29,255 bases of DNA. Origin: a virus. The position numbers and the translations under genes are program-made. Numbering within the stretch: the first letter of the stretch is position 1; each line of letters opens with the position of its first letter. The notes beneath the pieces are model-generated. The model made no database searches and was not told where the DNA came from. It saw nothing but the letters and a program-made list of their open reading frames with translations. Below, piece by piece: positions 1 through 29,255 of the stretch. The DNA is taken from positions 1 to 29,255 of IMG/VR virus record IMGVR_UViG_3300031974_005143. One strand, written 5' to 3'.

Positions 1-2493
1 TCCAAAGTGACCGATATGTCTGACATGTTCTATCAGACGGACTTTTCGGTGCAGAATTATGATCGATTACTCATTAGCTGGTCTGGTTTGGCAGCTCTTC
101 AGAGTGACATCACCATGGGTGCGCATGGGCTCAGTTATTGTCTGGGAGCAGATGCCCATCAAAGTCTCGTTGATACTTATGGCTGGACTATAGCAGGAGA
201 TAGTAGGCGTTGTGATTTTGACGATTTTGGAGGAAGAAGTGGGTCGGTTGCACTACAAATAGGGGGAGAAGCATTTTTAGGTTTGGGAAAAAATGATTCC
301 ATTTATTTTGGAGACTGGCTCAATATTTCATCAGGGTTGGATTCAGTGGCAGGTTTTCCAGGCGTGGCACGGTCATCTGCGGTCGCTTTCGTGATTGATT
401 CTTTGGCTTATGTGGGGTTGGGGATAGATGAGGACGGCAATTATTTATCGGACTTTTATAGCTACAGTCCTGCTCAGGATTTGTGGACCCCAATAGCCGA
501 TTTCGGGGGTGGTGCCCGTACCAATGCTGTAGCCTTTTCAGTCGCTCAGCAGGGTTATGTGGGCACAGGCAAGAACAGTGAGGGGGAGCAATCAGATTTT
601 TGGAAGTACGACCCGGTTACCAATGTGTGGACAGAGTTACCGGACTGGGGGAGTGATAAACGTCAGGGTGCTTTTTCTTTTGTGATTGGGGATAAAGCCT
701 ATGTAGGGGGTGGGTACTATTTCGATGGCTTTCAGTCTCAGCTGTCGGATATTCAGGAGTTTGATCCCGCTGAAGAAACGTGGACAGAGAAAATATTCGC
801 AGATGGACTCAACTTAAGTGTCAATGATGCTGCGGCTTTTTCTCTTTTTGGTCAGGGATACATTGCTTATGGAAGTAAGAGCAACCTCATTAAGTATGAT
901 CCCCGAACCAATGAGGTAGAGAATCTCGGAGATTATTTTGAGCTCGGGGCTAACCTGACTGATCCCATAGCTTATACAGTTGGTGATTTTGCCTATTTTG
1001 GATTGGGACGTCATGGTTTTTCTCCTACCGAATATGCCAATGGCTTTGAGATATACTTTGAGCCCAATGAGCTCCCTTCTGATATTTCGTTATCCGACAG
1101 TACTATTGAAGAGAATACCTCGCCAGCCACTTTGATTGGAGTACTATCTTCAGTTGATACGGATGCATGGGGAGAACACGAGTATACCTTAATAGGGAGC
1201 ACTGCGAAGGATACTTTTCTTATCTCCAACGATTCGCTTTTTGCCAATCAGGCACTGAATTATGAAGTACAAGACGAGTATTCCATTACCATTCAGGTAA
1301 GGGATGATAGAGGGGGAATTTATCAAAAGCTATTTCACATTCAAGTAGAAGACATAAACGATGCGCCATCGATGATTTCACTATCAGATTCTTTGGTTAC
1401 TGAGTCAAATACAGAGGTTATTCAGGTGGGGAGTTTGGCTGCAATGGATGAGGACGTTTCCGATGAATTCACCTTTCAATTGGTCTCAGGGGATGGCGAG
1501 AATGATGCTGATAATGATCATTTTGAGGTGGATGGAAATGTGCTGAACATTGTTAATCCCAATTTTGAAGCTCAACAAATTCACAGGGTATATATCGAGG
1601 TGGTCGATTTGGGTGGTCTTTCGTTTCGTCAGGCGTTTGAAATAAGCGTTGAGGACACGCCGGAACCACCATTTGATATGAGCCTATCAAATTTGGAGGT
1701 GATGGAAGATAATGACACTACGGTTTTTGTTGGTGTTATTTCTGTTTCTGATGAGGACACCGATGATACCCATCTATTCACCATTAGAACTCAGGTGGGT
1801 TCTTCATATAGTCATCGATTTGAAATTAAGGGTAACGAATTGAGTATTCTCAATCCTGATTTTGAAGAGCAGTCAACTTTTGAGGTACTATTGGAGGCTG
1901 TGGATCAGGTGGGACTAGCCTGTCAGAAGACATTCGAGATTAAGGTGCTCAATAGAAATGAGCCCCCTCTGGCGATTTCACTTGAGACGCATGTTCTACT
2001 GGATGGCAATGCGGAAATTGGAACAGAAGTGGGGACTCTTGATACTCAGGATGAAGATTTGGATGATGAGTTTATATATGTTTTGTCAAAAGCCTCGGAT
2101 TTTTTCGAAATAGTAGATAATAAACTCCGAATTAAAAGTCCTTTCAACAAATCTGTCAGCGATGAGACTCATTCCGTTGAGGTGGTGTCTACTGACTTGG
2201 GAGGCCTGTCTGTGGCAGATAGCTTTGAAATTGTTGTTTTTGGTGTACCACTTTCGATACCTGGAAAGATTCCGACTGAGATTTTTCCCAACCCGGTTGA
2301 GAATGAGTTTTCCATTCATCTGAATGGGGAGGCTGTATTAGAAATTTTCTCTTTGAATGGAGCAAAACTGTCGAGTCAGACATTGTCAGAGGGCAATCAT
2401 TTGATAGATGTATCAGATTTAAAAAAAGGGGTGTATGTAATATGTCTGTTGTCAAATCAAAGTAAGGAGCACATCAGATTCATTAAGCAATAG
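1..2493 (+). CDS. Kelch/cadherin-repeat surface protein with T9SS C-terminal sorting domain (5' truncated)
   Basis: Large secreted surface protein, probably exported and anchored by the type IX secretion system. The reading frame is open to the left edge of the window, so the GTG at 7 is unlikely to be the true start and the signal peptide lies outside. Roughly the first 350 residues hold Kelch-like propeller repeats (recurrent AYVGLG/GYVGTG blades followed by Y/FDP..W). About residues 353-750 hold four cadherin-like repeats, each opening with a P..ISLSD-type strand and carrying DEDxxD acidic sites that would bind calcium. The last 70 residues, from IPTEIFPNPVENEF, form a typical type A T9SS sorting domain with the PNP motif. 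Ligand and role are unknown; adhesion is a family-based inference. Confidence 0.88.
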   Translation, partial: SKVTDMSDMFYQTDFSVQNYDRLLISWSGLAALQSDITMGAHGLSYCLGADAHQSLVDTYGWTIAGDSRRCDFDDFGGRSGSVALQIGGEAFLGLGKNDSIYFGDWLNISSGLDSVAGFPGVARSSAVAFVIDSLAYVGLGIDEDGNYLSDFYSYSPAQDLWTPIADFGGGARTNAVAFSVAQQGYVGTGKNSEGEQSDFWKYDPVTNVWTELPDWGSDKRQGAFSFVIGDKAYVGGGYYFDGFQSQLSDIQEFDPAEETWTEKIFADGLNLSVNDAAAFSLFGQGYIAYGSKSNLIKYDPRTNEVENLGDYFELGANLTDPIAYTVGDFAYFGLGRHGFSPTEYANGFEIYFEPNELPSDISLSDSTIEENTSPATLIGVLSSVDTDAWGEHEYTLIGSTAKDTFLISNDSLFANQALNYEVQDEYSITIQVRDDRGGIYQKLFHIQVEDINDAPSMISLSDSLVTESNTEVIQVGSLAAMDEDVSDEFTFQLVSGDGENDADNDHFEVDGNVLNIVNPNFEAQQIHRVYIEVVDLGGLSFRQAFEISVEDTPEPPFDMSLSNLEVMEDNDTTVFVGVISVSDEDTDDTHLFTIRTQVGSSYSHRFEIKGNELSILNPDFEEQSTFEVLLEAVDQVGLACQKTFEIKVLNRNEPPLAISLETHVLLDGNAEIGTEVGTLDTQDEDLDDEFIYVLSKASDFFEIVDNKLRIKSPFNKSVSDETHSVEVVSTDLGGLSVADSFEIVVFGVPLSIPGKIPTEIFPNPVENEFSIHLNGEAVLEIFSLNGAKLSSQTLSEGNHLIDVSDLKKGVYVICLLSNQSKEHIRFIKQ

Positions 2494-2501
2494 TAGCCAA
2501 C

Positions 2502-2536
2502 TTGATGCCCCCTTATCTGCCGTTAGGGGGCATCAA
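2502..2536. terminator. Bidirectional hairpin terminator between convergent genes
   Basis: A perfect 12-bp stem pairs 2502-2513 (TTGATGCCCCCT) with 2525-2536, with an 11-base loop. It lies 9 bases after the stop of the rightward gene and 29 bases beyond the stop of the leftward lipoprotein gene, so it can serve both. The flanking U tracts are short. Confidence 0.8.
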
Positions 2537-2564
2537 TTTAAACCTAAAATCTTCAAAGTAGTAG

Positions 2565-4427
2565 CTATTGATTTGGTAGTTTCATCCACCTGTGGCTTTG
2601 TTTGTTTCCAGGGAGCACGTAGGATATTGAGTATGGATAATTTTTATTTCTGAGACCTGAAGAACCGTCCATAATCCTTTGAACAAATTCATTCTCCTGA
2701 TCAGGATGAGCCGCCGCTTTTTGTAGCAACTCACGATAGTGTTTCGCAAAGTACACATGGGCAAGAATAGAAACAGTACCTTCAATGCCTTCAAAATTTA
2801 ATGCTTCATTGGCCTGTATTTGTTCATCCTTTAGTTTCAGGCCGTAGGGGTACTGCCACCAAAAGGCAGAGTTGACTGGAGGGACTCCATGTTCAGTATT
2901 ATCATCAATCGTAAAGAATCCTTTCTCCACAGCTTCATATATCAGTGGGTAGAACTTTTCTTTAAAATCAGTATTGTAGTCAAATTCATTTGTTAAAATC
3001 AGCAGCGGGTCACTATTAGCTGTTCCTTTTATTTCAGCCAGATCAAAGGCCTCTGTTTTAATATAAAGATTATTTCCAACCCGATGCCCCCCCTGATGGG
3101 GATCAGTAAACCACACGCTGCTGGGCTTATTTGCTAGTATTTTCTCTATAAATGTATCGTGTATGCTTGTTCGGAAATGAAAGGTATAAAGAGACACTTC
3201 AGTTCCTGAACTTGAGACCTCATAGTATTCGCCCTTATAAATGGTTTCTGGGGCCAGGTTTTGATTCATGTCATATTCGAAGTAACCGTTATGATACCTC
3301 ATGTCCTGTATCTCGGTGAAAGACCCATCTAATGTGCTCAATCTAAACTTTAAGTGCCAATCATCATTGTCAATTGACCTCAAAAGGCCAGGTTGCTCAT
3401 AATGCAATTGAAGGTATCCATAAGGGTACTCTTTTGTAAGAAAGAAGTATTGTCTGTCGATTGGATAGGTATAGGCTATGTTCTCTTCTTGAAGCGTTGT
3501 GCTTTCAAATGCATTTGATTTAAAGGTAATAGTGTAGCTCTCTGCGAGCTCTTCGGCGGACCACCAAATCCCTTTTTTACCCGAGTAAAATGAATAAGTG
3601 AAGTTTGTTTCTATTTCATAAAGGCAGTCGCACAAATAGGATTTGGGTATTATCTTTAGCTGGTTGGATACAGAATCAATTTCCCAATCAAATTCAAAGG
3701 GGTTGCTACCTTCCTTAATATCAATTGCAAAATCAGTTCTTAATTTTCCGGAGGCTTTTTCCTGGGTGTTTGCGTTCTCGAAGGTATCCGTTCGCAATTG
3801 AATTCGTAAGTCAGGATTGAAAGGACTTAGCGGAGTATTAGGGGAAAAAAGAACAGAATCTACCGCAGGAAACATCTCGAGGCTCAGAGGTGATAACCGA
3901 ATCGATAAATTCATAACTTCTCTGTCTTTGGTGATTCTGGTGAAAACCTCTTCCCATTCATGGTCAATGAGTTTTTGAATCATGACTTCTAGTTTAATTT
4001 CCCAAAGAGCACTGTGGTTAATTAGTTGTTTAGGGATAACGAAAAGAGAGTCGGATGACTCACTCATCAATGTGTCATAAGGAATGGATATCCCATCGAA
4101 TAGAACATTGAGCTGAACAATCGAAATTTTATGTTGCTCTATTCCCTTAGAAGTTTTTTTCTGAAACACAGAATCAATGGGATAATTGAATTTGATGAAC
4201 GGAACGTCAAATTGATTGGAATTTGCTGAGCTAGCCCTTCCGAAAATATTGCCTAATTCGTGCAGAATTACTTTTTCTGGCTCCTTTACGTCTAAAGTGT
4301 CGATTTTTTCCGGTTCGGCTGGCTCGGTTTCTTCTTTTTCTTCACAGTAAACTAGCAGAAATACAAGTGCTAGGAGGGTGAAGACGGAATGGATTAGTCG
4401 GCTGGTGAGTGATTCTTTCCTAGTCAT
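2565..4427 (-). CDS. Large lipoprotein of unknown function
   Basis: A 620-residue protein that I do not recognise as a named family. It opens with a basic stretch and a hydrophobic segment ending in LLVYC, with the cysteine at residue 28, followed at once by EEKEETEPAEPE. This fits a lipoprotein signal; the acidic run after the cysteine resembles the surface-export signal of Bacteroidota lipoproteins. The -1 residue Y is atypical for a lipobox. The body is rich in beta-strand-like repeats with DTL/ESSDSLFVIPK patterns suggestive of Ig-like folds (inference). It converges on the T9SS protein gene and shares its terminator. There is no operon partner. Confidence 0.75.
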   Translation of the reverse strand: MTRKESLTSRLIHSVFTLLALVFLLVYCEEKEETEPAEPEKIDTLDVKEPEKVILHELGNIFGRASSANSNQFDVPFIKFNYPIDSVFQKKTSKGIEQHKISIVQLNVLFDGISIPYDTLMSESSDSLFVIPKQLINHSALWEIKLEVMIQKLIDHEWEEVFTRITKDREVMNLSIRLSPLSLEMFPAVDSVLFSPNTPLSPFNPDLRIQLRTDTFENANTQEKASGKLRTDFAIDIKEGSNPFEFDWEIDSVSNQLKIIPKSYLCDCLYEIETNFTYSFYSGKKGIWWSAEELAESYTITFKSNAFESTTLQEENIAYTYPIDRQYFFLTKEYPYGYLQLHYEQPGLLRSIDNDDWHLKFRLSTLDGSFTEIQDMRYHNGYFEYDMNQNLAPETIYKGEYYEVSSSGTEVSLYTFHFRTSIHDTFIEKILANKPSSVWFTDPHQGGHRVGNNLYIKTEAFDLAEIKGTANSDPLLILTNEFDYNTDFKEKFYPLIYEAVEKGFFTIDDNTEHGVPPVNSAFWWQYPYGLKLKDEQIQANEALNFEGIEGTVSILAHVYFAKHYRELLQKAAAHPDQENEFVQRIMDGSSGLRNKNYPYSISYVLPGNKQSHRWMKLPNQ

Positions 4428-5025
4428 AACAGTTGGTTGTCATTGGATCAAGCCCCTAAATAAAATAATTTTTTAAAAAGTCCATGCTTCCTTGTTAATT
4501 AAGTTTTGGACCTAAGGAAAGGATGATGCCAGATAGCTCAAGTCGCTTTTTGAATGCAGCTTTCGCTGTGCTTTTTGTGAAATCATTGGTTTGAGTTCGA
4601 CTGCCATTATCTGTTTCGTCTCTTATACCTTAATTTTTTTTTGCAGATAACAATATTTTTCATTTCTTAGCCTTATTGTTAGCTGTGTGCCACTTTTATT
4701 TGACTCATTGTCAGGGCTTTTAGGAGCTTTTATTTAGCAAGTGTGGCGGGCAGCTTTGCCTAATGACCTAACTATGGAACCAACCAACCATTTCTCCCCC
4801 GGGGGTAGCTGCTGCTATGTGCTTTCCCCAAGATCCTTACTCAGAGGCTGCTTAGCGTTGCGTGAAGGTTGATTTACTAATATCAGTACTGTCTTGACAC
4901 AGTTACGCTGTGCGGGTACTGATGAGTACTGCACTTCCCCCAACTCCATTTCCCAAAATGAACCTCCGGCATGATTTGTTTCCTTGCCGGGCAGGAATTT
5001 TTCGACCATTCAAAACAAAGTAACT
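4428..5025. other. Intergenic stretch between divergent host genes
   Basis: About 600 bases with no convincing coding region. It must hold the promoters of the leftward lipoprotein gene and the rightward secreted-protein gene, but I see no clear match to the Bacteroidota TTG / TAnnTTTG promoter. It contains an 8-bp inverted repeat TAACAATA/TATTGTTA (4648-4655 and 4674-4681) and a nested palindrome at 4883-4922. A short ORF on the minus strand (4815-5009) has no recognisable product and was rejected. Confidence 0.6.
4883..4922. repeat. Nested inverted repeat upstream of secreted-protein gene
   Basis: Outer arms TCAGTAC (4883-4889) and GTACTGA (4916-4922) enclose inner arms CACAG (4898-4902) and CTGTG (4908-4912). 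It lies about 100 bases before the ATG at 5026 and could be a leader hairpin or operator. The function is inferred only from symmetry. Confidence 0.4.
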
Positions 5026-5931
5026 ATGAAAAAGGTACTCACCGCCACCTTTATACTATCCTTCACTACCATCCTTTCCGGTCAGACTTACAAGATCAAG
5101 AGGGAGGTGCTGCTGAAAGACAAAGTGCCTGTGGCCCGGGTAACCGGTGAATTGAACTGGGTACGTGGAGCAGATATGGCCCTGGAGACTTTGGAGGGTG
5201 AAGTGTTTTGTGAGATTGTGACCAGAAATTTTAAACCCTCCTATCCGATGTTTGATGAGGTTCGATGGACCATCCTCAACTTCCCTGAGTTCAATAAAAC
5301 CTTTACCCTGGCCCGGAATACGGATTGGGGAAGCAAGATTTCAGTAGTTCGCAATGAGGTGGTAGGTCAGGGCCTGCAAATTTCTGAGAAGGGGATAAAC
5401 CCCGAGAACCTGGAAGGGCTGTATGAGAAAGACATCAGTCTCCGGCTGAATGAGGATACCCTTGCCATCATAGAAGAGATCGCTTTCATGCGGGAAAGTC
5501 TGGAGGACAATAGCATCGAGCGAGACCGTTCCCGGCCGCATGCATTGGTGCCTTTGGTAAGCAAAAACCCGGCTGAAAAAGTATCGCTGGTCACGCAGGA
5601 TGTGGAGGGCTTAGGGATGATTTATTCCGGTGCCAGGCCTTTGGTGGTAGGGAAGGTTGTTCACGAGACCAATAATCCATATTCGGTGGTATATGAACCC
5701 ACCAAAGACCTGGTGGTGATTTATAAGAAGCTCAAAAATCCTGTAGTGAGGGATGGTAAAGAGCTCGAGTTTTTTCCGGCAGGGGAGATTGATTTTACCA
5801 AGAGAGATATTTCATTGTTTTTGTTCGAGACCGGAGAAGTGCCGGCCCTTGCGAAGTATAATCGTGAAATGCCCCGACAGGAAGTGATCGGAAAGGCGGT
5901 CGAGTTTATGATTATCCGGGGTTTTTTGTGA
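5026..5931 (+). CDS. Small secreted protein of unknown function
   Basis: A 301-residue protein, taking the ATG at 5026 as start because it gives a classical signal peptide (MKKVLTATFILSFTTILSGQ). A TTG 14 codons upstream would put polar residues before it. After probable cleavage around residue 20 the chain is charged and mostly beta/alpha mixed, with no membrane segment and no T9SS sorting domain. I do not recognise the family. It is the last host-like gene before the repeat-rich prophage edge, on the strand opposite to the adjacent phage genes. Confidence 0.72.
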   Translation: MKKVLTATFILSFTTILSGQTYKIKREVLLKDKVPVARVTGELNWVRGADMALETLEGEVFCEIVTRNFKPSYPMFDEVRWTILNFPEFNKTFTLARNTDWGSKISVVRNEVVGQGLQISEKGINPENLEGLYEKDISLRLNEDTLAIIEEIAFMRESLEDNSIERDRSRPHALVPLVSKNPAEKVSLVTQDVEGLGMIYSGARPLVVGKVVHETNNPYSVVYEPTKDLVVIYKKLKNPVVRDGKELEFFPAGEIDFTKRDISLFLFETGEVPALAKYNREMPRQEVIGKAVEFMIIRGFL

Positions 5932-6021
5932 TGAGATATAATCGGCAAAACGTAACATCCTATTTTTGAACATCACTAATGTCCTATTTTTTAGGTCAAC
6001 AAAAAAATCTAATTTTACCAA

Positions 6022-6136
6022 GTCGCACTTTAGTTAATACCTTAGACCATGATCAGTCGAGTAAATCTGGCATAGCCCGGATGCGGAGTGTCCGTAAGGC
6101 CTCCTACACTCGACTGGTATAACCAACAAGTGCGAC
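6022..6136. repeat. Interleaved inverted repeats at prophage edge
   Basis: GTCGCACTT at 6022-6030 is the exact reverse complement of AAGTGCGAC at 6128-6136. Inside it, CAGTCGAGT (6054-6062) is complementary to ACTCGACTG (6108-6116). CCCGGATG (6076-6083), inside both, pairs with CATCCGGG (6138-6145), just outside the outer arm, a pseudoknot-like order. The similarity of the outer arms continues imperfectly inward (TAATACC versus GGTATAACC). Confidence 0.7.
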
Positions 6137-6137
6137 A
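6126..6137 (+). repeat. 12-bp direct repeat, copy 1 (downstream of methylase gene)
   Basis: ACAAGTGCGACA occurs here and again, exactly and in the same orientation, at 6998-7009. The two copies bracket the methylase gene. The inner nine bases also appear inverted at 6022-6030. Confidence 0.75.
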
Positions 6138-6151
6138 CATCCGGGTTTTAG

Positions 6152-6943
6152 TTACCCAATATCATAGTTAGCAGTCAACATTTCAATCTTTTTCTTAGAC
6201 CTGTCTGCCGTGGCTCCATTGCCAGCTGATAACATCTTTTTAATAGGTATTGAATGCCAGTCAAACCGACGTTTAAACTCTGCTAAAACCTCACTAGGAT
6301 AACTTGATAACAAGAACCTTCCCTTAATCTGGCTTAGCGTCTCAAGTAATTGCCGGTAATGCTCCTCGGTGTACCCACCATAGTGACCTTGATTGGTGTC
6401 GATGTATGGCGGATCAGCATATATAAATGCATCATCAGCATCACGACTCGTTATAACCTTAGCAGCATCATTGTTTTCTATCTGTGTATACCTGAGCCTT
6501 TCAGATAAGTCTTCTTTAAAAGCCTCTACCTTATTGGCTATAGAGAAGGCTCTTTTATCCCGGTCATATCCCCATGTTCCAATTTTTGAAGCAAATCCCT
6601 GGTTAGTGACTACCCAAAAAGCCCACGCACGAACCGTCCTTTCATCCTGAAATAACCAGGGCATTTGATAAATAGTGAGAGCCCTTTTATATGTATCTCT
6701 GCTGTGAAGGGTCTGCTCTATCTTTTCCCTTAGTTTAAAGAAGTCATGCTTGAGTACCTCATAGAAGTTTGTGATGTTGCCATTAACATCATTGATTACC
6801 TCACATCTGCTGGGCTCTTTAGCCCAAAACACTGCACCCCCTCCAAAAAAGGGCTCAATGTAAATTCGGTGATCAGGAATAAGTGGGAGTATCTCCCGGA
6901 GCATTGATTGTTTGCCACCATAGTAGGTGATGGGTGTTTTCAT
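6152..6943 (-). CDS. dam: DNA adenine (N6) methyltransferase, D12 class
   Basis: Transfers methyl from S-adenosylmethionine to adenine in DNA, likely protecting phage DNA from host restriction. In the 266-residue frame numbered from the GTG at 6952, it has the D12-class signature: TYYGGKQ near residue 10, the AdoMet-binding EPFFGGGAVFW at 33-43 and the catalytic DPPY at 180-183. Length is normal for Dam. I prefer the ATG at 6943, which gives 263 residues starting MKTPITYYGG; the GTG at 6952 is the alternative. Neither has a clear ribosome site. It is the last gene of the leftward cluster, 79 bases from the fibre-like gene, and bracketed by a 12-bp direct repeat, suggesting an accessory cassette. 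Target sequence cannot be read; GATC is only the family default. Confidence 0.9.
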   Translation of the reverse strand: MKTPITYYGGKQSMLREILPLIPDHRIYIEPFFGGGAVFWAKEPSRCEVINDVNGNITNFYEVLKHDFFKLREKIEQTLHSRDTYKRALTIYQMPWLFQDERTVRAWAFWVVTNQGFASKIGTWGYDRDKRAFSIANKVEAFKEDLSERLRYTQIENNDAAKVITSRDADDAFIYADPPYIDTNQGHYGGYTEEHYRQLLETLSQIKGRFLLSSYPSEVLAEFKRRFDWHSIPIKKMLSAGNGATADRSKKKIEMLTANYDIG

Positions 6944-6997
6944 GTGCAGCACTTGATAAAAGTTTGAAGGTTTGAAAATTGTACATTTTGTATATTG

Positions 6998-7009
6998 ACA
7001 AGTGCGACA
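6998..7009 (+). repeat. 12-bp direct repeat, copy 2 (upstream of methylase gene)
   Basis: Second exact copy of ACAAGTGCGACA, in the 79-base gap between the methylase and fibre-like genes. A second short direct repeat, TTTGAAAATT, flanks it at 6971-6980 and 7011-7020. Confidence 0.75.
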
Positions 7010-7022
7010 GTTTGAAAATTTC

Positions 7023-7751
7023 TTAGAGTAGTAGATATGAGTGATTGACCCTTAAGGTCTCACCCGAGAATGTTATCGTTAAGATCTGATCGCCAGAACC
7101 CCCAGGAACATTCTTATGTGTTAAGCCACTTGAACTTCTTGAGTATATTAAAACGAACCCATCTGATGGTATTGCAAAATCTGGAATTGTAAGTTGAATC
7201 TGACTAGAGCCAGTAGCTGTCAGCAGCCCAGTCATATAGGCGCTTGATCCTATAATAACCACCTTGACAATCCCGGTCACAACCCCGGTGTCGACTACAT
7301 AATTAAGCTCACTCTCTCGTTGTATAAATTGGACATCATCCCAATCCTTCTCACCTGAACCACTCACCCCACTTTCCAACTTGAGCTTACGAATCTGATT
7401 GATATTGAACTCATTGCCGTCATCAAATTGGACGGGATCTGTGGCAGCATAGGTTGTTTCAATAACCCACACTGCTGTTTCTCCACCTCCAGCCGTGAAC
7501 GCTCCAGCATCAACTTGAAAAACCTCACCCTGATAAGCAGCCCAACCAGCCGTAACGGTAAAGTCTGGGTCGGCGGAATCATCTACCACGGCACCTGATA
7601 GAATAGTGATCTCGGCAGGATCGCAATTCAGGGCTTTAAGGATTGCTTCAAAGCCTTCTTGATAGGCCTCAAAAATATGTTGCAGAGTTTTGTCCTCCAG
7701 TATTAGGCCTCTAACGTTCGCTTCTACATTGCTTAAATCTGTCTTTTTCAT
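7023..7751 (-). CDS. Putative tail fibre / baseplate-distal protein
   Basis: A 242-residue protein, not assigned to a named family. The first 60 residues are helical (LSNVEANVRGLILEDKTLQHIFEAY), followed by a Gly/Thr/Val-rich beta region with VTAGWAAYQGEVFQV, a pattern often seen in phage fibre attachment domains. The tail is also beta-rich (SSQIQLTIPDFAIPSDGFVLIY). It is the last structural gene, directly after the baseplate genes, and overlaps the preceding gene by four bases (ATGA), so it is translationally coupled. Position and composition support a receptor-contacting tail protein; the function is inferred. Confidence 0.6.
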   Translation of the reverse strand: MKKTDLSNVEANVRGLILEDKTLQHIFEAYQEGFEAILKALNCDPAEITILSGAVVDDSADPDFTVTAGWAAYQGEVFQVDAGAFTAGGGETAVWVIETTYAATDPVQFDDGNEFNINQIRKLKLESGVSGSGEKDWDDVQFIQRESELNYVVDTGVVTGIVKVVIIGSSAYMTGLLTATGSSQIQLTIPDFAIPSDGFVLIYSRSSSGLTHKNVPGGSGDQILTITFSGETLRVNHSYLLL

Positions 7752-8227
7752 GATTCTATGATTTGATAGGTGGAGCCTGGGGCTTTATATTTATCAATTA
7801 AGGCTGACATTTGGTCTAAGTCTGCACTGAGACCGGCAGGCACGTTCACAATGAAATTCACCAAATTAATACTTTCGCTGTGGCTCTTCATAGAGCTGCC
7901 TCCATCCGCCTGATTGTGAGCAATTACGTTCATGCCTACACGGCTGTCACTCGAGCTATAAACTACCGGTTTATTTTGTGTGATTTCGTTCACAGTGATG
8001 GTGATACCTGCCCCGAAGGTGTCTATCAGATATGATTCGAAGATAACCACATGACTGGTTATTTTGGCCTTATATTCAAGGGCGACCTGAAGACCTAAGA
8101 ACTCTTCATGGATGCCTCTAATCCAGGCTGAAGCCTTAAAAAGAAATGTTATCCGGCGCTCTTGGCGCTTTTTTGGAGGAAGAGTTTCTCCGATAAGCTT
8201 AAAAAAACTGACAGTGTATTTACTCAT
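7748..8227 (-). CDS. Tail/baseplate-associated protein of unknown function
   Basis: A 159-residue protein I cannot place in a family. It is mostly beta-strand-like with no signal peptide or membrane segment. The start (MSKYTVSFFKLIGE) is followed by a strongly basic patch, KKRQERR. It overlaps both neighbours by four bases (baseplate J-like upstream, fibre-like downstream), so it belongs to the same late tail transcript. By position it may be a baseplate wedge partner or a fibre connector. Confidence 0.5.
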   Translation of the reverse strand: MSKYTVSFFKLIGETLPPKKRQERRITFLFKASAWIRGIHEEFLGLQVALEYKAKITSHVVIFESYLIDTFGAGITITVNEITQNKPVVYSSSDSRVGMNVIAHNQADGGSSMKSHSESINLVNFIVNVPAGLSADLDQMSALIDKYKAPGSTYQIIES

Positions 8228-9030
8228 ATCTCTGCTGTGTAGGTGATGGTATCAGCAAGTGCGTGATCAGGATGAACGGTCAGATAACCAGCCACCGGAA
8301 CGTACTTCCTAGCCACACTCACTAGGGTACCACCGTCCTGGCTGGCTTGGATGTCTCCGGCTTTCACATCCACTACACCTTCAACCTCTTGAATAGCATC
8401 GACCAAGTAAGTGGTGTAGTAAGTTCCTGTTTTTCCCACATTGAATTCCAGGCTACTTAAGTAGGTGTTAACCGCTAGTTCTACAGCAGCCTGAACAGTA
8501 GCCTGTGGGATGATCGGATCATAATACACAGTCAAGGGCAGCTTGATCACGTCAGCGGCCTGGCTGATCACACTGATGTTGCTTCCTAATGGCTGTATTT
8601 TCTTGATATAGCTACTCAGAGCATTCTTTTCATCCATGCTTAAAGCGGTTGGGCCATCTTTGGCAACCTTGATAATACCACGTCCGGACTGATCTACAAT
8701 AGCCACACGGGTAACGATCTGCGCATCAGTGTCAAGATCCTCATAGTAGTATTTCTTAGTCGTATCATTAAGGAATAGGCTATCTCCATATTGGAATTTC
8801 CTAATCTCACGATCCCACCAAGCCGCATTGCAAGTAGGCACCGCGTCCGCAGCGGCTGTCAGCGCACGCTTCATGATGTCCCATAGACCTTGAACTATCG
8901 ATGATATTGAAGTAAACGTGTATATTAAAATTCTAAATTCCGCTACTTTCGACGGAGAGGTTGCTCCGAGCGAAACCTCATCAACCACCTCTTGGTTTAT
9001 TTCCTCGTATATTTCTTTCAGTGTCGCCAT
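8224..9030 (-). CDS. Baseplate J-like protein
   Basis: A 268-residue protein resembling the baseplate J/gp47 wedge family of contractile tails (Mu gp47, P2 gpJ). It has an N-terminal helical part, a long central region with INxxG-type strands, and a C-terminal half with the pattern AVNTYLSSLEF...GTYYTTYLVDAIQEVEGVVDVK, which is characteristic of this family's C-terminal domain. It is shorter than typical J proteins (300-400 residues). It sits between the small 121-residue gene and the 159-residue gene in the late tail operon and overlaps the latter by four bases. Confidence 0.72.
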   Translation of the reverse strand: MATLKEIYEEINQEVVDEVSLGATSPSKVAEFRILIYTFTSISSIVQGLWDIMKRALTAAADAVPTCNAAWWDREIRKFQYGDSLFLNDTTKKYYYEDLDTDAQIVTRVAIVDQSGRGIIKVAKDGPTALSMDEKNALSSYIKKIQPLGSNISVISQAADVIKLPLTVYYDPIIPQATVQAAVELAVNTYLSSLEFNVGKTGTYYTTYLVDAIQEVEGVVDVKAGDIQASQDGGTLVSVARKYVPVAGYLTVHPDHALADTITYTAEI

Positions 9031-9032
9031 TT

Positions 9033-9398
9033 TTACAATTGATTGATCAATCTCTGTCGTTCGTTCTCGAAAATTGAACTGATTTGAATAGCCTCTTCAG
9101 GGGTGTATATTAATTGTAATGTCTCTGGGATTATCTTGGTCGGTTGCAATTCATTCCACGATTCAACGGCGCTGTTAATTGCGTCTGTATGAGCTTGAAG
9201 CCAATCACCCACACTTTCAACTATTTTGAAATAGACAACATTATCAATCCAATAAGCCTGCTCATTCAAATTGCCGTCCTGGGCAATTACAGGATTGCCT
9301 GTCGGCCAAACTTGCACATCATTAAGACCATCAGTCACCATGAACAATCCGGCATACGCTGGGCAAAAGGGGTAAATTAATAGACCGTATTTTCTCAT
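9033..9398 (-). CDS. Hypothetical tail-region protein
   Basis: A 121-residue protein not recognised as a named family. It begins MRKYGLLIYPFCPAYAGLF and ends in a charged helix with many Gln/Asn (EEAIQISSIFENERQRLINQL). In Mu-like gene order the gene beside the J-like gene is a tail-fibre-attachment protein (gp48 type), which would fit the position, but no sequence match is evident. It lies 2 bases upstream of the J-like gene and 6 bases downstream of the adhesin gene. Confidence 0.5.
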   Translation of the reverse strand: MRKYGLLIYPFCPAYAGLFMVTDGLNDVQVWPTGNPVIAQDGNLNEQAYWIDNVVYFKIVESVGDWLQAHTDAINSAVESWNELQPTKIIPETLQLIYTPEEAIQISSIFENERQRLINQL

Positions 9399-9404
9399 AG
9401 CGTT

Positions 9405-10727
9405 CTAAAATGTTTCGAAGTAATTGTTGTCAATTGGGGCAGCAAAGTTTGATCCGACTATATTTCCGGGGTTTGGTGTGCCTCCTTCATTAGCTACATA
9501 TAGACCGGTTTCAGGTGATCCGTGTGCGTTAGAATTAAACTTCATTAACCACCTGAAATCCGCAGGATTGAATTTATCGTACACCTCATCGTTCCCGTAT
9601 CCTTGGTTGTAAATTTTGGCAATTTCAGCTTCCGACAAAACCGCTGACTCTCCGCTTGATGGAGTCGCGTTACTTCCGCTAGTCATGGCTCCTATAATTC
9701 TCATCTCTCCGACCACTCCAGGGATGTGATATGTGGCTGTTCCTCCGTTCGATGAAAAGTGAGAAGTGTTCATGTTTTTTATGGCTGGAGGAACGGCCAA
9801 ATCTTCCGCGACCTTCACTCCATCAAAATAAACCCTCGCCTCCCCGTCATTGTCGTAACCGGAAAATGTAATTGCAACCATGTGCTTTTTTCCTATTTCA
9901 AGTGGTATATTTTCGGCATAATCAAACGCTGGCTGTCCTGTATAGCCATTTCTTATAAGGATATTTCCGTTCCCAGCTCCATCACCGCTAATCGATCCGT
10001 TAATCTGATTGCTACCAGTTCCTAATCCGAAATAAAACAGCCCAGCTGTACCGGAAAAATTCTGTGTCACTCTGAACCAATAAATAAAAGTTGCAGCATA
10101 ATAAACCTCATATGTGGGTCTGATCGACCCGCCTGAGTTAATCCATCTATCATTAACCCCATCGAAGCGTAAACCGTTTTGGAAATTGTAAGGTTCGTAA
10201 GGTGTGGTAACTGTTGCAATGTTGCTCCAATTGCTTTCTCCCCCAGAAGGGCCAACTGCATTGATCCTATAGTAATATGTAGTGGCATAAGGCAAGCCGG
10301 AATCAACATAACTTTCAGTATTAAACGAAATCGAAATACTGGTTAAATCAGTAGAGAAATCCAAACTAGTTGAACGCTGAAGTATAAAATTTGACTCATT
10401 TTCAGATAAATCGCTCCATGTCAACGTTGATTCATTCACCTCAGAAAGAATTACCACTAAGTTACTAGGGGCTTCAGGTACCGGCAGTAGATATGGGCCA
10501 GTAACAACATTTATTGAGCGTGTATTTAAAAACTGTAGTGTTAAATCACTTTGATTGACTGACTTTATTTCGAGAAGTGTTCCAGGCTCTAAGACACCAT
10601 ACATATTCACATCATTATGCTCGATGATCATCTCCAAACCACGTACCCACTCCGAGCCATAGTTGGTCACAGCTATGTCTATGAGGTTTTGATCCTTTCT
10701 TACTATGTACTTAGTATTCAGCATCAA
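9405..10727 (-). CDS. Tail protein with LysM-like, fibronectin III and LamG-like domains
   Basis: A 440-residue modular protein. Residues 1-55 resemble a LysM/gpX-like tail domain (YIVRKDQNLIDIAVTNYG, then EPGTLLEI). About residues 80-175 form a fibronectin type III domain with the usual PxAPSNLVV start and YYYRINAVGPSGGES strand. Residues 180-400 look like a concanavalin/LamG-type carbohydrate-binding fold (FDGVNDRWI, KHMVAITFSGYDNDGEARVYFDG). This fusion would place a glycan-binding adhesin on the baseplate. Its start overlaps the upstream gp46-like gene by 17 bases. Confidence 0.7.
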   Translation of the reverse strand: MMLNTKYIVRKDQNLIDIAVTNYGSEWVRGLEMIIEHNDVNMYGVLEPGTLLEIKSVNQSDLTLQFLNTRSINVVTGPYLLPVPEAPSNLVVILSEVNESTLTWSDLSENESNFILQRSTSLDFSTDLTSISISFNTESYVDSGLPYATTYYYRINAVGPSGGESNWSNIATVTTPYEPYNFQNGLRFDGVNDRWINSGGSIRPTYEVYYAATFIYWFRVTQNFSGTAGLFYFGLGTGSNQINGSISGDGAGNGNILIRNGYTGQPAFDYAENIPLEIGKKHMVAITFSGYDNDGEARVYFDGVKVAEDLAVPPAIKNMNTSHFSSNGGTATYHIPGVVGEMRIIGAMTSGSNATPSSGESAVLSEAEIAKIYNQGYGNDEVYDKFNPADFRWLMKFNSNAHGSPETGLYVANEGGTPNPGNIVGSNFAAPIDNNYFETF

Positions 10728-10998
10728 TATTCACTTTACCTGACTGGGTTACTTTAAGCTTATTCACCTGCATTTGATCACCTTCAAACTCCTGTTGTAT
10801 TACTCCAGCCAAGTCACCAAGCGCATCATCTTCGAGCCAATTCATCAGATCCACGCCGAGATCAGGGAATTCCCTATAGTGGCCTTTCCCGGCAAATAGG
10901 ATATCCGCTTGATGTTGATCGGTAGATTCAGCTACTACCAAATCACCATTCTCAAAAAGCAAATCCCCATCGTCAGTATTTTTGTAATCCAAAGGCAT
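10711..10998 (-). CDS. Baseplate wedge protein, gp46/gpW (gp25)-like
   Basis: A 95-residue protein matching the pattern of Mu gp46/T4 gp25-like small wedge proteins: DGDLLFENGDLVVAEST near the start, then a Gln/Asp-rich helix, GKGHYREFPDLGVDLMNWLEDD in the middle, and a C-terminal beta unit that would build a sheath-like interface. The usual length of the family is 95-145. It lies directly after the spike-like gene with zero gap and overlaps the LysM/FN3 gene by 17 bases. The order spike, gp25-like, J-like is standard for contractile tails. Confidence 0.72.
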   Translation of the reverse strand: MPLDYKNTDDGDLLFENGDLVVAESTDQHQADILFAGKGHYREFPDLGVDLMNWLEDDALGDLAGVIQQEFEGDQMQVNKLKVTQSGKVNIDAEY

Positions 10999-11526
10999 TT
11001 AGTGTTTCACTTTAGTGTTTGTGATGTTTGATAAATCTCCTAACTCCTCACTTTCCATTGCTGCATCAAATGCTACACTAGTTCCAGGCACCAAAGCATC
11101 AAGCGCCGTTGCTATAGCTTTTGTTGCAACCTTGAGAGTTCCCAGATAGCCCTTCGTTTTGTCGTATTCATTTAATAGCTGTTCATGAACTATTAAACCA
11201 CCGTTCGCCCCCTCATTAATTACCACTGACTCAGACCTAATTTCGACTTGTTCAACTTCATCAATCGCACAGATATACCCTGAATCCCGGTCATTCAGAA
11301 TCAAAGCGATCAACACGGTACTGCCCACTTTAGGAATCAAGACAAATCCAGGCTTAACCTCATTTACAGCGGCTTTCAATCTCACCTTTAGTTCAGGATC
11401 TGAGGGGGGCTTCACTATTGCTGTGTAAGCTTCTGGATCAACAGATAAGACCTCTGCCGGGAAAGTCTGAATCTCCCCGGCAGTGAATCTTTTTAAAAGG
11501 TCTCTTATTTCTTCAAGTGTCCCCAC
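10999..11526 (-). CDS. Baseplate spike-like protein (Mu gp45/gpV type)
   Basis: A 175-residue protein with an N-terminal helix followed by an OB-fold-like section (EVLSVDPEAYTAIVKPPSDPELKVR ... PKVGSTVLIALILNDRDSGYICAIDEVEQVEI) typical of gpV/gp45 spikes. Next comes a short beta-helix-like stretch (SVVINEGANGGLIV) and a C-terminal alpha region ending KVKH. Length fits small central spikes that pierce the outer membrane. The gene abuts the gp46-like gene and overlaps the hub gene by one base, the normal hub-spike-wedge order. Confidence 0.68.
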   Translation of the reverse strand: MGTLEEIRDLLKRFTAGEIQTFPAEVLSVDPEAYTAIVKPPSDPELKVRLKAAVNEVKPGFVLIPKVGSTVLIALILNDRDSGYICAIDEVEQVEIRSESVVINEGANGGLIVHEQLLNEYDKTKGYLGTLKVATKAIATALDALVPGTSVAFDAAMESEELGDLSNITNTKVKH

Positions 11527-12539
11527 TATGATACTTTAATCCCTAACTCGACATCTATAGTAATGCCATCACCGAACTTAAGGGTTGTGGAATCGATGTG
11601 GTAACTATCATCTCTGATAAATTCAGGATCTACCAGACGGGCAGTCATACTGTGATTTGCAAACGGTATCATGAAGGTTTGAATTCTTCCCCTGTAGCCT
11701 TCAGCGTATCGCTTTAGTTTAAGATCTGTGAGTTGCTTCACCAGCTCCGGGTTCTCTCCTTTATTAAAGGTAAGCGTTACGGTATCTCCACCAGGTTCCC
11801 CATAGGCTTCCTCGGTAAATGTGTTGTCCGGTTTAAGAACCACCGCTTTAACCTGGATCTTTTGATCCCCTGGATTACGATACTCCAAGTCATGATCAAT
11901 GACGTTCTGATCAAGGAAGTATTCAACATTCCCATAGCTCTTGTCATAAGCCATGTGAATATTTAGGTCATGATCCCGGAAGTAAATAGCCAGATTGTAA
12001 GGGTTTTCCTTAAATGTTTGAAGCACTTGAGCGGCATTCTTATTCGGAATCCGGAAAGACTCAAATGTGATGTCTGGTAGATCGTTTAGGTTAAAAGCTA
12101 CGTTCCTCCTGACTGGATTTGCTGTGTTTACTTCACTCGTGATGTAGGTGATGATTTCCTTGAAAGTCACCGGACTAGTCCATGATTTGTTGATATTGGT
12201 TTGTTTAAAGAGCCAGCCTGCGTCTTCACACCTTATCTGTAGTGGAACCTTTGGATTTACCTGACTTACGTATCCTTTGAACACGTCCCTTGTATAAAAG
12301 GTAGATTGGTCAATTCCAGGGATCTCGTAACCCACATTAATAGAAACCTCCTGGCCTGGCTGAACATCTATCAAACCAAACTCCATCAATTTCTTTGGAA
12401 TAGTAATCTCTGCCTCATCGATCAGTTCCTTCCACCCAGATCGCACTTCGATCTCATCAATAAATGGGCTGGCCTCCAGGTCACCCACAAATACACTACA
12501 CGTCAATAGTAAGTGCATGGCAATAATTAATTGTTTCAT
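11526..12539 (-). CDS. Baseplate hub protein, Mu gp44/gpP-like
   Basis: A 337-residue protein likely forming the tail hub that carries the spike. The body EIEVRSGWKELIDEAEITIPKK, then beta-rich VQLRIRCEDAGWLFKQTNIN, fits the gp44/gpD hub fold. Using the ATG at 12539 gives MKQLIIAMHLLLTCSVFVGD, which looks like a signal peptide although a tail hub should be cytoplasmic. A later ATG at 12518 (MHLLLTCSVFVGD) would make the hydrophobic part an ordinary first strand, and I consider that start equally plausible. It lies 27 bases from the DUF6046-like gene. Confidence 0.68.
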   Translation of the reverse strand: MKQLIIAMHLLLTCSVFVGDLEASPFIDEIEVRSGWKELIDEAEITIPKKLMEFGLIDVQPGQEVSINVGYEIPGIDQSTFYTRDVFKGYVSQVNPKVPLQIRCEDAGWLFKQTNINKSWTSPVTFKEIITYITSEVNTANPVRRNVAFNLNDLPDITFESFRIPNKNAAQVLQTFKENPYNLAIYFRDHDLNIHMAYDKSYGNVEYFLDQNVIDHDLEYRNPGDQKIQVKAVVLKPDNTFTEEAYGEPGGDTVTLTFNKGENPELVKQLTDLKLKRYAEGYRGRIQTFMIPFANHSMTARLVDPEFIRDDSYHIDSTTLKFGDGITIDVELGIKVS

Positions 12540-12566
12540 GATTTATATGATTTAGTTTAAAAATGC

Positions 12567-13193
12567 TCATCCGTTGATTATCCTGTTAAAGTCCTCAAAA
12601 TCCATGTCCGACTTAGCCTGAATTACGTAGGGCTGAACCCTGATACTATTGGCTGGGAAGCGGGGGAAATCAAAATCCTTGATGCTGATCTTTTGCACGT
12701 TGTAGAGATCTGTTATATAGCTCCTCAGATATACCACCCCTTCATGTTCGCATATCCGTCGGATATTCCGTATTTGTGTTTCCGGATAGTCATTCTCCTC
12801 TTCATTGATCGCTAATCCCCTGATTGTGATTTGATAATCCTTAAGCCCACGCTCCTCGGTCACTGTACCACGTCCTTTGCCTCTTCTTATGGAAGTCTCT
12901 TTGATCATCTTACCACCAGAGAGCGACATAATAGGCTCGTTTGGTAGCTGCCAATGATTAGTCGGGTTGGTGCCTATTTTGATGGGAAGAAAGTAACTTC
13001 CTCCTTGTGGGCTTTGAAAGTTGAACTCACCTTTAAGCGGTGGATCATTAACCACTCCGGGAGTGATTTTCATGCCCTCAAAATCTCCACCCTCCCGAAT
13101 AGATCCTTTTCCGAATGGCCCTGGAAAGGGAAGCCCAACCCCAGATCCAAAAGCCTGGGTGTATAGTCGATATATGTCAAATGCTATAGCCAT
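12567..13193 (-). CDS. DUF6046-like tail protein
   Basis: A 208-residue protein resembling the DUF6046 family of Bacteroidota phage tails: LPIKIGTNP..HWQLPNEPIMSLSGGKMIKETSIRRGKGRGTVTEERGLKDYQITIRG is the family's central signature. It lies between tape measure and hub genes, the place of Mu gpN or LysM-type gp53 tail proteins, so it may connect the tape measure to the hub. It overlaps the tape measure stop by one base (TAATG coupling). No enzyme motif is visible. Confidence 0.65.
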   Translation of the reverse strand: MAIAFDIYRLYTQAFGSGVGLPFPGPFGKGSIREGGDFEGMKITPGVVNDPPLKGEFNFQSPQGGSYFLPIKIGTNPTNHWQLPNEPIMSLSGGKMIKETSIRRGKGRGTVTEERGLKDYQITIRGLAINEEENDYPETQIRNIRRICEHEGVVYLRSYITDLYNVQKISIKDFDFPRFPANSIRVQPYVIQAKSDMDFEDFNRIING

Positions 13194-14893
13194 TATCCAC
13201 CTATTGCTGTTTGAAGTCCACCCCTTAAAAGCCTTACGAAGAATTCCCTCATTTTTGGCTCGAGTTGATCTAGTCCTTCGCTTAAATCCTGAGCTGTGAT
13301 GTCGATATTCTCAGCAAATTTGATTCCCCCTTGAAAATTGATAGTGACAGATTTACCACCCCCGGCCGTAATGCCATCAATTCCAGAACTTATATTACTA
13401 TCAACACCGCCTCCGTTTCCATTGGCATCCCCATTATTACCAGATCCTCCCGGTTCTTTTTTTGTGCCACTTAGCCCGGCTATTTCCTTTTCAAGAGCTT
13501 CAATTAATCCATCTTTCCCGGTTATACCGCTTAGATTACCTCTTAGGTCATTGATTTCTTGATCTGAGAATCTCTTGATAAAAGTGAAGTACTCACCTTG
13601 CTGCCTTCGCTGCTCGCGAACACCACCATAAGCAGCTATTTCATTGAGGGTATTGGTGATCCTGGACGCATCAGCTTGCAGATCCTTGATTTGATCTCTT
13701 TTCTCTTCAATTAGATCCTTATTTAAAAGCTTCAAAGCCTCCTTAGAATAGGTAATATTTTCCTTGAGTTTGGTAGTGCTCAGCCCGATGGCCTCCCCAT
13801 ATTTATTCCACTTGGTCACCGCTGATGGGATGGCCCCAGCCAACTGCTCTGTGATTTTCTTTACCTCTACTTGTTCATCCTTATTGAGTTTTGCTTTACC
13901 CGTTAGCTCCTCATATCTTTTTATGAGTGGCACAGTATCGCCCTCTAGTCTTTTGACTTTATCGGTTTGCTCCTTGTACTTCTGGCCTAGTGATTTGTTT
14001 GCCTCGATTAATCGATCGGTTGTTTTTATGAGACCTTCCAAAGAAGGGGTCAATATTCTATTCACCGAATCCCCATACCCTTCAGCCAGCAATCCCAGTT
14101 TTCCGGTAAGTGTACTTACCTTACCTCCAAACGTGGCAGATTGCTTTTCCATTAGGTTAAAGAAAAGACCACCTTCCTTGGTCATATTCTGAAATGCCTT
14201 CTCGATATGGGCAAATCCAACCTTTCCTTCACTTGCCAATTTTTTGACCTGATCGGATTGTACCCCCATAATCTCGGCCAGCTCGGTAAATATTGGGATA
14301 CCCCGGCCAGCCAACTGGTTCAGATCCTCAGAGTATACCGTTTGCTGAACTTTGATCTTACCGTAGATCTCTGAAAGTTCGTTGAACGGTATATTGAGTC
14401 CAGCGGCAACATCACCAAGATTTCTAAGTGTTGGTATTAGCTTCTCTGTAGTAATACCAAAGGCCAGAAGGTTCCTGCCGGACGTAACGACCTCATCATT
14501 GGTGAATGGAGTGACATTCGCAAACTGGTTTAAGTCAGCTATGCTCGAATTTGCCCGTTCAGCAGAACCAAGCATGGTTTCAAAACTTACCCTCGTTTGC
14601 TCTGCCCTGGCTCCAGCATCTGATAGGGTTTTACCAAATGTCAATAGGGCAGTGACTGTTAAAACTCCAGCAATTGCCCCCTTCAGCCCACCGAATATTT
14701 TGCTCAGACCAAATCCCTTTCGGCCAGTCCGATCAAACTCATTACCCAATCGCTTGGACTTTCGTTCAGCACGTCCCATTTCTTTACTTACCTGCTCAGT
14801 CTTATTATCCAACACGCCGAATTCCCTTGCCAATTTCTTAGCGTTGTTAATGGCTCTGTCTTTAAACTCAACTAAGTATTCGTAAGCTTTCAT
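13193..14893 (-). CDS. Tail tape measure protein
   Basis: A 566-residue protein that sets tail length and is ejected with DNA. The first 90 residues are basic, coiled-coil-like (VEFKDRAINNAKKLAREFG, RAERKSKRLGNEFDRTGRKG), followed by a hydrophobic segment (GAIAGVLTVTALLTFGKTL). Then comes the tape-measure core repeated in siphoviruses and myoviruses: VSFETMLGSAERANSSIADLNQFANVTPFTNDEVV... Residues 290-480 are long helices, with a Gly/Asn-rich linker near residue 500 before a C-terminal beta segment. Short for a myovirus, so a short tail is expected. It starts inside the stop codon of the frameshift extension ORF (ATGA). Confidence 0.88.
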   Translation of the reverse strand: MKAYEYLVEFKDRAINNAKKLAREFGVLDNKTEQVSKEMGRAERKSKRLGNEFDRTGRKGFGLSKIFGGLKGAIAGVLTVTALLTFGKTLSDAGARAEQTRVSFETMLGSAERANSSIADLNQFANVTPFTNDEVVTSGRNLLAFGITTEKLIPTLRNLGDVAAGLNIPFNELSEIYGKIKVQQTVYSEDLNQLAGRGIPIFTELAEIMGVQSDQVKKLASEGKVGFAHIEKAFQNMTKEGGLFFNLMEKQSATFGGKVSTLTGKLGLLAEGYGDSVNRILTPSLEGLIKTTDRLIEANKSLGQKYKEQTDKVKRLEGDTVPLIKRYEELTGKAKLNKDEQVEVKKITEQLAGAIPSAVTKWNKYGEAIGLSTTKLKENITYSKEALKLLNKDLIEEKRDQIKDLQADASRITNTLNEIAAYGGVREQRRQQGEYFTFIKRFSDQEINDLRGNLSGITGKDGLIEALEKEIAGLSGTKKEPGGSGNNGDANGNGGGVDSNISSGIDGITAGGGKSVTINFQGGIKFAENIDITAQDLSEGLDQLEPKMREFFVRLLRGGLQTAIGG

Positions 14894-15042
14894 TTCAGTT
14901 TCAGTAGATTTTGGATCTCATTCAGACTATTGTCCTTTTCTAAGTTTCTGAGCTTGTTAATGATCTCAAATTTGGCAGCTAGTGTGTAGTCATCGAGCTT
15001 GCTTACATCTATGTGCAAGTAATACTCCACTGTGGTTTCCAT
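14890..15042 (-). CDS. Small C-terminal ORF of tail assembly chaperone (frameshift extension)
   Basis: A 50-codon ORF (METTVEYYLHIDVSKLDDY ...) between the chaperone and tape measure genes. It may be translated alone from the ATG at 15042, but its frame is open back to the slippery site at 15087-15093, giving 15 additional residues (ALEAASERRWSPLLE) and a 249-residue fusion. Its sequence is helical and charged, as in gpT/gpE-like extensions. It overlaps the tape measure start by ATGA. No separate family name applies. Confidence 0.78.
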   Translation of the reverse strand: METTVEYYLHIDVSKLDDYTLAAKFEIINKLRNLEKDNSLNEIQNLLKLK

Positions 15043-15080
15043 CTCCAGGAGCGGAGACCACCGCCGTTCACTCGCTGCCT

Positions 15081-15638
15081 CTAAAGCTTTTTTACCGCTA
15101 CGTAGGCTTTATCTTTTACCTTATTGGTTCCTCGAAGCATCCCCAGATAAGCCCTGGTATTCTTCTTAACTTCACTTAGCCGCTCCTGATCGACACAGAT
15201 GGATTTAAGCAGATAAACAGCGGTCATAAACGGTTCGCCTTTGTCATTGCGATTTTCAGCAGCAAGAATATCGGCACGTTTTGCTCCTCTTACCCTGAGC
15301 ACTTCCCCTTCACTGGATATCTCAAAATGTGTATCCTTATGCTCAACTCTAAAGTCAGGAAGCTCTGCCAGTTGATCCAGTTGATCAGCCAGGCCATTGC
15401 CATAGCTTTCATCTGTCTTGAGTTCGGCATCACCATCGAGCCAGCAGTTATTTAGATACGTCACGGCCATTCCAATCGCCCCGGCTTTTTCTAATGCTGC
15501 AAACGCTTGCTTAACCGTGAGGAAATCGGAAAGCGGATCTTTGATATAAGCTTTCTTTCCATCATCAGTTTCTAATAGAAAAACGGAACCATGTTCCTTT
15601 TTCCACTTATCAATTTGGGCTTGAGTTACTTCTTTCAT
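15081..15638 (-). CDS. Tail assembly chaperone, zero-frame (gpG-like) product
   Basis: A 185-residue helical charged protein (MKEVTQAQIDKWKKEHGSVF...). It lies between the tail tube and tape measure genes, the position of the gpG chaperone that binds the tape measure. Its last codons are GTA AAA AAG CTT TAG, carrying the A_AAA_AAG slippery heptamer two codons before the stop. A -1 shift replaces the last residue with a 65-residue extension ending at 14890, which is the gpGT-type product. Both forms are expected in a fixed ratio. Its leader carries the 19-base motif shared with the sheath gene. Confidence 0.82.
   Translation of the reverse strand: MKEVTQAQIDKWKKEHGSVFLLETDDGKKAYIKDPLSDFLTVKQAFAALEKAGAIGMAVTYLNNCWLDGDAELKTDESYGNGLADQLDQLAELPDFRVEHKDTHFEISSEGEVLRVRGAKRADILAAENRNDKGEPFMTAVYLLKSICVDQERLSEVKKNTRAYLGMLRGTNKVKDKAYVAVKKL
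15087..15093 (-). promoter_or_regulatory. Programmed -1 ribosomal frameshift site (A_AAA_AAG)
   Basis: On the minus strand the zero frame reads gtA AAA AAG ctt tag, the canonical X_XXY_YYZ heptamer also used by dnaX. Slipping by -1 continues GCT TTA GAG ... with no stop until 14890. A possible stimulatory stem about 25 bases downstream pairs 15032-15036 with 15057-15061 and 15043-15046 with 15053-15056; a GCGG/CCGC stem lies slightly nearer. Confidence 0.87.
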
Positions 15639-15647
15639 TTTTTCTGT

Positions 15648-15666
15648 TGATTTAATAGGTGTTAAA
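15648..15666 (-). repeat. 19-base leader motif, copy 1 (before chaperone gene)
   Basis: Minus strand TTTAACACCTATTAAATCA, ending about 10 bases before the ATG at 15638. It is repeated with one mismatch before the sheath gene at 17282-17300. It partly overlaps the tail tube stop codon. Probably a shared translation or promoter element. Confidence 0.5.
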
Positions 15667-16081
15667 CATCGTACTCGATTTTCAAGGCCATCCCGGTGAG
15701 GTTGATCACCATTTTGGTATCGCCTTGGTTCCAGCCTTTTGGGAGTGAGCCAACACTAACTCCCCGGAGAATATCCGTAACCCTGGGATCGCCGATATTC
15801 TTAGCATAGTGAACCACCACATCAAAGCTGATGTCTGTGAGATCTTCAGCCCCCTGTGCCTTTGCAGATCTGTTCATTGCCTCAATCTCTGATTGGTTCA
15901 TTCCTATTTCAATAGGATAATCCTTATTCCCCTTTTGGATAGAATGTGGATCGTCACCAGCTCCATAGTTGGCTTCCAGGTTGCGGTTTACTGTGTACTG
16001 AACCGACTGTATTTCGGTGATGGTTCTGCCAGCCGCAACGACTGACATATCACGCCATGCGTATTCTTCTTTACCTGCCAT
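15662..16081 (-). CDS. Tail tube protein
   Basis: A 139-residue protein that polymerises inside the sheath. It contains the tube-like pattern NRNLEANYGAGDDPHSIQKGNKDYPIEIGMNQSEIEAM, matching the G-x-x-P-x-x-x-x-x-G loop and following helix of Bacteroidota phage tubes. It ends with a beta strand, VINLTGMALKIEYDV. It is directly downstream of the sheath gene (2-base gap) and upstream of the chaperone, the invariant sheath-tube-chaperone-tape measure order. Length is normal for a myovirus tube. Confidence 0.75.
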   Translation of the reverse strand: MAGKEEYAWRDMSVVAAGRTITEIQSVQYTVNRNLEANYGAGDDPHSIQKGNKDYPIEIGMNQSEIEAMNRSAKAQGAEDLTDISFDVVVHYAKNIGDPRVTDILRGVSVGSLPKGWNQGDTKMVINLTGMALKIEYDV

Positions 16082-16083
16082 GT

Positions 16084-17274
16084 TTAGCTATTTTGAGGGT
16101 TTTCAAATCCAAGGTTTACTTCTATGAATGAGCTGTATCCTTTTGGTCTTACAGCCAGTTTGGCAATCTCCACCTTATTGGTAGCGAGTACATTTTGCTC
16201 AGCATTGATTTCGACCACTACAGGGTTTTGGGATGCCAGGTTGTCAACCATGGCCAGCTCCAGAGCATTCTTTATCTTTGCTTGATAATCCTTCACCACG
16301 GCTGGGGCTATATAGCCCTCCTCATCAATGTCAATATCATCCTCAATCTCCTCGATGAAAGTGGCGTAGGTAATTCTGATCGCCTTATCAATTACTCTAC
16401 CTCTGGCCAGACTGGAAAAGTCATCAGCCGGAGATACACAGGCCGGGTCAGAGCTAAAGTAGTATCCGGCCTTATTCTGGATAGTCCTGAAAAAGATGCA
16501 GCCTTTATCATGCAATGCATCCATAGAGGCCTCATAAGTCTCGATGGTTTCACCATCTGTTAGATAAGCTGTTGACTTGCCAATGTCTCCATCCTTTACC
16601 CGACTGATTTTTCTTTGTACTGGTATACTCGCGAACCTTCCTAGCGTAAATCCAATGGCCGGATGACCATTATCGGTTAGTGACCCGATCACCACGCCTA
16701 CATGACCGTTGGTGTTTTGGGTAAAATCCTTCAGCCCTCCAATATCAGATTGAAAGTCCCGTGCACCAATCAATGCCCGGCATGGATTAAAGCTATCTGA
16801 AAACTCCTCACACAATGCATCCGCTTTCAATACTGCCGCATCAACATCATCGTCCAGACCATCCACATAGGTAGGTTCATATGCTACATCCGGGATTCGG
16901 TGAATGCCCCACATTTTCACACGGCCACCAGCTGCATTAAGTAGTTTCTTTACAACATTACCTGTCTTATCACAGGCACTTTCCATTGTGGTAGTCGCTG
17001 GTATGATCATCACCCATAGCTCTGTCCCCTTCGGTGCCTGATCATAAAAATCAACGATCTGCTGATAAGAATCTACCGTGTTGTCAGTATCATAGTCAGC
17101 GTCAATACCGATAGCCTCAGCATCTTCTATCCTAAAGATGGCTTTTGGTGTACTAATTGCCAGCCCAGATGGAGCGGGGCCGGCCATAACCAGCCCCATG
17201 ATTCCATCATCAACAGAAACCGAAGCCCCAAGCCCGTCGGTTTTTACGTTAATATCTATACCAGGTAATGCCAT
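16084..17274 (-). CDS. Contractile tail sheath protein
   Basis: A 396-residue protein forming the contracting sheath. It fits the DUF2586-like/sheath family: ALPGIDINVKTDGLG at the start, a central portion with ALIGARDFQSDIGGLKDFTQNTNGHVGVVIGSLTDNGHPAIGF, and a C-terminal domain with FRTIQNKAGYYFSSDPACVSPADDFSSLARGRVIDKAIR, matching the C-terminal arm used for sheath interlocking. Mu gpL is longer (about 495). It lies after a hairpin and shares the leader motif with the chaperone gene. It shows the phage is a myovirus. Confidence 0.83.
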   Translation of the reverse strand: MALPGIDINVKTDGLGASVSVDDGIMGLVMAGPAPSGLAISTPKAIFRIEDAEAIGIDADYDTDNTVDSYQQIVDFYDQAPKGTELWVMIIPATTTMESACDKTGNVVKKLLNAAGGRVKMWGIHRIPDVAYEPTYVDGLDDDVDAAVLKADALCEEFSDSFNPCRALIGARDFQSDIGGLKDFTQNTNGHVGVVIGSLTDNGHPAIGFTLGRFASIPVQRKISRVKDGDIGKSTAYLTDGETIETYEASMDALHDKGCIFFRTIQNKAGYYFSSDPACVSPADDFSSLARGRVIDKAIRITYATFIEEIEDDIDIDEEGYIAPAVVKDYQAKIKNALELAMVDNLASQNPVVVEINAEQNVLATNKVEIAKLAVRPKGYSSFIEVNLGFENPQNS

Positions 17275-17281
17275 TTCAAAA

Positions 17282-17300
17282 TGATTTTATAGGTGTTAAA
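17282..17300 (-). repeat. 19-base leader motif, copy 2 (before sheath gene)
   Basis: Minus strand TTTAACACCTATAAAATCA, 18 of 19 identical to the copy at 15648-15666 and placed close upstream of the ATG at 17274 in the same way. Confidence 0.5.
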
Positions 17301-17315
17301 TCTTTGTTCAATAAT

Positions 17316-17350
17316 GGGAGCTAGCCTTTTTTTTGAAAGGGCTAACTCCC
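17316..17350 (-). terminator. Intercistronic hairpin upstream of sheath gene
   Basis: GGGAG (17316-17320) pairs with CTCCC (17346-17350) and TAGCC (17322-17326) with GGCTA (17340-17344), with one C/A mismatch and an A/T-only loop. In the leftward transcript it is followed by ATTATTG only, so it may be an attenuator or RNA-processing site rather than a full terminator between the head/lysis and tail modules. Confidence 0.55.
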
Positions 17351-17365
17351 GAATAAAGTATGCCG

Positions 17366-17779
17366 TTATTCCTTTGGCTCTTTGGCTTTGAAAGCCTCAG
17401 CCAAATTATCAAGGATAGTATCCTCACTCATCCTTTTAGTCAGTTTCAGGTCTGGATACTCTCTTTGACCATATGCAATCAATTCATCCTTTGTCCATGA
17501 CTTTGATGGGTCACCTTCAGGGATTACCACCTCATCCTTCTTTGTATCTGAAGTCTTTGCCTTTTTTGAATCCGCTGTTTTGGCGTCCGATTCTACACCG
17601 GCATCTTCACGTGTGATGGTGATCAGATCCTTTTTGTTTTGCTTTGCATAGGTCTTAGCCGCTGACTTGTTTGACTCCAAGAAAAAGTTTCCATCACCAA
17701 TGGTGAGCACCTTATTGTCTTTAGGATACTTTTTAAAGTAGGACTTTGAATCTTCGATAAGTTGTTTCTTCGATTTCAT
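17366..17779 (-). CDS. Hypothetical phage protein, HeH/SAP-like C-terminus
   Basis: A 137-residue protein with three parts: a basic N-terminal helical unit (KSKKQLIEDSKSYFKKYP), a Lys/Asp/Thr-rich low-complexity linker around residues 60-85, and a C-terminal module WTKDELIAYGQREYPDLKLTKRMSEDTILDNLAEA. The last resembles HeH/SAP-type helix-extended-loop-helix units, which bind nucleic acid or protein. I cannot assign a role. It lies before the sheath gene and after the single-span membrane gene. Confidence 0.5.
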   Translation of the reverse strand: MKSKKQLIEDSKSYFKKYPKDNKVLTIGDGNFFLESNKSAAKTYAKQNKKDLITITREDAGVESDAKTADSKKAKTSDTKKDEVVIPEGDPSKSWTKDELIAYGQREYPDLKLTKRMSEDTILDNLAEAFKAKEPKE

Positions 17780-17786
17780 GAGATAT

Positions 17787-18071
17787 TTAGTTTTGAGTGA
17801 ACAGAGAAAACAGGAACTGAATAAGGTTCTTGAGTTCCTCCATATTGATGACTTTGAAATAGAGCAATAAGCTCATGAGGACGATAGCCCCGGCAAATTC
17901 AAACCACTTGAAATGCCGAAGGTCATTTACTGTGTATTTTCCGTCCTTGTCTTTATCCAGGTACTTTCGCACGTCTGGAAGGGGCAACACATCCATTGCT
18001 ACATTAAAGAGGCCTTTTAATCCAGCTCTCAGAGCTTTGCCCACTTGAGTCTCTTTGAATTTCTTTTTCAT
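17787..18071 (-). CDS. Small membrane protein with EF-hand-like loop, holin candidate
   Basis: A 94-residue protein with an amphipathic basic N-terminus, an EF-hand-like loop DKDKDGKYTVND at residues 39-50 and one membrane segment at about 57-74 (EFAGAIVLMSLLLYF). Small size, one span and the lysis-type neighbours suggest a holin or spanin-like protein. It overlaps the upstream L,D-transpeptidase-like gene by four bases, showing tight coupling. The calcium loop is seen; the lysis role is inferred. It could alternatively be a general phage membrane protein. Confidence 0.6.
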   Translation of the reverse strand: MKKKFKETQVGKALRAGLKGLFNVAMDVLPLPDVRKYLDKDKDGKYTVNDLRHFKWFEFAGAIVLMSLLLYFKVINMEELKNLIQFLFSLFTQN

Positions 18072-18649
18072 AGCTCGTTTTGATCGATGAGTGTATAAGA
18101 AAATTTATTGCCCCATAGGGAGGCGCTTCGCTTAAGGATCTCCATGACCATGCGATGATCTTCATCTTTCTGTCTGACCTGACAGCCAGCAGAGTAGGCA
18201 CCTACTTTTTCAATTTCATTTAGAAATGAAGTAGTGTGCATATTTAGGCCAGTTACATCCGTGTAGGTTTTGCCCTCCAGATCTAATTGACCATCCTTGT
18301 CATTATCCCGCCATCCTTTGAAAGGCATCCCGTTTTGAACCAAGGCCTCATAGCCATTGTGGTTTCCTATATTCCAGCATTTGGGATATTGCCCAGGTGC
18401 GAGGATGAATGTCCCGTTGGGATTGCCCATTTTGGTTTTCAGCCAGTACAAGCCCGGATCAGTAGTGCCCTTATGCTCCAGCACTATCCCGTTTCCAAAA
18501 TCATCCCGGTAAGCGATGCCCAAAACATCATCAAACTCATCCACCTTACTGAGCCTCCTTATCCCGAATAGGTTCACGTTATAAGCCCCGTTATCATAAA
18601 ACCTATAACCAAGGCACTCGAACAATACTTTTACTTCAGAGTAGATCAT
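18068..18649 (-). CDS. Putative peptidoglycan peptidase with L,D-transpeptidase-like motif (endolysin candidate)
   Basis: A 193-residue protein with a YkuD-like catalytic signature: NMHTTSF places His138, then 14 residues later SAGCQV with Ser153 and Cys156, matching the HxxS...SxGC arrangement. An EF-hand-like loop DNDKDGQLDLEG is at 115-126. No signal peptide is seen, as expected for an endolysin released by a holin. The surrounding operon (membrane genes on both sides, four-base overlaps) fits a lysis cassette. Alternatives are a tail-associated lysin. The family is a motif-level inference. Confidence 0.6.
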   Translation of the reverse strand: MIYSEVKVLFECLGYRFYDNGAYNVNLFGIRRLSKVDEFDDVLGIAYRDDFGNGIVLEHKGTTDPGLYWLKTKMGNPNGTFILAPGQYPKCWNIGNHNGYEALVQNGMPFKGWRDNDKDGQLDLEGKTYTDVTGLNMHTTSFLNEIEKVGAYSAGCQVRQKDEDHRMVMEILKRSASLWGNKFSYTLIDQNEL

Positions 18650-19008
18650 TCTTTATTGATAGGTTTTGATGATTTATTGATAGCTCGCTTGATGTTGGCT
18701 TCTGAGCGTCTTATTTGTTTTGTAATAGCCTCCCTCTCACTGATCATTGTGCGCTGAACCTCCTTCATAGTTTCGGTATGTACCCCAATACTCTCAGTGG
18801 TTTGCCTCATGATACCAGAGGTTTGCTTCATAATATCGAGGAGCCTTTCTTCTCTTTCAAGAGATTTATCTTCCCGATCAAGGATTCTGGATTCCCTCTC
18901 TGTTATATTCTTAAGTACCCCAAGGATGATGGAGCGTACTAGCAGTACAAGTACTACCAGCACAACTCCAAAGGCTCCAAGAGATTCCCAATTGATTAGG
19001 GTTTCCAT
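18646..19008 (-). CDS. N-anchored coiled-coil membrane protein (i-spanin-like or holin-related)
   Basis: A 120-residue protein with one N-terminal membrane span (FGVVLVVLVLLVRSIILGVL, about 13-32) and a long charged helix (RESRILDREDKSLEREERLLDIMK...) predicted as coiled coil. This is the inner-membrane spanin topology: N-in with periplasmic coiled coil. No outer-membrane spanin is found nearby, so it may be a unimolecular variant or unrelated. It overlaps the endolysin-like gene by four bases and lies downstream of the major capsid gene. Confidence 0.55.
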   Translation of the reverse strand: METLINWESLGAFGVVLVVLVLLVRSIILGVLKNITERESRILDREDKSLEREERLLDIMKQTSGIMRQTTESIGVHTETMKEVQRTMISEREAITKQIRRSEANIKRAINKSSKPINKE

Positions 19009-19025
19009 ATCCAGTTTCCTAAAGA

Positions 19026-19952
19026 TTAAACACCTGACTTAATGGCTCCAAAGCCTAAGTCATAGAGTTTACCAATAGTCGCATTACCCGTAAATCTCAT
19101 TTCAGTTTTAGGAGGGTTGTTCCTGGTATCCTCTTCTAAAGACTTATAGTGATGAGTGATGTTGGCTATTGATTTAATTGTATGTGGTGCATAGAATACA
19201 GTAGACGCCGGAACATCCGTGCCACCAACAGCAGCTCCATAAGCCAGTTTTGCACCAGCGGCTGAGTAATGGTTCTTGTAGGTGTTCCAAAAGAATTTCC
19301 AGCCATGATTCGCCATTGGCTCACCGCTCTCGGTTTTTGTATAGATATCCCGGAAGGCTTGATACTGTAAAGCATCCAACATTAAATCCGTCAAATGCTC
19401 AGGGCAAAGAATCATGTGAAGCTCATTTGGTTTCAACAAGTTCAACTTGTTGAATGGCTCTCTAAAGCCAACAAGATCCGTCACCAACATTCGCTTCCTG
19501 CCATCTCCTCGATCAGCTCCGGTAGTATTTATCACAGGATTAAATACATCATCAGTATCATCATCAGGTGCAAGGTTGTGGATATTCTTTTCAATCCAAC
19601 TTGCGGCAATTGCTTCACTGCTTTTCTGTGCCAGGATGCCACCCCGATTTAGAGCGGATGTGCGAATTTCTTCCTTAGTGACTTCAAAAGGAGTGGTAGA
19701 GAAGTACTGCCACGGGATTAGATCATTCTTGATATCAAATGTGGCAATATCCACATCCTCGTAAGCGTCAGATTTGTCCCAATCCACGGAAATGGGCTGT
19801 CCGATCAAATGCTTCACAATACCTGAAGAGTTCAACGCTTTTGCAGGAGCATTGGGGATTACCGCCAAAAAATCCTGTTTAAGGTTTTGAAGAGTATGCA
19901 CCAGTCCTGGTAGTATAAACTTCTCAATATATTCACCATTGGTGTATGCCAT
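19026..19952 (-). CDS. Major capsid protein
   Basis: A 308-residue protein likely forming the icosahedral shell with an HK97-like fold. It has an N-terminal arm (MAYTNGEYIEKFILPGLVHTLQ), a central helical segment (LALNRGGILAQKSSEAIAASWIEKN), and a C-terminal beta stretch (VFYAPHTIKSIANITHHY, RFTGNATIGKLYDLGFGA). Length is normal for capsid proteins of small-genome myoviruses. It sits directly downstream of the protease-scaffold gene (69-base gap), the standard portal-protease-capsid order, though here the portal is on the other strand. Assignment is by position and fold pattern. Confidence 0.75.
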   Translation of the reverse strand: MAYTNGEYIEKFILPGLVHTLQNLKQDFLAVIPNAPAKALNSSGIVKHLIGQPISVDWDKSDAYEDVDIATFDIKNDLIPWQYFSTTPFEVTKEEIRTSALNRGGILAQKSSEAIAASWIEKNIHNLAPDDDTDDVFNPVINTTGADRGDGRKRMLVTDLVGFREPFNKLNLLKPNELHMILCPEHLTDLMLDALQYQAFRDIYTKTESGEPMANHGWKFFWNTYKNHYSAAGAKLAYGAAVGGTDVPASTVFYAPHTIKSIANITHHYKSLEEDTRNNPPKTEMRFTGNATIGKLYDLGFGAIKSGV

Positions 19953-20021
19953 GATTCCTAAGTGTTTTTGATATGATTAATTAGTGATTTAAGTCGTATT
20001 TAAAAGAGGCTTCAATACCTA

Positions 20022-21260
20022 TTAAAACTTCACGTTCTGAGCCTGACCAACCTCAGAATCATTGAACAGTTGCTCAAACTTTGCCGGATCATTTTTCTCC
20101 AGTTCATCCAACTCAGATTGAGAGTAATCGTCCCACTTCTTTTTGTTCTTTGGTTTTCCACCACCTTCAAGGCCAAGCTCGTTTTTCAACGCCTCCAGAA
20201 TGCCCGATGGCCTGGCATTGGTTGGAGTCTTAGTATTCTTGGGTTCTTTGCCGTCACTGCCTTCATCATCATCATCTCCACCGTCGTTGGTTGGAGCCGG
20301 AGTTTCGATTCCGTTTACAAGCTCAAGCGTACCATCGAAATTGTTGGTCACAGACTTCTCTGCGTTTTCCTTCTTGATACCCTTTGTTACACACAGGTTT
20401 ACCAAGGCCTCTTCGCCATACTTAGCTCTATTCTGTAAAGCCTCAATGGCATTCGCAATCTGATCGGCGTTTGCATTTTCAGGCAAGCCAAGTTTTTTAG
20501 CGATTTCTTTCATTTCCGTCTCGTTATTGTTTGAATTTTGATTTGTAGGATTGGTTGGGTTGAGGATGTCCTCTAACTCGTATTCTTCAACCTGATTAAA
20601 AAGAGTAGGCATATCCACGCCCAGGTTCTTAAGTTCGTTTTTAGCACCTGAAGGTGTTCGGTCATCAAGATCGATTATATTCCCTTTCGCAACGATGTTA
20701 TACTTCACGAGCTCTTTACTATTGAGCCATGTTGTATTGCGCATGTTTTGATCTACATCTTCCTTCGAAAGTCCCATTCGCTCAGAAAGTAGTTCTACTA
20801 CATTATCCCGTAGATCTTGGTACTGCTTTTTGCTAGAATCGAAATCTTCCATTCTGGAAATGTTCATTGACCCGGCAATCTCATGGTACATACCCTGAGA
20901 GTTTCTATGACAGTATGTGTTCTCGGGTTTGAATGGAAGGATCAAGGTAAATCCAGCAGATGCTGAAATTGCACCAATGGTCATTTTGATTACTCCGGTA
21001 AATCGCTTGAGTTGATTGATAATCTCATTGGCTTCATAGACACTACCTCCAAAGCAATTGATATAAACATCCGCATCCTCAATCCCGGAATTAATTAGCT
21101 CATCAACGATCTGCGTAAAGCTTGCTGAATCATTTCGCCAAAAGCTAATAGATCCTATAATCTTGATAAATGCTTTTCCAGCTTTGTTCTCAATATGAAA
21201 GTGCTTAAATGCCATATTTCCCATTTCGGTCAGGCCAAAAGTGAGGTGCATTAAACCCAT
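20022..21260 (-). CDS. Prohead protease (ClpP-like) with C-terminal scaffold domain
   Basis: A 412-residue protein. The N-terminal 200 residues form a ClpP-like serine protease: INCFGGSVYEANEI near 68-80, the catalytic SAS at 99-101, and MYHEIAGSM with His126. Residues after 250 are acidic and coiled, with a DDDDEGSD linker and a basic-polar C-terminus (PKNKKKWDDYSQSELDELEKND), typical of a fused scaffold that is cleaved during maturation. The ATG at 21260 is the longest option; ATGs at 21224 (MGNMAFKHFH) or 21215 (MAFKHFH) better match the family start. It is the first leftward gene after the divergent control region. Confidence 0.82.
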   Translation of the reverse strand: MGLMHLTFGLTEMGNMAFKHFHIENKAGKAFIKIIGSISFWRNDSASFTQIVDELINSGIEDADVYINCFGGSVYEANEIINQLKRFTGVIKMTIGAISASAGFTLILPFKPENTYCHRNSQGMYHEIAGSMNISRMEDFDSSKKQYQDLRDNVVELLSERMGLSKEDVDQNMRNTTWLNSKELVKYNIVAKGNIIDLDDRTPSGAKNELKNLGVDMPTLFNQVEEYELEDILNPTNPTNQNSNNNETEMKEIAKKLGLPENANADQIANAIEALQNRAKYGEEALVNLCVTKGIKKENAEKSVTNNFDGTLELVNGIETPAPTNDGGDDDDEGSDGKEPKNTKTPTNARPSGILEALKNELGLEGGGKPKNKKKWDDYSQSELDELEKNDPAKFEQLFNDSEVGQAQNVKF

Positions 21261-21275
21261 AAAAAAACCGAGGTA

Positions 21276-21328
21276 GCCAACTTGTGACGCTTCCTATATA
21301 AGCTATGTATGATCAACCACAAGTTGGC
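21276..21328. repeat. 11-bp inverted repeat between divergent late clusters
   Basis: GCCAACTTGTG (21276-21286) is the exact complement of CACAAGTTGGC (21318-21328), with 31 bases between. It lies between the start of the capsid cluster (leftward, 21260) and the terminase cluster (rightward, 21373). Read leftward it is followed after nine bases by seven Ts, which fits an attenuator; as double-stranded DNA it fits an operator bound by a dimer. Confidence 0.7.
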
Positions 21329-21340
21329 GTATCCGTTTTC

Positions 21341-21356
21341 CTGACCTCCTTTTTAT
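21341..21356 (+). promoter_or_regulatory. Anti-Shine-Dalgarno-like leader element before small terminase gene
   Basis: CTGACCTCCTTTTTAT, 16 bases before the ATG at 21373. It is complementary over 14 contiguous bases, plus 2 more after a two-A bulge, to the segment at 21824-21841 that holds the Shine-Dalgarno of the large terminase gene. It also resembles the ACCUCCUUU tail of 16S rRNA. Confidence 0.55.
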
Positions 21357-21372
21357 AGGTCTACTTTGAAGC

Positions 21373-21846
21373 ATGGAAAGCCATGTAGCAGGATTGTCAT
21401 TATTCAAAAACGGAGCCTCTCATATTGATATTTCGAAGATTCTAAAGGTGTCACAAAACACGGTGAGCACCTGGGCTAAGAAATACAAGTGGAAAGATGA
21501 ACTCAACCGCCAGTACGAATTTCAAGAGAGCAGCTTGGAGTATGTGCGAGGACTGATCCACTACAATTTGAAAATACTGGATGCTATCAAAGAAAAGATG
21601 CTCCAAACCCATGACCTGGAAACGGCCACTATTGAGGAGCTTAAAAAAATGCTTACTGAGCGTGGTGATGTAGACAGTTTGAACAAGCTATATGTCAACA
21701 TCCGGGGCAAAGAGATCTCCTGGGATCAGGTGGTAAGAAGTACCCGTGAGTTTTTGGAATACATGGAGTATGAAGATCACAAACTAGCCCAAAAGCTTGC
21801 GGATTACGCCAATGATTTCCTCGATAAAAAAAGGAGGTCAGCATGA
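21373..21846 (+). CDS. Terminase small subunit
   Basis: A 157-residue DNA-binding subunit that recognises the packaging site. The N-terminal 40 residues contain a clear helix-turn-helix: SLFKNGASHIDISKILKVSQNTVSTWAKKYKW. The middle and C-terminus are helical and charged, for oligomerisation (LKILDAIKEKMLQTHDLETATIEELKKMLTERGDVD). It overlaps the large subunit by four bases (ATGA) and contains that gene's Shine-Dalgarno in its last codons. It is the first rightward gene in the divergent arrangement. Confidence 0.85.
   Translation: MESHVAGLSLFKNGASHIDISKILKVSQNTVSTWAKKYKWKDELNRQYEFQESSLEYVRGLIHYNLKILDAIKEKMLQTHDLETATIEELKKMLTERGDVDSLNKLYVNIRGKEISWDQVVRSTREFLEYMEYEDHKLAQKLADYANDFLDKKRRSA
21831..21838 (+). 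promoter_or_regulatory. Strong Shine-Dalgarno of large terminase gene
   Basis: AAGGAGGT four bases before the ATG at 21843, within the end of the small terminase gene. It is the strongest such site I found in the window; most other starts are A-rich without one, as is usual in Bacteroidota. It is the partner of the complementary leader element at 21341-21356. Confidence 0.78.
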
Positions 21847-23525
21847 TCAAATCGCCCTCAGATCTTACAGCCGAAGAAAAACGCCAGTTCAATCAATGGC
21901 TCGACACTATGCGTCGGCTTAAGGAAGGAGTTAAACCTATTCCCAAGGAATCACCTGGTAAAAAGAAAAAGCGAATTGAACACCTATTAAAGCCAGGCAA
22001 CGACGATGACTTTATTGAATACTATTATGCTACTGATGATTTCACACCATCAGCTCAGAGCTGGTTTCTAAAAGAGTTCGAACACGCCTTTTGGGTAGAG
22101 AAGCAAAGGAAAATTGTATTGGAGGTACACCGTGAAGGTGGTAAGTCAATTACGGTCAACATCAAAACCCCGATGAAGATGATGGCATTGGGTGAGCTGA
22201 CAGGAATGATCCTTGCCGGAGAAACATTTGATAAGGCCAAAGATCAAATCAAGGATCTTGAAACTCAACTCAGAATCAACAAACGGTTTGCTGCTGATTT
22301 CTTTGATGGAAATGTAGGCATAACAGGCTCGTGGATACAGGGGTATTTTCAAACCCGTAACTACATTCCTGTGTGGTGCTTTGGACTCGGTCAGAACCCG
22401 GCAGGTGTTAAGTCAGGGTTTGTCCGGCCAAACCTTGGTATGGTGGATGATGCTGACAACTATAAGAAGACAGAAAGCAATCCTCAGTGGGCTCAGCAAA
22501 ATTTAAAGTGGATCAATGGTGAGTTCATGGGCTGTCTGGCCAAGGATAATCGACACTTTATATACTGTAACAACCGGATACACAAAGCAGGTCTCACTGC
22601 CCATATAGTTGGTGATGTAAAAGAGGATGATGAAGTAGATCCTAATATTAAGCACATCAAAGCTTATCTGACTGAAGATCCCAAGACTCACCAGCCCATC
22701 TATCCAGAGGGAAGAACCTATGATGTAATCCTCAAGAACCTAAAGGCTCAAGGAGCCGTCCCGGCCTGGAAGGAATATTACAGCCTTGAGGATTGTGTGG
22801 CAAAGATTGTGGACTATGGCATTACCGATGCCCTACGCCAGCTCTACCACAAGCATGAAGTGGAAGGCACCATGTTTGATGATGAAAATATGCCTTGGGT
22901 AGATCCGCTACCACTTAGTAGCTATGACGCTATAGTTGATTACTGTGATCCGGCCTTTGGTGAAGCTGGTAAAGGCTCTCACAAAGCCATTATCCGAATG
23001 GGCAAAAAGGATCACTACTATGACATCCTGAAAGTTTGGCTGAGAACCCTGGGACAATGGTGGGAAATCCAATACGACTGGGCTAATCAAATAGCTCATG
23101 GTGTCAAAGTCTCTGAGAACACACATGTAGTCCTCAAGGAAAAGGTGAAAGCCTACAAGTCATATGTGGAGTGCAATAGCTTGCAAAAGACCGAACTCCG
23201 AAAAACCTACAAGCTCGCAAACCTGAACAGGGATGTTCCCTGGTATCCAACCTATGATACCGATCGAAAGGGTAATAAAGAAGCCAGAATTGAAAGCACC
23301 TTCGAAACCATCATGAACGAGGGACACGTTCGCTTTTCGAATGCACTGCGAAAGAATGGTGACATGATCACACTCCGCGATCAGTTCAAAGGATTTCCCT
23401 TTGGAAACATCGATGGCCCGGATGCAGCACAGGGAGCCAAAGAAAAACTAGACCGCATGGACAGGTCATACAAGACACAGTCCCAGAGCGGGACATTTAA
23501 TAAAAACAAAAAGAAAGTAGGATGA
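21843..23525 (+). CDS. Terminase large subunit
   Basis: A 560-residue packaging ATPase and nuclease. The Walker A variant VHREGGKS lies at about residues 94-101, with strand LEV before it. The Walker B LGMVDDADN is near 196-204 (DD pair catalytic). The coupling region follows (NRIHKAGL). The RuvC-like nuclease domain starts at about 363 with VDYCDPAFGEAGKGSHKAII, where the first Asp binds metal. The sequence resembles Mu gp28-like and other head-filling terminases. Length is normal. Confidence 0.92.
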   Translation: MIKSPSDLTAEEKRQFNQWLDTMRRLKEGVKPIPKESPGKKKKRIEHLLKPGNDDDFIEYYYATDDFTPSAQSWFLKEFEHAFWVEKQRKIVLEVHREGGKSITVNIKTPMKMMALGELTGMILAGETFDKAKDQIKDLETQLRINKRFAADFFDGNVGITGSWIQGYFQTRNYIPVWCFGLGQNPAGVKSGFVRPNLGMVDDADNYKKTESNPQWAQQNLKWINGEFMGCLAKDNRHFIYCNNRIHKAGLTAHIVGDVKEDDEVDPNIKHIKAYLTEDPKTHQPIYPEGRTYDVILKNLKAQGAVPAWKEYYSLEDCVAKIVDYGITDALRQLYHKHEVEGTMFDDENMPWVDPLPLSSYDAIVDYCDPAFGEAGKGSHKAIIRMGKKDHYYDILKVWLRTLGQWWEIQYDWANQIAHGVKVSENTHVVLKEKVKAYKSYVECNSLQKTELRKTYKLANLNRDVPWYPTYDTDRKGNKEARIESTFETIMNEGHVRFSNALRKNGDMITLRDQFKGFPFGNIDGPDAAQGAKEKLDRMDRSYKTQSQSGTFNKNKKKVG

Positions 23526-23788
23526 TCGAGTTTGTAGACCATAAAACCAACGAGCAAATTCACTTGATTAATTACGAAAGCGAATACAGACATCTTCCAA
23601 GGGTAGATGATGAAGTGTTTTTCCTTCACGAGTCTGGTAAATATCAAAATTGTATCGTGACAAGAGTGGAGCATATAATCTGTGATGGAGAGCAAGGGTG
23701 GCCTATGATTTATGTCAGACCAAGAAAGAAGTCAATTATTCATTTCTCACTTTCCATTTTCAACCTTCAATTATCTGTTAATATATGA
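23522..23788 (+). CDS. Small unrecognised phage protein
   Basis: An 88-residue protein coupled on both sides by four-base overlaps (terminase above, Gp36-like below). The first 70 residues look like a beta-barrel of the SH3/Tudor kind (LPRVDDEVFFLHESGKYQNCIVTRVEH...GWPMIYVRPRKK). The last 18 residues come from a T/C-rich low-complexity stretch (tttccattttcaaccttcaat) resembling Bacteroidota intergenic DNA, suggesting a recently lost stop codon. I do not recognise a family or function. Confidence 0.55.
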   Translation: MIEFVDHKTNEQIHLINYESEYRHLPRVDDEVFFLHESGKYQNCIVTRVEHIICDGEQGWPMIYVRPRKKSIIHFSLSIFNLQLSVNI

Positions 23789-24201
23789 GCACATTCATAA
23801 CCAAACCGGACTATTACGTTGGCAAGCGTCAAGCGGTCATCGATCAACTGACAGATGATAACGACAGCATATTGGACACTGCTGAAGAGGATGCTATTGA
23901 CCTGGTGAAGAAGAAGCTTCACCACTATGATGTTGAAGCCATCTTTAGCCAGACTGATGGTGACCGTGACAAAACGGTACTGAGATGGTGTAAGTACATC
24001 GTGCTTTACTTCATCTACGAACGTGCAGATGATTCCTTCATTCCCGAATCAGTGATCAAGAATTACGATGACACCATGGAGTCATTGGACAAGATTTCGC
24101 AGGGACGAGAGCAGATAGATCTTCCCCGGCTTGAAGACAGTGAATCTGTGCCATCTACCAAATTTCAATACGGAGGAAGAACCCCAAGGTCAACCTTCTG
24201 A
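23785..24201 (+). CDS. Head-tail connector protein, Mu Gp36/DUF1320-like
   Basis: A 138-residue protein. The N-terminus MSTFITKPDYYVGKRQAVIDQLTDDN followed by helices with AEEDAIDLVKKKLHHYDVEAIF and RWCKYIVLYFIYERADDSFIPE matches the Gp36 (DUF1320) pattern in which D, Y and ER positions are conserved. These proteins form a ring below the portal. In Mu it lies just after the F-like head genes; here it precedes the portal, a common rearrangement in Bacteroidota phages. It is separated from the portal gene by 33 bases. Confidence 0.72.
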   Translation: MSTFITKPDYYVGKRQAVIDQLTDDNDSILDTAEEDAIDLVKKKLHHYDVEAIFSQTDGDRDKTVLRWCKYIVLYFIYERADDSFIPESVIKNYDDTMESLDKISQGREQIDLPRLEDSESVPSTKFQYGGRTPRSTF

Positions 24202-24234
24202 TTATTTCATCTATTTAACAGCAATTGAACACAC

Positions 24235-26841
24235 ATGAGCGGCTCAATCATATCCAAACTACGGAACATGCTTCCAACATGGAAGCCCTTTCAGGTCAGC
24301 GAAAAACTAGTAGACCCCAACAACACTAAAAAGAAGCGGGTCAGCTACCAAATAAAAACCAATAGACGACTTAGGTTCGATGTAGAGCAGGACGATCTGA
24401 AGACGGCACTCATGCACGCCCTTGACGAGATAGATCCCCGACGGGAAATGCTACTCGAAGTGTACCGGGAAGCCAAGAGGGATTTACGACTTCTGGCACA
24501 GTGTCAAAACGGAATTGATGACGTGATACAAGCTGGCTGGGGTTGGTTCAACGATGAGACTGGAGAGCTAAATGAAGACGTTACCAAGCTATTCCAAAAG
24601 CAGTGGTTTGAAAAGGCGATGACAGTCAAGCTCTGGGAAGAGTTTGAAGGCTACAAGCTATTGGAGTTGGGGCAAATGATCCTAACCGAGAATGGTTGGG
24701 AGTTCAAAAAGGTGAAAGAGTTCCCAATGGAAAACGTTCTACCAGAAAGAGGGCTGTTGATCGCACACCCACAAGCTGCCAATGGCGTGCCTTACCGGCC
24801 AGAGGATTACCCCGACGATAAAGACAAGCAAAGGCTTGCTGAGGCCTTTAGTGAATGGCTGGTAGAATGCGGAGATCCGGAAAGTCTCGGACTGTTTGCT
24901 GTAGCAGCTAAAAACAGCATCTACAAGAAGTGGGGACTTGGGGATTGGTGTAGAAGCTCCGAAAAATGGATTGACCCATTCCTTGTCATAAGATCAGGCA
25001 CAGATGATCAAACAGAGAATGACAAAAAAGCCAAAATGGCCGGTGAATTTGGCAATAACAGTTGGGCGATTTTGGATGATCAGGACGAGATAGATCTTGT
25101 GGAACGCAAAAACGCCAACGGTTATACCATCACTAAAGATTTGCTCGATTACCTTGATACAGAAAACGCCATAGGGATCAACGGACAATCAGCCACTGCA
25201 AATGATCAAGCATGGTCAGGTTCAAGCGAAGTACAAGAGCGTACCCAAATCAAGCGATCCCGAAGAAGATTGAGACATCTTATGTATTGGGTCAACGAAA
25301 CACTTAAACCCAAATTAATGGCTGTAAACGGAGGCGATACAGCCTATAAGGTCATTGAAGGTCATAGTTGGAAACCTCTATCACTCCTGGAAGAGGATGA
25401 TGCCGAATCAACAGATCCTGATCAAAGCGACGATCCAAAGGAAAACGGAAACCCAAAAAACAAATCAAAGGGCAAGCGGGCTGGGGGTACCGCCGTGGGA
25501 AAGTCGAACGGGTTAGGGTATCATATTGAAATCTCTAACCTCTATGCTTTTGACACTCATGGTCATATCGATCACCGTCCCTACAATAGTTCGACTCTTG
25601 AAAGGCTGGCTGAAAAGATGGCCGAAAAGGTACAGGCTCAGGTCATCAAGCCCGGTCAGGTAGATAATAATCTAACCGAAGCGCAGGCAAAGGAATTATT
25701 GACCGCCCTGCGCGGAGGATACGAAAAAACCCTTAAATCCGTGGTGTTCGCTTCTCCTGAGCATCGGATAAAAGTGCAGCTAGAGCATAACATATATGTG
25801 ATGGCTGCATTCAAGAACCATCAGAATGTATTGGACATTCATGATCTGTTATTGGATAGTGAGGGTAAAATCAAATCAAAGAGCCAGTTCCTGAAGGATG
25901 TCCAAGGGGTCAACAAAGACTACAACGTACATTGGGCAGCTACCGAATGGAGGCTTGCCAGGGGACAGGCTCAAATGGCCGATAAATACCTGTTGTACAA
26001 AGATCGAGGTGGATCATTCGTATACCAATCAATGAATGATGGACATGTGCGCCCCGAGCATGAAAAGCTTCACGGCCTTACCGCCCCAGTGGATCATCCA
26101 ATTTGGGATCAGATCCTGCCGAAAAACGGATATGGGTGTAGATGCTTCTTTAGATGGATCAGCAAGGTGATCACCAACATCAGTAAAGCCGCTGAGGAAT
26201 TCGCAGATAACCTACCAGCCATATGGAAAAACAATGCTGGGAAATCTGGTCGGGTATTCAGCGAGGATCATCCATACTTTGAGGTAGCAAAAAAGTATGT
26301 AGAGAAAGCTCAGAAGCTTTTCGGGTTCAAACCTCCGGTTAATCTGGAGCGGTTCAATCATAACCTTGCACTGTATGAAACCCTGAAAGATTCAAAGGAT
26401 CATGAGTTGTTAAGCGCAGTACTGGACACCGGAGGTTTTTTGTTCCGGCATAAGAATTTTGACAAAAAGGACTACTTCCTCAATAAGAAGGCAGCAGATC
26501 GACTCGCTAAAAATGGTTATGCTGTGGAGATCCGGGAGCATGTAAGCACGGAAGGTATTCCTAATCCAGAGCTGACGATATCAGGTACAATAAGCGATCT
26601 GAAGACTCCCGAGAAAATCGGGGGCATCAAGTCGGCTTTCTCTAATGCCAAAAAACAAGGCATTGATACCGTAGTGGTCAAACTGAATAACGGATGGGAT
26701 GTAGAGGCCATTAGGAAAAAAGTGGATGATGGCTTTCATTTCAACGACACCATTGATATGGTTTACCTCCTATTTAAAGGGGAAGTAATAGAGATTACAA
26801 GAATGGAGTGGTTGGATGGTCAGCTGTATAAAATAAAATAA
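24235..26841 (+). CDS. Portal (Gp29/DUF935-like) + MuF head protein + CdiA-type tRNase-like C-terminal domain, one polypeptide
   Basis: An 868-residue triple fusion. Residues 1-385 are a DUF935/Mu gp29-like portal (DEIDPRREMLLEVYREAKRD, QKQWFEKAM, NAIGINGQSATANDQAWSGS). A low-complexity charged linker (385-425) follows. Residues 425-690 are a MuF/gp30-like head morphogenesis domain with AATEWRLARGQAQ near 567 and the DGHVRPEHEKLHG...NGYGCRCFFRW signature at 600-640. Residues 700-868 resemble the CdiA C-terminal tRNA nuclease domain: DRLAKNGYAVEIREH, then NPELTISGTISDLKTP (PD-(D/E)xK-like), AKKQGIDTVVVKLNN, and VYLLFKGEVIEITR. In Mu these parts are separate or lack the toxin. No antitoxin gene is evident beside it. 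Confidence 0.85.
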   Translation: MSGSIISKLRNMLPTWKPFQVSEKLVDPNNTKKKRVSYQIKTNRRLRFDVEQDDLKTALMHALDEIDPRREMLLEVYREAKRDLRLLAQCQNGIDDVIQAGWGWFNDETGELNEDVTKLFQKQWFEKAMTVKLWEEFEGYKLLELGQMILTENGWEFKKVKEFPMENVLPERGLLIAHPQAANGVPYRPEDYPDDKDKQRLAEAFSEWLVECGDPESLGLFAVAAKNSIYKKWGLGDWCRSSEKWIDPFLVIRSGTDDQTENDKKAKMAGEFGNNSWAILDDQDEIDLVERKNANGYTITKDLLDYLDTENAIGINGQSATANDQAWSGSSEVQERTQIKRSRRRLRHLMYWVNETLKPKLMAVNGGDTAYKVIEGHSWKPLSLLEEDDAESTDPDQSDDPKENGNPKNKSKGKRAGGTAVGKSNGLGYHIEISNLYAFDTHGHIDHRPYNSSTLERLAEKMAEKVQAQVIKPGQVDNNLTEAQAKELLTALRGGYEKTLKSVVFASPEHRIKVQLEHNIYVMAAFKNHQNVLDIHDLLLDSEGKIKSKSQFLKDVQGVNKDYNVHWAATEWRLARGQAQMADKYLLYKDRGGSFVYQSMNDGHVRPEHEKLHGLTAPVDHPIWDQILPKNGYGCRCFFRWISKVITNISKAAEEFADNLPAIWKNNAGKSGRVFSEDHPYFEVAKKYVEKAQKLFGFKPPVNLERFNHNLALYETLKDSKDHELLSAVLDTGGFLFRHKNFDKKDYFLNKKAADRLAKNGYAVEIREHVSTEGIPNPELTISGTISDLKTPEKIGGIKSAFSNAKKQGIDTVVVKLNNGWDVEAIRKKVDDGFHFNDTIDMVYLLFKGEVIEITRMEWLDGQLYKIK

Positions 26842-26873
26842 GCCCGAACCTCGCTTAGCGTTGGGTTGGGCTT
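26840..26873 (-). terminator. Hairpin at portal gene end, better as leftward terminator
   Basis: AAGCCC (26840-26845) pairs with GGGCTT (26868-26873), extended inward by G/T, A/T and C/G pairs with one mismatch. Rightward it has no T tract. Leftward it is followed by ATTTTATTTTAT, a better intrinsic terminator. It overlaps the stop codon of the portal fusion (26839-26841). Confidence 0.5.
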
Positions 26874-26893
26874 GCGGCCTCAAATGACCAGTA

Positions 26894-26901
26894 CAAATAT
26901 A
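26894..26901 (-). promoter_or_regulatory. Possible leftward Bacteroidota -7 element (TATATTTG)
   Basis: On the minus strand TATATTTG at 26901-26894 matches the Bacteroidota TAnnTTTG promoter core. No clear -33 element is at the expected distance. If active it would start a short antisense RNA running into the hairpin at 26873-26840. Confidence 0.3.
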
Positions 26902-26917
26902 CGAATTATTAGGAGAC

Positions 26918-27394
26918 ATGTTTAGAAACAAGCTAACCGGCAAATCACTAGCCCAGGACATGCACCAGGTGGCCAGGGATTTGGACAAGCTGATAAGCAA
27001 GGAGCTGCCGGAGGAAACCGAAAGCAAACTTGGGGAAATGGTGTCCAACTCATTCAGAAACGAACGTTATTCAGGAAACCAAAAATCCAAAAAATGGCAA
27101 CACCGAAAAGGACAGAAGAAAGTCAGAAAGCGTGACCGTAAGAATATCCTGGTGGATGAGGGCATTTTAGCCGGATCGTTCGAGACCTTTAGTCGTAAAG
27201 GTGAATCCGGCATATCAACCCCAGTACCATACGCTCCCGTTCACAACGAAGGTCTCAAGGCTGGAAAAGGCAAAGGCTTCAAAATGCCACAGCGACAGAT
27301 TATGCCAAAACCTGGTGAGCAAAGCCCCGTACTGACCAAGCATGTATTTAAGTTTCTGGACAAAAAGGGAGATGAAATATTCAACAAACGTTAA
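26918..27394 (+). CDS. Virion morphogenesis / tail completion protein (Mu gpG / P2 gpS-like)
   Basis: A 158-residue basic protein. The pattern RDLDKLISKELPEETESKLGEMVSNSFRNERYSGN, KWQHRKGQKKVRKRDRKNILVDEGILAGSF, VPYAPVHNEGLKAGKGKGFKMPQRQIM matches the Phage_tail_S/virion morphogenesis family, with the conserved YA.vHn.G...G...MPqRqi stretch. It functions at the head-tail joint. It follows a hairpin after the portal fusion, with AGGAG just before the ATG. Length is normal for the family. Confidence 0.8.
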   Translation: MFRNKLTGKSLAQDMHQVARDLDKLISKELPEETESKLGEMVSNSFRNERYSGNQKSKKWQHRKGQKKVRKRDRKNILVDEGILAGSFETFSRKGESGISTPVPYAPVHNEGLKAGKGKGFKMPQRQIMPKPGEQSPVLTKHVFKFLDKKGDEIFNKR

Positions 27395-27400
27395 ACGATC

Positions 27401-27958
27401 ATGATACACGATTTTTTGTACCTCTGGTGGAAAGAAAAGCTCAAAACTGTGGCTGAAGTAAAAACCATAGAAATGGACTTTGATCAGGATGCCGACTCCA
27501 AACAGGAAGAAAACCAGTTGATAAACAGCCCGGCAGTGTTGATATCATTTCCGGGAGAACCGCCAATGTATGACCTGGGCAACGGATGTCAGGAAGCAAA
27601 TATGGAAGTCACCCTAAGACTAGCCACGGCAAATTGGAGGTGGAAGGATGAACGGATAAGGAAGGCAGGAAAAGTCAACCACTTTGATATCGCCAGAGCC
27701 ATCTACAAGGAGATTAATAAAATTCGGGATGGAAAGTTGAGTGAAATACCTGAGTTTGCAGCTTTGGAAGATACCGATGATGACTTCACTATGATCACTA
27801 CAATCAGCCGATCCAGCGTAAGTACAGACCAGCGACACAGCTTGTTTATCCGTAGCTCTCAGACCTTTACCATGAGGGTGGAAGACTTCACAGCGAACCG
27901 TTCTTTTGAAAATACCGTTGCATCATTAGGAATCAATCTTTTGGAATTAATACCCTAA
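27401..27958 (+). CDS. Probable tail terminator / Mu Gp37-like (DUF1834) protein
   Basis: A 185-residue protein assigned mainly by position after the virion morphogenesis gene. It begins MIHDFLYLWWKEKLKTVAEVKTIEMDFDQD, with a central PAVLISFPGEPPMYDLGNGC strand and a long helix (KVNHFDIARAIYKEINKIRDGKL), then RSSQTFTMRVEDFTA. This mix of an N-terminal helix, strands, helix and a C-terminal strand fits neck/tail terminator proteins. Motif evidence is modest, and it could be an unrelated joining protein. The gene is 6 bases after the preceding one. Confidence 0.6.
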   Translation: MIHDFLYLWWKEKLKTVAEVKTIEMDFDQDADSKQEENQLINSPAVLISFPGEPPMYDLGNGCQEANMEVTLRLATANWRWKDERIRKAGKVNHFDIARAIYKEINKIRDGKLSEIPEFAALEDTDDDFTMITTISRSSVSTDQRHSLFIRSSQTFTMRVEDFTANRSFENTVASLGINLLELIP

Positions 27959-27977
27959 AGGCATTATTTTGGGGTAT
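27950..27977. terminator. Hairpin overlapping stop of Gp37-like gene
   Basis: ATACCCTAAA (27950-27959) pairs with TTTGGGGTAT (27968-27977) with one G/T pair and an 8-base loop. It includes the stop codon of the gene at 27401-27958. No T tract follows rightward, so it may act as a processing or weak termination site. Confidence 0.45.
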
Positions 27978-27993
27978 ATCCAGTTATCCCTTC

Positions 27994-28227
27994 ATGTCAT
28001 CAGTCGCACTAGAGAACCAAACCTCACAAGAATCAACCTGGTATAACCCGGTCAGGCGCACTACGATCAAGCGACACCAACTGGTAATAGACAAGTTTAA
28101 CGAACTATCAAAAATCAAGATCAAAGGAATGCGACCCCATCCTGATGATGTGATGGAGCTGGTAAGCGAGGCAACCGGATACGCCGTAGGTACCATTGAG
28201 AACATACTTTACCGAAACAGGAAGTAA
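27994..28227 (+). CDS. Small HTH-like phage protein
   Basis: A 77-residue basic protein (MSSVALENQTSQESTWYNPVRRTTIKRHQLVIDKFNELSKIKIKGMRPHPDDVMELVSEATGYAVGTIENILYRNRK). The last 30 residues read as a helix-turn-helix-like unit (MELVSEATGYAVGTIENIL) of the type in small regulators or packaging factors. I cannot assign it. It is followed at once by a 34-residue membrane ORF (TAATG). Confidence 0.5.
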   Translation: MSSVALENQTSQESTWYNPVRRTTIKRHQLVIDKFNELSKIKIKGMRPHPDDVMELVSEATGYAVGTIENILYRNRK

Positions 28228-28331
28228 TGGAGCCAAAGACTGAGCTGGAGTTGTGGATGATCCCATTATTTATTGGAGTTTGGTTTCTTGGGATATGGCT
28301 CCACGGGAAGTTTAGGAACCGGAGGAGGTAG
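28227..28331 (+). CDS. 34-residue single-span membrane protein
   Basis: Start codon overlaps the stop of the previous gene (TAATG). The product begins MEPKTELELWM and has a hydrophobic span (IPLFIGVWFLGIWL) followed by a basic tail (HGKFRNRRR), the N-out C-in or N-in small-membrane-protein pattern. It overlaps the leftward gene by 20 bases. Function unknown; similar miniproteins act as lysis or superinfection factors. Confidence 0.45.
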   Translation: MEPKTELELWMIPLFIGVWFLGIWLHGKFRNRRR

Positions 28332-28836
28332 CATGAACAATTTCCTTATTTATCAAATTAAAGCTACTCTTGTCAGTGCATTCATAGAATAGTTTATATA
28401 AATCTCCTGTTACATCACTGCATGAAATTTGAATATTGACACATTTGGCTGAGCTTATTACATTTGGAGTAGTTACTGAATAAATTTCCATCACACCCGG
28501 AGATAAAATTGACCTATTAAAATCCTTATCATAACGCTTTATTGATATTTTTTCCAAGTTTGCACCATTATGAACAGCTCCTTGAACTTTTTTTAACTCT
28601 ATTGAATAGACTCCATTATTGTAGACGAACAAAAGATATGTCCCTAAAAGCTGTGTCATAGTAATCGAAATCTTAGGAGCTACATTGTCAATATTCAAAA
28701 CCTTAGACAGCAAGTAGGACTGTTTAGCTATCCTATTAGACTGCATACCCAAAACCACGGCGATATAGGCACTAATAAAAATCCCTAGCGTACCAACAGC
28801 AGCTAGGGTTAATTCAATAAAAGTCTTGAGATCCAT
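28312..28836 (-). CDS. Unrecognised N-anchored membrane protein, candidate moron
   Basis: A 174-residue protein with one N-terminal membrane segment (LAAVGTLGIFISAYIAVVLGM, about 11-32) and a soluble remainder that is beta-rich (LGTYLLFVYNNGVYSIELKKVQGAVHNGANLEKISIKRYDK). It is on the strand opposite to the cluster it follows and its DNA is visibly more AT-rich, with TTT/ATA codons, so it may be a late-acquired cassette. Two cysteines late in the chain are not in a recognised motif. I do not recognise a family. Confidence 0.5.
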   Translation of the reverse strand: MDLKTFIELTLAAVGTLGIFISAYIAVVLGMQSNRIAKQSYLLSKVLNIDNVAPKISITMTQLLGTYLLFVYNNGVYSIELKKVQGAVHNGANLEKISIKRYDKDFNRSILSPGVMEIYSVTTPNVISSAKCVNIQISCSDVTGDLYKLFYECTDKSSFNLINKEIVHATSSGS

Positions 28837-28841
28837 TTGTA

Positions 28842-29255
28842 CTATTCTTGCGCCAAACCTATATGGAACAAAGCCTTTTCACCTTCCCAGTATTCTGCTG
28901 TGAGGCGTACTTTCTGACCTTCAACATTCATTAGATACACACAAGGTTGGTAATAAATATCCTCTGCTAGATCCACTGCATAGCAAGTCCATTTTGAATT
29001 TGGTTGTACTTCTATCTGCTGACCAGACACCAGATCCTTCATTCCACGCACAGGCTTTTTCACGAACCCAACCTTTTGGTTTAGGTAAGTAGACCGGAGT
29101 TTATCCATGTACCCGGTAAGGATGAATGTTTTGTACACACCAAGTTCAACAGGTTTTACCGTTTTAGTCACTCCTCCGGAAAGCTGAAAAGTAACCTGGG
29201 AAGCATCATGTTCACCAGAAGTGATGGCAGTGATGATATAAGTAGCTGTGTCCTG
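28842..29255 (-). CDS. Unrecognised protein, 5' end cut by window edge
   Basis: The leftward frame is open without stop to the right edge of the window (28 codons beyond the GTG at 29171), so the gene begins outside and the annotated start is doubtful. Visible residues include QDTATYIITAITSG, SGGVTKTVKPVELGVYKTFILTG and KVGFVKKPVRGMKDLVSGQQIEVQPNSKWTCYAVDL. It looks like a globular, mostly beta protein. It lies 5 bases upstream of the membrane protein gene and probably shares its transcript. No function can be given. Confidence 0.5.
   Translation of the reverse strand, partial: QDTATYIITAITSGEHDASQVTFQLSGGVTKTVKPVELGVYKTFILTGYMDKLRSTYLNQKVGFVKKPVRGMKDLVSGQQIEVQPNSKWTCYAVDLAEDIYYQPCVYLMNVEGQKVRLTAEYWEGEKALFHIGLAQE

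Follow-up and report, generated by a model that had tools for sequence, protein, structure and literature searches.

Putative programmed -1 ribosomal frameshifting in the tail assembly chaperone genes of a contractile-tailed phage and its relatives in Bacteroidota

Whether the two short, overlapping reading frames that lie between the tail tube gene and the tape measure gene of the virus record IMGVR_UViG_3300031974_005143 are separate genes, or the two parts of a programmed -1 frameshift that yields a short and a long tail assembly chaperone, is the question raised by this locus, which was analysed within the whole stretch of 29,255 nucleotides (hereafter the window). Frameshifting of this gpG/gpGT type is well known from phage lambda, P2 and others (reviewed in PMC5009743). 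In the window, profile scans place the two frames, here called G and T, within a contractile-tail module, which comprises, on the minus strand, a tail sheath with a DUF2586 domain (16084..17274, phrog_907), a tail tube protein recognised by its position and by its match to the tail protein family phrog_4579 (15662..16081) and a tape measure protein (13193..14893, phrog_9959 and PF20155), and also a baseplate hub. The head genes of this virus resemble those of Mu, with portal and F-like domains.

The upstream frame, G, is an ORF of 185 codons (15081..15638, minus strand) encoding a putative tail assembly chaperone. It ends on the minus strand (15095-15081) with GTA AAA AAG CTT TAG, in which the slippery heptamer A_AAA_AAG occupies 15087..15093, three codons 5' of the G stop and in zero-frame phase with the ORF, just as the sequence-only reading of this locus had stated. 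The other features that it had described are equally present: the -1 frame (GCT TTA GAG and so on) runs open for 65 codons to a TGA at 14892-14890, a 50-codon ORF (14890..15042) is contained within it, its end overlaps the start of the tape measure ORF as ATGA, and the predicted fusion product amounts to 184 + 65 = 249 residues. This extension, T (14890..15087, minus strand; ALEAASERRW...LLKLK), has a single ATG, at which the 50-codon ORF begins, and the latter is probably no separate gene. Since a stop in the T frame lies 25 nt upstream of the G stop, any slip is confined to the last eight or so codons of G, and A_AAA_AAG is the only canonical heptamer within the 25-nt overlap in which both frames are open (15084..15108).

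Judged from comparative evidence, it is very probable that programmed -1 ribosomal frameshifting makes both G and GT in this phage. Most ribosomes would end at the G stop and release the 185-residue G, while a minority would pause with Lys-tRNAs on AAA in the P site and AAG in the A site, slip back by one base so as to pair with AAA AAA, and continue in the -1 frame, which yields the 249-residue GT. By analogy with lambda, the tape measure protein would be coated by the G part that both products share, and the tube subunit would be recruited by the T tail of GT, the rarer of the two. We infer frameshifting in vivo, its efficiency, assistance by a downstream stem and the chaperone action of the products.

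To place the locus among its relatives, the sheath protein was used as bait in viral contigs and bacterial genomes, which gave 111 loci; since the bait was the sheath gene and not the chaperone, possession of the heptamer was no criterion in fetching them. The named bacterial genomes among these loci are nearly all Bacteroidota, and the gene order sheath-tube-G-T-tape measure is conserved in the relatives, in most of which T ends close to the tape measure start. A part of this set served to build profiles of G and T. Matches to both are found in 104 of the sheath-fetched loci and in seven others (two chaperone-fetched loci, four isolate phages and the window itself), and in every one of these 111 loci T is in the -1 frame relative to G, none being fused and none in the +1 frame. 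This includes L056, L099, L100, L103, L104, L113 and L114, where G and T were found by the profile search. Seven sheath-fetched loci do not have both G and T, and six of these are cut by a contig end, L116 being the exception. Removal of loci more than 85% identical left a non-redundant set of 83, to which the counts below refer. L103 and L104 are apparently one sequence that has been binned both as Chlorobiaceae and as Bacteroidales, so that a Chlorobi host is doubtful.

In 44 of the 83 loci (53%), a canonical heptamer of the form X_XXY_YYZ occupies the very position that it has in the window, three codons 5' of the G stop, while the background at other zero-frame sites of G in the non-redundant relatives is 0.66% per site. 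Anywhere inside the overlap, a canonical heptamer occurs in 53 loci compared to 6.8 expected. Some members of the family, including that of the window, possess a second domain in G, which is why G comes in two lengths (about 100 and about 180 residues), and the heptamer is found at the gene end of short and long forms alike. A conserved Lys-Lys peptide could mimic such a heptamer, and for this reason the synonymous positions were tested, with the expectation taken from the codon usage of each locus. In 41 of 42 loci the Lys-Lys or Lys-Asn pair is preceded by an A (12.1 expected), AAA encodes the first Lys in all 42 (24.2 expected) and AAG the second in 35 of 39 (16.6 expected). Selection on the heptamer thus acts at the nucleotide level, which an explanation in terms of the protein only does not foresee. 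These codon tests treat the loci as independent and shared ancestry makes their z-values (6 to 11) too large, although the one-sidedness of the bias is not in doubt. Taken together, the position, the phase, the coding nature of the -1 frame and the conservation of the heptamer across the family strongly support the gpGT-type reading that had been made from the window.

Loss of the heptamer in homologues whose two ORFs stay separate had been named as an outcome that would speak against this reading, and at face value it is found in 30 of the 83 loci, where no canonical heptamer is present in the last 11 codons of G. At the same place, however, 16 loci have GGAAAAG, in phase as G_GAA_AAG, and ten keep only an A-site A_AAG, A_AAC or A_AAA (GGTAAAG, TGTAAAG, AGCAAAG and so on), whereas L068, L073, L088 and L099 have other sites again that belong to neither class. 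Because 26 of the 30 carry a substitute at the same spot under synonymous-site selection, the switch has apparently been kept and not lost. At Glu-Lys sites, all 17 loci have G as the base preceding GAA (6.5 expected), and 16 of the 17 encode Lys as AAG (5.4 expected). Carriers of G_GAA_AAG in the last G codons include L015, L058, L083, L107, L108, L109, L111 and L117. On the sheath tree, the canonical or non-canonical state changes at least 11 times and GGAAAAG requires at least five changes on well-supported branches. The natural reading would be that G_GAA_AAG is itself a slip site. In this regard, a Glu-tRNA (UUC) on GAA in the P site could re-pair with GGA if a G-U pair in the middle position is tolerated, and the authors of PRFect have already put forward, for other phages and in general terms, re-pairing of this kind (PMC10885494). 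The balance leans slightly towards G_GAA_AAG being a working and stable non-canonical -1 site of this type, selected where relatives use A_AAA_AAG and possibly helped by a Shine-Dalgarno-like sequence in hosts whose ribosomes keep the anti-Shine-Dalgarno sequence concealed during initiation. The G end of L068 and L088 has A_AAG_GAG, a possible slip site overlapping a Shine-Dalgarno-like sequence, and their relative L059 has A_AAA_AAG.

The A-rich nature of the site also brings to mind slippage by RNA polymerase, which would add or drop an A within the run so that mixed mRNAs give the fusion protein and no ribosome needs to slip. Such a mechanism is a real alternative in one relative, L011, whose G end (2970-2984) carries a run of nine A, which is long enough. 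The run in the window, on the other hand, is only six A, the longest A-run at the site is four or fewer in 39 of the 83 loci, and sites like G_GGA_AAC, G_GGT_TTT and G_GAA_AAG contain no long homopolymer run. Polymerase slippage would moreover have no need of a frame-tied phase such as that seen in the third base before Lys-Lys, and as an account of the window it is very unlikely.

The -1 frame itself bears on a second alternative, namely that G and T are separate genes, T starting at the ATG at 15042 or by re-initiation coupled to termination of G, with the heptamer being incidental. The window does possess this in-frame ATG, at T codon 16, and T is annotated from a downstream start as a hypothetical gene of its own in Flavobacterium phage lotta8-2, as it is in phage fF4. 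Across the non-redundant set, however, an ATG is absent from the T frame in 82 of 83 loci over the stretch between its upstream stop and the tenth codon after the G stop, and T is devoid of any ATG in 18 and of ATG, GTG and TTG altogether in four. Between the G stop and the first ATG, GTG or TTG, substitution rates in the T frame are 0.077, 0.042 and 0.334 at codon positions 1, 2 and 3, values that are weighted towards clusters of close relatives; a frame-blind alignment with one pair per locus gives 0.20, 0.20 and 0.39 (p about 2e-12). The T frame therefore evolves as coding sequence upstream of any possible start, a result that holds at the level of the family, the window's own relatives being too divergent for a test of the window only, and for which the gapless codon-position test offers too few pairs when split by site class. 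Such protein-level constraint is not what separate genes would give, nor would they account for the synonymous-site constraint on the heptamer, which leaves them with a very small probability as an explanation. That the frames of this single metagenome-derived contig reflect a chance A-run or an assembly error splitting one gene is refuted, and of negligible probability, given that 111 records, isolate phages and bacterial genomes among them, show the same -1 relation.

Returning to programmed frameshifting, the products of T share the motif LRYYLxIDPDxLSDxEWAxxxxxLxxIRxxE, and T of the window is predicted to form a helical hairpin (AlphaFold pLDDT 93.1). It matches no annotated family, and a fold search with T only returned just short uncharacterised phage proteins and chance-level matches. 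L058, L060, L066, L069, L112 and L118 have a T of 82-89 codons, the additional 25 or so codons, relative to other members, lying near its start.

Elements that might stimulate the slip were sought on both sides of the site. Compared with other positions of the respective locus, hairpins anchored 4-9 nt after it are stronger (median percentile 0.19, KS p 5e-9), and in 35% of loci the anchored hairpin is in the top tenth of its own locus. A downstream stem, which the sequence-only reading had thought worth looking for in related prophages, is thus clearer in the family, and also in the window's nearest relatives (L010, L013, L014 and L021), which have near-perfect stems of 8-10 pairs, differing in sequence, 5-8 nt after the heptamer, than in the window, where it is suggestive. 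The window's candidate stimulatory hairpin (15046..15077, minus strand) follows a 9-nt spacer and, at about -11.7 kcal/mol, is in the top 6% of its own locus, but competes with a more distal stem in an unconstrained fold, and the predicted folding of the downstream region does not surpass that of its dinucleotide shuffles (z between 0 and -0.9).

Upstream of the site, a Shine-Dalgarno-like motif is present in 31 of 83 loci compared to 10%, a raw enrichment most of which is due to conserved Lys-Glu-Ala codons; measured against a synonymous-codon null, the 31 loci compare to 22.0 (z 2.9). Strong motifs 11-13 nt upstream number 13 compared to 5.7 expected from synonymous codons (z 3.5), and shifted control windows are mostly lower, two of them reaching z 2.5. 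Examples of AGGAG(G) 11-13 nt upstream of the slip site are found in L013, L070, L080, L088 and L097. Bacteroidota rarely use Shine-Dalgarno sequences. It has been shown that Bacteroidia ribosomes hide their anti-Shine-Dalgarno sequence, and that frameshifting in prfB, which depends on that sequence, nevertheless persists in 72% of Bacteroidia genomes (PMC8710568), so that an upstream stimulator of this kind would be possible; the motif counts are suggestive of one.

With respect to the identity of G, residues 2-92 in the window match phrog_19076 (E 2.4e-15), a family labelled as being of unknown function in PHROGs and matched by all 57 aligned family members, while residues ~93-185 form an extra domain that occurs in the longer members only. 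The AlphaFold model of G (pLDDT 95.5, from a 57-sequence alignment) was compared with known structures by means of VIA-align, in which the N-terminal ~90 residues gave first 3fgx (Z 8.2, rmsd 4.1, 90 aligned), a DUF6848 (PF20941) protein of unknown function, and second the HK97 tail assembly chaperone 2ob9, a weak match (Z 3.9, rmsd 3.5, 72 aligned); identity of G to these two proteins is 11-12%. The predicted fold of G thus suggests a tail assembly chaperone, the resemblance being weak in the case of HK97, and its second domain gave no clear structural match. Sequence searches of the PDB returned weak matches only. Neither G nor T of the window matches any Pfam tail-chaperone family, PF10109 (Phage_TAC_7) and PF06528 (Phage_P2_GpE) included, and they are consequently not filed in those sequence families, although they would work like them. 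Sequence kinship to known tail-chaperone families was also considered for the family as a whole and set aside, as 57 G and 62 T members scanned against Pfam yielded chance-level matches only.

Comparison with known systems supports a parallel with lambda, which had been drawn from position, and with P2. A comparison with lambda, made on gene order, frame and site position, shows that its gpG/gpGT system shares with the window the order tube-G-T-tape measure, a -1 shift near the end of G and a T that overlaps the tape measure start. It differs in its slip site, which is G_GGA_AAG seven codons before the G stop instead of A_AAA_AAG three codons before, and in its longer T (about 140 codons compared to about 55-70 in the window's family). 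P2, with E and E+E', has in common with the window a contractile tail, a short T (about 50 codons), a -1 shift and the tape measure overlap, but uses T_TTT_TTG eight codons, not three, before the stop. One of the 62 family T members touches PF06528 (E 0.085), and a profile comparison of T with P2 E' alone gave no match. The parallel with Mu, which had been drawn together with that to lambda, stands for position but not for the shift: the gp41 region of Mu also lies between tube and tape measure in a phage with a contractile tail, and yet its -1 frame closes 12 codons after gp41 whereas the +1 frame is open for 43, from which it follows that Mu uses another shift. Among the Mu-like head genes of the window, an 868-residue ORF (24235-26841, plus strand) combines a Mu-type portal domain (PF06074) with a Mu F-like domain (PF04233), which are two genes in Mu. 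Within the phylum, AAAAAAG frameshift sites with a stem-loop five nt downstream have been predicted in IS elements of the Bacteroidetes symbiont Amoebophilus asiaticus (PMC3196728); these predictions concern the same heptamer, but in transposase genes.

While the gpG/gpGT kind of frameshift is already known from lambda and P2, the G/T family, its phylum-wide use in Bacteroidota and the G_GAA_AAG variant are new here. A search of the open literature, subscription papers being outside it, found no paper on a tail-chaperone frameshift in Bacteroidota phages, and absence of such a report is therefore unproven. The present reading would assign a function to phrog_19076 and to the T ORF, and suggests that contractile-tailed phages of Bacteroidota in general possess the G/GT switch, which is unannotated in those cultured relatives that were inspected (Winoviridae). 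A_AAA_AAG stands at the window's position in Flavobacterium phages lotta8-2 and FPSV-S27 and in Winogradskyella phage Peternella_1; in Flavobacterium phage fF4 the site is G_GGA_AAG, six codons 5' of the G stop. G is a hypothetical protein in the records of all four, and T is absent from the annotation of FPSV-S27 and Peternella_1. Across the family, a single fixed position is occupied by different sites (A_AAA_AAG, A_AAA_AAC, G_GGA_AAC/G, G_GGT_TTT, G_GAA_AAG and NNN_AAG), and these represent a ready natural panel for determining which heptamers slip on Bacteroidota ribosomes, and for asking if Shine-Dalgarno pairing can stimulate a slip where it rarely guides initiation.

Two further observations concern the surroundings of these genes. 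In fF4 (L128, 6013-6784), an ORF of 195 residues comes after G and T in place of a long tape measure gene, so control of tail length may differ in this phage, or its tape measure gene may be split. At the beginning of the window (7-2493, plus strand), a Kelch/cadherin protein is encoded that carries a Por_Secre_tail type IX secretion sorting domain; it is probably host flank and a pointer to a Bacteroidota host.

Follow-up and report, generated by a model that had tools for sequence, protein, structure and literature searches.

A virus record of 29,255 bases, a single metagenomic record referred to below as the window, contains a gene in which a phage portal, a MuF head protein and a domain resembling a bacterial nuclease toxin appear to form one chain. 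We asked whether this fusion is genuine, which nuclease it carries, whether relatives share it, and what a phage might do with such an enzyme when no immunity gene accompanies it.

Portal, MuF and nuclease domains in a single reading frame

The ORF at 24235–26841 starts with ATG and runs through 868 codons without an internal stop, so that the fusion proposed in the original prediction is intact in the assembly, with its Pfam domains in frame. Features of the ORF and its neighbourhood are as follows.

20022–21260, minus strand: ClpP-type head maturation protease (PF00574, E 7e-15; phrog_94)
23785–24201, plus strand: Mu Gp36-like head-tail adaptor, directly 5' of the fusion ORF (PF07030, E 3e-9)
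24235–26841, plus strand: portal–MuF–nuclease fusion ORF, 868 aa (ORF listing and Pfam)
24454–25350, plus strand: Portal_Mu domain, Mu gp29-like portal, aa 74–372 (PF06074, E 5e-36)
25351–25614, plus strand: Asp/Lys/Pro-rich portal-to-MuF linker; longest A run, A6, at 25455–25460
25687–26304, plus strand: MuF region, SPP1 gp7/Mu gp30-like, aa 485–690 (PF04233, TIGR01641)
26452–26838, plus strand: predicted C-terminal PD-(D/E)XK nuclease domain, CdiA_C/Bp1026b CdiA-CT-like, aa 740–868
26470–26658, plus strand: predicted catalytic and conserved residues D746, H769, N777-P778-E779, D788-L-K790 and Q808 (alignments A4 and A5)
26918–27394, plus strand: gpG-like tail completion/Neck1 protein (Phage_tail_S), next gene 3' (PF05069, E 5e-7; phrog_26)

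The MuF region scored above the TIGR01641 cut-off (43.1 versus 39.65 bits), with its Pfam core (Phage_Mu_F, PF04233) at aa 553–638 (E 1e-11). Because both flanking domains share one frame and no homopolymer within the ORF exceeds six bases, nothing points to a frameshift error. The Gp36-like adaptor is preceded by a gpP-like small terminase gene and by a 560-aa gene located where the large terminase would be expected; judged by these similarities, the module around the fusion is Mu-like. Should the fusion be cut, the ClpP-type protease would be a candidate processing enzyme.

Elsewhere in the window, the Kelch/cadherin protein encoded at 7–2493 has a Por_Secre_tail domain of type IX secretion, which suggests that the host belongs to the Bacteroidota and that the left end of the contig may hold host DNA. 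We take the virus to be a phage of Bacteroidota-like bacteria. A D12-class N6-adenine DNA methyltransferase is encoded at 6152–6952 (minus strand), inside the phage tail region. Immediately 3' of the fusion stop codon, a stem-loop (26842–26872; −18 kcal/mol, z −1.75), which lacks a T run, is a possible attenuator separating the fusion from the gpG-like gene.

A predicted PD-(D/E)XK nuclease of the CdiA_C kind

A CdiA-type domain had been proposed for residues 700–868, with the motifs NPELTISGTISDLKTP and AKKQGIDTVVVKL, both of which we found. The family assignment held up in profile and fold comparisons, and the boundary had to be moved: AlphaFold pLDDT was below 60 ahead of about aa 739 and mostly above 90 beyond, so that the domain is better bounded at about 740–868. 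The CdiA_C profile PF18451 matched aa 777–837 of the whole protein with E 0.008 and the C-terminal part alone with E 0.0018, the latter at 18.9 bits, below the gathering cut-off of 26.6 bits; the same profile matched 15 of 20 relatives with the same C-terminal domain, at best with E 1.9e-13. A profile search of PDB sequences returned a single entry, CdiA-CT of Burkholderia pseudomallei 1026b (4g6v). This was also the best Foldseek match of the predicted structure (E 1.2e-5, prob 1.00), with no other match below 0.001, and it headed the PDB chains in VIA-align (Z 10.9 over 121 residues). Next among PD-(D/E)XK nucleases in VIA-align was the restriction enzyme PaqCI at Z 6.7, in the range below about 8 that is frequent by chance, followed further down by other restriction enzymes and then by Holliday resolvases of the same superfamily. 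The structure prediction called for in the original prediction thus yielded a model whose PD-(D/E)XK nuclease fold most resembles that of CdiA-CT Bp1026b. Two related PD-(D/E)XK CdiA toxins, E479 and TA271, were absent among the fold matches listed, which excludes nothing.

In an alignment of 20 sequences (A5; 21–28% identity to the window), D746, H769, N777 and Q808 were invariant and P778, E779, D788 and K790 nearly so (window numbering). The active site of CdiA-CT Bp1026b comprises E187, D214, D223 and K242 (reviewed in PMC9086364); E779 and D788 align with D214 and D223, with a spacing of nine in both proteins, and K790 occupies the canonical DxK place. The two domains therefore share fold and NP(D/E)...D motif at 22% identity over 121 residues, and they differ in that the Bp1026b toxin (PDB 4G6V, PF18451) is delivered by the CdiA adhesin, has a CdiI immunity protein and uses K242 as its catalytic lysine. 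Given this difference in the lysine, the substrate may differ from that of Bp1026b. PD-(D/E)XK CdiA toxins include both tRNases and DNases (PMC9086364), so that, of the 'tRNase-like toxin' put forward originally, the CdiA_C-type nuclease stands, with tRNase as one possibility. On profile, model and alignment evidence, we conclude that the C-terminal domain is predicted to be a PD-(D/E)XK nuclease of the CdiA_C kind with its catalytic motif intact. In three pairs of relatives pN/pS of the nuclease domain was ~0.2–0.3, indicating purifying selection.

Other identities and searches yielded little. Lon_C, a Pfam match of similar E-value, was rejected, being found in 1 of the 20 members and lacking fold support; Pfam gave no PBECR match anywhere in the fusion protein, and NCBIfam none to the C-terminal domain. 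Scanning viral contigs with the window's C-terminal domain, its whole protein and the C-terminal domain of one relative (L013) added no new relatives, and tblastn of the C-terminal domain found, among phages, only the record of relative L002, plus a chance-level plasmid match.

The fusion recurs in Bacteroidota phages

Bacterial and archaeal genomes scanned for portal motifs provided 19 loci, all from Bacteroidota by title, 18 of which carry the same C-terminal domain. Portal, MuF and nuclease form one ORF of 831–876 aa in L002, L013, L017–L023, L027, L028, L032 and L034, whereas in Flavobacteriia portal and MuF–nuclease occupy separate ORFs. On a tree of portal plus MuF the genes must have switched between fused and split four times or more, with thirteen Bacteroidales-type rows in one supported fused group and the window on a long separate branch. 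The C-terminal domain can be exchanged between close relatives, as in L016 and L002, which have closely similar portals and unrelated C-termini; L060 carries PBECR-like sequence in its place, L004 PBECR2, L007 a glutamine deamidase, and L006 also another domain.

These data, which include isolate genomes, establish by sequence comparison that the portal–MuF–nuclease fusion is real and recurrent in Bacteroidota phages and prophages rather than unique. The earlier suggestion that joining an effector to the portal is unusual was not borne out, since PBECR fused to MuF and portal was described by Iyer et al. (2017; PMC5512222) and the CdiA_C version occurs in many Bacteroidota loci. Porphyromonas gingivalis phages encode such an 852-aa Portal_Mu+MuF+PBECR2 protein (annotated 'portal' in BK068090), which, like that of the window, places portal, MuF and nuclease in one chain in a Mu-like phage of Bacteroidota; the two are ~22% identical over portal and MuF, and their nucleases belong to different folds, BECR there and PD-(D/E)XK (CdiA_C) here. 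The new part is thus the PD-(D/E)XK CdiA_C version of a fusion already known in outline.

The packaging modules of temperate phages also encode MuF polymorphic toxins (Jamet et al., 2017; PMC5576092) and Bacteroides Bxa (PMC11699363), which share with the window's protein a MuF domain ahead of a C-terminal effector. There, portal and MuF are separate and the gene is usually trailed by a small immunity ORF; in the window MuF is fused to the portal and no such ORF comes next.

Two further arrangements were observed. A Flavobacterium phage MuF protein (L005, 5112–6662), for which Pfam reports MuF only, has a C-terminal HEFGH-type metallopeptidase-like motif. In L041, L042 and L044, a different Mu-like module contains MuF joined to a CdiA_C-like C-terminus; structural-looking genes again come next, and no small ORF that would fit an immunity protein in size stands immediately after.

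An A tract at the portal/MuF joint of relatives suggests programmed slippage

In about 29 related phages a run of A9–A11 lies exactly at the portal/MuF joint (L002, L003, L013, L015–L025, L027–L034, L047, L048, L059–L062, L072 and L074), and all 20 runs of at least ten A or T in 252 kb of 23 loci sit at this joint. Adding or removing one A in 14 fused loci (A10 or A11) gives a portal-only protein of 417–446 aa. Conversely, one added A turns the split genes of L003, L025, L029, L030, L031 and L015 (A9) into fusions of 847–901 aa, and one A removed does the same in split L024 (A11). Loci found later behaved alike, with +1 A giving 794–859 aa in split L047, L048, L072 and L074, and a one-A change giving 397–446 aa in fused L059–L062. 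In the +1 A frame a stop follows within two codons in 13 of the 14 fused loci against a background of 14–32% (P 6e-8, a value that overstates the strength because the loci are related and non-independent). Tract length is kept while its codon phase varies between 0, 1 and 2, which favours a nucleotide-level signal; a structural role of the Lys run, considered as an alternative, is disfavoured since ten A's are kept despite the changing phase.

L016 (A10 at 6136–6145, fused, 901 aa) and L015 (A9 at 6310–6318, split, 446+455 aa) are otherwise identical over 2.7 kb, a difference that may stem from phase variation, sequencing slippage or error, or a genuine switch of register. Not every member of the clade has the tract, as L026 has A7 only. 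Nearly all split loci, even those with no long A run, encode MuF in frame −1 with respect to the portal, for which overlapping start and stop codons or other shift sites may be the reason.

The pattern suggests that the tract is a programmed slippage site making both portal-only and portal–MuF–nuclease forms in relatives, whose rings would then probably mix plain and extended portals. We consider it rather probable that slippage on A9–A11, transcriptional or −1 ribosomal, yields two products and places the nuclease on part of the ring only, and that the window has lost the tract, leaving its fusion hard-wired. A slippage review (PMC5009743) describes a comparable design in dnaX (A9/T9 in Thermus thermophilus, A_AAA_AAG in Escherichia coli), where slippage makes a short and a long product from one gene and one base change can swap roles. 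The relatives resemble dnaX in their A9–A10 tract and in having stop codons near in both other frames. Unlike in dnaX, the slippage predicted here by computation concerns a phage portal and its MuF–effector extension, and involves a tract that the window lacks. We found no report of portal/MuF slippage in the open-access literature searched, which is weak evidence of novelty, and the word 'portal' does not occur in the part of the review that was searched.

The joint of the window itself has no A9–A11 tract. Its longest A run, A6, reads A_AAA_AAC, a site rated in the same review as much less prone to shifting than A_AAA_AAG (PMC5009743), and no stimulatory RNA fold was found 3' of it (z −0.84). 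With the A tract absent, the fusion looks hard-wired in the window.

No immunity gene adjoins the fusion

Directly 3' of the window's fusion there is no immunity ORF: the gpG-like gene follows after 76 bases, with no ORF between. Twenty-one of 23 loci of the lineage proceed straight to the next structural gene (short ORFs overlapping the gpG start in a few loci were not counted). The two that do not are L003, which has a pair of tiny ORFs, and L033, where the gap measures 300 bases; additional loci that came out of the phylum survey share the arrangement of the majority. Nor did any window gene match an immunity family in non-exhaustive Pfam scans. The original remark that no immunity gene is evident can therefore be extended, in that its absence is, from gene order, a property of the whole lineage. 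A small immunity ORF lies directly 3' in 89% of MuF toxins (PMC5576092). Without a neighbouring immunity gene, the fusion is not a classical toxin–immunity pair, and this absence together with wide conservation of the domain is atypical for a polymorphic toxin.

Discussion

Three domains share one frame, the last with a nuclease fold and motif; relatives show purifying selection and recurrent fusion, and no immunity gene is adjacent. How such a protein might act is a further matter, and the account we lean towards is that of a nuclease effector carried in the virion, a portal subunit extended by MuF and a CdiA_C nuclease that enters along with the DNA, with catalysis and delivery inferred. The portal part would build the portal ring, each subunit bearing a MuF–nuclease extension unless the phage protease (20022–21260) cuts it. 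In portal structures the C-terminal crown points toward the head interior. The extension would accordingly be expected inside the head, beside the packaged DNA, and this phage could carry twelve nuclease copies per capsid if the chain stays uncut. The nuclease might enter the recipient cell at infection or be released at lysis, and would then cut nucleic acid in the recipient, most plausibly RNA such as tRNA. A 12-subunit ring whose extensions stay uncut could not be ejected whole, which counts against this account; for this reason cleavage, release at lysis or action within the head at ejection must be assumed. Also against it stand the window's CdiA_C score below the cut-off, the catalytic lysine that differs from K242 of Bp1026b, and the unusual pairing of a widely conserved domain with missing immunity. 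The producer would escape harm through late synthesis and sequestration of the protein rather than through an immunity protein; the missing immunity gene and purifying selection suggest either this or a target that matters only in the next host.

The most serious competitor, less probable in our judgement and yet a real contender, holds that the nuclease does housekeeping work for its own phage, for instance on host DNA or RNA in the infected cell or in packaging or ejection, and is not a weapon against other cells. A housekeeping role would explain both the missing immunity gene in 21 of 23 loci and the steady inheritance of the domain, which 18 of 19 portal-motif loci keep, a constancy not seen in toxins that swap freely; the purifying selection between closely related pairs and a canonical DxK motif as in PD-(D/E)XK DNases (PMC9086364) agree with it as well. 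However, sister phages do swap the domain (L016, L060, L004 and L007), and its nearest solved relative is a tRNase toxin. The domain could instead be a decayed nuclease retained for structure or RNA binding, a role that Iyer et al. suggested for Mu gp30, whose PBECR domain is inactive (PMC5512222); this seems doubtful, since all predicted catalytic residues are kept in the window and in nearly all relatives.

We think it equally doubtful that the protein is a classical MuF polymorphic toxin with its immunity protein encoded elsewhere in the phage or host genome. MuF toxins are mostly paired with an immunity ORF (PMC5576092) and unnamed small genes do occur further along the window, but no small ORF lies behind the gene in the window or in 21 of 23 relatives, and the non-exhaustive Pfam scans tied no window gene to an immunity family. 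That the fusion is an artefact of assembly or sequencing in which a stop was removed is very improbable: although the window is a single metagenomic record, its domains share a frame free of long homopolymers, and the same architecture appears in many independent records, including isolate genomes and the P. gingivalis phages.

Under the delivered-effector account that we favour, a toxin-type nuclease would be fixed to the DNA-exit ring of a phage lineage that is distributed over the Bacteroidota and lacks an immunity gene. Its wider interest lies in the missing immunity and in the putative slippage switch of the relatives. The locus allows a direct test of whether the MuF effectors carried in virions serve as weapons, as takeover enzymes or as packaging parts. 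If the A10 tract is a true slippage site, a phage portal would exist in two isoforms from one gene; fused and split database annotations would then represent the same switch in different register, and an annotation rule would follow for many portal/MuF genes now recorded as one or the other.
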